Source: Yersinia kristensenii
GTDB lineage: Bacteria; Pseudomonadota; Gammaproteobacteria; Enterobacterales; Enterobacteriaceae
Reading direction: 5' to 3'
DNA: 64,000 bases
Assembly: GCF_900460525.1 (NCBI RefSeq)
Contig: NZ_UHIY01000001.1
Span: 3,410,001 to 3,474,000, forward strand
A program made the translations under genes and the position numbers. Below the pieces are notes generated by a model, which was not told where the DNA came from, searched no databases, and saw only the letters and a list, made by a program, of their open reading frames with translations. Within the stretch, counting starts at the first letter, position 1. The number at the start of each line of letters is the position of its first letter. Below are positions 1-64,000 of the stretch, one piece after another.

Positions 1-522
1 CTGGCGGGGTTGGTGTCGATCCCTGTTTATCCGCTAAAAGGTTACTCGCTAACTATCCCGATCACCAACCCGGCTGCTGCGCCATTTTCTACCGTGCTGG
101 ATGAAACCTATAAGATTGCCATTACTCGTTTTGATGACCGGATTCGAGTGGGCGGGATGGCGGAAATCGTGGGCTTCAATACCCAATTGGAACAGGCACG
201 GCGAGAAACTCTGGAAATGGTGGTCGGCGATTTGTATCCCGATGGCGGCAATATTAGTCAGGCCACATTTTGGACCGGTTTGCGGCCGATGACACCGGAT
301 GGTACGCCTATTGTGGGGCGAACTTCACTGAAAAATCTCTACCTCAATACTGGCCATGGCACTTTAGGCTGGACGATGGCCTGCGGTTCAGGCCAATTAT
401 TGGCCGATATCATGGTTGGCCGGCGTCCTGCTATTTTTGCTGATGATCTTTCGGTCTCCCGCTATAGCGCTGGCTTTCGGCCACTGAATGTCACGCCATT
501 ACAGGATATTCATCCAGTTTAA
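1..522 (+). CDS. dadA: D-amino acid dehydrogenase, C-terminal part (5' end outside window)
   Basis: The reading frame is open from base 1, so the gene starts upstream and only about 173 C-terminal residues are seen. The family is an FAD-dependent, membrane-associated dehydrogenase that oxidises D-alanine to pyruvate and ammonia and feeds electrons to the respiratory chain. The visible part contains the C-terminal flavoprotein signature [14 protein letters not shown] followed by [16 protein letters not shown], which packs on the FAD in DAO-type enzymes. An alanine racemase gene follows 66 bp downstream, the usual dadA-dadX operon, so the pair would convert L-alanine to D-alanine and then to pyruvate. 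Regulation (Lrp/CRP in E. coli) cannot be judged because the promoter is outside. Confidence 0.93.
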
Positions 523-588
523 TATAATTCTGTTGATAATAATGGCTATTGATAATAACGACTGAAGATTGTCCCAGAAGGAATAAGC

Positions 589-1656
589 ATGCCTCGCCCG
601 ATATCTGCCACGCTGAATTTATCTGCACTGCACCATAATTTAAGTCTTGTTCGCCAACGAGCCAAAACAGCTAAAATCTGGTCAGTGGTCAAAGCAAATG
701 CTTATGGTCATGGTTTAGCACGTATTTGGTCGGGGCTGGCGGCCACGGATGGGTTTGCTTTACTGGATTTAAATGAAGCCATTCTATTGCGAGAGCAGGG
801 CTGGCACGGGCCAATTTTACTGTTGGAAGGTTTTTTCCAGCCGCAAGATTTAGTGTTGCTGGATCATTATCGACTGACCACGTCCGTCCACAGTGATTGG
901 CAGCTGGAAGCCATTAAAGCGGCCCGCCTGACGGCTCCGCTCAATATTTATTTGAAATTCAATAGCGGTATGAATCGATTGGGATTCCCTGTTGGGCAAG
1001 CGCAGGCGGTGTGGCAATGGGCGAAAAGCCTCAGCAATGTCGGCGAAGTGACATTAATGAGCCACTTTGCCAATGCAGATAATTCTATCGGCGTAGATGA
1101 ACAGTTTACGCAGATTCAACAGGCCACGGGGCATATTCCGGCGGCGCGATGCTTTGCTAATTCGGCCGCGATATTGCGTAATCCACAGACCCATTATGAC
1201 TGGGTGCGGCCGGGGATTATTCTCTATGGGGCGTCGCCCAGTGGTGATATGGCGGATATTGCGGGCATGGGTTTGCGCCCGGTGATGAGTTTACGCAGTG
1301 AGATTATTGCGGTGCAATCATTATCTGCGGGACAACGTGTGGGATATGGTGGCCGCTATCGTGCCAGTGGGGCGCAACGCATTGGGGTGGTGGCTTGTGG
1401 TTATGCCGATGGCTATCCACGACTCGCACCCAGTGGAACCCCGATAATGGTAGACGGCATATTGACTCACACGGTGGGCGCGATTTCGATGGATATGCTC
1501 ACCGTGGATTTAACACCTTGCCCACAAGCGCAGATTGGCAGCAAAGTCGAGATATGGGGCGAAAATGTGCTGATTGATCAGGTGGCAAAGGCTGCCGGAA
1601 CCGTGGGGTATGAATTGATGTGCGCGCTGGCAAGTCGTGTTACCTGTCTGACTTGA
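589..1656 (+). CDS. dadX: catabolic alanine racemase
   Basis: 355 residues, the usual length for the PLP-dependent fold-type III alanine racemases. The PLP lysine lies in VVKANAYGHG near residue 35 and the second catalytic tyrosine in the GYGGRY segment near residue 250. The protein interconverts L- and D-alanine in the cytoplasm. The start ATG at 589 has AGAAGGAATAAGC before it, a good ribosome site. Its position immediately behind dadA identifies it as the catabolic, inducible enzyme rather than the biosynthetic Alr. A palindromic intergenic repeat lies about 80 bp after the stop codon. Confidence 0.95.
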   Translation: MPRPISATLNLSALHHNLSLVRQRAKTAKIWSVVKANAYGHGLARIWSGLAATDGFALLDLNEAILLREQGWHGPILLLEGFFQPQDLVLLDHYRLTTSVHSDWQLEAIKAARLTAPLNIYLKFNSGMNRLGFPVGQAQAVWQWAKSLSNVGEVTLMSHFANADNSIGVDEQFTQIQQATGHIPAARCFANSAAILRNPQTHYDWVRPGIILYGASPSGDMADIAGMGLRPVMSLRSEIIAVQSLSAGQRVGYGGRYRASGAQRIGVVACGYADGYPRLAPSGTPIMVDGILTHTVGAISMDMLTVDLTPCPQAQIGSKVEIWGENVLIDQVAKAAGTVGYELMCALASRVTCLT

Positions 1657-1732
1657 CCCTGTGGTGGTGTTAGCGGCTGTTGTGACTCGGCCCGTCCATG
1701 GGCTTCGCCGCTGCAAATAGCGTTCAAATCTA

Positions 1733-1809
1733 CACCCGAATCACTGACTTATGTCAGCTTATCGGGATGATTTCATTTGCAGCCTTGCTACAACATCAAT
1801 TCAATTGGG
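1733..1809. repeat. intergenic palindromic repeat, copy 1
   Basis: The core at 1735-1766 reads CCCGAATCACTGAC, a 4-base spacer, then GTCAGCTTATCGGG, an imperfect inverted repeat. The same core and part of its right flank recur at 32398-32474. It lies between the convergent dadX and MFS genes. This fits the small palindromic intergenic repeats known from Yersinia and related genera, although the exact family name is not certain from sequence alone. Confidence 0.7.
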
Positions 1810-1843
1810 TAATCGGTTTATTATTTACCATTGAAGTGACATG

Positions 1844-3034
1844 TTAGTTTATTTTCTGCAACTTACCGCGCACATGTTTACTGGCACGACGTGCCTGCCA
1901 GGCCAGTAAGCAACCCGCTAACATCACAATAGCCAATGATAATTTAGGTTCAATTGGCAAGGCCATGGCGAATAAACCTAGCCCGGCACCACCTGCCATT
2001 TGTACAAACCCCACCAAGGCTGAGGCAACACCGGCCTCATTGGCGTAAGGTTCCAGCGCATAGCTCGTGGCAGGGCCCATCATAAAGGCTAAACCGGCGC
2101 AGGCACTGGCAACGGGTAACATGTAAACCAGCCAGTGTTGTTGCACTTCAGGTGCTAATCGAAGGCCATATAGCAGACCGAAACAGCCGAGAGCCATCAA
2201 TACACTGCCGGTCATCAGGCAGGCAGGGCGGCCCACTTTTTGAATGATCCGATTCGCCAAAAAGCTGACGGCCATGATCCAAAAACCATTCGCTCCGAAT
2301 ACTAAGGAAAATTGCAGTGGAGTCAGCCCAGCGCCGACCATCAGGACATTGGGCGCCAACGAAACATAAGTTAATGCCATCCCCATTGCACCGGCATTCA
2401 CCAGCGCAAAAATCAGAAAGCGGTCGTCACGCAAAATGCGCAGATAGCTTTTTATCGGCAAACTTTTCACCGGCTGCGTATTGGCCGGGCGGGTTTCCGG
2501 TAGGAAGACAATCACCAGGATTAATACTAATAACCCGTACAGGGCCAGGAACCAGAAAGGTGCACGCCAGCCAAAGGCTTCAGCCAATAGCCCGCCTAAT
2601 AAGGGGGCCAGCGCCGGGACGATATTTAAGGTGCCATTGAGGAAGCCAAAAGCACGGGCAGCTTCATTGCCGTTGAGGCGGTCACGGACACCACTGAATG
2701 CCACTACCGCCGTGCAACAGACGGCCACACCTTGCAACAGGCGGGAACTGACAAACATCATGGGGCTGACAGCCAGCGCAGCCATGGCGGCACCCAACAT
2801 ATAAAGGATGATACCGATGATGGCAATCGGTTTGCGGCCATATTTGTCAACCAATGGTCCGGCGATCAGTTGGCCGATACCCAGCACCAAAATAAACAGG
2901 GCGATGGTGGATTGAATAAGTGACTCGCTACTGTTCAGGCCCTTGGCTATCGCGGGAATGGTCGGTAGGTAAAGGTCTATGCCCAGAGGGCCGAGCAGAA
3001 TGAGGCTTAACAGTAGGAAAAGAAATTTTTGCAT
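1844..3034 (-). CDS. MFS drug-resistance transporter of the Bcr/CflA family
   Basis: A 12-helix inner-membrane proton antiporter. The first helix carries GPLGIDLYLPTIPAIA and the loop after helix 2 has GPLVDKYGRKP, the MFS motif A in the form typical of Bcr/CflA/EmrD-type multidrug exporters. Later helices are hydrophobic throughout, ending in the basic tail ARRASKHVRG. About 396 residues from the start chosen at 3034. A second in-frame ATG at 3052 is part of a short tandem duplication of the start region, and the frame stays open to 3169. Neither start has a strong ribosome site. The natural substrate is unknown. It is a single-gene unit convergent with dadX. Confidence 0.85.
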   Translation of the reverse strand: MQKFLFLLLSLILLGPLGIDLYLPTIPAIAKGLNSSESLIQSTIALFILVLGIGQLIAGPLVDKYGRKPIAIIGIILYMLGAAMAALAVSPMMFVSSRLLQGVAVCCTAVVAFSGVRDRLNGNEAARAFGFLNGTLNIVPALAPLLGGLLAEAFGWRAPFWFLALYGLLVLILVIVFLPETRPANTQPVKSLPIKSYLRILRDDRFLIFALVNAGAMGMALTYVSLAPNVLMVGAGLTPLQFSLVFGANGFWIMAVSFLANRIIQKVGRPACLMTGSVLMALGCFGLLYGLRLAPEVQQHWLVYMLPVASACAGLAFMMGPATSYALEPYANEAGVASALVGFVQMAGGAGLGLFAMALPIEPKLSLAIVMLAGCLLAWQARRASKHVRGKLQKIN

Positions 3035-3248
3035 AACAACATTTTTTTGCATAACAACAATGCAACATCCAAATGAAAAAGGCAGCAAGGATAAAGAATT
3101 TGCCGACAGATGAAAAGGTGGGCGGCGCCCAACTTCACGCGAGTGACCCGGTGACAGTGACAACGTCACTTATGGGTGATTGAACCTGTCATTAGGTTAC
3201 TACAATTAATTGTATATCTCTTGTTATTCATAAGCTAAATGCCATTTA

Positions 3249-5477
3249 TCAGCCAATGGCGGTGCGCCGCTCCAACCACTCTTCCAGCTTGATCGCGGGC
3301 AGCGCCTCTGAAAACAGGAATCCCTGACCAATTAAGTAACCTTGGCGGCTCAGCAAAGTGCGCTGAGCTTCGTTTTCGACCCCCTCGACTATCACCGACA
3401 ATTGCAAACTTTCACCGATGCGTATCACGGCTTCACTCAAGGTTCGGCTGGTTTCATCATGCTCAAGGTCATGCACGAAACTTTTATCCAGCTTGATTTC
3501 ATCGAGATCCAAGCGGCGCAGATAACTGAGGCTGGAATAACCGGTGCCAAAGTCGTCCATTGACAGGCGAACCCCCAGGCGATGAATTTTTTCGATAGTA
3601 GTGAAAATTGCCGGGTTACTTTCAATCAATATATCTTCGGTGATTTCCAGTGTTAGATCCTGTGGCGGCAAATGATAACGGTGCAAAATATGCAAAATCA
3701 TGTCCGGTAATCCGGGGTTATGGAAATTAGTCGGGGATAAATTCACTGATACCGATGGAATATCAATGCCCCGTAAACGCCAGTCCGCCAGTTGCTGGCA
3801 CGCGGTATCAATCGCCCACAGGGCTAGTTCGTTGATAAGGCCGCTCTCCTCGGCAATAGGAATAAAATGTTGCGGTGGGATGTTGCCCAGTACCGGATGA
3901 TTCCAGCGACTTAGCGCCTCGACACCATACAGATGGCCATCCTTTAACATCACTTGCGGCTGATAAAATAGCTCAAGGGAGCCAATATGAAAGGCATGAC
4001 GCAGCGCATCTTCCATATCCTGGCGTTGTTGATTGAGATTATTCATTTCTACGCTGAAGAAATTGAAATGCCCATAACCCATATTCTTCGCTTTATGCAT
4101 CGCGATATTGGCATGGTTCATCAAGGTGTCTATTTCAGTGCCGTTTTCTGGATATAAACTGATCCCCACACTGGCCGAAGGAATAATATTCATATTGGCT
4201 ATTTGACAGGGCTGAGACAGTAGGCTCAGCATCTTTTCTACTCTCGCCGTAGTTTGTTGCAGGGGGCTTGAGGCCAGAATAATAATAAATTCATCCCCAG
4301 CCAGGCGGCCAATGATGTCATTTTTGGGCAGGCTGTCACGCAGGCGCTCGGCGATAGCGGCAAGCAGTTCATCACCTGCAGCATGACCGAGTGAGTCATT
4401 AACTTGTTTAAAACGATCCAGATTAATCACCAGTACGGCCAGTGGATGGTTCATTTCAGCCGCTAAGGCAATGGCCTGTTTAGCATAAATCCAAAACTGG
4501 CTGCGGTTGGGCAGCCCGGTCAATGAATCATAAAAAGCTAAATGTTGAATTTGTTTGCGTGATAGTTCCCGTTCCATGGCAAGAGAACACAAATCAGCCG
4601 TTAGCTTGACCAATTGGCGATGAAATTCACTTGGGCCTCGTACCTGCTTGTAATAAAAAGCAAAAGTCCCCAGGATTTTCTCTTGGCTGGAGATGATAGG
4701 TGTTGACCAGCATGCCAGCAGCCCATGAGGTAAAATCAAATGACGATAATTTTCCCATAGCGGGTCAGTGGCGATATCTTGTACTTCGACCGGTTGTTTG
4801 CGAAATGCAGCTGTACCGCAGGATCCCGCAAATGGGCCGATAGGCACATAGGAGAGTGCGGCAGTATAAGCCGGTGGTAGGGAGGGGCCAGCAAGGGGGG
4901 TAAGATAACATTCCTCATTGATCTGTAAAATACTGGCAGTCACCTCCGGAGCAATTCGCTCAATTTCGAGGCACAACATAGACATCACTTCGTCGAGTGG
5001 GCATTCCTGCACCAATGCGGCTAACACCGGATAAAGTTTCACCCACTCTCGGGTCAATTTTTGTTGCTCAATGAAAAAGGTAATGTCTTTGGCGATTTTG
5101 ACCATCCGGGTGACTGAGCCGTCAGGGCCGCGAACCGGCTGATAGATAGCCGCCAACCAGACAGTTGAACCATCTTTATGTAATCGTTCAAAATGCCCTT
5201 CCATTGATTGCCCGGCGAGGAAGCTCTTTTTGATTTCTTGGTATTCTTCACTGTTGGCATAACCGGGATGACAAAAAATTAAATGAGGTTGACCAATGAC
5301 TTCTTCGCGTTTATAACCAAAATAATCAAGATAGTTTTGATTAACTTCAATAATACGATTGTAAAGATCAAACTCAATAATAGCTAATGAGTCATCTAAT
5401 GCGCTTAATAAGGCATTATTTTCGTCATAATCAGACGGTTCAGTTTTCTGCCATTTTACTGTCTTTGTTGTTTTCAT
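3249..5477 (-). CDS. PAS-GAF-GGDEF-EAL cyclic-di-GMP signalling protein, probable phosphodiesterase
   Basis: 742 residues, no membrane segment. An N-terminal PAS domain (about 20-130) contains the PAC motif RMVKIAKDITFF. A GAF-like region (about 150-300) is followed by a GGDEF domain (about 310-470) and an EAL domain (about 485-735). The EAL part keeps the catalytic set: EALSRW, SVNLSPTNF, EITED, DDFGTGYSS, KLDKSF and VEGVEN. The GGDEF loop reads AGDEF and the inhibitory I-site position reads PKND instead of RxxD. The protein therefore most likely hydrolyses c-di-GMP, with the GGDEF half serving as a GTP sensor or being weak. The architecture resembles DosP-type sensors. AGGAATT precedes the start. 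Confidence 0.88.
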   Translation of the reverse strand: MKTTKTVKWQKTEPSDYDENNALLSALDDSLAIIEFDLYNRIIEVNQNYLDYFGYKREEVIGQPHLIFCHPGYANSEEYQEIKKSFLAGQSMEGHFERLHKDGSTVWLAAIYQPVRGPDGSVTRMVKIAKDITFFIEQQKLTREWVKLYPVLAALVQECPLDEVMSMLCLEIERIAPEVTASILQINEECYLTPLAGPSLPPAYTAALSYVPIGPFAGSCGTAAFRKQPVEVQDIATDPLWENYRHLILPHGLLACWSTPIISSQEKILGTFAFYYKQVRGPSEFHRQLVKLTADLCSLAMERELSRKQIQHLAFYDSLTGLPNRSQFWIYAKQAIALAAEMNHPLAVLVINLDRFKQVNDSLGHAAGDELLAAIAERLRDSLPKNDIIGRLAGDEFIIILASSPLQQTTARVEKMLSLLSQPCQIANMNIIPSASVGISLYPENGTEIDTLMNHANIAMHKAKNMGYGHFNFFSVEMNNLNQQRQDMEDALRHAFHIGSLELFYQPQVMLKDGHLYGVEALSRWNHPVLGNIPPQHFIPIAEESGLINELALWAIDTACQQLADWRLRGIDIPSVSVNLSPTNFHNPGLPDMILHILHRYHLPPQDLTLEITEDILIESNPAIFTTIEKIHRLGVRLSMDDFGTGYSSLSYLRRLDLDEIKLDKSFVHDLEHDETSRTLSEAVIRIGESLQLSVIVEGVENEAQRTLLSRQGYLIGQGFLFSEALPAIKLEEWLERRTAIG

Positions 5478-5845
5478 TATGAATTCCTATGAAAAAGAAT
5501 CGCTTGGCAGCTATGTTGTTTGAGTGAGGTTACCTCTAGAGTTATTGGAATAGCATTATTTTTTAATAAAGAAAATAAGATTAATGACAAATAAATATTT
5601 AAATACTCGTTAATATATGACATGCAAAAAAAATACGGCAGTCTTATTTATGCCAGTTTATTGCTGTATCTGTATATAACATTAAGTTTAGTCGATAACG
5701 GAGCAGGGAAAGAGGGGATTTATCGGGATGATAGGGCCGCGCGGAGGTTATTTTTAATGAATACCAATAACTATCATGGTTTGATACAGGTTAAATGCCA
5801 TTACCTGATCAGTGTCATATCAGGTAATGGCGGGCAGATTGGCCG
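5478..5845. other. AT-rich intergenic gap
   Basis: Between the leftward signalling gene and the 3' end of the pirin gene. One open frame at 5622-5849 has no ribosome site, runs into the pirin stop region and has no recognisable family. No terminator or repeat was convincing here. It presumably contains the promoter for the GGDEF-EAL gene. Confidence 0.5.
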
Positions 5846-6718
5846 TTAGGCGTGATGACTCATCGAACCAAAACGGCCACTGTTAAAGTCCGCGATAGCC
5901 TCGGCAATTTGCTCTTGGGTGTTCATCACAAAAGGCCCGTAACCGATAATGGGCTCCTCGATTGGCTCACCACTGAGCAATAACAGCACGGCATCATTAT
6001 TAGCTTCAACAATCACCTTGCTACCGGCAGATCCCAACAACACCATTTCTGCATCACGGGCAATCGCATCCCCATTAACCTGCACAGTACCGCGCAACAC
6101 AATTAGCGCGGTATTCCAGCCATCGGGCAGTGAAAACTCAGTGCTTTTTCCTTGATTTAGCCGGATATCCCACACATTCAAGGGTGAGAAAGTCTGGGCG
6201 GGGCCATTTTCTCCAGCATAGTCCCCCGCGATGACGCGCAGACTACCCGCGCCTTCAGGCAATGTAACCAGAGGAATAGTTTCATTGCGAATGGCTTGAT
6301 AACCCGGTGCGGTCATTTTGTCTTTAGCCGGTAAATTGACCCATAATTGCACCATTTCAAAAGCACCGCCGCGTTGTGCAAAGCTATCTGAATGAAATTC
6401 TTCATGCAGAATACCGCCACCTGCTGTCATCCACTGCACATCACCAGGGCCAATAATTCCACCTTTACCGGTAGAGTCGCGGTGCTCAACTTCACCGTGA
6501 TACACAATGGTCACAGTTTCAAATCCGCGATGTGGATGTTGCCCGACACCTCGACGCTGCTGAGTCGGGGTAAAATCCATCGGCCCGGCATAGTCCAGCA
6601 ACAGGAATGGGCTGAGTTGTTTGCCATGACTTTGGTATGAAAACAGTGAGCGAACCGGGAAACCATCACCCACCCAATGTTGGCGCGGCGCACGATAAAT
6701 ACCTTGGACTTTTTTCAT
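5846..6718 (-). CDS. pirin family protein
   Basis: 290 residues, a bicupin. The N-terminal cupin has the metal-binding motif HPHRGFETVTIVYHGE with a third histidine in EHRDS and a further conserved HEEFH, as in iron-binding pirins and the quercetinase-like YhhW. A second cupin follows at about 160-260. The exact role is uncertain: some bacterial pirins oxidise quercetin, others modulate metabolic enzymes. AAGGAGATTA sits before the start ATG. A LysR gene is transcribed divergently 174 bp away, so that regulator may control this gene. Confidence 0.9.
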   Translation of the reverse strand: MKKVQGIYRAPRQHWVGDGFPVRSLFSYQSHGKQLSPFLLLDYAGPMDFTPTQQRRGVGQHPHRGFETVTIVYHGEVEHRDSTGKGGIIGPGDVQWMTAGGGILHEEFHSDSFAQRGGAFEMVQLWVNLPAKDKMTAPGYQAIRNETIPLVTLPEGAGSLRVIAGDYAGENGPAQTFSPLNVWDIRLNQGKSTEFSLPDGWNTALIVLRGTVQVNGDAIARDAEMVLLGSAGSKVIVEANNDAVLLLLSGEPIEEPIIGYGPFVMNTQEQIAEAIADFNSGRFGSMSHHA

Positions 6719-6892
6719 CGTAATCTCCTTACAACATCTTTAATAATAGAGAGCAGCCTTACGGTTCAATCTGCTTGGCTACAGGTTGGGTAAAGTATAT
6801 ATTCAGGATAATCTCAGCAGTAGATAGCAAAAGTGAGTATCACTGTTCTATTTTGGGAACAATACTAACTGTAGGTAACATAAGGGTAGGGT

Positions 6893-7798
6893 ATGCAGGA
6901 TCTTAATGACCTCTATTATTATGCCGAGGTGGTCGAGCACGGAGGATTCAGTGCCGCAGCCCGGGTATTGGGGGTACCCAAGTCAAAACTGAGTCGGCGG
7001 TTGGCTTTATTGGAAGAGCGGCTAGGGGTGCGATTAATTCAGCGCTCAACCCGGCGCTTTGCGGTGACGGATGTCGGGCGCACCTATTATGAACACTGCA
7101 AAGCGATGCTGGAAGAAGCCAAAGCGGCACAAGAATCGATTGATTTAACACGAGCAGAGCCCCGTGGGGTGGTGCGTATGACTTGCCCAGTGGCACTGTT
7201 ACAAGCCACGGTCAGCACTATGTTAGCGGATTTTATGGCCAGTTGCCCTCTGGTGACGCTTCATCTCGACGCGACAAATCGACAGGTCGACCCGGTGGCG
7301 GAAGCCATTGATATTGCTATTCGGGTTCGGCCACCGCCATTGCAAGACAGTGATTTGGTGCTGAAGGTGTTAGGCAACCGCTGTCAGTGTCTGGTCGCCA
7401 GCCCTGAATTGATTGCGCGCCAGGGGGAAGTGAAAGTGCCCTCTGATTTGACCGGCTGGCCAAGTCTTGGGCTAGGGCAACCGCAGCAGGAGTTTATCTG
7501 GAACTTAGCGGGGCCAGATGGGGCGCATGCAGCAATCTATCATCAACCTCGGCTGGTGACCGCAGACATGACCACATTACGCAGCGCTGCCCTAAGTGGG
7601 GTCGGGGCGGTGCAGCTTCCGGTGATGATGGTGACAGAGCAATTGACCTCGGGGGAATTAATCCGTCTGCTACCGGAGTGGTCACTGCGCCATGAAATTA
7701 TCCATGCCGTTTTCCCCTCACGGCGCGGTTTATTACCCTCAGTGCGCAGTGTGCTTGATTATTTGACACTGCGTTTTAGTCAACTTGATGATAAGTAA
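6893..7798 (+). CDS. LysR-type transcriptional regulator, divergent from the pirin gene
   Basis: 301 residues with an N-terminal winged HTH (DLYYYAEVVEHGGFSAAARV, then LGVPKSKLSRRLALLEERLG) and a C-terminal substrate-binding domain. AGGGTAGGGT precedes the start ATG. It resembles regulators that sit divergently from pirin or quinone-reductase genes in enterobacteria and respond to aromatic or electrophilic compounds. The inducer here cannot be read. The 174-bp intergenic region to the pirin start is the likely operator. The next gene converges with it 12 bp after the stop. Confidence 0.88.
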   Translation: MQDLNDLYYYAEVVEHGGFSAAARVLGVPKSKLSRRLALLEERLGVRLIQRSTRRFAVTDVGRTYYEHCKAMLEEAKAAQESIDLTRAEPRGVVRMTCPVALLQATVSTMLADFMASCPLVTLHLDATNRQVDPVAEAIDIAIRVRPPPLQDSDLVLKVLGNRCQCLVASPELIARQGEVKVPSDLTGWPSLGLGQPQQEFIWNLAGPDGAHAAIYHQPRLVTADMTTLRSAALSGVGAVQLPVMMVTEQLTSGELIRLLPEWSLRHEIIHAVFPSRRGLLPSVRSVLDYLTLRFSQLDDK

Positions 7799-7810
7799 CG
7801 CCATTATGCG

Positions 7811-8257
7811 TCAATCACTGTTTATGGGAGTGCCAATATTGGCCGCCCACACCTTAATGCGCTTATCCAGTGTGATAGTAAAACCCGATTTCAGGTGATT
7901 GTAGAGTTTATTGACCTTGTCAGCATCATGCAGGGTATAGCTTATTACGGTCTGGCCTGCTGTTGTCAGACAACCATATTCGACAGTGAACAGATCAGTA
8001 TTAAAAGCAAGTTCAGTGGTTGTTTGATTGATATCACAGGGCTCACTGGCCATCAGTGAAATCACCATATTGGCCCAGTGGGTCGAGGGGCCAGCAATAC
8101 TGATTAGCACCGGCTCTTCATCTTCCGTTTGGGTGGCACCGTATAAAACACTGCCCTGAATATGCCAAATATTATATTCTTTGGGATTATAAACTGCCTG
8201 GCAAAATGGGATAAATGATAAAGATAAAATCAGTATGAGTAAGGAGCGCACAGTCAT
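7811..8257 (-). CDS. small secreted protein of unknown function
   Basis: 148 residues starting with a typical signal peptide (MTVRSLLILILSLSFIPFCQA, cut expected after CQA). The mature part of about 127 residues has two cysteines (EPCDIN and EYGCLT) that could form a disulphide. No catalytic motif or known domain was recognised. It stands alone between a LysR gene and the DMT exporter gene. The signal peptide and sensible composition make a real gene likely. Confidence 0.65.
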   Translation of the reverse strand: MTVRSLLILILSLSFIPFCQAVYNPKEYNIWHIQGSVLYGATQTEDEEPVLISIAGPSTHWANMVISLMASEPCDINQTTTELAFNTDLFTVEYGCLTTAGQTVISYTLHDADKVNKLYNHLKSGFTITLDKRIKVWAANIGTPINSD

Positions 8258-8433
8258 ATCTGCAACACCGCCAATATAAGAATATTCCTATATTAAGTGA
8301 TTTCGCAGGTAGAACAAGTTAATGATGTAAATTGGCAAATTATGCTGTTTGTGTATGTCAGGCTGGTGTTTATTAAACAAAATATGTGCTAACGCGGTGA
8401 TTTATATACTGCTCATGTTGGTGGCCGTGCTTG

Positions 8434-9504
8434 TTATTTATCTTTGGTTTGCGATTCATGTTTGTGGCGATGGTGCGAGTCCGGAAAGTGGGGATGAGAG
8501 TGCGTCATGGGCTGATGCCGATGAGGATGTTTATGTGGCACATTGGCGCTGACCGGAAAATCATGTGAATGCTGATGATGTACATCATGAAGATGTTCGT
8601 GTTCGTGCGGTAAGTCTTCATGGTGGTGCTGATGCTCATGCTGTTCAGTCAGATGCAACCAAATCCCTATGGCCATCAACAGCCCGGCGGCCACTAAAGG
8701 TAAGGTCACTGCATCACCCATTGCCACCGCCAGCGCCGCGCCCAAAAATGGCGCGACAGAAAAGTAAGCGCCGGTGCGGGCGGTGCCCAAGTGGCGCAAG
8801 CCAATAACAAACAGGGCCAGACTGACGCCATAGGCAAAGAATCCGACCAGCAGAGCACCGGCCAGTTGGGTGAGTGGCGGCCAACTGGCACCAAGCGAAA
8901 ATGCCAATCCGAGATTCACCGTACCAGCCATCCATCCTTTGACTGATGCAATCCATGTGGCGTCCGTCAAAGAGACTTTGCGGGTCAGATTATTATCAAT
9001 CCCCCAGGCGAAACAAGCGCCCAGAATAGCCAGTGTCGGCCATAGTCCGGCAAAATGTGCTTCTCCCGGCCAGCTCAGAATAGCGGCACCGGCAATAATC
9101 ACTATCATGCCCAAAGCAATGCGGCGGTCAAAGTTCTCTTTGAAAGCAAACCAGGCGAGCAGGGCAGTAAATACCCCTTCAGCATTGAGTAACAATGAAG
9201 CACCCGATGCGGGCATGCCGGTTAGGCCAATCAGCAGCAGCACCGGCGCAATAATCCCACCGGCGGTAATCGCGCCGATAAACCACCATAGCTCATTACG
9301 CGGCAAGCTGACGGGGGACGGGCGAGTTATCAACCGATACAGCGCCAAACCCACTCCAGAACCCAGATAGAGTAAACCGGCCAGTAACCATGGGCTAACC
9401 GTATTCAGCAATTGTTTTGCCAATGGGGTTCCGGCACCAAACAATGCCGCCGCGGTTAATACCGCTAATACCCCCGGTTGTCGCAGTCCATCATGCCATT
9501 TCAT
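8434..9504 (-). CDS. EamA/DMT-family transporter with histidine-rich C-terminal tail
   Basis: 356 residues: about ten hydrophobic helices in two EamA repeats (first at about 10-140, second at about 150-285), followed by a cytoplasmic or periplasmic tail of about 73 residues containing 25 histidines in HxH and HHH runs. EamA proteins export metabolites, amino acids or drugs across the inner membrane. The His tail suggests binding of nickel, cobalt, zinc or copper, but whether metal is cargo or regulator is inference. The start has no strong ribosome site. Confidence 0.85.
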   Translation of the reverse strand: MKWHDGLRQPGVLAVLTAAALFGAGTPLAKQLLNTVSPWLLAGLLYLGSGVGLALYRLITRPSPVSLPRNELWWFIGAITAGGIIAPVLLLIGLTGMPASGASLLLNAEGVFTALLAWFAFKENFDRRIALGMIVIIAGAAILSWPGEAHFAGLWPTLAILGACFAWGIDNNLTRKVSLTDATWIASVKGWMAGTVNLGLAFSLGASWPPLTQLAGALLVGFFAYGVSLALFVIGLRHLGTARTGAYFSVAPFLGAALAVAMGDAVTLPLVAAGLLMAIGIWLHLTEQHEHQHHHEDLPHEHEHLHDVHHQHSHDFPVSANVPHKHPHRHQPMTHSHPHFPDSHHRHKHESQTKDK

Positions 9505-9604
9505 TGGGGCGCTCTGAGGATGAAAGGAGAAGTAGAAATTTTAGCGCATTAAAAAGCCGGGAAGCCATTTCTGTAACAGAAAAAGATTACCGGCTACCTA
9601 GAGG

Positions 9605-10882
9605 TTAATTATCAACAGTCTGCCTATGGAACAACTCACGGAATACGGGATAAATATCTTCCGGATCCCGAATATGCTGCATGGCAAAATTCTCATATTT
9701 TGCCTGTAAATCTTCATATTCTCGCCACAGTGTTTGATGGGCACGGCGGGTGATTTCGATGTAACTATAGTAACGCACCACTGGCAGGATTTTTTTCGCC
9801 AGTAATTCATGGCACAGCGGCGAATCATCGGCCCAGTTATCCCCATCCGAGGCTTGAGCCGCGTAGATATTCCATTGCGCAGGGTCATAGCGCTCTTGCA
9901 CCACTTCGTCCATCAGCTTCAGCGCACTGGAGACAATAGTCCCACCGGTTTCTTGCGAATAGAAAAACTCTTGTTCATCAACTTCTTTCGCTTGTGTGTG
10001 ATGGCGGATATACACGACATCGACGTTCTTATAAGTGCGGCTCAGGAATAGATACAGCAGAATATAAAACCGCTTTGCCATGTCCTTAGTGGCTTGATCC
10101 ATGGAGCCAGACACGTCCATCAAGCAAAACATGACTGCCTGACTTGAGGGTTCAGGCCGCCGTTCATAGTTTTTATAACGCAAATCAAAGGTATCAATAA
10201 AAGGTACCCGGGCGATTTTTTGTTTTAATTCGGCAATGGCTTTGCGTATGCGCTCTTCTTCCAACAATTGTGCCGGTTCCGAGTTTTCCAGCGCTTTCAG
10301 TGTCTCTTCTAATTCGCGCAGTTCTCGACGTTTACTGGCGGTCATGGCAGTACGGCGAGCCAGTGAGTTTTGCAGTGAGCGCACCACACTGATATTGGCA
10401 GGTACCCCATTGGAGGTATAACCTGCACGGTGAGTTTTAAATTCGGTCAGCTGTTTATACTGATTTTTCTTCAGGTTAGGCAGCGCCAGATCTTCGAACA
10501 ACAAATCGAGATATTCGTCTTTGGAGATCTGAAAGACAAATTCATCCTCCCCTTCACCGTCCTGACCGGCATTCCCCTGACCACTGCCGCTACCGCCACC
10601 ACCACCTTGTGGGCGTTCGATGCGGTCATTGGTGACAAAATGGTCATTGCCGGGGTGCACCCGATGGCGTAATCCACCACGGCCCTGATGGAACATCGGC
10701 TCATTGATATCGTCAATAGGTATCGAGACAGATTCGCCACTCTCAATATCAGTTACTGACCTTTTATTGATAGCATCGGAAATTGATTGTTTAATTTGCG
10801 ACTTATAGCGGCGCAAAAAGCGCTGGCGATTGACCATGCTTTTATTTTTGCCGTTAAGTCGCCTGTCAATAAAGTAGCCCAT
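9605..10882 (-). CDS. yeaH: YeaH, DUF444/VWA-like partner of the PrkA kinase
   Basis: 425 residues, matching the enterobacterial YeaH/YhbH (UPF0229) family along its whole length. The start [15 protein letters not shown] at 10882 follows a GGGGGAG ribosome site; the frame stays open further upstream but without such a site. A glycine-rich linker (about 90-105) precedes the C-terminal von Willebrand-A-like domain with the MIDAS motif DVSGSMDQ. In E. coli it is co-expressed with YeaG under RpoS control during starvation and stationary phase. The kinase gene lies directly upstream in the same direction. Confidence 0.93.
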
Positions 10883-10993
10883 AACTCCCCCTGCCTCTAT
10901 TCCCTGCCTCTTCCGCACTGTTGCTGTGCTGACGACCAACACAGCAACAATGTGGAATCAATACCCGCGATATCATGGCGGACGAATAACAGG

Positions 10994-12928
10994 TTATGAT
11001 GATTTTCTTACCCGCAGATACCATTCACAAAGTAAACGAACCTGCTTACGGGTATAACCTTTCTCCATCATTCGATCGACAAAGTCATCATGTTTTTTCT
11101 GCTCATCCGTTGAGGTTTTGGCGTTAAAGGAGATAACCGGTAATAACTCCTCAGTGTTGGAGAACATTTTCTTCTCAATCACTGTGCGCAACTTCTCATA
11201 GCTGGTCCAGTTTGGATTGCGGCCATTGTTATTGGCTCTGGCGCGCAACACAAAATTGACGATTTCATTCCGGAAATCTTTCGGGTTGCTGATGCCCGCG
11301 GGCTTTTCAATTTTCTCCAGTTCAGCATTCAGTGATTCACGGTCAAACAGTTGCCCGGTATCCGGATCACGGTATTCTTGATCCTGAATCCAGAAATCGG
11401 CGTAAATAACATAGCGGTCGAAGATATTCTGACCGTATTCAGAGTAGGATTCCAGATAGGCTGTTTGGATCTCTTTGCCGATAAATTCGGCGTATTTCGG
11501 GATCAAATAACCTTTCAGGTGCTCGAGGTATTTCTCCGCGATATCCTGCTGGAATTGCTCACGTTCAATTTGCTGTTCCAGTACATAGAATAGATGTACT
11601 GGGTTGGCAGCCACTTCAGCATGGTCAAAGTTAAACACCCGCGACAGGATTTTAAAGGCAAAACGGGTCGAAAGGCCGTTCATACCCTCATCAACCCCCG
11701 CATAGTCGCGATACTCTTGATAAGACTTGGCTTTAGGATCCGTGTCTTTCAGACTTTCACCGTCATACACCCGCATTTTGGAGTAAATGCTGGAGTTTTC
11801 CGGCTCTTTCATCCGCGAAAGAATGGAGAAGCGCGCCAGTGTTTCCAAGGTGCCGGGGGCGCAAGGTGCATGAGTCAGTTCACTGTGAGTCAATAGCTTG
11901 TCGTAAATCTTGATTTCTTCTGAAACCCGCAGGCAATAAGGCACTTTGACGATATACACACGGTCAAGGAAAGCTTCATTGTTTTTGTTATTACGGAATG
12001 TTACCCATTCTGATTCGTTAGAGTGCGCGAGAATAATACCGCTGAATGGCAGGGCGGATATTCCCTCAGTTCCGTTATAGTTCCCTTCCTGAGTTGCGGT
12101 CAGCAGGGGGTGCAGCACCTTAATCGGTGCTTTGAACATCTCGACGAACTCCATAATCCCTTGGTTCGCCCGGCACAATGCCCCAGAATAACCATAGGCA
12201 TCGGGGTCGTTTTGCGCATGATTTTCCAATTTGCGGATATCAACCTTACCGACCAGAGCAGAGATATCCTGATTGTTTTCATCTCCGGGTTCAGTTTTTG
12301 CAATCGCAACCTGCTCAAGGATAGAAGGCCAGACTTTGATGACTTTAAATTTGGTTATATCGCCGCCAAATTCGTGCAGGCGTTTGGCCGCCCACGGTGA
12401 CATAATAGTGCCGAGATAACGGCTGGGAATACTGTATTCTTTCGCCAAAATCGCCGCATCTTCCTGCGGGTTGAATAAGCACAATGGGTGGTCATTGACC
12501 GGGCTACGCTCACCATTGGCACTTAAGATATAGATAGGTACGCGTTGCATCAGCGCTTTCAAACGTTCAGCCAGTGATGATTTACCCCCGCCTACCGGGC
12601 CGAGCAAATAGAGGATCTGTTTCTTCTCTTCTAACCCTTGAGCGGCATGTTTGAGATAAGAAACGATTTGCTCTATGGCCTCTTCCATTCCATAGAACTC
12701 TTCAAATGCAGGGTAACGGGCGATAACTCGGTTGGAGAATAACCGAGACATACGGGACTCTAGTGCGGTATCGACCATGACAGGCTCACCAATAGCCATC
12801 AGCAGACGTTCAGCCGCATTCGCATATGCACTGCGATCTTGCTGACAAATAGTAAGGAACTCCTGCAGTGTGAACTCTTCGTCCTTGGCAGCCTCGTAGC
12901 GCTGGAGATAGTGATCAAATATGTTCAT
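10994..12928 (-). CDS. prkA: serine protein kinase PrkA (YeaG)
   Basis: 644 residues, full length for the PrkA family. The N-terminal AAA+-like domain has the P-loop GPVGGGKSSLAERLK near residue 110, and the C-terminal third is the PrkA kinase-like domain. The E. coli protein is a starvation-induced serine kinase linked to nitrogen and stationary-phase adaptation. AGGACGG precedes the start. yeaH follows 111 bp downstream, so the two form the expected yeaG-yeaH operon. mipA is divergent, as in E. coli. Confidence 0.95.
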   Translation of the reverse strand: MNIFDHYLQRYEAAKDEEFTLQEFLTICQQDRSAYANAAERLLMAIGEPVMVDTALESRMSRLFSNRVIARYPAFEEFYGMEEAIEQIVSYLKHAAQGLEEKKQILYLLGPVGGGKSSLAERLKALMQRVPIYILSANGERSPVNDHPLCLFNPQEDAAILAKEYSIPSRYLGTIMSPWAAKRLHEFGGDITKFKVIKVWPSILEQVAIAKTEPGDENNQDISALVGKVDIRKLENHAQNDPDAYGYSGALCRANQGIMEFVEMFKAPIKVLHPLLTATQEGNYNGTEGISALPFSGIILAHSNESEWVTFRNNKNNEAFLDRVYIVKVPYCLRVSEEIKIYDKLLTHSELTHAPCAPGTLETLARFSILSRMKEPENSSIYSKMRVYDGESLKDTDPKAKSYQEYRDYAGVDEGMNGLSTRFAFKILSRVFNFDHAEVAANPVHLFYVLEQQIEREQFQQDIAEKYLEHLKGYLIPKYAEFIGKEIQTAYLESYSEYGQNIFDRYVIYADFWIQDQEYRDPDTGQLFDRESLNAELEKIEKPAGISNPKDFRNEIVNFVLRARANNNGRNPNWTSYEKLRTVIEKKMFSNTEELLPVISFNAKTSTDEQKKHDDFVDRMMEKGYTRKQVRLLCEWYLRVRKSS

Positions 12929-13351
12929 AGCGATGCCCGTCCTGTTTGAATGGTTGGGAACATAAAATAATAGTAGTGCTTTATTGGGTTAAAATTTTGA
13001 AACTACTACCTTATTGTTATGGTCGCGTCTCTGACAAAGGTCAAGTAGACATTAGACACAAACTCGCCACTGTCAGTACAATAAATAACCATTGTTCGGT
13101 AATTAAATCTATTTTTTATTTCATTCTCAGTGATTTATATGTGATAAGTTGAGATTATCTATTTGAATATCTTGTTATTTTATTGTAATCAAATTTACAT
13201 AAATTTTTATGTTGTTAATTTGCTGTATATCGGCGATAAATTGCACAACGAATATTGATATCGTGCGGGAATGTGTAAAGATTTCGCCACGGGCAAGCAA
13301 TTGATTTACACTAAGTTAACTCATGATTTTGTTACCAAAGGGATTTTATCC
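12929..13351. promoter_or_regulatory. divergent prkA / mipA promoter region
   Basis: About 420 bp without a gene between two divergent starts. It is AT-rich, especially 13110-13220, and must hold the promoters of both units. No individual operator stands out clearly enough to be named. Confidence 0.5.
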
Positions 13352-14122
13352 GTGAAAAAACATTACATAAAAACGAAGCAAGTCAAAACACTGGCCGCCT
13401 TGGCTGTGGCGACCGCAGTTTGTATGCCAACGGCGATGGCGGGAACATGGTCGGTAGGGGCGTCAGCTTTAGTCAGTCCTGACCCTTATCGCGGCAAGAA
13501 TGACCGTGTTTACCCAGTGCCTATCGTTTCTTATGAAAGTGATAACTTCTACTTCCGTACATTGGCTGCGGGTTATTACTTGTGGAAAGATGACAATAAT
13601 CGTCTGTCGATTGATGCTTATTATCTGCCGCTGCACTTTACGCCAGGTGATAGTGATGACCATCAGATGAAGGCGCTGGATAAACGCCGCAGCACCATGA
13701 TGGCAGGGATGTCATATTCTCATATTGAGGATTGGGGGACTATCCGAGCCATGTTCTCCGGTGACGTGCTGGATAATAGTGGTGGTTTTGTCGGCGATCT
13801 GGCCTATCTCTATCGCTTCAATGTTGATAGCTGGACTCTGACGCCGGGCGCAGGTGTGGCTTGGAACAGTGAAGACCAGAACAAGTATTACTATGGTGTG
13901 AGCCGTGGGGAGTCTGCCCGCAGTGGTTTGGCACAATATAACCCGAATGATGGCTGGTCACCGTATCTGGAATTGACAGCAAACTACAATATCAATTCAA
14001 ACTGGAATGCTTTCTTTACTGGCCGTTATATCCATCTGGCGAATGAAGTCAAAAATAGCCCGATGGTGGATGCTTCCTGGACCGGTGTACTGTGGACTGG
14101 GGTGACTTATACCTTCCGCTAA
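13352..14122 (+). CDS. mipA: MipA/OmpV family outer membrane protein
   Basis: About 256 residues from a GTG start at 13352, preceded at 8 bp by AAAGGGA; the frame is open from 13271 but without a ribosome site there. A signal peptide ends at PTAMA, followed by a beta-barrel sequence with alternating aromatic residues and a terminal TYTFR, the C-terminal aromatic typical of outer-membrane proteins. MipA in E. coli was described as a scaffold linking MltA and PBP1B; OmpV relatives are outer-membrane proteins of less clear function. Its position next to yeaG matches E. coli. Confidence 0.92.
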   Translation: MKKHYIKTKQVKTLAALAVATAVCMPTAMAGTWSVGASALVSPDPYRGKNDRVYPVPIVSYESDNFYFRTLAAGYYLWKDDNNRLSIDAYYLPLHFTPGDSDDHQMKALDKRRSTMMAGMSYSHIEDWGTIRAMFSGDVLDNSGGFVGDLAYLYRFNVDSWTLTPGAGVAWNSEDQNKYYYGVSRGESARSGLAQYNPNDGWSPYLELTANYNINSNWNAFFTGRYIHLANEVKNSPMVDASWTGVLWTGVTYTFR

Positions 14123-14197
14123 ACCTAATGTAATGGTAGGCGTATTTAGCAATCTCAATCAGGCCTGACGAACTCTGTTTAATAAGATGGTCTTATC

Positions 14198-14233
14198 CAC
14201 CCTGTGAGCAGCACGCGAGCAGGGTGTTTTTCT
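14198..14233 (+). terminator. mipA terminator
   Basis: CACCCTG at 14198-14204 pairs with CAGGGTG at 14220-14226, followed by TTTTTC. It lies just after mipA and before the end of the convergent papI-like gene. Confidence 0.8.
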
Positions 14234-14267
14234 TTCTAAAGGGGTATTGTCATACAAAGCATAATGC

Positions 14268-14492
14268 TCACCGATGCTGACCTCGGCAAGTAGATGCCGT
14301 TCGCTGGCTTGACCACCTGACTTTCCCTCCCTGTCCCGTCGTTTTCATCAAAACTGTTCCCTTTCGGTGCTCTTTTAGCAAGTGGTAGCGCGCCTGGTAT
14401 ATCGAGATGTTTAGTGCTTGTGCTATTTCTGCTGTAGTTAAATCATTATGTGTGTAAAGAAGTTCACTAATTCTTTTCGCATAACTAACCAT
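14268..14492 (-). CDS. PapI/FaeA-like phase-variation regulator
   Basis: 74 residues. The central segment LTTAEIAQALNISIYQARYH is a winged-helix HTH with the pattern of PapI, FaeA and PefI (TAEIAxAL...YQARYxLLxL). A good ribosome site (GAGGAG) precedes the start. PapI-type proteins do not act alone: they increase Lrp affinity for GATC-containing sites and thereby switch fimbrial operons. The gene is divergent from the fimbrial operon, as papI is from papBA, with 941 bp between. The last 15 residues are unlike PapI, so the C-terminus may have diverged. No papB-like gene was found. Confidence 0.8.
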   Translation of the reverse strand: MVSYAKRISELLYTHNDLTTAEIAQALNISIYQARYHLLKEHRKGTVLMKTTGQGGKVRWSSQRTASTCRGQHR

Positions 14493-15084
14493 TCTATTCT
14501 CCTCAAAAAATATATTTAATTAATAATTAGCGGGCTGTTAAAAAAACAGAGTTATATGAAATGTTTTTAGATTAAATTTTCTTGATGTGGGGAATATTAA
14601 GATAAATCTCAAAATTAAAGATCTAACTCATAACCATATGAGAAAACTAAAGCAAACAAACATAAATAATTGTTTGTATTGTATTTTTATGTAAAACCCC
14701 TTGCGATTAATATTAGTGAGTTTGTTTGTTCTCATAAAAAATCTCAACCATGAAAAGCACAAGAAAACCATAGTGAATTGGATTTATACAAAAGGATAAA
14801 TATCATTTAATCATTGGCTTGAATATGTATTCGTTTATTTTGTGTAAATATATAATTAACTTTAACATGCCTTGTTTTCTATAATTTTACTTTTCATGAT
14901 TGCACTTTTTCTTAATTTAATGCCTCTCGATAAATAATTAAAATCTGAATCATATCAATTATGTAAATAGTGCTGACATTGTCATGTTTGTAACTCGTTA
15001 TTTATTAATGTCTTTTGTTTCATTTACACAATATCTTATTTTGCGTGATAAAAAAAATTATTTTTCTATTTTATTTGTAGTTGA

Positions 15085-15094
15085 CGATCTTTTA
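15085..15094 (+). promoter_or_regulatory. GATC box 1 (Dam/Lrp/PapI-type site)
   Basis: CGATCTTTTA followed by TG, within GACGATCTTTTATG. It includes the ACGATC hexamer reported as the PapI-dependent recognition sequence in pap. The GATC at 15086 is 103 bp from the second box, close to the 102-bp spacing known from pap-type operons. Confidence 0.7.
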
Positions 15095-15183
15095 TGTTGC
15101 TAACCAATGCCAGATGTAGTTCTTTGTTCTTATATTTTATTTGTTTTTGGTTTTTAATAGTGTATTTTTGATATGATTTGGTT

Positions 15184-15193
15184 TAAAAGATCG
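15184..15193 (-). promoter_or_regulatory. GATC box 2, inverted orientation
   Basis: TAAAAGATCG on the plus strand, which is CGATCTTTTA on the minus strand. It faces box 1. The preceding base gives TCGATC rather than ACGATC. Together the boxes have the inverted arrangement of the GATC-proximal and GATC-distal sites in pap, sfa and daa. Confidence 0.7.
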
Positions 15194-15433
15194 ATTTATG
15201 GGCTTTTAATGGTATAAAAATTCATATAGGATTCACGCATAAGGTTTTGGCAGGTAATTTTTATATGCGCTCAAGTTCATTTTATGAAAATAAGATTCAT
15301 GTGTTTTTTTATGTAAAAAGCAAAGTTTACTGATATGGCTATCTTTATTTCCCTTGGTTTTTGTTATGGAGGGAAATAAGGCCAGCCATGCTGGAAAATG
15401 TTATTAACCAACTAATCTAATAGGGTTATTCAC

Positions 15434-15961
15434 ATGAAAAAGAGTATTGTATCTTCCGTTATTGCATTGGGTGTAATGGCTGGTTCAGCGGCCCATGCGG
15501 CACCTCTTGATGTGACATTCACTGGTGGGGTAACCGCTAAAACCTGTGATATATCAGTTGATTCTCCTAATGCTATGGGCAATAACATTGAGTTGGGTGT
15601 TGTTGGGAAAGGTGTGACAGGGCCGGCGGTGAGTTTTGCACTGAAAGCGGCTAATGCAGCTGGTGGTGATTGCGCTAATTTGACTGCTCAGGATACCGCC
15701 CAGGTGAGATGGTTCTCTCCGAAAATGGATGCATTGGGCTTGGGGATGACCTCTGGTGAAGCAAACGATTCTAGAGTCTTGCTGACTGCTGTGAATACTA
15801 AGAGCGCTAACCCGGTATCTATTAATAACTCGAATGATACCGCTGAATTTGAGGCCAACAAAGTCGTTAACGATGGTCTTAAGTTTGAAGCCAAACTGCA
15901 AGGTGGTCAGACTCCGGGTCGATTCCAGAGTGTAGCTAAAGTCGATATTCTTTATAAATAA
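15434..15961 (+). CDS. major fimbrial subunit (chaperone-usher pilin)
   Basis: 175 residues with a signal peptide ending SAAHA. The mature protein begins APLDVTFTGGVTAKTCD and ends GRFQSVAKVDILYK, with the two cysteines (KTCDIS and GDCANL) and the penultimate tyrosine typical of donor-strand-exchange pilins. The start ATG at 15434 follows an AGGGTTATT segment. Overall pattern (usher gene before chaperone, PapI-like regulator, ending GLKFEAKLQGGQTPG) resembles K99/Pef-type fimbriae more than type 1. First gene of the operon and followed by an attenuator, as expected for the most abundant subunit. Confidence 0.88.
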   Translation: MKKSIVSSVIALGVMAGSAAHAAPLDVTFTGGVTAKTCDISVDSPNAMGNNIELGVVGKGVTGPAVSFALKAANAAGGDCANLTAQDTAQVRWFSPKMDALGLGMTSGEANDSRVLLTAVNTKSANPVSINNSNDTAEFEANKVVNDGLKFEAKLQGGQTPGRFQSVAKVDILYK

Positions 15962-15994
15962 TCATTTATCAGCAGACACAACCTTTATTTAAAC

Positions 15995-16020
15995 AAAGGG
16001 GTGGCCACACCCCTTTTATA
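15995..16020 (+). terminator. intercistronic attenuator between pilin and usher genes
   Basis: A 9-bp perfect stem AAAGGGGTG / CACCCCTTT with loop GCCA, followed by TTATA. It lies 33 bp after the pilin stop and 50 bp before the usher start, so partial termination would give excess pilin mRNA. Confidence 0.8.
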
Positions 16021-16070
16021 TAACTTTATTAAATTTTCTTATTTCGTTTAATCGAAATGGAGGGTGAATT

Positions 16071-18479
16071 GTGTTATTGCGCCCACGGATATTTAAATTA
16101 TCAGTATTGAGTCTGGCATTATTCTCACATTTTTCTTCGGCGTCTTCTGATTCGGATCTTAATCTTGATTTTTTGCAAGGTACCAGTGTTATACCCTCTA
16201 TATTAAAAACGGCTTCACTTTATCCTGCTGGCCAATATTATGTTGATGTTATTGTCAATAAAGAAAATATCGGCAAGGCGCAATTAAATATTTCCCCTGA
16301 AGAGGATAAAGCTAATATTTTATGTTTGTCAGCGGCATGGTTAAAAACCGCGGGTGTCCCCGTTCGCCTGGATAGTTATGTATCTGAACTGAACGCATCA
16401 AAACAGTGTTATGAACTGAGTAAAAACCCGTATACCCGAGTGGACTTTGACTATGGCAGCCAAAGTCTGGTCTTTAGTATTCCCCAATCTTATCTCATCA
16501 GTAAAACCGACCCCAGCCAGTGGGACTATGGGGTGAGTGCTGCACGCCTAAAATATTCCGGTAACTTTTTCCAGTCATCCGGACAAAAAAACAGTGCGTT
16601 TGCCAACACTGACCTGATAGTCAACTTGGGGCGTTGGGTGCTGGGTAGCAATATGAATGCTACCAAAAACAGCAATGGCTCCAGTGAGTTTGCAGCGAGT
16701 GATATTACGTTATCGACAGCTGTCAGTCAGATTCAAGGGGATTTGTTGCTGGGAAAATCCCAGACACGCAGCTTGCTATTCAGTGATTTTGGTTTTTATG
16801 GCGCATCACTGCGCTCCAACAGCAATATGACACCGTGGGAGTTGCGCGGGTATGCCCCACTGATCACGGGAGTCGCCAGTTCCACCTCCCGTATCACTAT
16901 TACCCAGAGTGGTTATACAGTGTATTCAAAAGTGGTTCCGCCAGGCCCTTACCAACTGGATGACGTCCGCCCGGTGGGGAACGGTGACCTGGAAGTGACG
17001 GTCGAAGATGCCGACGGTCAGAAAACCACTACCCTCTATCCGATCACCACGCTGCCGACCCTGCTGCGTCCGGGGGAATTGGAGTACAACATGGCTGCGG
17101 GGCGTAAAACCAGCAGCAGCAATATTAAAGATGCTTTTTCCTCCGGTGAGAATGGTCTTTTCTGGCTGGGAAGTTTGGGATATGGCTTTTCCGGCACGAC
17201 ATTCAATGCCTCCTCAATTATGCACAATAAATATCAGGCCGGTGGCCTGAGTCTGACGCAGTCTTTGGGGGCATTTGGGGCTTTCTCGGTCGGGGGAAAT
17301 CTGGCACAAGCGCGTTATGACAACGGGGTGAAAAAGAACGGTCATAGTGCGAGTGCCAAGTATGCCAAGAGTTTTTCTAACGACACTGACCTACAGTTAT
17401 TGGCCTACCGCTATCAAAGCAAGGGATATGTCGAGTTTGCCGATTTCTATACCACCGATCGCTATGCCCGTAACGACAAAAAAGCGCGTTATGAGATGCG
17501 TTTTTCGCAGCGTATGGGGGATATCAACCTGAGCCTGTCTGGCTGGCGAGAGAACTATTGGTGGTTGAATGGTAATGCCACTGGGGGAGATATCTCACTC
17601 AGCAGCCGGTTATTTACGGATGTCTCGATGTTTCTGCGCGGCAGCTATAACAAACAACCCTATCTGGAGAAGCCTGATTACAGCACCTCCATCTCCTTTA
17701 GTGTGCCGTTCAATCTGGGAGGGGTACGCCATTACAGCAATACGGGGGTGAACTATAGCCGCCATAACAAAATGGGCATGACCGCAGGGGTATCCGCCAA
17801 CCCGACAGACCGCTTCAGTTACGGCCTGAGTACCTCATTGAGTGAAAAAGGAAACCGAAATTTGAGCGGTAATATGTCTTATGGATTCGATGCCATACAG
17901 ACTCGTCTGATGTTGACGCGGGGCCGCCACCAAACCAGCGTATCGGGCAGTGTGAGCGGCACCGTGCTGGCAACACCGGAGAGTGGTGTGCTGTTGACTA
18001 AAGAACAGGGAAATACCCTGGGAGTGGTTCGGATACCGAATGTGGCAGGTGTGCGCTTTAACCGCTCAACGCCGACCAACAGTAAGGGCTACACGGTGGT
18101 CAACCTGTCGGACTACGCACTCAATCGCATTAATGTTGACATGGAGAACGTGCCGGATGATTTAGAGCTTCAAACCACCTCTTACAACGTGGTGCCGACC
18201 GAGAAAGCCGTGGTCTATCGCCATTTCGGCGCAAACTATGTGCAACGTTACATCCTGCGAGTAAAAGATAGCAACGGCAAGGTTCTTGATGGGGGCAGTG
18301 CGCGCACGGAACAGGGGTTGGATGCAGGGTTTATTGCCAATAACGGAGTATTGCTGATGAGCATGCTGAGCACACCGAAGTGGGTGAAAATTACGTTAGA
18401 CGAGGGGAAAACCTGCCGTTTTTCAATGACTGGAATAGTGGCTGATGCCAATAAGGTTCAGGAGGTACGTTGTGAATAA
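16071..18479 (+). CDS. fimbrial outer membrane usher
   Basis: 802 residues, normal for ushers of the FimD/PapC/FaeD superfamily. A signal peptide (about 1-25) is followed by the N-terminal chaperone-binding domain (NLDFLQGTSVIPSILK), the 24-strand barrel with the plug domain in the middle, and a C-terminal domain with the usual cysteine pair (KTCRFS and VRCE). The signature PPGPYQLDDVRPVGNGDLEV is clear. The GTG start at 16071 has GGAGGG 6 bp before it. The gene is third-party neutral in base composition compared with the AT-rich upstream region. It overlaps the chaperone start by 8 bases, which suggests translational coupling. Confidence 0.93.
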   Translation: MLLRPRIFKLSVLSLALFSHFSSASSDSDLNLDFLQGTSVIPSILKTASLYPAGQYYVDVIVNKENIGKAQLNISPEEDKANILCLSAAWLKTAGVPVRLDSYVSELNASKQCYELSKNPYTRVDFDYGSQSLVFSIPQSYLISKTDPSQWDYGVSAARLKYSGNFFQSSGQKNSAFANTDLIVNLGRWVLGSNMNATKNSNGSSEFAASDITLSTAVSQIQGDLLLGKSQTRSLLFSDFGFYGASLRSNSNMTPWELRGYAPLITGVASSTSRITITQSGYTVYSKVVPPGPYQLDDVRPVGNGDLEVTVEDADGQKTTTLYPITTLPTLLRPGELEYNMAAGRKTSSSNIKDAFSSGENGLFWLGSLGYGFSGTTFNASSIMHNKYQAGGLSLTQSLGAFGAFSVGGNLAQARYDNGVKKNGHSASAKYAKSFSNDTDLQLLAYRYQSKGYVEFADFYTTDRYARNDKKARYEMRFSQRMGDINLSLSGWRENYWWLNGNATGGDISLSSRLFTDVSMFLRGSYNKQPYLEKPDYSTSISFSVPFNLGGVRHYSNTGVNYSRHNKMGMTAGVSANPTDRFSYGLSTSLSEKGNRNLSGNMSYGFDAIQTRLMLTRGRHQTSVSGSVSGTVLATPESGVLLTKEQGNTLGVVRIPNVAGVRFNRSTPTNSKGYTVVNLSDYALNRINVDMENVPDDLELQTTSYNVVPTEKAVVYRHFGANYVQRYILRVKDSNGKVLDGGSARTEQGLDAGFIANNGVLLMSMLSTPKWVKITLDEGKTCRFSMTGIVADANKVQEVRCE

Positions 18480-19164
18480 GGTCATGAAGTGGGGGATGAT
18501 TTCCCTACTGTCTATGTTTGTCTGTGGCCATGCTATGGCGGCTTTTGTTCTGAACGGGACACGTTTTATCTATGAAGAGGGCAAGAGAAACCTCTCCTTT
18601 GAGGTAACCAACCAAGCAGAGGAAACCTTTGGTGGTCAGGTCTGGGTGGATAATACCAATCAGGGAAATGACGTGTACATGGTTCCGGCCCCGCCATTCT
18701 TCAAAGTGGCTGCCAATCAGAAGCAGATAGTGCGGGTTATTAAGACGGGGAGCGGGTTGCCGACGAACCGGGAATCATTGTTCTGGCTGAATGTACAAGA
18801 AATCCCCCCGAAGCCGAAGGCGGAAGACGGTAACGTGCTGGCGGTAGCGGTGAACACCAAGGTGAAGCTGATTTATCGCCCCAAATCCCTTGTGGAGGGG
18901 CGCAAAGGGGCTGAAAAGAATATCTCGCTGGTTAAAAAAGACGGAGTGACTTACCTGAGTAATCCGACACCGTATTACTTTGCTGTCATCGGGATGAAAG
19001 TAAATGGTCAGGCGGTCAAATTGAGTTCTGCCGAGCAGAATGCTCTGGCTCAAATGGCGCCGTTTGGCGTGGTTTCGGTCGGTAAGCATGCCTTGAATGG
19101 CACGGTGATGATTGAAGCTGTCAATGATTGGGGCGGTGTAGATAGCTACACGCTGAAGGGTTAG
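18472..19164 (+). CDS. periplasmic fimbrial chaperone (PapD family)
   Basis: About 230 residues from a GTG at 18472, which has GGAGG about 6 bp upstream and overlaps the usher stop. The signal peptide ends at AMA. The mature protein has the conserved arginine in LNGTRFIYEEG (position 8-9) and the lysine in VKLIYRP that together clamp the pilin C-terminus. It has a short F1-G1 region (VIKTGSGLPTNRESLFWLNV), so it belongs to the FGS class that assembles rod-type fimbriae. The order usher-then-chaperone is as in pap, K99 and pef operons. Confidence 0.93.
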   Translation: MNKVMKWGMISLLSMFVCGHAMAAFVLNGTRFIYEEGKRNLSFEVTNQAEETFGGQVWVDNTNQGNDVYMVPAPPFFKVAANQKQIVRVIKTGSGLPTNRESLFWLNVQEIPPKPKAEDGNVLAVAVNTKVKLIYRPKSLVEGRKGAEKNISLVKKDGVTYLSNPTPYYFAVIGMKVNGQAVKLSSAEQNALAQMAPFGVVSVGKHALNGTVMIEAVNDWGGVDSYTLKG

Positions 19165-19185
19165 AAGTACAACAAATGAGGAGCA

Positions 19186-19728
19186 ATGATGATGCATAAC
19201 ATTAAGCGATATGCAGGCGTGAGCTTACTCTTCCTTAGCATGGCATTGTTGCCCAAAGCAGAGGCCGCGGCAACAGACACGGCAACGATACAGGTGACAT
19301 TAATAAATAATCAGCACACCTGTTTGTTGGAGGTCAATGGAGGCGATGTCACCGGAGGGAACTATAACTTGGGATTGATAAGCACCGGGCAGGTATCACA
19401 TCGGCCGTTTACGTTGGACATTAAATGTCAGGGGAATACACCGGTCAAGACCGCGCTGACCGCCAAGAATTTGAACGGCACCCTGGTGGCGGGTAATGAC
19501 AAAATGGTGATGCCGGTTAATGGCAACCAGGCGAGTTCGGGGCCGTTGCTGTGGCTGGATAACAATGGAAAGAGTGTGATGCTGACGGGGAATGAGGCGG
19601 ATGCGTTCTGTGTACAGACCGGGATAAACAACAGTTGTAGTTTGTCGCCGGTCACCGAGGTGAGGGCGTCAGACCCGCTGGGTCAGATAAGTGCGACGAT
19701 TCGCTTTGAAGTGGTGTATCCGGCCTGA
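19186..19728 (+). CDS. minor fimbrial subunit
   Basis: 180 residues with a signal peptide ending AEAA. The mature part shows a pilin fold pattern: cysteine in NQHTCLLEV, second cysteine in DIKCQGN, and a C-terminal strand ISATIRFEVVYPA with the penultimate aromatic. Two additional cysteines (AFCVQT, NSCSLS) may form a second disulphide. It starts at the first of three consecutive ATG/ATG/ATG codons after TGAGGAG. It follows the chaperone gene by 21 bp. Possible roles are adaptor, initiator or terminator subunit; the sequence does not decide. Confidence 0.82.
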   Translation: MMMHNIKRYAGVSLLFLSMALLPKAEAAATDTATIQVTLINNQHTCLLEVNGGDVTGGNYNLGLISTGQVSHRPFTLDIKCQGNTPVKTALTAKNLNGTLVAGNDKMVMPVNGNQASSGPLLWLDNNGKSVMLTGNEADAFCVQTGINNSCSLSPVTEVRASDPLGQISATIRFEVVYPA

Positions 19729-19774
19729 ATCTAAAAAGAACTCGATGAATAATTTTGTAATATGAGGTCACGCG

Positions 19775-20668
19775 ATGTGGAAAACAATGGTAATCGCGCT
19801 GTTGGTGTTATTTAGAATAACAACCGGGCACGCGGGAATAATAACCTTGGAGAATGAAAACAGGGAGATGGCGTCCGTACGGGTTGTGCTCAGTACCTAT
19901 ATTGGTGCTGATGATAGCAAAATAGGTGAGGTTATTACTAATGTTGGGGTGGTTAGCAGTTACCGCAGTAAAGAGTACGCGTATATTACCGAACACGCCA
20001 CAAACCCAGCATATCAGTGTGAACTGGCGGAGGGGCAGCCCGGTAAGTATAGCAGTGGGGACTATACGTATCCGAATGGCTATAAGTATCCGAATGATAT
20101 CAGACTGCAAGTGAGGAAACTACAAGCAGGATACGCAGGGGAGGCGACATGTACCGCTGAAGTGGTCACTATGGCACCATACAACGAGAACTGGGGCTAT
20201 ACGAACTATTATGTCTATAACACTATAACGGCACCGTCAGCATATGGGCCTAGCTTCGCCACGCTACTGCCGTCCGGTGTAAAAGTTACGCTTCCCAAGG
20301 CGTGGCAGATGCAAGGCTATCCTGGTTATTGGTGGCATGCCTGGAACGATAAGAGTAATACCTTTCGCAAAGCGGTTAAGTGGTCTGCAACCTACGATGA
20401 TCAAATTCAGCACGATGTATCAGAAAGTCATCCCTATGTTCCCATCCTGACCGTTACCGATGACAGTGACGTATGGGCGTATGTGGCTATTATCCCCAAA
20501 GATGTCGATGCCGGCTTTACTGCGGCGGTAAATTTCAGGATGAAGGATGGCAGACCTTGCGATAGAGGGATGGGTGCAGGGGATCAATGCTTAATGTATG
20601 TCAATAAAGACAAGCTGAAACCGGGGGTGACTAAAGGTTTGGTTGTACTCAATGTTCAGCTCCCCTGA
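19775..20668 (+). CDS. putative fimbrial adhesin or tip subunit, paralogue 1
   Basis: 297 residues with a signal peptide cut after GHA. Four cysteines (YQCEL, EATCTAE, RPCDRG, DQCLMY) fit two disulphides. The C-terminal third contains the block SESHPYVPILTVTDDS and ends LVVLNVQLP. The whole protein is paralogous to the product at 21382-22227. No named family was recognised, but signal peptide, operon position at the 3' end and a pilin-like last strand suggest an exported tip adhesin. GAGG lies 7 bp before the start. Confidence 0.65.
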   Translation: MWKTMVIALLVLFRITTGHAGIITLENENREMASVRVVLSTYIGADDSKIGEVITNVGVVSSYRSKEYAYITEHATNPAYQCELAEGQPGKYSSGDYTYPNGYKYPNDIRLQVRKLQAGYAGEATCTAEVVTMAPYNENWGYTNYYVYNTITAPSAYGPSFATLLPSGVKVTLPKAWQMQGYPGYWWHAWNDKSNTFRKAVKWSATYDDQIQHDVSESHPYVPILTVTDDSDVWAYVAIIPKDVDAGFTAAVNFRMKDGRPCDRGMGAGDQCLMYVNKDKLKPGVTKGLVVLNVQLP

Positions 20669-20734
20669 AAGCGCAATGGCCGCGGTTGTAAAGGCGGCGA
20701 CATGGTTCCAGGCCAACAAGCCGAGGGAACAATA

Positions 20735-21373
20735 ATGTACCCGATAATAACATTATATGGCGCATGTGATTACGAATACATCGGGTTATGTCATGTCATG
20801 GATGACATGGGCCTGTCTTATCGCCGTTATCACTGTGAACGCCCGCTTGAGCCAGATGATATTTTGGTCATGTGCTGGAGCGATAAGCCCGCATTGGGGT
20901 GGGGAGCGCGCTATCTTGACGAGCTGCATACGCTTTTGTCGCATTATAAGTGCGGCATTATTGTATTGCACCCTTTTCGCGTCCCTGCTGCGGTTATTAC
21001 GCATCCGCGCCTGCGCATGATAGATGGTCACGGATATAAGCGGGGACTACGGGCATTGCGAAAACTGATAAAAGACAGCATCGTTGCGTTGAGTGAGTGT
21101 CAGCGCACGGCTAGCGTAGCGGTTACTCCTGAATCGGTGACACGTATCGGGGTGGCATACGAGAGTATGATGAGCGACTGTGGGGTGACAAAGTACGCGA
21201 GGGAAAGGGAAGCCTGCATCAAAACGATACACAACCGGCGGCGCGCCTTGATTCGATGGTATGGGTTTTCCAGTGTGCATGAGTTTCGGTTGGTTATGCT
21301 CCCCTCAGGACGAGAGGGACACTCGCAGGGGGATACCGGGAACCAGCCAGAATCTACTGATTTGATAGTGTGA
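20735..21373 (+). CDS. LuxR/BglJ-like transcriptional regulator inside the fimbrial operon
   Basis: About 212 residues from the ATG at 20735, which has GAGGGAA 6 bp upstream; the frame is open from 20702. There is no signal peptide. The N-terminal half is a receiver-like alpha/beta segment without obvious phosphorylation aspartate. The C-terminal part KTIHNRRRALIRWYGFSSVH looks like the recognition helix and following helix of a LuxR-type HTH (compare KTVSTHKRSAMRKLG). It probably is an auxiliary regulator like those found in other fimbrial loci. The gene lies between two adhesin paralogues, and its stop is 9 bp from the next start. Confidence 0.6.
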   Translation: MYPIITLYGACDYEYIGLCHVMDDMGLSYRRYHCERPLEPDDILVMCWSDKPALGWGARYLDELHTLLSHYKCGIIVLHPFRVPAAVITHPRLRMIDGHGYKRGLRALRKLIKDSIVALSECQRTASVAVTPESVTRIGVAYESMMSDCGVTKYAREREACIKTIHNRRRALIRWYGFSSVHEFRLVMLPSGREGHSQGDTGNQPESTDLIV

Positions 21374-21381
21374 GGTCAACG

Positions 21382-22227
21382 ATGATGACGATGACGTGGA
21401 AAACTGTGCTAATCGTGCTGCTGGTGCCACTCAGAGTAACAACGGGATACGCCGGGATAATAACCCTGCATGGAGACGAAAGTGGACGGGTGGCGATAGC
21501 TCAGTTCTTACTCAGTACACATATTGGCGCGGATAGCAGTAAAGTCGGTGAGGTCATGACCGATGCTATCGCGTATGGCAGTGTGGATAACATTGTGTCC
21601 GGGCAGATTATTCAGGGCGCTACAAACTCAGCATATCAGTGCGAAATAGTGAACGGCAGTTATGGCCATCGAGAAGTCATCCTGAAAGTGAAAAAATTAC
21701 AAGAAGGTTACGCGGGGGAGGCTATATGTGTCGCCCAAGTGAGACTTCAGGCAACGCCACAATACCCCAACGCCTATGCAAACCTTTATGTTTATAACAC
21801 CATCACCGCCAATAAGTCTGCATATGGCCCCAGTTACGCCACGTTAATACCCTATGGTAAAAAGGTCGAACTCCCCCGATCTTGGAATGCGTCGTCTGGA
21901 TGGGATGATAGTTACTATTTCCTTAGAGGGGGGGGTAACAAGTGGTCTGCAACCTACAATGAGCAAATCCAGCACCTGGTATCAGAAAGTCATCCCTATG
22001 TTCCGATTCTAACCGTTACGGATGACAGTAGTACCTGGGCGTTTGTGGCTGCCACCACCAAAGATGTTGATGCGGGGTTTACTACGGCAGTCCGCATTAC
22101 GAGGATGGGGGGGGGACCTTGCTCTTGGATAAACGCGGGTGAGCAATGCTTCATGTATGTCGACAAAGACAAACTAAGGTCTGGGGAGACCAAAGGGCAA
22201 ATTGTACTTAATATTCGGTTACCCTGA
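21382..22227 (+). CDS. putative fimbrial adhesin or tip subunit, paralogue 2
   Basis: About 281 residues from the ATG at 21382 (ATGs at 21385 and 21391 also possible; a GTG at 21370 overlaps the previous stop). Signal peptide ends at GYA. It shares with the protein at 19775 the start GIITL, the four cysteines at equivalent places, YVYNTITA, KWSATY, IQHxVSESHPYVPILTVTDD and the terminal strand. Divergence is concentrated in the middle, as expected for a receptor-binding surface. Function is inferred from context only. Confidence 0.65.
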   Translation: MMTMTWKTVLIVLLVPLRVTTGYAGIITLHGDESGRVAIAQFLLSTHIGADSSKVGEVMTDAIAYGSVDNIVSGQIIQGATNSAYQCEIVNGSYGHREVILKVKKLQEGYAGEAICVAQVRLQATPQYPNAYANLYVYNTITANKSAYGPSYATLIPYGKKVELPRSWNASSGWDDSYYFLRGGGNKWSATYNEQIQHLVSESHPYVPILTVTDDSSTWAFVAATTKDVDAGFTTAVRITRMGGGPCSWINAGEQCFMYVDKDKLRSGETKGQIVLNIRLP

Positions 22228-22306
22228 TGCGTAATGGGGCGAAGCTATTGTTGTGTGGATAAACTACGGCCAAACCGTAGTAAGAAATCAATAAAGGTAC
22301 ATTTAT

Positions 22307-22411
22307 ATGGATTATGATTCTTATTTTACTTTGGAGCTATCCCGGTTTCTCTGGGCTGTCATAAGTAGTGTTTTTATTTCTATATTAATCTATTTGATTA
22401 TTCGAAAATAA
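22307..22411 (+). CDS. possible 34-residue single-helix membrane peptide
   Basis: ATG at 22307 with AAAGG about 9 bp upstream, stop TAA at 22409-22411. The peptide begins MDYDSYFTLELSRFLW, continues as one hydrophobic helix (AVISSVFISILIYLII) and ends RK. This is a negative-outside, positive-inside single-pass layout. It follows a 7-bp hairpin (ACTACGG / CCGTAGT at 22263-22281). No family was recognised; it could be a real small protein of the fimbrial locus or chance. Confidence 0.35.
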   Translation: MDYDSYFTLELSRFLWAVISSVFISILIYLIIRK

Positions 22412-22644
22412 AGAACTAAAAAATATCACCATATTAATGGAAAGTTATTTAATATATTTCCCGTTATCAAAATGTATCGTGAAACTCATCCTTTAGCTTG
22501 AGGTGTAATTAACTGTCACTGGCTGTCGTTGGTAATCTGGTTTTATTAAGGTTATATGTTTGTAATATCAATTTCTTCCCGTTGACTCCTATTGTAAATA
22601 TTGATTAATATTTGTGATTTTACTAATAGTAATGGATTGTAACT

Positions 22645-23301
22645 ATGGAAAAAACAACTCATATGGGCGCAAAGGTCTACACTCCACTGACGCTAAAATT
22701 GTACGATTGGTGGGTCTTGGGTCTTTCTAATCAATTCGCTTGGCGGTGCCCAACAAAAGAAGTTCTATTGCCCCATTTCCAAAAGTATGTGGGTAAAGAA
22801 CATTTAGATATTGGGGTGGGTACTGGTTTTTATCTAACTCACTTACCTCAAGGTTCGTTCGTATCTCTCATGGATGTCAATATCAGCAGCTTAAATGCGG
22901 CAAGCAACCGAGTTGGGGTGGGACGAGTTAAAGATTGCATCCAGCATGATGTATTCAACCCTTTCCCTAAAAAATTTCATGATAAATTCGATTCTATCTC
23001 TATGTTCTATCTTTTGCATTGTTTACCGGGAACATTGACAGAAAAATCACAAGCAATAGCTAACGCCAGAGATGCCTTAAATGCAAATGGCACACTGTAC
23101 GGTGCAACAATTTTGGGTGAAGAAGCTAATCATAATTGTTTCGGCAAAAAACTGATGGACGTGTACAACGCGAAAGGGATTTTTTCTAATAAGTCAGATA
23201 GCAAAAATACATTACAGGCCATACTCTCAACCTATTTTTATCATGTTGAGATCATGCAGATTGGGAAAGTTGCTCTCTTTTGTGCCCAAAATAAAATTTA
23301 A
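22645..23301 (+). CDS. class I SAM-dependent methyltransferase
   Basis: 218 residues. Motif I is LDIGVGTGFYLTHLP near residue 52, followed by MDVNISSLNAA for the acidic residue that holds the ribose and YLLHCLPG in the motif IV position. This is a small-molecule type methyltransferase of cytoplasmic location. The substrate is unknown. Base composition is more AT-rich than the backbone, and it stands alone between the fimbrial operon and the enhancin gene. The ribosome site is weak. An imperfect CCCCC/GGGGG hairpin follows the stop. Confidence 0.8.
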   Translation: MEKTTHMGAKVYTPLTLKLYDWWVLGLSNQFAWRCPTKEVLLPHFQKYVGKEHLDIGVGTGFYLTHLPQGSFVSLMDVNISSLNAASNRVGVGRVKDCIQHDVFNPFPKKFHDKFDSISMFYLLHCLPGTLTEKSQAIANARDALNANGTLYGATILGEEANHNCFGKKLMDVYNAKGIFSNKSDSKNTLQAILSTYFYHVEIMQIGKVALFCAQNKI

Positions 23302-23345
23302 TAAATCCCCCTCAAACCTTGCTCAATGCGGGGGGTAATGTTAAT

Positions 23346-23378
23346 TAGAGATTGTATTGTGAGTAAATACAATCTCTA
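23346..23378. repeat. 13-bp perfect hairpin after the methyltransferase gene
   Basis: TAGAGATTGTATT (23346-23358) and AATACAATCTCTA (23366-23378) with a 7-base loop. There is no strong T-run, so it may be a weak terminator or a transcribed structure. Confidence 0.6.
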
Positions 23379-23545
23379 TTGATTATGCTCGACTGACTCA
23401 AACTTGTTAAAAGATGAAGTTAACTATTTTAAAGACCATATTAATGGTTCGTACAATATTTACTCGAAATAAAAAGCAATAAGACAATGACAATAAGGAA
23501 GTTTAACGGCAAAAAACTCATTAAAGTGAGGCGGGAAGAGAGGGG

Positions 23546-23698
23546 GTGAACCCTCTATTATTATTGGTAAAAGCTGTGGTGCTCGGTACTTATTCCGAAG
23601 ATGTCCCAGCGCTGGTCTACCTGACATCGGGTGTTATCGTCAGCTACCGACACTACCAGACTTACCCGCGTAGTCACGCTAACACCACAATCGGCTGA
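23546..23698 (+). CDS. possible 50-codon ORF or gene remnant
   Basis: GTG at 23546 preceded by GAGAGG, stop TGA at 23696-23698. The translation includes VVLGTYSEDVPALVYLTSG and VIVSYRHYQTYPR, which looks more protein-like than the surrounding junk, but no family was recognised. It could be the tail of a decayed gene left from an insertion. Confidence 0.25.
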   Translation: MNPLLLLVKAVVLGTYSEDVPALVYLTSGVIVSYRHYQTYPRSHANTTIG

Positions 23699-23785
23699 GC
23701 CATCAACCATGGCTCGGAGAGGTATTAAGCATCATTAAATACCACGGCAATGGCTCATGCGATTGTGCATATCATTTCATTATCA

Positions 23786-23869
23786 CAATTGGCATAGGTA
23801 CTGGAATACGGTTGCATATCTACACGGAGCCACTTTTACTTTTATGCATCCCCAATACCTATGCAATTG
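23786..23869. repeat. imperfect inverted repeat, about 18 bp arms
   Basis: CAATTGGCATAGGTACTGG at 23786-23804 and CCAATACCTATGCAATTG at 23852-23869 pair with one bulge and one mismatch. This resembles the ends of a small mobile element remnant; no transposase is present. Confidence 0.45.
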
Positions 23870-23933
23870 TGCAACACCTCAAACGCTTTAGGTTATCCCA
23901 TCTATCTATCACTGAATGATGTGTTGAATTAAT

Positions 23934-24009
23934 TGGCGAGGGTCAGCGGGAATCAAACCCGCATTATCAGCTTTGAAAACGGAAGTAATATCCATTATAC
24001 GATAACCGC
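23934..24009 (-). pseudogene. degenerate tRNA-Gly relic, anticodon position reads UCA
   Basis: On the minus strand the sequence runs GCGGTTATCGTATAATGG, then ATATTAC, and later GCTGATAATGCGGG, TTTGATT, CCCGC and ends GCCA. This matches the body of enterobacterial tRNA-Gly(UCC) (glyT) position by position with about 15 changes. The acceptor stem has a C-C clash and an extra base, the anticodon stem has a C-T clash, the T loop has lost its C56, and the anticodon is UCA in place of UCC. It is therefore very probably a pseudogene or a foreign tRNA remnant. Confidence 0.7.
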
Positions 24010-24510
24010 TTTCAGTGAATAATGATTTTAAAAGCACGACAGATTTTTTCAAGATCCGAAGCAAAAAATCAGACAAAGTGAATTTTTCGGCGTGCATAGT
24101 TTTGGAAACACTAAAATCAGCATATTTGATGTGGTTATTAATATTAAAAGTAAACATTCATTTTATAACGTACTACAAATAGACTTTTTTCCATCCTGAC
24201 CAAAACATGAATCTTTCGAGATACACGTTAAAAATCCATCCATAGGATTAAGAAAGGTAATAAGAAAAATACAAGTAGATAATAAATAATGCATATTCAC
24301 ACATTAAGTGATAATGCTCTTATTTAAAGTGAAGAGTCTATTCCAATTTATCAATTATGGTAAAGGTATTAATTATATATAAAGTACAACATGGATTTCA
24401 ACTGGGGTTTTTATGTGTAAATATCACTAATGACTTATATGCGATATTTTAATATATAACTGATGTAATTTAAAATATTTAATCATACCATCCTAATGAG
24501 GGTTTTATTT
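24010..24510. other. AT-rich leader region before the enhancin gene
   Basis: About 500 bp of low-GC sequence. No ORF of substance, no clear promoter motif. The stretch 24280-24480 is extremely AT-rich, as expected for an H-NS-silenced horizontally acquired gene. Confidence 0.5.
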
Positions 24511-27066
24511 ATGGGGCAAATAACAAAATCAAAAAAACTTAAATTTCTACCTTACCCAGAATGGTTAGTTAAGGCTGGAATGTCAAAAGGTATTGATCAT
24601 GATAGACAACATCTAGGCATTATTCTTGCTGCCGGAGAAATTATCCGAGTCCGACAAGTCAATATGGAATTTAAAGGAGGACTTAAATTACGCTTACTTA
24701 ATGATAATCAAAAAACACAGACTTCGATAAATTTTAATTTTGATTGGATAGAGTTGAGTGTTGATGCTGTTTCAGTACCCTTTATTAATACCCCATATAG
24801 TGATGAGATTATACCTGAAATTGTTTTTGAATACCCGGACACATCTAAATTACTGCCTGTTTATGAAAGAGGGGATGACGAGCGAATATTTTTTGAAAGT
24901 TGGGATGAACAAGATGCTGAGTTTGGCGTAGTAGAATCAGAATATGTAATAATTTTGGCACCGAAAGCCAGTAAGGACAGACTAAAATCTTTCAGTACGA
25001 GTGGAGGGATTGATAAAATATTAGAATTTTATCAAGGCATTCTTGCTTTCAATAACTCTCTGGCAGGTCTGTCTTTTGAACCGCAAAGATATTCTGACGA
25101 AAATACACGGAATCGTTATTTTGCTAAAGCAGATAAAGGAGGTGGTGGGGCAGCATATTATTCTAATAATTGGGTCGCGTCATCCTCTGGTTCCATAAAT
25201 ACATTTTGGCTATCCCCCAATTCAACTAATTGGGGCTGCTTGCATGAAATCGCGCATGGTTATCAGGGCGGATTTATTGATGACAAATATTTTTCTACAA
25301 GAGAAGTCTGGAATAATATTTATGCTGCCTGCTACCAAGATGTTATGTTAGGAACTGAAAAGTTCAATAAAGGATGGTTATATAACTTCGGCAAACAAAA
25401 AGAGGTTGAAAAAGGTATTTTAAATAACATTAGTAATGGTAGGAAAGTCAACTCTTGGGAACCGCGGAGTAAATTATATTTTATCATGCTGATGCTAGAG
25501 AAAGCAGGAGTAAATTGTTTTACTTATTTCAATCAGATATATCGTGAACGCAAAAATCTCGATAAAAGCGTACCCTCAGTGTTAGATATGCTCTCAAACA
25601 GCTTTGCAACTGTTGAAAATCGAGTTGATGTTACACCATTTATACAAATAGTTGGTGGACATATATCTCAAGAACAATATCAACGTAACTTATTTAGCCA
25701 TGCAAAGGCAGTGTATCCACTAAATAAAATATTGCAAGGTGATGAATTAAGTTTTGTTAAAAAAACACTAAACTTGAATAGCGAACTCAGTCTTGTTGAT
25801 GTAGATAATCTTGAGTTTACAGATATAAAAATCAATATGACATTGCAGTTTTCCATAGATGATTTTACTCAGATCTATGGCGAAGAATTGCTTATACTCA
25901 ATGGTGATAACTATGTGTATAATCAATCTATTATGGATAAAGAACAAACTATATATGATCTTCCCATTGGTGCTTATACATTACGCATCCCTACAGGAAG
26001 AAATAAAAAGTATGCACCTCAAAATAATTATTTGATAGCAAACAATGAAGATAGTCCAAAAAATATAGATTTTGTTCACAGAATAGGTTCCTCAATTGCT
26101 TCCCAGACAATTTCTTTACGAGGGTTAAATGATTCTACATTTGCAACTATATTTATTGATCAGGAAAATGCTACGGTTATCGTTGATATTACTAAGGAAA
26201 AGCCACATTATCATTTCCCTGGTATGTATGCGGGAATAATAATAAAAGATAAAGATAATAATGACTTAATTAATGAAGTGATTACCGGTACTAATCAATC
26301 GTTAAGTAAAAATACACTTCCACTGTCTTCTTGTTATTATATTGAGGTCTTTCACAAAGAGCCTGGTAGAATAAAGTTAATTCCGGAATGTAAAGGTGTG
26401 ATTGATAATAAATCGTCTACCAATACGTTTATTATAACGCCTTATGGTTTGCAAAATATAAAGTTGAATAACGATCCGAAAGTTTTTTTATTAGACAGTA
26501 TAAATTCTGCAGTAGAGGCACTGCGTAGTCAGCCGATAATGTGGCATGCCAATTTTTCAGAAGCTAAAGATAATATATATTTAGCAATCGATATTTTCCC
26601 TAGCCCACGAAAGGAAGCCTTACTTGAACAGTATTCTGATTGTATTTCTCCCTACTATGAAAAGCCTAATGAAGACTTGGGTAATAGATTTAGCTTTGTC
26701 TTTAAAGGAATTAATGACCGGATTTTTTTGAGCGCTGAACTTAATTTAGTGACAAAAAAACTTGAAGTGAAACTTATGAGTGGTACTGCCCATAGTGGGT
26801 TCAACAGGACATACGCTGTACTACGTTATTTTGATGCGGATGGTAATGAACTGCTTAATCTGGAGGTTATTGGCAGTAAAAAACAGATGAGAAAAACGTG
26901 GGAGTTTCCTATATCAGGTTATGGTGGAGAAAAACTCTATCTTCAACATGAGGAACCGAAAAGTAGATTAGTAGTGACTAATATTATGCAAGAGATAAGA
27001 TTATCATCGCGTCAAAAAACACAAAACTATGAAATAGAATCTTTAGGATTAAGTCATGACACTTAG
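24511..27066 (+). CDS. enhancin-like M60 family zinc metalloprotease
   Basis: 851 residues from the ATG at 24511, which has GAGGG 8 bp upstream; an earlier ATG at 24496 overlaps that ribosome site. The catalytic motif HEIAHGYQ followed 15 residues later by glutamate (FSTREVWNNIYA) is the HExxH-x(8,28)-E gluzincin signature of peptidase M60, which includes baculovirus enhancins and bacterial mucinases. No signal peptide is visible. The N-terminal third holds the protease, the rest is beta-rich and probably carbohydrate or host binding. Base composition is about 35% GC, far below the backbone. Yersinia genomes are known to carry enhancin homologues. Substrate is inferred as mucin-like glycoprotein. 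Confidence 0.85.
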   Translation: MGQITKSKKLKFLPYPEWLVKAGMSKGIDHDRQHLGIILAAGEIIRVRQVNMEFKGGLKLRLLNDNQKTQTSINFNFDWIELSVDAVSVPFINTPYSDEIIPEIVFEYPDTSKLLPVYERGDDERIFFESWDEQDAEFGVVESEYVIILAPKASKDRLKSFSTSGGIDKILEFYQGILAFNNSLAGLSFEPQRYSDENTRNRYFAKADKGGGGAAYYSNNWVASSSGSINTFWLSPNSTNWGCLHEIAHGYQGGFIDDKYFSTREVWNNIYAACYQDVMLGTEKFNKGWLYNFGKQKEVEKGILNNISNGRKVNSWEPRSKLYFIMLMLEKAGVNCFTYFNQIYRERKNLDKSVPSVLDMLSNSFATVENRVDVTPFIQIVGGHISQEQYQRNLFSHAKAVYPLNKILQGDELSFVKKTLNLNSELSLVDVDNLEFTDIKINMTLQFSIDDFTQIYGEELLILNGDNYVYNQSIMDKEQTIYDLPIGAYTLRIPTGRNKKYAPQNNYLIANNEDSPKNIDFVHRIGSSIASQTISLRGLNDSTFATIFIDQENATVIVDITKEKPHYHFPGMYAGIIIKDKDNNDLINEVITGTNQSLSKNTLPLSSCYYIEVFHKEPGRIKLIPECKGVIDNKSSTNTFIITPYGLQNIKLNNDPKVFLLDSINSAVEALRSQPIMWHANFSEAKDNIYLAIDIFPSPRKEALLEQYSDCISPYYEKPNEDLGNRFSFVFKGINDRIFLSAELNLVTKKLEVKLMSGTAHSGFNRTYAVLRYFDADGNELLNLEVIGSKKQMRKTWEFPISGYGGEKLYLQHEEPKSRLVVTNIMQEIRLSSRQKTQNYEIESLGLSHDT

Positions 27067-27178
27067 CCCTGAAAGTCGGCGATTCCTATCAGTTCAAAAT
27101 CCCAGTCAGAGGACCAGGACTTTGTTAATGCTATGAATGGGGCATAAAGCCCCATTTTTGTATCTGCGGTACATGCTG

Positions 27179-28057
27179 TTATTGAGTATTCTTGCGACTA
27201 CGAATGGTCATGGCCAGACGTGCAGGGGAATCTTGTTTGGCAACCAACGGTTTATTAACCCGCGCAGTTTCTACACAAACCATGGTTTTATAGCCATCAT
27301 TTGGCATATCAACCATGCTGCTGGACAGTTCTGCACCTGGGTTCCAGGCAACCACATCACTTTGGTGATGATGATGCACTTCAATGGTACGTTTCAGCGC
27401 GGCATCTTTTATCAGGCTGTAGGCTTCAGGGTGGGTATAGATGCGATCGGTCTGACCGTTAAACACCAAGTCGCCTTGTTGAGTGGCATCAGCCACTTTC
27501 AGCACTTTATCAAGGTATTTTTCACCTAATCCACTGATCTTAATCTGGTTGATATCACCAATCTGGAAGTAAGTGTGCAATGCAGCAACTGCTTCATAAT
27601 CGCCATGTGATTCTAACTCCATTTCGCACTCTTCGCCCAACTTGAAGCGAGCAATCAAAGTGAATGGATGTGGCCAGAATTGACGGGATGCATCACTGTC
27701 TTCCAGGGTGAACGTCAGGATAACGCCATTTTCATTCTCATCATGGGCACTAAGCGTCCATGGCAGTAAACGAGCAAAACCGTGAGAAGGTTGCGCTGAT
27801 GGTCCAAACCAAGGCCAACAAATAGGTACACCACCACGAATAGCGACACCGTCTTTAAATGGCGTGTTATTACTCAACCAGATTACAGGTTGTTCACCGC
27901 TCGGCTGGTAAGCCAATAAATGAGCACCTTGCAAGCTAACGGCGGCACGTACTTTGGGATGGGAAACGACCACAATGGGCAGATCATCCAACTGGCGCTG
28001 GCTGATGTAAGGTGAAATTTGTTCAACAACAGGTAGGGTGAAGATTTTCTCGTTCAT
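27179..28057 (-). CDS. yeaD: D-hexose-6-phosphate mutarotase
   Basis: 292 residues, full-length YeaD of the aldose-1-epimerase superfamily. The sequence shows the family segments RGGVPICWPWFG, the histidine in SHGFAR and the catalytic glutamate region WNPGAELSSSMVDM. It interconverts alpha and beta anomers of glucose-6-phosphate and related sugars in the cytoplasm. It lies downstream of gapA in the same direction but a terminator stands between them. The order yeaD-gapA-msrB matches E. coli. Confidence 0.92.
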   Translation of the reverse strand: MNEKIFTLPVVEQISPYISQRQLDDLPIVVVSHPKVRAAVSLQGAHLLAYQPSGEQPVIWLSNNTPFKDGVAIRGGVPICWPWFGPSAQPSHGFARLLPWTLSAHDENENGVILTFTLEDSDASRQFWPHPFTLIARFKLGEECEMELESHGDYEAVAALHTYFQIGDINQIKISGLGEKYLDKVLKVADATQQGDLVFNGQTDRIYTHPEAYSLIKDAALKRTIEVHHHHQSDVVAWNPGAELSSSMVDMPNDGYKTMVCVETARVNKPLVAKQDSPARLAMTIRSRKNTQ

Positions 28058-28236
28058 TCGTTTGGCCTTATGAGAAAAGGGGCTGGAGATCCATTGAACT
28101 TCAGACTTTCGATAATATCACAGGCTTTAAATCTTGCAGCAAATCAACGATGAAGTCGTAGCGTATCATTGATATTACGCAACTTTTTGTAGTGTCGAAA
28201 TGGGCAGGGTGGTGAGATCACCGTTTATCAATAATA

Positions 28237-28262
28237 AAAAAGCCACCCGAAGGTGGCTTTTG
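28237..28262 (-). terminator. gapA terminator
   Basis: AAAGCCACC (28239-28247) pairs with GGTGGCTTT (28252-28260) with a 4-base loop. On the minus strand a T-run follows. It lies just after the gapA stop. Confidence 0.9.
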
Positions 28263-28283
28263 GTAGAAATCTACATCAATCCA

Positions 28284-29626
<1,343 letters not shown>

Positions 29627-30040
29627 ATGGCTAAAGAACTGAACCCTACAGAAAATATTGAGAAACTGACCGATATTCAGCGGCATGTCACCCAACAGCG
29701 GGGGACAGAAGCGCCTTTTAGTGGAAAATTACTGCATAATAAGCGTGAGGGTATCTACCAATGCCTGTGCTGCCATCAACCGCTTTTTATTTCAGAATCT
29801 AAGTTTGATTCCGGCTGTGGTTGGCCGAGTTTTTATCAGCCACTTGATGCAGAATCTATTCGCTATATTGATGATTATTCTCATAATATGCATCGTGTTG
29901 AGATCCGTTGTGGTCACTGTGATGCGCACTTGGGGCATGTTTTCCCTGATGGCCCGCAACCCACCGGCGAGCGCTATTGCGTAAACTCGGCATCACTGAA
30001 TTTTGTTGATAACCAAAATGGTGAACAAACCGCAGGGTAA
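29627..30040 (+). CDS. msrB: peptide methionine-(R)-S-oxide reductase MsrB
   Basis: 137 residues from [14 protein letters not shown] at 29627; the longer frame from 29570 has no homologues. The zinc site consists of CLCC and CGHC, and the catalytic cysteine is in RYCVNSASL near the C-terminus. [11 protein letters not shown] is the conserved family segment. It repairs the R form of methionine sulphoxide in proteins using thioredoxin. Located next to gapA and upstream of yeaC as in E. coli. Confidence 0.96.
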
Positions 30041-30114
30041 ATGCGCATTTTTGTTTCTCATTTTAGGTGTGAAAAATCGATTCAGCTTATTATTCGTTTA
30101 CTGAGGATGCTCTG

Positions 30115-30387
30115 ATGGAGCTTGAAGACCTGATTTCAGTGATGACACCCGAAATTTACCAGCGGTTGATGCAAGCGGTTGAGTTAGGTAAATGGCCGGA
30201 TGGTGTGGCACTGACGCCGGAACAAAAAGAGAATAGCCTGCAAATGGTCATGCTGTGGCAAGCGCGCCATAACAAGGATGCGCAGCATATGAGTATCGGT
30301 ACCGATGGCCAGATAGTGATGAAAACCAAACAAGAGCTGAAGCAACAATTCAGCCAGCCGACACTGGCCAAGTTGAAGCCGGAGTAA
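30115..30387 (+). CDS. yeaC: YeaC, DUF1315 protein
   Basis: 90 residues, full length for the small enterobacterial YeaC family. The protein begins MELEDLISVMTPEIYQRL and contains the conserved GKWPDGVALTPEQK. Function is unknown. GAGG is placed 8 bp before the start. It follows msrB by 74 bp in the same direction, the same neighbour as in E. coli, so they may be co-transcribed. Confidence 0.93.
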   Translation: MELEDLISVMTPEIYQRLMQAVELGKWPDGVALTPEQKENSLQMVMLWQARHNKDAQHMSIGTDGQIVMKTKQELKQQFSQPTLAKLKPE

Positions 30388-30410
30388 TTACTAATACATA
30401 AATTGAAAGC

Positions 30411-30440
30411 ATAAAAAACGGAGCCGGGTGAGGCTCCGCC
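30411..30440 (-). terminator. ansA-pncA terminator
   Basis: CGGAGCC (30419-30425) pairs with GGCTCCG (30432-30438), and the plus-strand A6 run on the left becomes a T-run on the minus strand. It would stop leftward transcription from pncA. Confidence 0.85.
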
Positions 30441-30556
30441 AGACTGTTGATAAAGTTGATAAGCGGGGAAATGTACCTAATGGGTCGTAACGGCGTAAGC
30501 TGTCGGAGCGCCCATCGGTGCAGTCGCCCCGCCAGTCCCAGTGCAACAAAATAGGT

Positions 30557-31216
30557 TTATCTTGTTGAGCCAGCCAGTGTTTTTATTTCAGCCATAAACT
30601 CTTTCAACGACTGTATGTTTGCCCCTGCTGCATTCATCGCATCGAGAGCTTGTTGGCTGTCTTGTGGTTGTAGATTGACCCCACGGCAACCCTCACTGAT
30701 GACTGATGTTTTATAACCTAATGTTAATGCATCCAGTACGGTGTATTTCACACAATAATCTGTTGCCAACCCCATAATGAACAAACGGTCAATTCCCTGC
30801 TGACGTAACCAATCGTCCAGTGGCGTTTTCGCTCGTCGGCCATTGTCGAAAAAGGCGCTGTAGCTGTCGATATCAGGGTTTTGGCCTTTTCGGAAAATAT
30901 CGGTAATCGCTTGTTGATTTAACTGCGGATGCAAAGCCGCACCAGACGTATTCTGGACACAATGCACTGGCCACCACACTTGGGTTAATCCCGCCAAATC
31001 ACCGACAGTCCAGGGTTCTGCCTGTGAGTTGACGGCAAAACTCCGGTGTCCAGCAGGGTGCCAATCCTGACTGGCGATGACCGGTATTTTGTGTCTCAAG
31101 CAGGTGGCAATAGCCTGATTGGCAATGGCGATCACCGCGTCACCCTCAGCTACCGCCAGTGCACCACCGGGACAAAAATCATTTTGCAAATCAATTAAGA
31201 GCAGTGCCGTATTCAT
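30557..31216 (-). CDS. pncA: nicotinamidase
   Basis: 219 residues of the isochorismatase-like hydrolase fold. The catalytic aspartate lies in LIDLQNDFCPGGAL near residue 10, the cysteine in GLATDYCVKYT near residue 160, and the metal-binding histidines in SQDWHPAGHRSF. It deaminates nicotinamide to nicotinate in the NAD salvage pathway. It lies 15 bp downstream of ansA in the same direction, an operon arrangement seen in E. coli. Confidence 0.95.
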   Translation of the reverse strand: MNTALLLIDLQNDFCPGGALAVAEGDAVIAIANQAIATCLRHKIPVIASQDWHPAGHRSFAVNSQAEPWTVGDLAGLTQVWWPVHCVQNTSGAALHPQLNQQAITDIFRKGQNPDIDSYSAFFDNGRRAKTPLDDWLRQQGIDRLFIMGLATDYCVKYTVLDALTLGYKTSVISEGCRGVNLQPQDSQQALDAMNAAGANIQSLKEFMAEIKTLAGSTR

Positions 31217-31231
31217 TTACATTCCACCAAA

Positions 31232-32248
31232 TCATTGAGTATCCGTTAATTCGCCCCGCAGGTTTTGTTGCATCAACCGGCGAATGTCTTCGGGAGATAG
31301 AGATTGGCTTAATAAATAATGCAATTTGGTCAGCGCTGCTTCCACCGTCATATCAAAACCACTGATAACACCGGCGTGCGCCAGTGCATTGCCGGTTGCA
31401 TAGCCATCCATATTGACTCTACCAGAAATACATTGTGTCAGATTCATCACCACAATACCGCGGTCGCTGGCATTTTTTAATTCATCTAATAACTCGGCTT
31501 TTTGTGGCGCATTACCGACGCCATAGGAGCGAAGAATAAGCGCTTTTACCGGTTGCAACAGGAAGTTACGCACTACCGCCCCAGATATTCCCGGATAAAT
31601 AGTGACGACCCCAATGGGTTGAGGTGTGATCTTGTGAACAATCAATGGGCCGTTAATAACCGGGGATTCGACTGAGGTCATCCGGCGAATATGAATTCCA
31701 GCCTCGAGCAACACGGACAAATTAGGAGAAGCAAAAGCATCAAATCCATCAGCATGCGCTTTAGTGGTGCGATTACCGCGAAAAAGTTTGTTGTTAAAGA
31801 ACAAACTGACTTCATTCACCGGGTGATTGGCAGCAAGATAGAGCGCGTTGAGTAAGTTGGTTTGCCCGTCAGAACGCAACTCGGCCAAAGGAATTTGCGA
31901 ACCGGTGACAATCACCGGTTTAGCCAAGTTTTCCAACATAAAAGAGAGGGCTGAGGCAGTAAACGCCATGGTATCGGTGCCGTGCAAAATAACAAAGCCA
32001 TCATATAAATCGTAATTTTGCTGAATATCATTGGCAATATGCTGCCAGTCTTCCGGCGTCATGTCAGAAGAATCAATCAATGGGGCATATTCATGGATAG
32101 TAAAATCTGGCATCTCGGGCCGATGGAACTCAGGCATGAGCGCAAGCTGGCGCTGTAGATGGCCGGAAACAGGAATGTATCCGTTATCTGAGCGCTGCAT
32201 ACCAATAGTCCCGCCAGTATAGGCGACATAAATAGATTTCTTCCGCAT
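31232..32248 (-). CDS. ansA: cytoplasmic L-asparaginase I
   Basis: 338 residues, same length as E. coli AnsA. Active-site threonines are in AYTGGTIGMQRS and HGTDTMAFTAS, and the conserved IVTGSQIPLAELRSDG is present. It lacks a signal peptide, so it is the low-affinity cytoplasmic enzyme that hydrolyses asparagine to aspartate and ammonia. First gene of the ansA-pncA unit. Confidence 0.96.
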   Translation of the reverse strand: MRKKSIYVAYTGGTIGMQRSDNGYIPVSGHLQRQLALMPEFHRPEMPDFTIHEYAPLIDSSDMTPEDWQHIANDIQQNYDLYDGFVILHGTDTMAFTASALSFMLENLAKPVIVTGSQIPLAELRSDGQTNLLNALYLAANHPVNEVSLFFNNKLFRGNRTTKAHADGFDAFASPNLSVLLEAGIHIRRMTSVESPVINGPLIVHKITPQPIGVVTIYPGISGAVVRNFLLQPVKALILRSYGVGNAPQKAELLDELKNASDRGIVVMNLTQCISGRVNMDGYATGNALAHAGVISGFDMTVEAALTKLHYLLSQSLSPEDIRRLMQQNLRGELTDTQ

Positions 32249-32308
32249 GAGTCATATGCCTAAAAAATAGTAAAAAATGAGATGGATGAATTATAGGGAG
32301 ACTGGCGA

Positions 32309-32340
32309 GGAAAAAAAGCCCGGCAGGTGCCGGGCGGAGT
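32309..32340 (-). terminator. sppA terminator
   Basis: GCCCGGCA (32318-32325) and TGCCGGGC (32328-32335) form an 8-bp GC-rich stem. The A7 run to the left gives a T-run on the minus strand. Confidence 0.88.
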
Positions 32341-32397
32341 ATTTATCTACTATATCCATCGTAAATAGAAGTTGCAGCGGTGTTAGCTGCACTTACT

Positions 32398-32474
32398 CGC
32401 CCGAATCACTGACCTGTGTCAGCTCATCGGGACTTACTCGTTTGCTGCCGACCCGCAACACCAATTACTTTGGA
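32398..32474. repeat. intergenic palindromic repeat, copy 2
   Basis: The core at 32400-32431 reads CCCGAATCACTGAC, four bases, GTCAGCTCATCGGG, and the right flank TTTGCTGCC ... CAACACCAATTA parallels copy 1 at 1733-1809. It lies just downstream of sppA, within its 3' untranslated region. Confidence 0.7.
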
Positions 32475-32491
32475 TACCTTTGAGTAATTGA

Positions 32492-34342
32492 CTAGCGCAC
32501 ATCACCACAGGTTAGACATAAAACATAGCGATTCTGCGGGTCATTGAGTGTATTCAATAAGCTGGGCTGATCTTTCACTGCTTGTGCCATCGCGGAAATT
32601 GGCGCGGGCAACCAAGCTTGAATTGCCGCAGGTAACATCGCCTGTACTGATGCGCTCATTTGGCCGAAAATCAAATCACTGAGGCTGGGTTCATCAACAA
32701 ACCAGTTCAGTTGCCAGGTTTTCAGTTGTGCCAGTTCAGCCACTTTTTTAACTGCATCATCAAAGTCACCCAGTTGATCTACCAGACCATTATTTTTGGC
32801 ATCCATCCCAATCCACACATGGCCTTGCGCGATTTGATCAACTTGCTCTGGCGTTTTGTGGCGGGCGGTCGCGACCAAATCAATAAAGGTTTTATAGCCA
32901 TTTTCGATATTGATTTGCATCATCTGAGAAAACTCAGGCGGCAAGTCTTTGGTCACAGAAATATTCGCCAGTGGTGAAGTCGCGACACCGTCGGTATGTA
33001 CGCCAATGCTTTCCAGTGTGTTTTGGAAAGTATTAATCACCCCGAAAATACCAATCGAGCCGGTCAAGGTGCTTGGGTTAGCGATGATATAGTTGGCTGG
33101 GGTTGAGATCCAATACCCACCTGAGGCCGCCATTCCGCCCATTGATACCACCAGTGGTTTATTGGCCGCACGTAACGCCGCTAATTCAGTACGGATCAGT
33201 TCAGAGGCGCTCACGCTCCCCCCTGGGCTGTTTACCCGCAAGATAACGGCTTTAATTTTTGGATCTAAACGCGCTTGACGAATTTGAGCCGCCAGAGCAT
33301 CGCCGCCGACATTCCCAGGGGTTTGTGGGCCATCCATAATCGCGCCGTTAGCAAAGAGAACCGCTATCTGTTCGCCTTGTTGTGGGGTTGGCGTCGGTTG
33401 GTAGTCATAAATACTGACATAGTTGAAATCGTTACTCTTTTTGTCCCAACCAAAAGCTTTCACCAGCTCATTTTCAACATCTGGACGTGTGGCTAATTGA
33501 TCAACCAGTTTGCTCGCCAGTGCATATTGCGCCGGAGAACCGCCAGCAGCCTGTAATCCACTGATCACTCCTGCTGCCCCTGGGAACAACTGTTCTGGGG
33601 TTAATTGCCGGTTAGCGGAAACTGTAGTCAGATAATTTTGCCATAAACCGCCAATCCAGCGGCTATCCGCTTCCCGAGCGGCTGGCGACATATCATCACG
33701 AATCATCGGCTCTACCGCCGATTTATAGGTGCCGACACGGAAGATATTGGTGGTAACTTTGAGTTTTTCCAGTAAGGATTTGTAGTACAGATTATTGCTG
33801 GCAAAACCATGCAGATCGACCGCCCCTTGGGGTGACAGATAGATCTTATTGGCAAAGCTGGCTAAATAGTACTGAGTTTGATTATAACTATCGCCAATGG
33901 CATAAATGGGTTTGCCCGTATCACGGAATTCCCGTAGTGCTTTCCCAATATATTGTAGAGAGGGCTGATCAGCGCCGGTAAAGTCACTCAGTGATAACAC
34001 TAATCCAGTAATATTGTTATCGGCCTTTGCCAGACGAATGGTTTCGACCAGATCAAACAGGGAATTTTCCTGTAAGCGATTGCTCGATGCGCCTAATAAC
34101 TCACGCCCTAATTGGCGCAATTTATTATTAACCGCAGGTTGATCAACGACAACACCACTTAAATTAACTAACAGCGCCCCTTTAACCGGCTCTGTTGGCT
34201 TACTTTGGAACTGAAAGTAAATACCGACACCGACCAAAATTAGCAGTATCAGGAAAAGATTAAGAATAAACTCTCTGGCAAAATTCAGCAGACGCCAAGT
34301 CCACTTGAAAAAACCAGCAATAATTCGCCACAAAGTGTGCAT
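32492..34342 (-). CDS. sppA: signal peptide peptidase SppA (protease IV)
   Basis: 616 residues from [14 protein letters not shown] at 34342, which has GGAG before it; an upstream in-frame ATG exists but lacks a ribosome site. One N-terminal membrane helix (about 25-45) anchors the tetrameric periplasmic enzyme. The catalytic lysine is in [11 protein letters not shown] near residue 205 and the nucleophilic serine in [10 protein letters not shown] near residue 405. It degrades cleaved signal peptides. It is flanked by ansA and divergent ydjA as in E. coli. Confidence 0.95.
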
Positions 34343-34504
34343 ATTATCTCCAATAAAACCGAGCAAGTACAGTTATCCTAATGACCTGACGAACAAAAGT
34401 CAGCTTTAAATCATAGAGAAGTTTAGCTAATAGGTCAGCACTGGTAACAAAACGACAACTTATGCTACCGTGTTGAAAATGAAAATCGTTATTAGGAGAA
34501 AATA

Positions 34505-35056
34505 ATGGATGCATTGGAACTGTTACTTAATCGCCGTTCGGCGTCGCGCTTAGTGGCTCCAGCCCCAGCGGGCGAGGCATTGGATCACATTATTCATGCA
34601 GGAATGCGGGCACCTGATCATGGCACACTCCAGCCATGGCGCTTTGTTTTAATCCAAGACGAAGGGCGGGAGCGCTTTAGCCAATTGCTACAAGATGCGG
34701 TCAAGCACGATGGCTCTGATGACGCGGTGCTGGAGAAAGCGAAACAGGCACCTTTTCGCGCGCCACTGATTATTACAGTTATTGCTCATGTCACAGAAAA
34801 CCCGAAAGTCCCTAATTGGGAACAAGTCGTTTCTGCGGGTTGTGCCGTGCAAGCGATGCAGATGGCGGCTCTGGCTCAAGGGTTTAATGGTATTTGGCGT
34901 ACCGGCTCCTGGACGCACCATCCTGTTGTTCGTCAAGGATTTGCTTGCCGTGAACAAGATGAAATTGTCGGTTTCCTGTATTTGGGGACACCGCAGCTGA
35001 AATCAGCGACCCATGTGACACCGCCAGATTACTCAACTTTTGTCCGCTATTTCTAA
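34505..35056 (+). CDS. ydjA: nitroreductase family protein YdjA
   Basis: 183 residues, the short nitroreductase type. The N-terminal [15 protein letters not shown] binds FMN, and [14 protein letters not shown] with FLYLGTP closes the flavin site. It is an FMN-dependent oxidoreductase whose natural substrate is not known. TTAGGAGAA precedes the ATG. Divergent from sppA and followed by selD with 225 bp between, as in E. coli. Confidence 0.94.
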
Positions 35057-35281
35057 GATAGCGATACTATTTCTCACGCGAAACTGCGCAGCCTGTCGCT
35101 TTTATCGGCAATAAGCTGCGTTTTCGCCCGCTTTGTGACCAACCTATCTGCCCGACGGCGGCTCTCTACTTACTAAGCTAAGCTATAGGCGCTACCATAG
35201 ACACCCTGGACGCATTATTCCAGACTAAGTACCTTACTTACCTATTGATTGAACAGCTGAATCACCAGACGGGAGAGTTTC

Positions 35282-36328
35282 ATGACATCGCCAGCGATAC
35301 GTCTTACTCAATACAGCCACGGAGCGGGTTGCGGTTGCAAAATTTCGCCTAAAGTTTTGGATAAAATTTTACATTCGGAGCAGGAAAAATTCCTCGATCC
35401 TCGCCTGCTGGTGGGTAATGAAACCCGTGATGATGCTGCTGTTTATGATATTGGTAATGGGGTCGGTATTATTAGCACCACCGACTTTTTTATGCCGATC
35501 GTCGATGATCCCTTTGATTTCGGGCGTATTGCCGCGACTAATGCCATCAGTGATATTTATGCCATGGGCGGCAAACCGATTATGGCTATTGCGATTTTGG
35601 GGTGGCCAATTGATAAACTGGCCCCCGAAGTCGCCCAGCAAGTCATTGAGGGTGGACGGCTTGTTTGCCAACAAGCGGGGATTTCACTGGCGGGGGGGCA
35701 CTCCATTGACGCACCGGAGCCTATTTTCGGTTTGGCTGTCACGGGTATTGTCGGCACTGATCACGTGAAGAAAAACAGTGCGGCAAAAGCAGGCTGTAAA
35801 TTATTTCTCACCAAACCGCTGGGGATTGGCATCCTAACCACGGCCGAGAAAAAAAGCCAATTACGGCCAGAGCATCAGGGGGTTGCAACCAAAACCATGT
35901 GCCAGTTGAACAAGTCTGGCGCTGACTTTGCGCATATTCCTGGGGTCACTGCCATGACTGATGTGACCGGGTTCGGTCTGCTGGGCCATTTAAGTGAGAT
36001 TTGTCAGGGTTCGGGTGTTCAGGCGACCTTGCATTTTTCAGCTATTCCGCGTTTACCCGCGGTTGAAGAGTATATTGTTGCAGGCTGTGTTCCAGGGGGA
36101 ACCGGTCGCAACTTTGACAGTTATGGTCATCTGATTGGCAAAATGTCAGATTTACAGAAGAGTTTACTCTGTGACCCGCAGACATCAGGTGGCTTGCTGT
36201 TAGCGGTCTTACCAGAAGCTGAGGCGCAAGTGCATGAAATTGCAGCTCAACATGGCCTGGTGTTCAGTGCTATTGGCGAATTAACTACGGTGGATAACAG
36301 CCGAGCACTGATTGAGATAACAGAATGA
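35282..36328 (+). CDS. selD: selenide, water dikinase
   Basis: 348 residues, normal for SelD. The N-terminal active site is [11 protein letters not shown] with cysteine (not selenocysteine) at the nucleophile position and the essential lysine nearby. It makes selenophosphate from selenide and ATP for selenocysteine and selenouridine synthesis. GGGAGAG lies about 6 bp before the start. The presence of selD implies selenoprotein or mnm5Se2U capacity in the strain. topB follows 43 bp later. Confidence 0.96.
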
Positions 36329-36371
36329 TTTTTTATTTGCTGCCCTTTTTTTTGATACATTCGTGCGGTAA

Positions 36372-38300
36372 ATGATGCGACTTTTTATTGCCGAAAAGCC
36401 CAGTTTGGCACGGGCGATTGCGGATATTTTGCCAAAACCGCATCGTCGGGGGGATGGGTTCATTGCCTGTGGTAATGATCAAATGGTGACCTGGTGTGTC
36501 GGCCACTTGTTGGAACAAGCTCAACCCGATGCTTATGACAGCCGCTATGCGCGTTGGTCATTGGCAGATTTACCGATCATTCCCGAAAAATGGCAGTTGC
36601 AGCCGCGCCCCTCTGTAAGTAAACAATTGAATGTTATCAAGCAATTGTTGCAACAAGCCGATGAGGTCGTTCATGCGGGGGACCCTGACCGCGAAGGTCA
36701 ACTTTTAGTTGATGAGGTTTTGGATTATCTCGATTTAGCGGCAGAGAAACGGCAAAACGTACGCCGATGTTTGATTAATGACTTAAACCCGCAGGCTGTA
36801 GTGCGTGCTGTAGAGCGTTTGCGTTACAACCGTGAGTTTATCCCGCTTTGTGTTTCAGCATTGGCACGAGCCAGAGCCGACTGGCTATATGGCATCAATA
36901 TGACTCGCGCCTATACTATTCTTGGGCGCAATGCGGGCTATGATGGAGTGCTATCGGTGGGGCGAGTACAGACGCCGGTATTAGGGCTAGTAGTGCGCCG
37001 CGATGAAGAAATTGAAGATTTTGTAGCCAAAGATTTTTTTGAGGTAAAAGCCCATATCGTCACGCCAGCTGATGAGCGTTTTGTGGCGTTATGGCAACCG
37101 AGTGATTCTTGTGAATCCTATCAGGATGAAGAAGGGCGCTTGTTACATCGCCCACTGGCAGAACACGTCGTTAACCGCATAACGGGTCAGCCGGCTGTTG
37201 TGACGTCCTATAATGATAAACGGGAATCAGAAACCGCCCCATTGCCATTCTCTCTTTCTACTTTGCAAATTGAAGCGGCAAAACGATTCGGATTGAGTGC
37301 GCAGCAAGTGCTGGATATTTGTCAGCGACTATATGAAACGCACAAATTGATTACATATCCGCGCTCGGATTGCCGATACCTACCAGAAGAACATTTTGCC
37401 GGACGTCATTCAGTATTGAATGCTATCAGTATTCATCAGGCCGACCTTTTGCCGCTGGAAGTCATGGACAGTGATCGGCGTAACCGTTGTTGGGACGACA
37501 AAAAAGTTGATGCCCACCACGCCATTATCCCGACGGCGCGTGCCAGTAAAGTGAATTTGACGGCTGATGAGAGCAAAGTTTACCGATTAGTTGCACAGCA
37601 ATATCTGATGCAATTTTGTCCTGATGCACAATTTCGTAAATGTGTTATTGAACTGGATATTGCAGGGGGGAAATTTATCGCCAAAGCTCGTTTTCTGGCG
37701 GAGGCGGGATGGCGTACCTTGCTCGGCAGTAAAGAGCGGGATGAAGAAAATGAGGGCGCACCATTGCCGGTGGTTGAGAAAGGCGCTGAATTACTGTGCG
37801 AACGTGGAGAAGTTGTTGAACGCCAGACCCAGCCGCCTCGGCCATTTACCGATGCCAGTTTGTTATCTGCTATGACCGGCATTGCCCGTTTTGTGCAGGA
37901 TAAAGAACTGAAAAAAGTATTGCGCGCTACTGATGGTTTGGGAACGGAGGCCACACGAGCGGGGATTATTGAACTGCTGTTTAAACGAACTTTTTTATTT
38001 AAAAAAGGCCGTTATATCCACGCCAGCCCGGCAGGACGCGCATTAATTCATGCGTTACCCGATATCGCCGCTCGGCCCGATATGACGGCTCATTGGGAAT
38101 CAACACTGACACAAATCAGTGAAAAAAACTGCCGCTATCAGGATTTCATGCAACCGCTGGTGGCCACATTGCAGGATTTAATCAGTCAGGCAAAACAAAA
38201 TCGGTCACCTCAGGTTTTTCGTGGGTTGCCAGCCGCTCCTTCTGGGGCGATAAAGAAACGTAAGAAAACGCCGACCAAGACCAAGGAGACTAAGTCATGA
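36372..38300 (+). CDS. topB: DNA topoisomerase III
   Basis: 642 residues, type IA topoisomerase; homologues start at the second of the two ATGs (36375). The Toprim domain has [10 protein letters not shown] and [16 protein letters not shown], and the catalytic tyrosine is in [13 protein letters not shown] near residue 328. The basic C-terminal tail ([11 protein letters not shown]) helps DNA binding. It decatenates replication and recombination intermediates. The stop codon overlaps the ynjH start by four bases (ATGA), implying coupling. Confidence 0.96.
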
Positions 38301-38581
38301 GAATATGGGTAATGCTAGGGTGCATAGGGTTTGCCGCACTTATTTCCGGTCAGGCTTTAGCGAACCGGAATAATGTTGATGTTGTCGTTCCTTTACCTCC
38401 CGAAGTTTGGAATAACTCATCAAATCGCAACAGTAATCCATGTACCCGTTGTTGTATTTATCAAAATCAAAACTATTCAGAAGGTGCGGTACTGCGAGTT
38501 GAGGGCGAAGTTTTACAATGTGTGCGTGACCCTAACGTGATTGGAACTAATCCATTGATCTGGAAAAGATTAACCCGATAG
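38297..38581 (+). CDS. ynjH: YnjH family protein (DUF1496)
   Basis: 94 residues with a signal peptide ending ALA. The mature part has the conserved cluster [17 protein letters not shown] and a further cysteine in LQCVRDPN, so two disulphides or a metal site are possible. Function unknown. ATGA overlap with topB. The neighbouring nudG gene converges with it, as in E. coli. Confidence 0.88.
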
Positions 38582-38584
38582 TGA

Positions 38585-38971
38585 TTACCGTTTTTGGCGG
38601 ATAAAAGCCTCTAATAATGGGATGTCGGCGGGGGCCAGAGGGTAGTGATGGACATCCTTTGGTATTAGCCAGGCGAGGGCGGAGTGGCAATGTAACACAG
38701 GCTCACCACAGAAGCTTTCAATGTGCCAGGCATGTAGTCGGATGGTGCCTTTCGGTGAATCCCACTGATTGGTCGCAACATATCTGGCTATCGCCGCGTC
38801 AATATTTAACTCTTCGGCAAGTTCGCGTATCAATGCTTGCGGTTGGCTTTCTCCAACCTCGACTTTCCCGCCAGGGAATTCCCACAAACCCGCCTGATCG
38901 CGATGTGAATCTCGTTGTGCCAATAAAATCTTACCGTTTCGTTCAATAATTGCCGCGACGACATCAATCAT
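38585..38971 (-). CDS. nudG: CTP pyrophosphohydrolase NudG
   Basis: 128 residues. The Nudix box GGKVEVGESQPQALIRELAEEL fits GX5EX7REUXEE, and the N-terminus MIDVVAAIIERNGKILLAQR is typical of the MutT/NudG group. In E. coli it hydrolyses CTP and oxidised pyrimidine nucleotides such as 5-hydroxy-dCTP. It ends 3 bp from the convergent ynjH stop and is near xthA, the same order as E. coli. Confidence 0.93.
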   Translation of the reverse strand: MIDVVAAIIERNGKILLAQRDSHRDQAGLWEFPGGKVEVGESQPQALIRELAEELNIDAAIARYVATNQWDSPKGTIRLHAWHIESFCGEPVLHCHSALAWLIPKDVHHYPLAPADIPLLEAFIRQKR

Positions 38972-39059
38972 TTCTATTTGCCTGATGACAGAGGTTTACT
39001 TATTTTTTTTGTAAAACAGCTCTATATAAATAAGGTATGCCTCAAATTCTAACATAGGA

Positions 39060-39866
39060 TTAGAGTGCGAATTCAGACCACACAGGGGCGTGGTCTGAGG
39101 GTTTTTCCATACTTCTAATATCGTAATCAATGCCAGTGGCAATGCAGCGAGCTGCCAGAGGGTGGCTCGCCAGCAATAAATCTATGCGTAAGCCTCTATT
39201 CTCGTCAAAACCACGTGAACGGTAATCAAACCATGAAAATTGGTCGTTACAATCGGGATTTGCTGCACGGAATGTATCCACTAATCCCCAATTTTGTAAA
39301 CGCTCCAGCCATGCACGTTCTTCAGGTAGGAATGAACATTTACCCGTACGCAACCAGCGCTTGCGGCTCTCTTCGCCAATACCAATATCCATATCTGTTG
39401 GGCTGATATTGACATCTCCCATAATTAATACTTGGGCATCAGATGACAGTTGCTGTTCCAAGTACTGCTGTAAGTCAGCATAAAAACGCTCTTTAGCCGG
39501 AAATTTTATGGGATGGTCACGGCTTTCCCCTTGGGGGAAATAGCCATTAATCACGGTTAATGGGCCTTGTGGTGTCGCAATATCAGCCATAATAATACGG
39601 CGCTGTGCATCTTCTTCATCGGTAGGAAATCCACGTCGCACGGCTAAGGGTTCATTCTTGGTTAACAATGCAACACCGTAATGGCCTTTTTGTCCATGAT
39701 AAAAGACGTGATAGCCATGCTGACTGACTTCTTCAAGCGGAAACATATCATCATGTACTTTTGTTTCTTGAAGTCCAATAACATCGGGTTGATGTTGTTC
39801 GATTATTGCAGCAAGTTGATGAGGTCGAGCACGTAGGCCATTGATATTAAAAGAGACAAACTTCAT
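39060..39866 (-). CDS. xthA: exonuclease III
   Basis: 268 residues from [17 protein letters not shown] at 39866, identical in length to E. coli XthA; the frame is open further upstream but unconserved. Catalytic motifs are [31 protein letters not shown] and SDHAPVW. It is the major AP endonuclease and 3'-5' exonuclease of base-excision repair. It is separated by only 88 bp from nudG and transcribed in the same direction. Confidence 0.97.
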
Positions 39867-40640
39867 AGTCAGCACCGAATGTTCGCTAGAAATGATTACG
39901 AATATTAGCAGATGTCGAATAAAAATGTAATCCATAATAAGAGAATAACCTATAGTCTATTATAAAAAACAGAGAGTGAAGAACTACGGAAGAAAAGAAA
40001 TTCAAAAAAATAGATTAATAATATTATATGGGTGGCAAAGGAGTCACTATATTATTGGTTATTAATTCCTCCAGGTGTTAATATATATTTTATTTTTCAA
40101 TATTGATTGATATAGCATGAATTCTGTATGGTTAAAATAACTATAAACTTGTTATCATATTTTTACGGTGATTATCATCACCAAAATCTATTGATAGGCC
40201 CCGCTTATTCTTCCTCGAAAGAAAAATGGATTCAGCTACAGATCAAGCTCTTACAATTATTAACTATTTTTTTAATTATAAATTTCAGCAATGATTTTTG
40301 TTTTTTCATATTTGACAGCATTATCTGATTTTGTAACAGGCAGAATAAAAAATAGTTATTTAATATCATAGATCTACATCGATTTGTCTGTTAAAAATGT
40401 TTGTAATGTTAGGGTGATAATACACAAAATCGCCAAAACTTTGATTGCAAAAAATGTAACTTCACGTCGTTAGTGTCTACGCGAAAATAATTTTTGATAA
40501 TATATCTATAAATTATTCTAAATCCAACGGGTGTTTTTTTTATTATATATTAAAGAATATCTACAGTTAGCATTATACACGTAGGCATGCTTGTTGTTTT
40601 TTCTGATTAATTTTTACGCAAAACAAAGGATTGGTGAATT
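39867..40640. other. AT-rich gap between xthA and the orphan LysR gene
   Basis: 774 bp. An open frame at 40128-40328 has no ribosome site and low-complexity content, so I do not call it a gene. The sequence is strongly AT-rich. No terminator, repeat or tRNA was seen. Confidence 0.5.
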
Positions 40641-41501
40641 ATGTTTCTATCTCGTAAGTTTGAGGCCTTTATGGCTGTAGTTGAAAATGGTTCGCTGAGT
40701 AAGGCTGCAAGAGTGATGAATAGAACTACACCTCCTGTAGCAAAGTCTATTAAAGACTTTGAAAGTATAATAGGAAAAAAATTATTTAAGCGAGAGAAGT
40801 TTGGCATGAGTTTAACTCGGGATGGCGAGGTTTTATATAATGATCTAAAAGATTTATATCAGCAAGAAAAAGAAATAACCAAAAAACATCTTACCGGTCA
40901 TGTTTCTAATGTTATTAATATTTATTACGACTGGGGAAAAAGTGAAAAACTGACGAAATTGTATAAAGTCGCTGAGAAAAATAACATCCAAGCTAATATA
41001 ATAAAATTTTATTATGAAAATATTGATGAGATTGGAGATTATGATGGAAACTCGCTGATACTTTCATCGGAAAAAATAACCAGTGACAGATTTACACTAT
41101 TGAATGAGGTTCCAGATAGCGGTTTTGGTATTTATGGTAGAAAAGATATAATTAATGAAAGCCCGGACGTAATAAATATTCTTCATAATAATACGTGGCT
41201 GTGTAATCCAACTTTATATAGAAGTAAGTTCGTTAAGGATTTAGAGGAATTTGTTAAAAAACAATATGATAAAGTTAGTGTTAGGCAAGTGGATAACTTA
41301 GCTTGCTGTTTGGACTTTATCTATTCAGGTAGATATATCTGTATTACAGACTCTATCATGGATAATTTTAATGGTGATTCAAAATTGGATTTCATAAATT
41401 TAGCCAATTTCCAAGATGAAAATAAATTGTATTTTTATAAATCAAGGTCGCATTCAAGCGTACTAAATGGGCTAATTGACTATATTTATAGTCTAGTATA
41501 A
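40641..41501 (+). CDS. orphan LysR-like regulator, AT-rich gene
   Basis: 286 residues. The N-terminal HTH FEAFMAVVENGSLSKAARVM and KSIKDFESIIGKKLFKRE is LysR-like. The C-terminal region is diverged from the ordinary co-inducer domain and is rich in lysine and asparagine. Base composition is about 31-33% GC, so horizontal acquisition is likely. There is no divergent target gene: neighbours are xthA and tRNA-Tyr. AAAGGA lies about 8 bp upstream of the ATG. What it regulates cannot be inferred. Confidence 0.75.
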   Translation: MFLSRKFEAFMAVVENGSLSKAARVMNRTTPPVAKSIKDFESIIGKKLFKREKFGMSLTRDGEVLYNDLKDLYQQEKEITKKHLTGHVSNVINIYYDWGKSEKLTKLYKVAEKNNIQANIIKFYYENIDEIGDYDGNSLILSSEKITSDRFTLLNEVPDSGFGIYGRKDIINESPDVINILHNNTWLCNPTLYRSKFVKDLEEFVKKQYDKVSVRQVDNLACCLDFIYSGRYICITDSIMDNFNGDSKLDFINLANFQDENKLYFYKSRSHSSVLNGLIDYIYSLV

Positions 41502-41606
41502 CTATTTAATATTATTCATCTTTTTCAGTGAGGGTGACTAACTTTCCCTGATTAGAGCTATTTAAATAAAATTATTTATCTGAATATTAGGAATATTATA
41601 AGGAGA

Positions 41607-41691
<85 letters not shown>

Positions 41692-41813
41692 ACTGAGTTC
41701 GTGGTTTAATTAATGATACTTGGCCGTGCTATTCTTTTGAAGATTCTCACCTTCCCCTTAAGTGCTTATCTGAATTCTTGATACAAAATCAGTTTGCTGC
41801 TTAAGGTTAAAAA

Positions 41814-41898
<85 letters not shown>

Positions 41899-42057
41899 AC
41901 TGGCCTATCTGCTTAACAACACTGTCTTGGTAAGCGGGGCGCATCATATCAAATGAAGCGCCCCTGTAAAGACTTGAAATGAAAAAAATAATTCATTCGG
42001 TGTTTTTTTGTCCGCGACGATGATTATATGGACAAAAAACATCAGTTTATTGTGTGT

Positions 42058-42906
42058 TTACAAAATAACAGTTCGGTTACCGTAAACAAAAACCCGCTGG
42101 GCTAATACACGATAGAGCGCCCGGCTCAGTACATTTTTTTCAACATCACGTCCGGCACGCATCATATCTTCGGCGGTATATGAGTGATCAACATGAATCA
42201 CATCCTGCATAATAATTGGGCCTTCATCTAGGCTGTCATTGACATAATGCGCAGTAGCACCAATGATTTTCACACCACGCTCATAAGCTTGATGATATGG
42301 ACGGGCACCGATAAAAGCAGGTAAGAATGAATGGTGGATATTAATAATTTGGTACGGGAAGCGCTGCACAAATGCAGGCGTTAATACGCGCATATATTTT
42401 GCCAGCACAACATAATCTGGTTGATATTGCTCAATTTGTTCAATCAAAAGTTGATCATGCTGTTCCCGAGTGAGCCCTTCATGACTAATCAAGTGGAAAG
42501 GTATATCAAAGCGCTCCACTAAATTTTGTAACGCATCGTGGTTGCCAATGACGGCGGCAATCTCAACATCCAGACCGCCGTAGGCGCTTTTCATTAATAA
42601 GTCACCCAAGCAATGTGCCTCTTTGGTGACCATAATGACAATACGACGACGCCCAGCAGTATGCAATTCGCGGTTGGTCCCTTCTGGTAAAGCATCGTCC
42701 AGATCGGCGAGTAGGGTGGTATCGTTAAAAATACCCTCAAGCTCTGTACGCATGAAAAAGCGACCAGTCAGATGATCGACGAATTCATTATTTTGCACGA
42801 TATTCAGTTGGTGTTTGTAGCAAATATTAGTAATTTTTGCGATTAAACCTTTGGCATCAGGGCAAATGGTGCGTAACACTTTCTTTTGTACATTCTGGTG
42901 TGGCAT
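42058..42906 (-). CDS. purU: formyltetrahydrofolate deformylase
   Basis: 282 residues, standard length. The N-terminal ACT domain (about 10-90, beginning LRTICPDAKGLIAKI) is followed by a formyltransferase-like domain with INIHHSFLPAFIGARPYHQA and the family-specific aspartate in DEGPIIMQDV. It releases formate from 10-formyl-THF to supply PurT and balance one-carbon units. It lies between the tRNA-Tyr pair and ychJ, as in E. coli. Confidence 0.96.
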   Translation of the reverse strand: MPHQNVQKKVLRTICPDAKGLIAKITNICYKHQLNIVQNNEFVDHLTGRFFMRTELEGIFNDTTLLADLDDALPEGTNRELHTAGRRRIVIMVTKEAHCLGDLLMKSAYGGLDVEIAAVIGNHDALQNLVERFDIPFHLISHEGLTREQHDQLLIEQIEQYQPDYVVLAKYMRVLTPAFVQRFPYQIINIHHSFLPAFIGARPYHQAYERGVKIIGATAHYVNDSLDEGPIIMQDVIHVDHSYTAEDMMRAGRDVEKNVLSRALYRVLAQRVFVYGNRTVIL

Positions 42907-42987
42907 AAGGTGGTAAATCCTGTCTTAACATGACTTGATGTTATGTAAATGTTCGATGTTACGGCAGATAAGAGAACGATCTTACCG

Positions 42988-43482
42988 TCAGCGCCCGCAG
43001 CATTTCTTATATTTTTTCCCCGAGCCACAAGGGCATGAATCATTTCTACCCACAGATGGCCGGATTCCGTCAATATAGTACCAGTGTTCATTTATGCGAA
43101 GGAAGCGAGAACGTTCATGCATGGAGCTTGTCGGGGTACTATTTGTATCAGTAAAACAGGTTGTATCAGAAAAACGAGCGATAAACTCAACAAATGCCTC
43201 ATCATCACGATCACTCTCGATTTCAGCAATGACTGTTAATCCGTGCCATGTAGTATTACTAAAACTTTGAATTATTCCCTCACGCCATTTTTGCGCATTG
43301 CAGTCGGGATGCCAAGTTTTGACCAGGTAATCCACATTCTTTTTCACGTAAGCGCTATAGCGGGAACGCATCAATACTGCCGGGTTAACCGCAACTTGAG
43401 TACCAAGAATATAAGGTTCACAACATTCTTGATATTCAAGTGTACTGCCACAAGGACACTGTTCTAACAAAATTTCTCCCAA
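42988..43482 (-). CDS. ychJ: YchJ family protein with two SEC-C motifs
   Basis: 164 residues. SEC-C type zinc motifs stand at both ends ([16 protein letters not shown] and [14 protein letters not shown]) around a YchJ-type NTF2-like middle. Function unknown; zinc binding is inferred from the motif. It is upstream of purU in the same direction with 81 bp between, as in E. coli, and is divergent from the small gene at 43742. Confidence 0.92.
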
Positions 43483-43637
43483 ATAATCAATATGCCGTGA
43501 TAACCGCGAGTTACTCGTTAGCGGCCGATCAACACGAGTAAAGTCGAGTTGTGGTGAATAAGACGCTATCTTACCTAATCATGTGGTGAGGTTCAAAGCT
43601 GATAGTCCCGTAAGAAATAGAGTACAATGAGAAGTTT

Positions 43638-43653
43638 TGTGATTCATATCACA
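43638..43653. promoter_or_regulatory. CRP-binding palindrome 1
   Basis: TGTGATTCATATCACA, an exact TGTGA-N6-TCACA match. It is 58 bp from a second perfect site and about 155 bp upstream of ychJ. Confidence 0.75.
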
Positions 43654-43660
43654 AAAATAC

Positions 43661-43689
43661 TTGACCGCCGTTTCATTTTGGATTAACTT
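43661..43689 (+). promoter_or_regulatory. candidate promoter for the 23-codon gene
   Basis: TTGACC at 43661-43666 and TAACTT at 43684-43689 with a 17-bp spacer. The expected start near 43696 coincides with CRP site 2, which would suggest repression from that site. This placement is inference. Confidence 0.4.
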
Positions 43690-43695
43690 TGTAAC

Positions 43696-43711
43696 TGTGA
43701 TGTGTGTCACA
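43696..43711. promoter_or_regulatory. CRP-binding palindrome 2
   Basis: TGTGATGTGTGTCACA, again a perfect TGTGA-N6-TCACA. It lies 30 bp before the ATG of the tiny ORF. Confidence 0.78.
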
Positions 43712-43741
43712 TAAAAATAAAGATATTGACTGGAGCTAACC

Positions 43742-43813
43742 ATGAAACTGATTAATAAAGTTATCGCAATGTTTGAAAAAATGAATGTCTCATTCGGTAC
43801 CATTAACGGTTAA
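43742..43813 (+). CDS. 23-residue small protein, possible part of a dual-function small RNA
   Basis: ATG at 43742, TAA at 43811-43813, with GGAG about 7 bp upstream. The peptide MKLINKVIAMFEKMNVSFGT, ending ING, can form an amphipathic helix. Two perfect CRP palindromes precede it and a strong intrinsic terminator follows about 190 bp after the stop, so the transcript would be about 330 nt with a long 3' part. Known small proteins such as E. coli AzuC share the MKL...MF pattern and CRP control; homology is not established. Neither ychJ nor the GNAT gene explains this element. Confidence 0.5.
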   Translation: MKLINKVIAMFEKMNVSFGTING

Positions 43814-43997
43814 TTATTTCATTATTAATCCGTAATTTTTCATAATATTTTGGACGAAATTCGGTTCACAGGCGATGGCTCTGAGTTCATTACAGACAGA
43901 CCATAAAGTAACCATGCAATATGCATAACCTGTTACTCGTGTTTTTTATCCGATGATGTTTCGCCTTTTGAGCGCGAATTCCTGAATATTAACTCTA

Positions 43998-44030
43998 AAT
44001 AGCTACCGAAAAGGTGGCTATTTTGCTTTT
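43998..44030 (+). terminator. intrinsic terminator downstream of the 23-codon gene
   Basis: AATAGCTACC (43998-44007) and GGTGGCTATT (44013-44022) form a 10-bp stem with one G-U pair, followed by TTGCTTTTTA. It ends any transcript starting at the CRP-box promoter. Confidence 0.8.
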
Positions 44031-44115
44031 TATCTATTGTTAATGATAATAAAATTTAAGCAATAGAGTTAATAAAGTAATTGTATATTATCCATATATG
44101 TTTCTTATGATTTAC

Positions 44116-44583
44116 TTATTGGTTTGGATCTAGCTTTTTCACCATAAATACACTCAATGGGTCATAGGTATAATGGCTGAACTGAGCAGTCAATTCAAAA
44201 CCTTGCCGTTGATATAAGCTTATTGCTTCAGGTTGTAACACTCCTGTCTCAAGGTAAACTTCCTTTACTTTTAAAGTATTAGCTTTGTCAATCAAAGCGG
44301 ACATCAACAATGATGCAATACCATAACCTCGACAATCTGGCGTGACAAAAACGCGTTTAACTTCAGGGACGCTATCCCTTGGTAGTACCAGAGTCGCGCA
44401 TCCGACAATGCGACTGTCCCATTTAGCGACATAAATATATGTTTTTATCTGAGCCAAATTCTCTATAGGCTCCGCATGATTGCTTTCTGCGGGGTAGAGT
44501 GCCGATTGATACGCATCTAATTGATTAATTAATGTAACAATCTCAGGGATAAACCGATCCATTTGGCATATTTCAATATTCAT
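44116..44583 (-). CDS. GNAT family N-acetyltransferase
   Basis: About 155 residues from MNIEICQMDRFIPEIV at 44583; the frame extends to 44667 but the extra residues look like untranslated leader. The acetyl-CoA motif A is VFVTPDCRGYGIASLLMS, and VYLETGVLQPEAISLYQRQG follows, ending YDPLSVFMVKKL. This is the layout of small-molecule or amino-acid acetyltransferases of the GNAT superfamily. The substrate is unknown. It separates ychJ from rssA, which are adjacent in E. coli, so this is a local insertion. Confidence 0.85.
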   Translation of the reverse strand: MNIEICQMDRFIPEIVTLINQLDAYQSALYPAESNHAEPIENLAQIKTYIYVAKWDSRIVGCATLVLPRDSVPEVKRVFVTPDCRGYGIASLLMSALIDKANTLKVKEVYLETGVLQPEAISLYQRQGFELTAQFSHYTYDPLSVFMVKKLDPNQ

Positions 44584-44833
44584 CGTATGTCTTTTCGTCC
44601 CCGCGCTATATCTTAGCCCTGAAATGTAAAGTATTTGTATCAAAATAGCAGAAGAATAAATATTCACTATAGTTATATAAGTAAGGCTACAAAGTAAAAG
44701 AATAAATATACGTTTTATTCCCTAGCTACAGTGAGGTTGATATCAACTAAATTGACCATCAACGAGCGGTATATAAGGCGTTAGATTTCAGAGCAGGGGA
44801 AGTGCCAAAGTGATTTGAAATGGATGAAACACA

Positions 44834-45736
44834 ATGAGAAAAAGTAAGGTTGGATTGGCTCTGGGAGCTGGGGCTGCTAAAGGATGGGCACATATTGGTG
44901 TCATTAATGCACTGAAAAAGATGGGCGTAGAGATTGATGTGGTCGCCGGGTGCTCAGTTGGCTCATTGGTTGGTGCAGCTTACGCCAGTGATCACTTGGA
45001 GGTGATGGAACGCTGGGTGCGTTCATTTAAATACTGGGATGTTATCCGAATGATGGATTTTTCGTGGCGACGTGGTGGGCTACTGCGCGGGGAACGCGTA
45101 TTTAATGTGGTAAATGAAATTATTGAAGTACAAGATATCGCCGAATGCGCATTACCTTTTGGGTGCGTGGTGACAAATTTAACAACCGGCCGGGAGCTAT
45201 GGTTTACAGAGGGGGATATCAAGCAGGCTATCAGAGCATCGTGCAGTATGCCTGGGTTATTCTCACCTGTTTTGTTCGAGGGATATTGGCTTGTTGATGG
45301 TGCAGTTGTTAATCCGGTTCCTATCTCTTTGGCCAGGGCTATGGGGGCAGATATCGTTATTGCGGTTGATTTGCAGCATGATGCCCATCTCATTGCGCAA
45401 GATATATTTTCCCCACAAACACCTATTGAAAGCAAGTTTGCGGAGATACCAGATAATTGGCACCGGCGCTTGAAAGCACGGATAACGGACTTAACATCCA
45501 ACCCGATAAAGAATGCACCCAGCGCGATGGAAATCATGTCTACGTCGATACAAGTATTGGAAAACCGATTGAAACGCAATCGTATGGCCGGTGATCCTCC
45601 GGATGTCCTGATTCAGCCGTATTGTCCGCAAATATCAATGTTGGATTTTCATCGTGCGGATGAAAGCATTGCAGCCGGGCAGTTGGCCGTGGAGAAATGT
45701 GCGGAACAATTATACCCCCTGATAAAGCACAGATAG
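44834..45736 (+). CDS. rssA: patatin-like phospholipase RssA
   Basis: 300 residues. The oxyanion motif GAGAAKGWAHIG, the nucleophile GCSVGSLVG and the DGA-type aspartate in LVDGAVVNPVP are the Ser-Asp dyad of patatin-like lipases. Its biological substrate is not known. It precedes rssB by 100 bp; the pair is the known rssAB unit. The ribosome site is weak. Confidence 0.93.
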   Translation: MRKSKVGLALGAGAAKGWAHIGVINALKKMGVEIDVVAGCSVGSLVGAAYASDHLEVMERWVRSFKYWDVIRMMDFSWRRGGLLRGERVFNVVNEIIEVQDIAECALPFGCVVTNLTTGRELWFTEGDIKQAIRASCSMPGLFSPVLFEGYWLVDGAVVNPVPISLARAMGADIVIAVDLQHDAHLIAQDIFSPQTPIESKFAEIPDNWHRRLKARITDLTSNPIKNAPSAMEIMSTSIQVLENRLKRNRMAGDPPDVLIQPYCPQISMLDFHRADESIAAGQLAVEKCAEQLYPLIKHR

Positions 45737-45836
45737 CACAGATCGGTGTTTGTAACAGAGGCATGACAATTTCTGACAAGCACAAACAATCATTTTGAGC
45801 CACTATTATCATTAAGGTCAGTAAGAGAAGCAGTAC

Positions 45837-46832
45837 ATGGAAAAACCACTAGCAGGTAAAAATATTTTAGTCGTTGAGGACGAAACAGTTTTTCGCTCAG
45901 TCATTGCAGAATTCTTAAGTTCACTCGGCGCGACAGTTCACCAGGCGGAAAATGGACTTGAGGCTTTAGAACAATTAAAAACTCAGGTTCCTGATCTGAT
46001 ACTGTGTGATCTCGCTATGCCTGTGATGGGAGGGATAGAGTTTGTTGAGCGTTTACTCATTCAAGGGGTAAAAATTCCCATTCTAGTGATATCAGCAACC
46101 GATAAAATGACAGATATTGCCAAAGTTCTGCGCCTAGGTGTAAAGGACGTTTTGTTGAAGCCAATTGTCGACTTAAAGCGCTTGCGAGAAACCGTACTGA
46201 CTTGCCTTTATCCCGCGTTGTTTACCTCCCATGCAATTGAAGAAACGGAACTTATTCAAGATTGGGACGCGCTGCGCCAGAATCCTTATTATGCTGCTCA
46301 GTTATTAAAACAGCTCCAACCTCCAGCACAACAAACAATTGCTCACTGCCGCATAAACTACCGGCAATTGACCATGGTTGAGAAACCAGGGTTAGTCTTG
46401 GATATAGCAGCATTGTCAGATAAAGATTTAGCCTTCTACTGTCTGGATGTTACACGTGCGGGAGATAACGGTGTTTTAGCCGCCTTACTGTTAAGGGTAT
46501 TGTTCAATGGGATTCTACAAGAGCATTTAGCACATCAACAGCATCGGCTGCCACAGATGTCATCTTTACTCGAACAAGTTAATCAACTCTTAAGACGTAC
46601 CCATTTAGATGGGCAATTTCCTTTGCTTATGGGGTATTACCATGCGGAATATCAGAATTTGATACTGATTTCCGCTGGTTTACATGCCAATGTTCATGCA
46701 GGTAAACATCAGATTCAACTCAGTAATGGTGTGCCTTTAGGAACATTAAAAACAGCCCATTTAAATCAAATCAGCCAGCGTTGCGCTGCATGGCAGTGCC
46801 AAGTTTGGGGGGGGGAAGTCGTTTACGGTTGA
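45837..46832 (+). CDS. rssB: RssB, RpoS-degradation adaptor
   Basis: 331 residues. A receiver domain (about 8-125) has the phospho-acceptor aspartate in ILCDLAMPVMGG and the conserved lysine in VLLKPIVDL. The C-terminal domain is a PP2C-like fold without phosphatase residues, as in E. coli RssB. It delivers RpoS to ClpXP during growth. Together with hns nearby it belongs to the control of general stress and silencing. A weak G-rich end (VWGGEVVYG) precedes the stop. Confidence 0.94.
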   Translation: MEKPLAGKNILVVEDETVFRSVIAEFLSSLGATVHQAENGLEALEQLKTQVPDLILCDLAMPVMGGIEFVERLLIQGVKIPILVISATDKMTDIAKVLRLGVKDVLLKPIVDLKRLRETVLTCLYPALFTSHAIEETELIQDWDALRQNPYYAAQLLKQLQPPAQQTIAHCRINYRQLTMVEKPGLVLDIAALSDKDLAFYCLDVTRAGDNGVLAALLLRVLFNGILQEHLAHQQHRLPQMSSLLEQVNQLLRRTHLDGQFPLLMGYYHAEYQNLILISAGLHANVHAGKHQIQLSNGVPLGTLKTAHLNQISQRCAAWQCQVWGGEVVYG

Positions 46833-47172
46833 TGCTGTCTGCGGAGGAGCCCGCCGTACTCTGAATCTAAAACACAATAATGAGTTTAATAAATCAATAT
46901 ATTGACACATTTTTTTACGACTACATCTATCCTAATATAAATGGTTCTATAACGAACCTGTGAAATAAGCCCAATGTGTTTCAATCAATGTGTATAACCG
47001 AGATGTGATAATTATCGGTTGATATACTTTCTTCCATACTTATCTCTGAAAATTTTTAACCTGCGTTATTTACAGGCAATAAGATGCGTCGCTTCAGGCT
47101 AAATTAAGGTTGGTTCCTGATAATGGTCTATAGCACGTCTCTTATTGAATTTTTAACTTGAGGATAGATCGA
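46833..47172. other. rssB-ugd intergenic region
   Basis: 340 bp without a credible ORF. In E. coli galU follows rssB; nothing resembling galU is present. The region presumably carries the ugd promoter, and no operator was recognised. Confidence 0.5.
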
Positions 47173-48522
47173 ATGAAGGTTACGGTTTTTGGCATTGGCT
47201 ATGTCGGGTTAGTTCAGGCTGCGGTATTGGCTGAAGTTGGTCATGATGTCATGTGTATAGATATAGATGAAAAAAAAGTTGCTGACCTTCAAAAAGGTCG
47301 TATCGCTATTTTCGAGCCCGGATTAGCGCCGTTGGTAAAAGAAAATTATGAGAGTGGAAGGCTACAATTCTCCACAGATGCAGAAGCCGGCGTAGCACAT
47401 GGCACGATTCAATTTATAGCCGTTGGCACCCCTCCAGATGAGGATGGGGCCGCTGATCTGAAATATGTACTTGAAGTTGCCAGTACCATTGCTAAATATA
47501 TGGATTCCCCCAAAGTTATTATCGATAAATCTACTGTCCCTGTCGGCACTGCAGATAAAGTGCAACAAAGGATACAAACTGTTCTACAGCAACGTGGGCA
47601 GAAAATAGCATTCAATGTGGTTTCAAACCCTGAGTTTCTGAAGGAAGGGGCGGCGGTCGCTGACTGTAAACGGCCTGAACGTATTGTTATCGGTATTGAT
47701 ACTGATGATAACGGTGTTATCGATTTAATTAGCGAGTTATACGAGCCATTTAATCGAAATCATGACCGGATGTTAATAATGGATATTCGCAGTGCTGAAC
47801 TGACGAAATATGCGGCAAATGGTATGCTGGCAACCAAAATCAGCTTTATGAATGAGATAGCTAATATCGCTGAACGTCTTGGTGCAGATATCGAAAAGGT
47901 GAGGCAGGGTATTGGTTCCGATTCACGCATTGGCTATCATTTTATTTATTCTGGCTGTGGTTATGGTGGCTCTTGTTTCCCCAAAGATATTCAGGCGTTA
48001 ATTCGTACAGCTGAAAGTTGTGGCTACCAGCCTCAGCTGTTACAAGCTGTTGAGCAAATCAATAATGAGCAGAAATTTAAATTGGTCGAATTTATTCTGC
48101 ATCACTTTAACTCACAACTGGCGGGAAAAACATTGGCTCTTTGGGGGTTAGCATTTAAACCCAATACGGATGATATGCGTGAAGCTCCGAGTCGGATTTT
48201 AATGGAGTCATTGTGGAAAGCCGGTGTGACTATTCAAGCTTATGATCCCGAGGCAATGGATGAAGCCCAGCGGATTTATGGTGCAAGGGATGACTTAAAA
48301 TTAATGGGTACGAAAGAGTCAGCATTACAAGGCGCTGATGCTTTGATTATTTGTACTGAATGGCAGAATTTTAGGGCGCCTGATTTTGAGATGATCAAGT
48401 CCCGCCTTAAACACCCCGTTATTTTTGATGGGCGTAATTTGTACGATCCCGAGCGTCTAAATAGACAAGGTTTTACTTATTATGGGATTGGCCGTGGCGC
48501 TTCGATTAATCGTGCACAATAA
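47173..48522 (+). CDS. ugd: UDP-glucose 6-dehydrogenase
   Basis: 449 residues from [15 protein letters not shown] at 47173, preceded by TGAGGA; a TTG-type start further upstream is not supported. The N-terminal Rossmann motif is GIGYVG, the catalytic cysteine lies in [10 protein letters not shown] near residue 265, and the C-terminal UDP-binding domain follows. It makes UDP-glucuronate from UDP-glucose, used for surface polysaccharide or for L-Ara4N modification of lipid A. It is longer than the 388-residue E. coli K-12 form, so it belongs to the other enterobacterial subgroup. Confidence 0.95.
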
Positions 48523-48914
48523 GTGGTAAAGATGGTTTTATGTGTTGGGTGCAAAATTGAATGAGTTCTTTTTTGTAGCCAACACGAATCTTCATCGGAT
48601 TCAATCACAGTAGTTTATCGCTAAATTTATCTTATATCACAAAAGGATAATGTCGATTTGGCTGTTATAGCGATTATTATAGTGTCATAAATTAGCAGAG
48701 TATTCTTATCGACTTTCAATGAGAGTGATAACATAACGTTATTTATTGAGAATGATATGTTTAGATTGGCTGTTGCTTATCGATTGGATGTAAACAGCTG
48801 GATAGGATAATTCATCGCGAGGAGTGCGAGTTTTGACGCTTAAAGAGAACGCAAAAAATACCCCCCATATAATAGGAGGGTATTTTTATCACAATAGTAA
48901 ATTAACTATTACGA
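48523..48914. other. intergenic region ugd-hns
   Basis: 392 bp containing the hns terminator at 48853-48887. Otherwise no ORF, repeat or RNA was identified. Confidence 0.5.
48853..48887 (-). terminator. hns terminator
   Basis: AAAAATACCC on the left and GGGTATTTTT on the right form an AT-rich stem with GC core, and the left A-run serves as the minus-strand T-run. It lies just after hns. Confidence 0.82.
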
Positions 48915-49325
48915 TTACAGCAGGAAATCATCGAGTGATTTGCCTTCATCTTCAATGGCTTTCTTAATCACTGCAGGAGTACGGCCTTGGCCTGTCCAAG
49001 TTTTAACATCGCCATTTTCGTCTGTATACTGATATTTAGCAGGGCGCGCAGCACGTTTTGATTTACCCGTCGCGGCTTTAGCAGCTGCGATAGTATTCAA
49101 CAGTTCATTCGGATCAATACCATCTGCAATAAGCATTTCACGGTATTGCTGCAATTTACGTGTGCGTTCTTCAATTTCTGCTTGTGCCTGGGAGTCTTCT
49201 TCGCGGCGTTCGTTAACGACCACTTCGAGTTTCTCAAGCATCTCTTCTAAAGTTTCAAGAGTGCATTCACGCGCTTGTGCACGCAGAGTACGGATGTTGT
49301 TAAGAATCTTTAACGCTTCGCTCAT
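48915..49325 (-). CDS. hns: histone-like nucleoid-structuring protein H-NS
   Basis: 136 residues, typical of the Yersinia/E. coli H-NS. The N-terminal coiled-coil oligomerisation domain ([20 protein letters not shown]) is followed by a linker with [11 protein letters not shown] and the DNA-binding loop TWTGQGRTP near the C-terminus, ending SLDDFLL. It silences AT-rich horizontally acquired DNA; the AT-rich fimbrial and enhancin regions here are likely targets. Its position before tdk is as in E. coli. Confidence 0.97.
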
Positions 49326-50081
49326 TGTCCTGGTCTCAAATTATAATTGGTGGGGGGCGTCTGGATAATAATAGAGTGCTATTTTAATTTCTGCAATAGC
49401 CAATTTGATTAGCATACTCGAATTCACGTATTTATTAGCGAAAACTTGCTGCTTACACTAATAAACGATGGGACTTGTTATTATCTGAGCTGTTTTTAAC
49501 GTAAATTTTCGTTTCACTCACTAATGATTCTGCTTGTGAACATGATTTTCTCACTAAGTTATAATTTTGCTTTATATCAATAAAGCAAAAATACGTTACC
49601 GCTCATGTTGGGATGCACAATAACTGATCACCCTGGAGCCACCGAGATATTGATATAGCTGCAACGAAATATGGAGTAAGAAAAAACATGCAGTCCAAGC
49701 TTTGTCAGGTTACGGCAATATTTGTTATCACTATTTACGAATTAATCATGAGAACACATTATCCGTATCATTAATGAACCAATCGTGCGGCCTCCATATG
49801 AAACTGAAGCGCTATTGCTTGTACCTCGCCTAAACCTGGTTAATGTTCGAGCAGAATACTTTTACTGTCTCAATATTGTGAAATGGGTCATGTAATCTAC
49901 CTAACAATACACAGGTAGATTACATAAAAATTCGGCCAACTCCATTAGTTATCGCATTACTTAATAGAGAAAACAGTAATATAGAGGAACTCGTCTGCTC
50001 CACGAAACCCCTGAATTTATGATAAACTCGTTACACGTTGTTAATGTGACCATTTATTATACTATTTGGAGCTACGGGCTC
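49326..50081. promoter_or_regulatory. divergent hns / tdk control region
   Basis: 756 bp without a credible ORF. Long AT-rich tracts such as 49370-49600 are suitable for autoregulatory H-NS binding. Specific promoters were not resolved. Confidence 0.5.
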
Positions 50082-50672
50082 ATGGCTCAACTTTATTTTT
50101 ATTACTCAGCAATGAATGCAGGCAAATCCACTGCGTTATTGCAGTCTTCTTATAACTACCAAGAACGTGGTATGCGCACTCTGGTGTTTACAGCCGAGAT
50201 TGATAACCGCTTTGGAGTTGGAACCGTCAGTTCACGCATTGGCTTGTCTTCACAGGCTCTGCTTTACAATAGTGGGACATCATTATTATCTATTATCAAT
50301 ACTGAACATCAGGAAAATCCGGTTCATTGTATTTTACTCGATGAGTGCCAGTTTTTGACTAAAGAGCAGGTCCAAGAATTGTGCCAAGTGGTGGATGAAT
50401 TGCATATTCCTGTTCTATGCTATGGTTTGCGCACTGACTTTCTCGGTGAGTTATTCCCCGGCAGTAAATACTTGTTGTCGTGGGCCGATAAATTGGTCGA
50501 GCTAAAGACAATTTGTCATTGTGGGCGCAAGGCTAATATGGTGTTACGTTTGGATGCACAGGGGCGGGCAGTTCACGATGGCGAACAAGTTGTCATTGGC
50601 GGGAATGAAAGCTACGTTTCTGTTTGTCGCCGCCATTATAAAGAAGCCATCAAAGCAGCTTCCCTCCCTTAA
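50082..50672 (+). CDS. tdk: thymidine kinase
   Basis: 196 residues from [17 protein letters not shown] at 50082; an upstream in-frame region is unconserved. The P-loop is SAMNAGKST, the Walker B-like LLDECQFL follows near residue 90, and a zinc ribbon is made by CHCGRKA and the C-terminal CRRHY. It phosphorylates thymidine in the salvage pathway. GGAG lies about 10 bp before the ATG. It sits between hns and adhE, as in E. coli. Confidence 0.96.
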
Positions 50673-51170
50673 TCTCTTTAAATGCCTATCATCAGCGGGA
50701 TAACACCTCACTGGCTCCTTTATTAAAGGCCGTGGGGTAGTTGCCTTTTATGGAATTAACACTATATAGAAGCATACAGCTCCATTCATTGCGTTTATAC
50801 GTGTTACCCGTACCCTCTGATTCCTTATTTCTGATCCAGCCATAAATGACCACAGTATTTTATTTAATATCATCGGCCTGATGATATTGCGCTATTCATT
50901 TTTTATAGGCTAATCAACCCACGTTATCCCTATGCAGAGCGCTGTTAGTGAGCTGTGGCGAGTTTATTTGATTGAGTGGGTAAATGAGGTAAGGGCGGTT
51001 ATAAATCGCCATTACGGAGGATTTTAGAGGCAATGAATAAAGTGAGGTGCGAGTGGACAATGTCTAAATTCAGGGGATGAATACAAAAAGAAACCCCCAA
51101 CAGATGTCGGGGGTTATATCTTTCAGTGACTCACCTCACCCGCAAGTGAAGTTGCACAGTAAGTTAGGGA
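50673..51170. other. tdk-adhE convergent intergenic region
   Basis: 498 bp between convergent genes, with the adhE terminator at 51083-51117. No ORF or RNA was recognised. Confidence 0.5.
51083..51117 (-). terminator. adhE terminator
   Basis: AACCCCC (51092-51098) pairs with GGGGGTT (51109-51115), with an inner ACA/TGT extension. The plus-strand A-rich segment to the left gives T-rich sequence on the minus strand. Confidence 0.85.
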
Positions 51171-53846
51171 TTACTTCTTAGCTTTTTTCTCAGCTTTAGG
51201 TGCTGGGGCTGCGACAGCAACTTCTTCGCGATCTAACTCTTCGCTGAACTCACGGCCGTAGTATGTATCCATCAGAATCTGTTTCAGCTCAGAGATCAGT
51301 GGGTAGCGCGGGTTAGCACCGGTACACTGGTCATCAAATGCATCTTCAGACAATTTGTCTACTTTAGCCAGGAAGTCTGCTTCTTGCACACCAGCTTCAC
51401 GGATTGATGCTGGGATACCCAAATCAGCTTTGATCTCATCTAACCAAGTCAACAGTTTCTGGATTTTCTGTGCAGTACGGTCGCCCGGAGCACTCAGACC
51501 CAGATGGTCTGCAATTTCAGCATAACGACGACGCGCTTGTGGGCGGTCATACTGGCTGAAAGCAGTCTGTTTGGTTGGGTTGTCATTCGCGTTATAGCGG
51601 ATAACGTTAGAGATCAACATGGCGTTTGCCAAACCGTGTGGAATGTGGAACTCAGAACCCAGTTTATGGGCCATTGAGTGACAGACACCCAAGAAGGCGT
51701 TCGCAAAAGCGATACCGGCAATGGTCGCGGCATTGTGAACACGTTCACGTGCAACCGGATTTTTTGCCCCTTCATGGTAGCTGGCTGGCAGGAACTCTTT
51801 CAGCAGTTTCAGCGCTTGCAGAGCCTGGCCATCAGAGTATTCGTTCGCCAAGACAGAAACATAAGCTTCCAGAGCATGGGTCACAGCATCCAAACCACCG
51901 AATGCACACAGAGACTTAGGCATATTCATAACCAGGTTGGCATCAACGATTGCCATATCTGGAGTCAATGCATAGTCAGCCAATGGATATTTCTGGCCAG
52001 TTGCATCGTCGGTCACTACCGCGAATGGTGTGACTTCTGAGCCGGTACCTGATGTGGTAGTTACGGCGATCATCTTCGCTTTCACGCCCATTTTCGGGAA
52101 CTTGTAAATACGTTTACGGATATCCATAAAGCGTAATGCCAGTTCTTCGAAGTGGGTTTCTGGGTGTTCGTACATAACCCACATGATTTTCGCAGCATCC
52201 ATCGGTGAACCACCACCCAGCGCGATAATCACGTCTGGTTTGAAGGAGTTCATCTGCTCTGCACCTTTGCGCACAACACTCAGGGTAGGGTCTGCTTCTA
52301 CTTCGAAGAAGACTTCAGTTTCGATACCATGAGATTTCAATACGCTGGTGATTTGATCAGCATAACCGTTGTTGAACAGGTAGCGGTCAGTCACGATGAA
52401 GGCACGTTTTGCACCGTCAGTTGCCACTTCTTCCAACGCGATAGGCAGTGAGCCACGACGGAAGTAAATAGATTTCGGGAGTTTATGCCACAACATGTTT
52501 TCTGCTCGCTTAGCCACAGTTTTCTTGTTGATCAAGTGTTTCGGACCGACGTTTTCAGAGATGGAGTTACCACCCCAAGAACCGCAACCCAGCGTCAGAG
52601 ATGGCGCTACTTTGAAGTTATACAGGTCACCGATACCACCATGAGAGGCAGGGGTATTGATTAAGATTCGGGCGGTTTTCATTTTATCGCCGAAATACTT
52701 AACGCGCGCAGGCTGGTTATCTTGGTCTGTATACAGGCAAGATGTATGGCCGATGCCGCCCATTTCCACCAGTTTTTCTGCTTTTTCAACAGCGTCTTCA
52801 AAGCTCTTCGCACGGTACATCGCCAACGTTGGCGACAGTTTTTCGTGAGCGAATGGCTCTGATTCATCAACAACTTTAACTTCGCCGATCAGAATTTTAG
52901 TATTAGCAGGAACTTTGATGCCGGCCATTTCAGCAATTTTAGTTGCTGGCTGACCCACGATAGCCGCGTTCAGACCACCATTTTTCAGGATAATATCCTG
53001 AACAGCTTTCAGTTCTTTGCCTTGTAACAGGTAGCCGCCGTGGGAAGCAAAACGCTCACGAACAGCATCATAAACTGAGTCAACAACAATGATAGATTGC
53101 TCAGACGCACAGATTACGCCGTTATCAAAGGTTTTAGACATCAGAATAGAGGCGACAACACGTTTGATATCTGCTGTTTCATCAACAACAACTGGTGTGT
53201 TACCTGCACCAACACCGATAGCTGGCTTACCAGAACTGTAAGCTGCTTTAACCATGCCCGGGCCACCGGTCGCCAAAATCAGGTTAATGTCTGGGTGATG
53301 CATCAGTTGGTTAGACAACTCAACTGTAGGGGCATCAATCCAACCAATAATATCTGCTGGCGCACCTGCTGCGATAGCGGCTTGAAGCACGATATCTGCG
53401 GCTTTATTGGTTGCGTCTTTAGCACGTGGATGTGGAGAAAACACGATACCGTTACGGGTTTTCAAGCTAATCAAAGCCTTGAAGATAGCGGTAGAGGTCG
53501 GGTTAGTCGTTGGCACGATACCGCAAATCAAACCGATAGGTTCAGCGATAGTGATAGTACCAAAGGTTTTATCTTCTTCCAGAATGCCACAAGTCTTTTC
53601 ATCTTTGTATGCATTGTAAATGTATTCAGAAGCAAAGTGGTTTTTGATCACTTTGTCTTCCACAATACCCATGCCAGATTCTTCTACAGCCAGTTTGGCC
53701 AGAGGAATACGGGCATCTGCTGCAGCCAGAGCTGCGGCGCGGAAGATTTTATCAACCTGCTCTTGAGTAAAGTTGGCATACTCGCGCTGGGCTTTCTTGA
53801 CGCGTGCTACTAACTCGTTAAGTTCAGCGACATTCGTTACAGCCAT
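51171..53846 (-). CDS. adhE: bifunctional acetaldehyde-CoA/alcohol dehydrogenase
   Basis: 891 residues, same length as E. coli AdhE. The N-terminal ALDH half (about 1-440) has the catalytic cysteine in NGVICASEQS near residue 245. The C-terminal iron-dependent ADH half (about 450-870) has the cofactor segment ALGGGSPMDAAK and the iron histidines in GVCHSMAHKLGSEFHIPHG. The two activities reduce acetyl-CoA to ethanol under anaerobiosis. AGGAGAGC precedes the start. A lysine-rich tail ends the protein. Confidence 0.98.
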   Translation of the reverse strand: MAVTNVAELNELVARVKKAQREYANFTQEQVDKIFRAAALAAADARIPLAKLAVEESGMGIVEDKVIKNHFASEYIYNAYKDEKTCGILEEDKTFGTITIAEPIGLICGIVPTTNPTSTAIFKALISLKTRNGIVFSPHPRAKDATNKAADIVLQAAIAAGAPADIIGWIDAPTVELSNQLMHHPDINLILATGGPGMVKAAYSSGKPAIGVGAGNTPVVVDETADIKRVVASILMSKTFDNGVICASEQSIIVVDSVYDAVRERFASHGGYLLQGKELKAVQDIILKNGGLNAAIVGQPATKIAEMAGIKVPANTKILIGEVKVVDESEPFAHEKLSPTLAMYRAKSFEDAVEKAEKLVEMGGIGHTSCLYTDQDNQPARVKYFGDKMKTARILINTPASHGGIGDLYNFKVAPSLTLGCGSWGGNSISENVGPKHLINKKTVAKRAENMLWHKLPKSIYFRRGSLPIALEEVATDGAKRAFIVTDRYLFNNGYADQITSVLKSHGIETEVFFEVEADPTLSVVRKGAEQMNSFKPDVIIALGGGSPMDAAKIMWVMYEHPETHFEELALRFMDIRKRIYKFPKMGVKAKMIAVTTTSGTGSEVTPFAVVTDDATGQKYPLADYALTPDMAIVDANLVMNMPKSLCAFGGLDAVTHALEAYVSVLANEYSDGQALQALKLLKEFLPASYHEGAKNPVARERVHNAATIAGIAFANAFLGVCHSMAHKLGSEFHIPHGLANAMLISNVIRYNANDNPTKQTAFSQYDRPQARRRYAEIADHLGLSAPGDRTAQKIQKLLTWLDEIKADLGIPASIREAGVQEADFLAKVDKLSEDAFDDQCTGANPRYPLISELKQILMDTYYGREFSEELDREEVAVAAPAPKAEKKAKK

Positions 53847-54544
53847 AATGCTCTCCTGATAATGTTAAACTCTTTTAGTAAATGAGCTGTTGAAGCAATC
53901 AGTATAGACAGGCTAAGCCATGCTGTACTCACGAATAGAGATAGTTTTTATATCTTACTTTCTCATTCTTTACCGCTGATTTACTGAAAGAGCTTTAAGT
54001 TTGCTAAGAATAAAGTGGGAGAAAAACACTATTTCAACCCTGATATTCTATTTCTTACTAAAGGTTCTCTCTACTACGGCTTTGAGCTTAACCATTCTTA
54101 TGACTATTTTTCGTGATTTAAATCACAAAATTCGCAAGCTGACACCATTCAGCAATTATTAGTTGAGAGTAATTATCATTAACGTAAATAAAGTGATAAT
54201 TCATGACGTTAAATCATCATTAGCACCACAGAATGTTAACAATAATTATTATTTTAGACAGCGATAATTTATCCTGTCTAAATGCGGGTTTATTCCATGG
54301 ATTCCTGTGACTAATTCTATTACATTAGCGCGCACATCTACTTGAGGTTGCCCTAAGGGTGATTTTCAGTGAAAAGAACTGTTGTTAGGGAGCTGGGCAG
54401 TGAGGATCCGTTGCAGAGTGCGGTGATATCATTATTTGCTCGTCAATTTCCCCAGGTTTAGCCGTAAGATGTGTTATCTCGGGGCATTAGGTATAATGAC
54501 CTGATATCTATGATGTATTTATGAGCAATTGCGCGGAGTGATGT
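53847..54544. promoter_or_regulatory. divergent adhE / ychE control region
   Basis: 698 bp, AT-rich, no ORF. It should contain the adhE promoters, and a CRP-like palindrome lies at 54112-54127. Confidence 0.5.
54112..54127. promoter_or_regulatory. CRP-like palindrome upstream of adhE
   Basis: CGTGATTTAAATCACA is one base from TGTGA-N6-TCACA. It lies about 270 bp upstream of the adhE start, and its function is not shown. Confidence 0.4.
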
Positions 54545-55189
54545 GTGAGTCAATCCCTGTTGGACCTTTCAGGTTACATCAAGTTTTTTGTTGGCTTATT
54601 TGCGCTGGTTAACCCGGTAGGTATCTTGCCGGTATTTATCAGTATGACCAGTTATCAGGCAGCGGCAGGGCGGGATAAAACCAACCTGACAGCTAACCTG
54701 TCGGTAGCGATTATTTTATGGATATCTCTGTTTCTTGGGGATGCGATCCTGAAAATATTTGGTATTTCTATTGATTCATTCCGTATTGCTGGTGGGATCT
54801 TGGTGGTTAGTATTGCCATGTCGATGATCAGCGGTAAATTGGGTGAAGATAAACAGAATAAGCAGGAAAAAACAGAAACTGCAGTGCGTGAAAGTATTGG
54901 CGTCGTCCCATTGGCATTACCTTTGATGGCCGGGCCGGGGGCAATTAGTTCAACTATCGTATGGAGTTCTCGCTACCACAGTTGGCAGAACCTGCTGGGG
55001 TTAACTGTTGCGATTGCACTGTTTGCCTTTTGTTGTTGGTTATTATTCCGTGCTGCGCCGCTATTGGTTCGGTTGCTCGGTCAAACCGGTATTAACGTTA
55101 TTACACGTATTATGGGTTTACTGCTGATGGCATTGGGTATCGAATTTATTGTTACCGGCATTAAGGCTATTTTCCCAGGATTGCTTTAA
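54545..55189 (+). CDS. ychE: MarC-family membrane protein YchE
   Basis: 214 residues beginning at GTG 54545. Six hydrophobic helices; conserved LFALVNPVGILPVFI and VPLALPLMAGPGAISSTI identify the MarC/YchE family of inner-membrane proteins with unknown transport role. It lies between adhE and opp, the same place as in E. coli. GGAG lies about 8 bp upstream. A strong terminator follows. Confidence 0.94.
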   Translation: MSQSLLDLSGYIKFFVGLFALVNPVGILPVFISMTSYQAAAGRDKTNLTANLSVAIILWISLFLGDAILKIFGISIDSFRIAGGILVVSIAMSMISGKLGEDKQNKQEKTETAVRESIGVVPLALPLMAGPGAISSTIVWSSRYHSWQNLLGLTVAIALFAFCCWLLFRAAPLLVRLLGQTGINVITRIMGLLLMALGIEFIVTGIKAIFPGLL

Positions 55190-55218
55190 TCCCTCATAAG
55201 ACATCTCATCATCATTAA

Positions 55219-55252
55219 GAGGCTACAGGTTTATTACCTGTAGCCTTTTTCT
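55219..55252 (+). terminator. ychE terminator
   Basis: AGGCTACAGGT (55220-55230) pairs with ACCTGTAGCCT (55236-55246), loop TTATT, followed by TTTT. Confidence 0.92.
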
Positions 55253-55909
55253 TGCTATTAGCATGATATTTAAGTCCCCAGGCCTTATTTTGGTGCAAAC
55301 AATGCAGGAACTTTAATCTATTGCACTTAAATGCTGCACTAATAGTTATTCTGAACAAATAATTTGGATTAAGGCTTATTTATTCATCTTTAATAAAGAG
55401 TTTGATAACCTTCCGATTAAATTAAATACGCTATTTGTTGTTAAAATGCTCACATCATTCTGTAGGGCTTGTGCTGAATTTATCTAGATGTTATTAGTGA
55501 TTACATCGCAGTGAGTAGGTGTTTATTCTGGCAATAGTTAAAATGTTAACTTTATGTTTCTTATTGCTGTTTTTAAACATAATTTTTGATGTGAAGTTAA
55601 AAATGTTATTACATATAACCAATAGATTCATAAAGTTATGTGTTTATTAGAATGATGACATCCTAAGTTACTGTTGCTAGTGACCCAGTAAAAAAGAGAA
55701 TTGCTTAACATTTCTGTAAAAATTATTGGCGTCAGATTTCGGGTTCTGTTAGCTTTCGGGCAACTCCCTAACGAGAGTTTTCTTGTTTTTCCAATGAAAC
55801 TGAACCGTAATTTTTATTTTTGGAATAGTTATTGCTAGTGATTGTTGGCGGAAAATTGACGCATAACCTTGAGAAAAACATCACAAATCTCGTAAAAGGG
55901 CGGTTAGAA
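55253..55909. promoter_or_regulatory. oppA leader and promoter region
   Basis: 657 bp without a credible gene, AT-rich. It should carry the opp promoter and a long 5' leader, which in enterobacteria is a target of GcvB sRNA; the pairing site was not located with certainty. Confidence 0.45.
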
Positions 55910-57547
55910 ATGCAAATAAAGTTTAAGCAGCGACCACTGGCAATAATTGGCACTATCCTGGGTTTGTCATTCTCAGCGGGATCAATGGCTGCAGCCGTTC
56001 CTCCGGGCGTAGAATTAGCGTTAGATCAGAGGATTACTATTAATAATGGCTCTGAGGTTGCTTCTTTGGACCCGCATAAGGTTGAGGGAAATCCTGAAAC
56101 CAATATTATTCTAAATCTATTAGAAGGGCTGGTAAGTAATGATGCTAACGGCCATATCATTCCGGCTGTCGCAAGCCATTGGGATAATGATGGTTATAAA
56201 GTTTGGACTTTCCATCTGCGCGATAACGCAGTATGGAGTGATGACACTCCGGTCACTGCGCAGGACTTTGTTTATAGTTGGCAACGCTTAGCTAATCCTA
56301 AAATAGGTTCACCTTATGCCAGTTATTTACAATATGCCCAAATTGATAATGTTGATGCGGTGCTAAAAGGTGTCAAAAAGCCAGATGAATTAGGGGTGAA
56401 AGCATTAGATGCCAAGACGTTGCAGGTCACGTTGACTGAACCCGTCCCTTATTTTATTAATATGTTGTCACACACCTCACTGAAACCGGTTAAGCGTGAT
56501 GTCGTTGAGAAATATGGCGATAAATGGACACTTCCACAGAATTTTGTCGGCAATGGCGCTTATAAATTAAAAGATTGGGTGGTTAACGAGCGCATTGTGC
56601 TCGAACGCAGCCCGACTTATTGGAATAATAAAGAAACCATCATTAATCAGGCGACTTTCTTGCCGATTACTTCTGAAGTCAGTGATATCAATCGCTATCG
56701 TAGCGGTGAAATCGATATTACCAACAGTGCCATTCCGCCAAATTTGTTTGCCAAAATGAAAAAAGACCTGCCAGCGCAGGTTCATGTTAGCCCATACCTT
56801 TGCACATTTTATTACGAAATTAATAATCAAAAAGCGCCTTTCACGGATGCAAGGGTTCGAACCGCCATAAAATTAACATTAGACCGGGACATTATTGCCA
56901 CCAAAATTATGGGGCAAGGGCAGATCTCTGCATATGGCTTTACCCCAACATTTACCGAGGGCGGTAATTTCACTGTACCTGAATGGGCCAGTTGGACTCA
57001 GGAAAAACGTAATGTAGAGGCGAGAAAACTCCTCGCTGAAGCCGGTTTCAATGCTGAGAATCCATTGAAATTTAATTTGCTCTACAACACCTCAGATCAA
57101 AATAAACAGCAGGCGATTGCTGCCGCCTCAATGTGGCAAAAAAATCTCGGGGCCACGGTCACTTTGCAGAATCAAGAGTGGAAAACCTCGTTAGAAAGTC
57201 GTCATCAGGGCCAGTTTGATGTTGCCAGAGCAACCTGGTGCGGTGATTACAATGAGCCGACGGCATTCCTTAATATGTTGTTATCGGACAGCAGCAATAA
57301 TACGTTTTTCTATAAGAATCCTGAGTTTGATGTGCTATTAGCCAAAACGTTAGCGGCACCTGATGCTAAAGCGCGCGCTGCGTTATATCAACAGGCCGAA
57401 AACTTATTGGATAAAGACTCTGCCATGGTGCCAGTATATTATCGCGTCAGTGTCCGCCTAATTCGGCCTACCGTGGGCGGGTTTACGGGTAAGGACCCAC
57501 AAGATTTAATAGATTTAAAAAATCTCTATATTCGTAAGTTAGAGTAG
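55910..57547 (+). CDS. oppA: oligopeptide-binding protein OppA, paralogue 1
   Basis: 545 residues from MQIKFKQRPLAIIG at 55910; the frame is open upstream without conservation. Signal peptide ends AAA. Typical OppA segments are NNGSEVASLDPHKVEG, VWTFHLRDNAVWSDD and GKDPQDLIDL. It binds short peptides in the periplasm and delivers them to OppBCDF. The next gene is a close paralogue, so the pair arose by tandem duplication. No clear terminator separates the two. Confidence 0.95.
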   Translation: MQIKFKQRPLAIIGTILGLSFSAGSMAAAVPPGVELALDQRITINNGSEVASLDPHKVEGNPETNIILNLLEGLVSNDANGHIIPAVASHWDNDGYKVWTFHLRDNAVWSDDTPVTAQDFVYSWQRLANPKIGSPYASYLQYAQIDNVDAVLKGVKKPDELGVKALDAKTLQVTLTEPVPYFINMLSHTSLKPVKRDVVEKYGDKWTLPQNFVGNGAYKLKDWVVNERIVLERSPTYWNNKETIINQATFLPITSEVSDINRYRSGEIDITNSAIPPNLFAKMKKDLPAQVHVSPYLCTFYYEINNQKAPFTDARVRTAIKLTLDRDIIATKIMGQGQISAYGFTPTFTEGGNFTVPEWASWTQEKRNVEARKLLAEAGFNAENPLKFNLLYNTSDQNKQQAIAAASMWQKNLGATVTLQNQEWKTSLESRHQGQFDVARATWCGDYNEPTAFLNMLLSDSSNNTFFYKNPEFDVLLAKTLAAPDAKARAALYQQAENLLDKDSAMVPVYYRVSVRLIRPTVGGFTGKDPQDLIDLKNLYIRKLE

Positions 57548-57773
57548 TGAAAAGCGGTTAGCCGTAAGAAGTCGAGTCATAAAGCATCTAGGAAAACAAA
57601 TAGGATATTAGGGATGTATAACACAGTACGAATTTTCGGCTGATGTTAATACATATAGGGTATTACATGGCCGGATTCGTTCCCCGCGCGATGTAATTTA
57701 AAAATACCTTTTAAAGGTGATGCTCGCCTGATTATTGGGCGATGCAATAATAAAAACTGGAGTGGATATAAGC

Positions 57774-59411
57774 ATGACCAACATCACGAAGAAAAGTCTC
57801 CTGGCCGCAGGCATTGTGGCTGCCTTAGGTATGATGGCTGTAGGCAATAGTTTTGCAGCGAATGTGCCTGCAGGCGTACAACTAGCTGAAAAGCAAGTCT
57901 TAGTGCGGAATAATGGTTCCGAGCCTCAGTCATTAGACCCACATAAAATTGAGGGTGTCCCTGAATCCAATATCTCACGCGACCTGTTAGAGGGGCTGGT
58001 TATTAACGATCCTAACGGCAAAATTCTACCCGGTGTGGCAGAAAGTTGGGACAATAAAGATTTTAAAGTGTGGACTTTCCATCTGCGTAAAGATGCTAAA
58101 TGGTCAAATGGTGACCCTGTAACGGCACAGGACTTCGTTTATAGCTGGCAACGCCTGGCGGATCCTAAAACAGTTTCTCCGTATGCAAGCTATGTGCAAT
58201 ATGCCCACATTGCCAATATCGACGATATTATCACCGGCAAACAAGCACCCGATACCTTAGGCGTGAAAGCTCTGGATGACCATACTCTGGAAGTTACGTT
58301 GAGTGAGCCAGTGCCTTATTTGGATAAATTATTAGCGCATCCTTCTATGTCTCCGGTGAACAAAACCGCGATAGAGAAGTTTGGTGAGAAGTGGACTCAG
58401 CCGCAGAACTTTGTTGGTAATGGCGCCTATAAGTTGAAAGATTGGGTCGTTAACGAACGTATCGTGTTAGAACGCAGCCCAACTTATTGGGATAATGCCA
58501 AGACCGTCATTAATCAGGTGACTTACCTGCCAATCTCTTCCGAAGTGACTGATGTTAACCGCTATCGCAGTGGTGAAATCGACATGACCTATAACAACAT
58601 GCCGATTGAATTATTCCAGAAGCTGAAAAAAGAGATCCCACAAGAAGTTCATGTTGACCCGTATCTGTGCACCTATTACTACGAAATTAATAACCAAAAA
58701 GCACCATTCACCGATGCTCGTGTTCGTGAAGCCCTGAAACTGGGTATGGATCGCGATATCATCGTGAACAAAGTGAAAAACCAAGGTGATTTACCGGCTT
58801 ATGGTTTCACCCCTCCATATACCAGTGGTGCTGAGTTGACACCACCAGAGTGGTTCAGTTGGACACAAGAAAAACGGAATGAAGTGGCTAAAAAATTACT
58901 GGCGGAAGCTGGTTACACTAAAGATAAACCGCTGACATTCAACCTGTTATACAACACATCAGATTTACATAAGAAGCTGGCTATTGCCGCCGCCTCTATC
59001 TGGAAGAAAAACCTGGGCGTTGATGTTAAGTTAGAAAACCAAGAGTGGAAAACCTTCCTGGATAGCCGTCATCAAGGTGCTTTCGATGTAGCACGTGCCG
59101 GCTGGTGCGCTGATTATAACGAACCTTCTTCCTTCCTGAATATGATGTTATCTGACAGCAGCAACAACACCGTGCATTATAAAAGCCCGGCGTTTGACAA
59201 GCTGATAAAAGATACGCTGAAAGTTAAAACCGAGCAGGAGCGCGCGGGCTTGTACCAACAAGCTGAAGTCTTGCTGGATAAAGACTCTGCTATCGTACCG
59301 TTGTTCTATTACGTGAATGCTCGTTTAGTGAAACCTTATGTCGGTGGTTATACCGGTAAAGACCCACTGGATAACATGCACGTTAAAGATCTTTATATTA
59401 TCAAGCACTAA
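57774..59411 (+). CDS. oppA: oligopeptide-binding protein OppA, paralogue 2
   Basis: 545 residues from MTNITKKSLLAAGIVAALG at 57774. Signal peptide ends FAA. It has NNGSEPQSLDPHKIEG, WTFHLRKDAKWSNGD and CTYYYEINNQKAPFTDARV, nearly the same as paralogue 1. GGAG lies about 11 bp upstream. Codon use is more biased than in paralogue 1, so this may be the main expressed copy. It is followed by an attenuator-like hairpin and oppB. Confidence 0.95.
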   Translation: MTNITKKSLLAAGIVAALGMMAVGNSFAANVPAGVQLAEKQVLVRNNGSEPQSLDPHKIEGVPESNISRDLLEGLVINDPNGKILPGVAESWDNKDFKVWTFHLRKDAKWSNGDPVTAQDFVYSWQRLADPKTVSPYASYVQYAHIANIDDIITGKQAPDTLGVKALDDHTLEVTLSEPVPYLDKLLAHPSMSPVNKTAIEKFGEKWTQPQNFVGNGAYKLKDWVVNERIVLERSPTYWDNAKTVINQVTYLPISSEVTDVNRYRSGEIDMTYNNMPIELFQKLKKEIPQEVHVDPYLCTYYYEINNQKAPFTDARVREALKLGMDRDIIVNKVKNQGDLPAYGFTPPYTSGAELTPPEWFSWTQEKRNEVAKKLLAEAGYTKDKPLTFNLLYNTSDLHKKLAIAAASIWKKNLGVDVKLENQEWKTFLDSRHQGAFDVARAGWCADYNEPSSFLNMMLSDSSNNTVHYKSPAFDKLIKDTLKVKTEQERAGLYQQAEVLLDKDSAIVPLFYYVNARLVKPYVGGYTGKDPLDNMHVKDLYIIKH

Positions 59412-59417
59412 TATCTT

Positions 59418-59449
59418 AAGGGCAGCCGTTTAACTGGCGTGCTGCCCTT
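59418..59449 (+). terminator. oppA-oppB intercistronic stem-loop
   Basis: AAGGGCAGC (59418-59426) pairs with GCTGCCCTT (59441-59449), with a 14-base loop and only a weak T-stretch after it. It could reduce read-through and so lower oppBCDF relative to oppA. Confidence 0.7.
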
Positions 59450-59486
59450 ATTGCTTGATAATTCAAAAAGGCTAAAGGTACAGGCA

Positions 59487-60407
59487 ATGTTAAAATTTAT
59501 TCTACGCCGCTGTCTGGAAGCAATTCCGACACTTTTCATTTTGATCACCATCTCATTCTTTATGATGCGTCTTGCCCCGGGCAGTCCATTTACCGGCGAA
59601 CGCAATCTTCCACCCGAAGTGATGGCGAATATTGAGGCGAAATATCATCTCAATGACCCAGTTTATAAACAGTATTTCAATTATTTGGGGCAACTGGCAC
59701 AGGGTGATCTTGGGCCTTCATTCAAATATAAAGATTACACCGTCAATGAGCTGGTTGCAGCCTCGTTTCCTGTTTCCGCTAAACTTGGGCTGGCTGCATT
59801 TTTACTCGCTGTAGTATTAGGTGTTAGTGCCGGTGTTATTGCTGCGCTGAATCAAAATACCAAGTGGGACTATATGGTCATGGGGTTTGCTATGACCGGG
59901 GTGGTTATCCCGAGCTTTGTGGTGGCACCTTTATTAGTGCTGGTGTTCGCCATTATATTAAAATGGCTGCCGGGTGGTGGTTGGAATGGCGGGGCACCAC
60001 AATTTATTATTTTGCCAATGGTGGCGCTATCCTTAGCTTATATCGCCAGTATTGCGCGTATTACTCGCGGTTCAATGATTGAGGTTCTGCATTCCAATTT
60101 TATTCGCACTGCGCGGGCCAAAGGTCTGCCACTGCGAACGATTGTATTACGGCACGCATTAAAACCGGCATTGCTACCGGTTCTCTCCTATATGGGGCCC
60201 GCATTTGTTGGCATTATCACCGGCTCAATGGTGATTGAGACCATTTTTGGTTTGCCGGGTATTGGTCAGTTGTTCGTCAACGGAGCGTTAAACCGCGATT
60301 ACTCTCTGGTCCTAAGTTTGACCATTTTGGTAGGCGCATTAACTATTTTATTCAATGCGATTGTCGACGTGCTGTATGCCGTTATCGATCCGAAAATCCG
60401 TTATTAG
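59487..60407 (+). CDS. oppB: oligopeptide ABC transporter permease OppB
   Basis: 306 residues from MLKFILRRCLEAIPTLF at 59487, same length as E. coli OppB. Six transmembrane segments. The EAA loop near RTARAKGLPLRTIVLRHALK contacts the ATPases. It forms the inner-membrane channel with OppC. The longer frame from 59439 is not used in homologues. Confidence 0.96.
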   Translation: MLKFILRRCLEAIPTLFILITISFFMMRLAPGSPFTGERNLPPEVMANIEAKYHLNDPVYKQYFNYLGQLAQGDLGPSFKYKDYTVNELVAASFPVSAKLGLAAFLLAVVLGVSAGVIAALNQNTKWDYMVMGFAMTGVVIPSFVVAPLLVLVFAIILKWLPGGGWNGGAPQFIILPMVALSLAYIASIARITRGSMIEVLHSNFIRTARAKGLPLRTIVLRHALKPALLPVLSYMGPAFVGIITGSMVIETIFGLPGIGQLFVNGALNRDYSLVLSLTILVGALTILFNAIVDVLYAVIDPKIRY

Positions 60408-60425
60408 CACTGGAGCACGCCAATT

Positions 60426-61331
60426 ATGTTGAGCAAGAAAAATAGCGAAGCTCTGGAAGTTTTCAGTGAAAAACTGGAAGTTGAAGGGCGTAGCCTTTGG
60501 CAGGATGCCCGCCGCCGCTTTATTCATAACCGCGCGGCGATCACCAGTTTGGTGATCCTAATGTTGATTACCTTATTTGTTATTCTGGCCCCGATGCTAG
60601 CTCAGTTTTCCTATGCAGATACTGACTGGGGCATGATGTCAGCGGCACCCGATATTGAATCCGGACACTACTTTGGCACTGATTCATCTGGCCGTGATTT
60701 ATTGGTGCGCGTCGCTATTGGTGGGCGAATCTCATTGATGGTGGGTGTTGCTGCGGCCTTGGTGGCGGTGGTGGTTGGCACATTATATGGGTCATTATCA
60801 GGCTATCTCGGTGGAAAAATTGACTCACTGATGATGCGTTTGCTGGAAATTCTTAACTCATTTCCTTTCATGTTTTTCGTCATTCTGTTGGTGACTTTCT
60901 TTGGCCAGAATATTCTGTTGATATTTGTGGCGATCGGGATGGTTTCCTGGCTGGATATGGCGCGTATCGTGCGCGGGCAAACATTAAGTCTGAAACGCAA
61001 AGAGTTCATCGAAGCGGCGCTGGTAGGCGGGGTTTCCACTCGCAATATTGTGTTGCGTCATATTGTGCCAAACGTATTGGGTGTGGTGGTGGTATACGCC
61101 TCTTTACTGGTTCCCAGTATGATTTTGTTTGAATCATTCCTGAGTTTCTTAGGGTTAGGGACGCAAGAGCCATTGAGCAGTTGGGGTGCATTACTCAGTG
61201 ATGGTGCCAATTCAATGGAAGTTTCTCCCTGGTTATTGATGTTTCCTGCCGGTTTTCTGGTAGTGACGCTGTTTTGTTTCAACTTTATCGGCGATGGCTT
61301 GCGTGATGCCCTCGACCCGAAAGATCGCTGA
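60426..61331 (+). CDS. oppC: oligopeptide ABC transporter permease OppC
   Basis: 301 residues, six membrane segments after a cytoplasmic N-terminus ([16 protein letters not shown]). The EAA loop is [20 protein letters not shown]. Partner of OppB. The start follows GGAG, 18 bp after oppB. Confidence 0.96.
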
Positions 61332-61342
61332 GGAGTAGCACG

Positions 61343-62362
61343 ATGACGACTATTGATAATCAGTCTGCTGTTCAGCAATCGGGGCTGTCGGAGCAAAAAG
61401 TTCTGTTGGATGTCAAGGACTTGACCGTCACATTTGGTACGCCAGACGGCGATGTTACTGCCGTTAATGCCCTTAATTTTGATCTGCGCGCCGGTGAAAC
61501 TCTGGGTATTGTCGGTGAGTCAGGTTCAGGTAAATCTCAAACGGCATTTGCTTTGATGGGGTTGCTGGCCAGTAATGGCCGGATAGGCGGTTCGGCGAAG
61601 TTTCATGGACGTGAAATTCTGAATTTGCCCGAGAAACAATTGAACCGTTTACGGGCCGAAGAAATCTCGATGATTTTCCAAGACCCAATGACCTCTCTTA
61701 ACCCTTATATGCGCGTGGGTGAGCAGCTAATGGAAGTGCTGCAATTGCATAAAAAGATGAGTAAGAGTGAGGCGTTTGAAGAATCAATCCGCATGCTTGA
61801 CGCGGTAAAAATGCCAGAAGCGCGTAAGCGCATGCGGATGTATCCTCATGAATTTTCTGGGGGTATGCGCCAGCGAGTGATGATCGCCATGGCGTTGCTG
61901 TGTCGCCCTAAACTGTTGATTGCCGATGAGCCGACAACCGCATTGGATGTCACAGTTCAGGCTCAAATCATGACTTTGCTGAATGAACTTAAGAGTGAGT
62001 TTAATACCGCAATCATCATGATTACCCATGATCTGGGGGTGGTTGCCGGTATTTGTAATAAAGTTCTGGTGATGTATGCGGGCCGAACCATGGAATATGG
62101 CCAGGCCCGTGATGTGTTTTATCACCCCAGCCACCCTTATTCTATTGGCTTATTAAATGCGGTCCCTCGTCTTGATGCTGAAGGCGAATCTCTCATGACC
62201 ATTCCGGGTAATCCGCCCAATTTACTGCGCTTGCCGAAAGGGTGCCCGTTCCAGCCTCGTTGCCAATATGCCATGGAACGCTGCGGAACGGCTCCGACAT
62301 TAGAGCACTTTGGTGATGGCCGTTTACGCGCCTGCTATAAGCCAGTAGGGGAATTGGTATGA
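61343..62362 (+). CDS. oppD: oligopeptide ABC transporter ATPase OppD
   Basis: 339 residues. Walker [10 protein letters not shown], signature [10 protein letters not shown], Walker [14 protein letters not shown] and the C-terminal iron-sulphur-type cysteine cluster ([14 protein letters not shown]) typical of Opp/Dpp ATPases. It energises peptide import with OppF. GAGGAG precedes the ATG; the stop overlaps the oppF start by four bases. Confidence 0.97.
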
Positions 62363-63360
62363 ATGCCATGACAGAGCAAAAAGTCTTGTTGGAAGTGGCC
62401 GACCTGAAAGTTCACTTTGATATTCAGGATGGCAAGCAGTGGTTTTGGCAGCCGTCAAAAACGCTTAAGGCAGTTGATGGCGTCACCTTGCGCCTGTATG
62501 AAGGTGAAACCTTAGGCGTTGTGGGGGAATCCGGTTGTGGTAAATCCACTTTCGCGCGTGCCATTATTGGTTTGGTGAAGGCCACTGGCGGCAGTGTCAG
62601 CTGGCTAGGTAAAGATTTACTCAACATGAGTGATGCCGAGTGGCGGGCAACACGCAGTGATATTCAGATGATATTCCAAGATCCTCTGGCGTCACTTAAT
62701 CCACGCATGACTATTGGCGAAATCATTGCCGAGCCATTACGGACTTATCATCCCAAAATGCCACGTCAGGAAATCAAAGATAAAGTTAAGGCCATGATGT
62801 TAAAGGTGGGTTTGCTGCCTAACTTAATCAACCGCTATCCTCATGAATTCTCGGGGGGCCAGTGCCAGCGTATCGGGATTGCGCGTGCATTGATCCTTGA
62901 ACCCAAGTTGGTCATTTGTGATGAACCAGTGTCGGCGCTGGATGTGTCAATCCAGGCGCAAGTTGTGAATCTGTTGCAGCAATTACAACGCGAGATGGGG
63001 CTGTCACTGATTTTCATCGCGCATGATCTGGCGGTGGTAAAACATATTTCTGACCGAGTATTGGTGATGTATCTGGGCCATGCGGTGGAGTTGGGGACTT
63101 ATGATGAGGTTTACCATAACCCTCAGCACCCTTACACCAAAGCATTGATGTCGGCGGTGCCTATCCCCGATCCGGATAAAGAAAGGGCGAAAGTGATTCA
63201 GTTGCTCGAAGGGGAATTACCGTCACCGATTAATCCTCCATCAGGTTGTGTATTCCGGACTCGCTGTCCCATCGCTGGGCCAGAATGTGCAAAAACCCGC
63301 CCACTATTAGAAGGGAGTTTCCGCCATGCGGTCTCTTGCCTGAAAGTGGATCCGCTATGA
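62359..63360 (+). CDS. oppF: oligopeptide ABC transporter ATPase OppF
   Basis: 333 residues. Walker [10 protein letters not shown], signature [10 protein letters not shown], Walker [14 protein letters not shown], and the cysteine cluster [14 protein letters not shown] near the end. It is the second ATPase of the importer. ATGA overlap with oppD indicates coupled translation. A strong terminator follows, so it is the last gene of the operon. Confidence 0.97.
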
Positions 63361-63392
63361 TGTCATTATCCTGATATTGATAACCTAATAGC

Positions 63393-63428
63393 AAAAATCC
63401 CCGCAAATGAATAAGCGGGGATTTTTTT
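63393..63428 (+). terminator. opp operon terminator
   Basis: AAAATCCCCGC (63394-63404) pairs with GCGGGGATTTT (63415-63425), followed by more T residues. It is probably bidirectional because the left arm begins with an A-run facing yciU. Confidence 0.93.
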
Positions 63429-63470
63429 AGTTTGATAAAAAACCGCGACTGAAGCAGTGGGGGAGGCTGG

Positions 63471-64000
<530 letters not shown>

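Follow-up and report, generated by a model that had tools for sequence, protein, structure and literature searches.

Among the described fimbrial systems, pap and the Salmonella operons pef and std bear most closely on the locus reported here. In pap, the two switch sites are named GATC1028 and GATC1130 (PMC13076061), the intergenic region is given in one source as 416 bp with six Lrp sites (PMC9820224), and PapB is described as feeding back on PapI (PMC10073500). The pef region encodes a PapI homologue, PefI, which one report presents as a repressor (PMC12388093) and another as acting jointly with SrgD to repress flagellar genes (PMC3224193); std is a Dam-dependent fimbrial switch that uses HdfR and receives feedback from the operon-encoded StdE/StdF (PMC8160106).

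We analysed a 64-kb stretch of the Yersinia kristensenii genome, here called the window, in which an initial annotation had proposed a Pap-type epigenetic switch upstream of a fimbrial operon. That annotation was right on the parts and, very probably, on the mechanism: the boxes, their inversion and spacing, the divergent PapI-family gene, the presence of dam and lrp, and conservation in Yersinia similis all support such a reading. By its sequence, the locus is a combination of a Pap-type box pair and PapI-family gene with a Pef-type operon and leader, and has no PapB. We consider it likely that the Pef-type fimbriae are here under the control of a Pap-type Lrp/Dam/PapI epigenetic switch, a function that we infer from the DNA.

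The control region and its box pair

The region between the papI-like and pilin genes (14493-15433) is 941 bp long and 74% A+T; the regulator gene and the features of this region are:

14268-14492, minus strand: papI/faeA-like regulator gene, 74 aa (Pfam FaeA 37.7 bits, cut-off 20.7)
15085-15094, plus strand: distal box CGATCTTTTA, GATC at 15086-15089, preceded by GA, as in pap
15184-15193, minus strand: proximal box CGATCTTTTA, inverted, GATC at 15189-15192, reading TCGATC
15203-15243, plus strand: conserved block on the downstream side of the proximal box, where the pilin promoter is presumed to lie
15334-15390, plus strand: hairpin in the pilin mRNA leader, its sequence and fold common to Y. 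similis and Salmonella pefA

The two boxed GATC sites start at 15086 and 15189, 103 bp apart, within inverted boxes, as the initial annotation had read them; these are the only two exact copies of CGATCTTTTA in the 64-kb window, against a chance expectation of 0.13, and none of 100 shuffles of the window matched that number. Inverted CGATCTTTT boxes containing GATC, placed upstream of the operon at a spacing of about 102 bp, together with a divergent PapI-family gene, are what the locus shares with pap. The annotation had credited pap, sfa and daa with the same boxes at this spacing; for pap, four E. coli plasmid pap-type loci (L079, L080, L081 and L083) have GATC spacings of 102, 102, 102 and 101 bp. 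At 16 of 17 bases, the window's distal box agrees with that of L080. ACGATC, the form that PapI prefers, is present in the distal box only (GACGATC), again in agreement with the annotation, and the proximal box, read on its own strand, has TCGATC, a difference from pap. Three GATC sites occur in the intergenic region (14620, 15086 and 15189), and the one at 14620 has no equivalent at the aligned Y. similis position.

When regions were simulated with a first-order Markov model of the 941-bp intergenic sequence, some pair of GATC sites 101-104 bp apart arose in 1,004 of 100,000 (about 1%), and the inverted 9-base boxes in 0 of 100,000 (analytic estimate about 4e-8). The inverted CGATCTTTTA pair itself occurs once in the 4.73-Mb genome, exactly between the papI-like and pilin genes; a chance resemblance was rejected on the shuffles, the uniqueness in the genome and the simulations. 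A looser box pattern was found in 3 of 394 Enterobacterales genomes, the window genome included, and its reversed control in 4 of 394; the matches in the two other genomes lie inside open reading frames of 443 and 420 aa, and the bare pattern was rejected as a genome-wide marker. Since the reversed control is as frequent as the pattern, the pair takes its meaning from its place and not from the pattern alone.

The divergent gene, the only FaeA/PapI-family member in the window genome, passes the Pfam FaeA cut-off, in accordance with its earlier naming as PapI/FaeA-like; against the PDB, its product gives E=3e-6 with PapI (2htj) and the weaker E=0.093 with PefI (2jt1). Residues 1-61 are 80% identical to the Y. 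similis copy, with a dN/dS of 0.18 over these 61 codons that indicates purifying selection, and an alignment of eight relatives has ten invariant columns, among them the YQA of the putative recognition helix. DNA similarity to Y. similis stops at 14308, within the 3' end of the gene, and the last codons (14268-14307) differ, as would be the case if the block common to both had its left boundary inside the papI-like gene; a terminator-like hairpin overlaps the stop codon. An lrp gene over the cut-off is present in the genome, as are two dam-family genes over the cut-off (C1:1213847-1214638 and C1:4292040-4292828).

Several features set the region apart from pap. The annotation had noted the lack of a papB-like gene, and this holds genome-wide: the PapB family (PF03333) has no match in the whole genome at E<=0.001, and the first gene of the operon is not a PapB-family regulator. 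PapB is usual in pap and in the related operons compared here, and we do not take it to define the Lrp/Dam/PapI mechanism; its absence does bar the name 'a pap operon'. The intergenic region is, as the annotation also stated, longer than that of pap (941 bp, where two pap loci have 422 and 415 bp), and the start of the papI-like gene lies 594 bp from the distal GATC, versus about 205-212 bp in L081 and L080; because of this distance, the papI-like gene may not share the switch. Whereas the distal GATC of two pap loci has a 9/10 match to the CRP consensus at a distance of exactly 60 bp, a consensus scan of the window found no pap-type site at that distance, the best match (7/10) lying elsewhere. 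The departures from pap listed by the annotation thus stand, and the list was incomplete, lacking the missing CRP site, the Pef-type leader hairpin and the regulator-like gene of the operon. The promoter scan gave no sigma-70 promoter after the proximal box (5 sites in total, versus 8.9 expected from shuffles), and -10 matches in the block at 15203-15243 are weak, for which reasons the pilin promoter is presumed only.

The operon, its leader and its regulator-like gene

Downstream of the control region lie the following genes:

15434-15961, plus strand: major pilin, PefA-like (NCBIfam PefA 155.7 bits, below the cut-off of 227)
16071-18479, plus strand: usher, PefC/AfrB family (1133 bits, cut-off 752)
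18445-19164, plus strand: fimbrial chaperone (NF011758 367.6 bits, cut-off 248)
19186-19728, plus strand: putative minor subunit (tblastn 45% to the gene after pefD in a Salmonella pef locus)
19775-20668, plus strand: putative tip protein 1 (66% to Y. similis)
20735-21373, plus strand: 212-aa regulator-like protein (FixJ/CsgD-like fold, weak prediction)
21370-22227, plus strand: putative tip protein 2, related to tip protein 1

The label 'Yersinia-type' given to this operon in the annotation is better replaced by Pef-type (PefC/AfrB), since the usher and the matching chaperone both exceed the cut-offs of their models; the pilin falls below the PefA cut-off and is accordingly called PefA-like, not PefA. 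Among the matches listed (40 of 665 plasmid records), the usher is at most 72% identical to Salmonella PefC. The putative minor subunit and tip protein 1 have no Pfam match. Two related putative tip proteins flank the gene for the 212-aa protein, where Y. similis has one.

Pef-type structural genes are one more difference from pap. The chaperone and pilin are 69% and 45% identical to those of a Salmonella pef locus (L132), which likewise has a leader hairpin before its pilin gene and a box pair at 102 bp. In pef, pefB separates the switch from the pilin gene and pefI closes the operon, whereas the window has no PapB-family gene and its PapI-like gene is divergent; the L132 box reads GCGATC, while the distal box of the window has the pap form ACGATC. 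In a further pef locus, L126, the pair is 113 bp apart and the second box is altered. Escherichia plasmid PefC-type operons (L084, L085 and L087) resemble the window in having a divergent PapI-like gene, boxes 103-104 bp apart and an usher 58% identical to that of the window over the part compared; they differ in an annotated regulator gene in the PapB position (PapB/FocB in L085) and in a further AAAAGATCG box 31 bp downstream. Three other PefC-type plasmid operons (L128, L130 and L131) were rejected as carriers of the switch, the upstream stretches scanned containing no such pair. Boxes in L084, L085, L087 and L132 and none in the stretches of L128, L130 and L131 mean that the module is carried by only some PefC-type operons.

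Folding of the full 221-nt pilin leader is only mildly more stable than that of shuffled sequences (z -1.80; 9 of 200 shuffles equally stable). Short leader stretches, picked after the fold was seen and each forming one long hairpin, gave z values of -4.57 in the window, -4.64 in Y. similis and -4.81 in Salmonella, with 0 of 200 shuffles as stable. Of the 20 pairs of the main stem, two are kept with changes on both sides and one is broken in Salmonella, and we regard the conservation of the hairpin across these three sequences as suggestive. At E<=1, a plasmid search with the intergenic region returned 347 records, of which 326 are from Salmonella, and among the matches listed (20 of the 347) eight cover window positions 15368-15401; the leader alone matched 11 Salmonella records at E<=0.01. 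In Salmonella L126 the leader match stops 57 bp upstream of the pefA start. The hairpin has no match in Rfam up to E=1, and its core pattern occurs in the window genome only among the 392 genomes of its GTDB family. Control of pef mRNA by CsrA is a possibility.

The 212-aa protein matches no Pfam family at E<=10 and has no meaningful PDB sequence match. Its structural model, of low confidence (pLDDT 57.3), has its closest structural matches among full-length response regulators (StyR, E=2.8e-4; FixJ, E=5.7e-4), with the CsgD domain further down the ranking; given the lack of Pfam and PDB matches and the low-confidence model, we treat this fold match as a lead. Relatives are found in 203 plasmid records, at about 25% identity among the matches listed (20 of the 203), and at the three plasmid loci examined they end chaperone-usher operons, beside DsbA-family and PapI-family genes, the latter annotated in two of the loci and revealed by a tblastn search of the third. 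The remaining 393 genomes of the Enterobacterales sample, to which Y. similis does not belong, contain no relative.

Copies in Yersinia and the insertion site

Y. similis belongs to the Y. pseudotuberculosis complex. Among 25 Yersinia genomes, an usher more than 50% identical to that of the window was found only in the window genome itself, in Y. similis (89%) and in genome G021 (51%). Gene order in Y. similis is the same (papI, pilin, usher, chaperone, minor subunit, tip protein, regulator), with one tip protein and not two; its boxes lie 102 bp apart, its proximal box also reads TCGATC, and the distance from the proximal GATC to the pilin ATG is 247 bp, against 245 bp in the window. The intergenic regions as a whole are 61% identical. 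In 40-bp blocks, identity falls to 35-47% between 14573 and 14852; the distal box has 93%, the part starting with the proximal box 75-82% (82% at 15213-15252) and the leader 97%. The 20-mers centred on the boxes rank 105th and 169th of 922 in conservation, that is, they are conserved without being the peak. E. coli DNA relatives of the intergenic region were also considered and rejected: 2 of 5,426 genomes gave a 24-bp match at E=1.

Matches to the FaeA family at E<=0.001 occur in 10 of the 25 Yersinia genomes; beyond that of the window and the two of Y. similis, they have E values of 4e-5 or worse and mostly belong to open reading frames at least about 100 aa long. Y. similis has a second PapI-family gene (L121, 5385-5588, plus strand), a stronger match with no chaperone-usher operon in its 13-kb stretch; as that stretch contains no CGATCTTTT, we rejected it as another switch. 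We likewise rejected the second PefC-like usher locus of the window genome (L028) and the usher locus of G021 (L005, the 51% relative), neither stretch having a CGATCTTTTA box; in G021 an AraC-type gene follows the operon. Among the titles and abstract openings listed from the openly licensed PMC literature, none describes a Pap-type switch from Yersinia.

The operon lies within an insertion:

14123-27135, no strand assigned: 13-kb insertion holding the operon, between mipA and yeaD

We found mipA in 24 of the 25 Yersinia genomes and compared the 23 loci other than that of the window. The site is empty in 19 of these 23, with the yeaD side within about 210 bp of mipA; among the remaining four, the gap is about 940 bp in one, and in three the stretch compared contains no match to the yeaD side. 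In Y. similis the mipA/yeaD site is empty (18 bp, L105), and the operon occupies another chromosomal site, beside rha-like genes (named by eye). MipA of the window shares 83% identity with its Y. similis counterpart and 97% with that of the nearest genome in the Yersinia set, which places the window genome probably outside the Y. pseudotuberculosis complex. No tRNA gene of the window lies near the insertion, all of them being at 41.6-41.9 kb. The insertion carries at its right end (24496-27066, plus strand) a gene for a Peptidase M60 (enhancin-like) protein with mucin-binding domains, 85% identical to one that adjoins the same operon in Y. similis.

The proposed switch and competing readings

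On the model of pap, Lrp and the PapI-like protein would bind the boxes in competition with Dam and yield ON and OFF cells. In OFF cells, Lrp would occupy the surroundings of the proximal GATC (15189), near the presumed pilin promoter; in ON cells, Lrp and the PapI-like protein would be found around the distal GATC (15086), and the promoter could fire. Dam would methylate whichever GATC is unoccupied, making the state heritable until replication reopens the choice, and the prediction is that 15086 is unmethylated and 15189 methylated in ON cells and the reverse in OFF cells. At any one time, then, probably only part of the cells would make the fibres. With PapB and a pap-type CRP site both missing, PapB-type feedback is either absent or replaced. 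The locus resembles std in being a putative Dam-dependent fimbrial switch with operon-encoded regulators and differs from it in that std uses HdfR instead of Lrp/PapI; by analogy with StdE/StdF, the FixJ-like protein of the operon is the best candidate for a replacement of PapB, a speculative assignment. A fuller account, which we advance tentatively and hold to be possible but doubtful, is that a Pap switch lacking PapB and CRP input moved between Yersinia chromosomes in an island, with feedback through the FixJ/CsgD-like regulator of the operon and a second, post-transcriptional layer at the Pef-type pilin-leader hairpin. On that account, the Lrp/Dam/PapI box pair would be a bistable module sufficient in itself, one that recombination has joined to different fimbriae and feedback genes.

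Control could instead be of the pef kind, Lrp and Dam acting through the boxes and the PapI-like protein serving as a repressor, as PefI is reported to be (PMC12388093), with a polarity or heterogeneity unlike that of pap. The Pef-like structural genes and leader fit this view, as does a proximal box other than ACGATC, but the regulator gene is divergent as in pap, unlike the operon-end pefI of L132, its product is closer to PapI than to PefI, and the distal box is of the pap form and not the GCGATC form of L132; we consider such control unlikely. The region might also be a relic, under Lrp or H-NS control and with no heritable ON/OFF states, whose switch decayed on losing PapB and CRP input. 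A long, A+T-rich intergenic region with no clear promoter, no PapB and no pap-type CRP site would suit decay, yet Y. similis keeps the boxes and their spacing amid heavy divergence and the papI-like gene is under purifying selection, which makes a relic very unlikely. That the box pair is without meaning has a negligible probability: GATC pairs at about this spacing do turn up in some 1% of simulated regions, and the loose pattern is no more frequent than its reversed control, but the full inverted pair was absent from all simulations, stands once in the genome, between the papI-like and pilin genes, and is kept in Y. similis.

If the Pap-type reading preferred here is true, it would extend a textbook epigenetic switch to Yersinia and provide a natural version without PapB, in which one could ask whether Lrp, Dam and PapI suffice for bistability and what PapB adds; and with two Yersinia copies at different sites in diverged surroundings, conservation would mark the parts that the switch needs.
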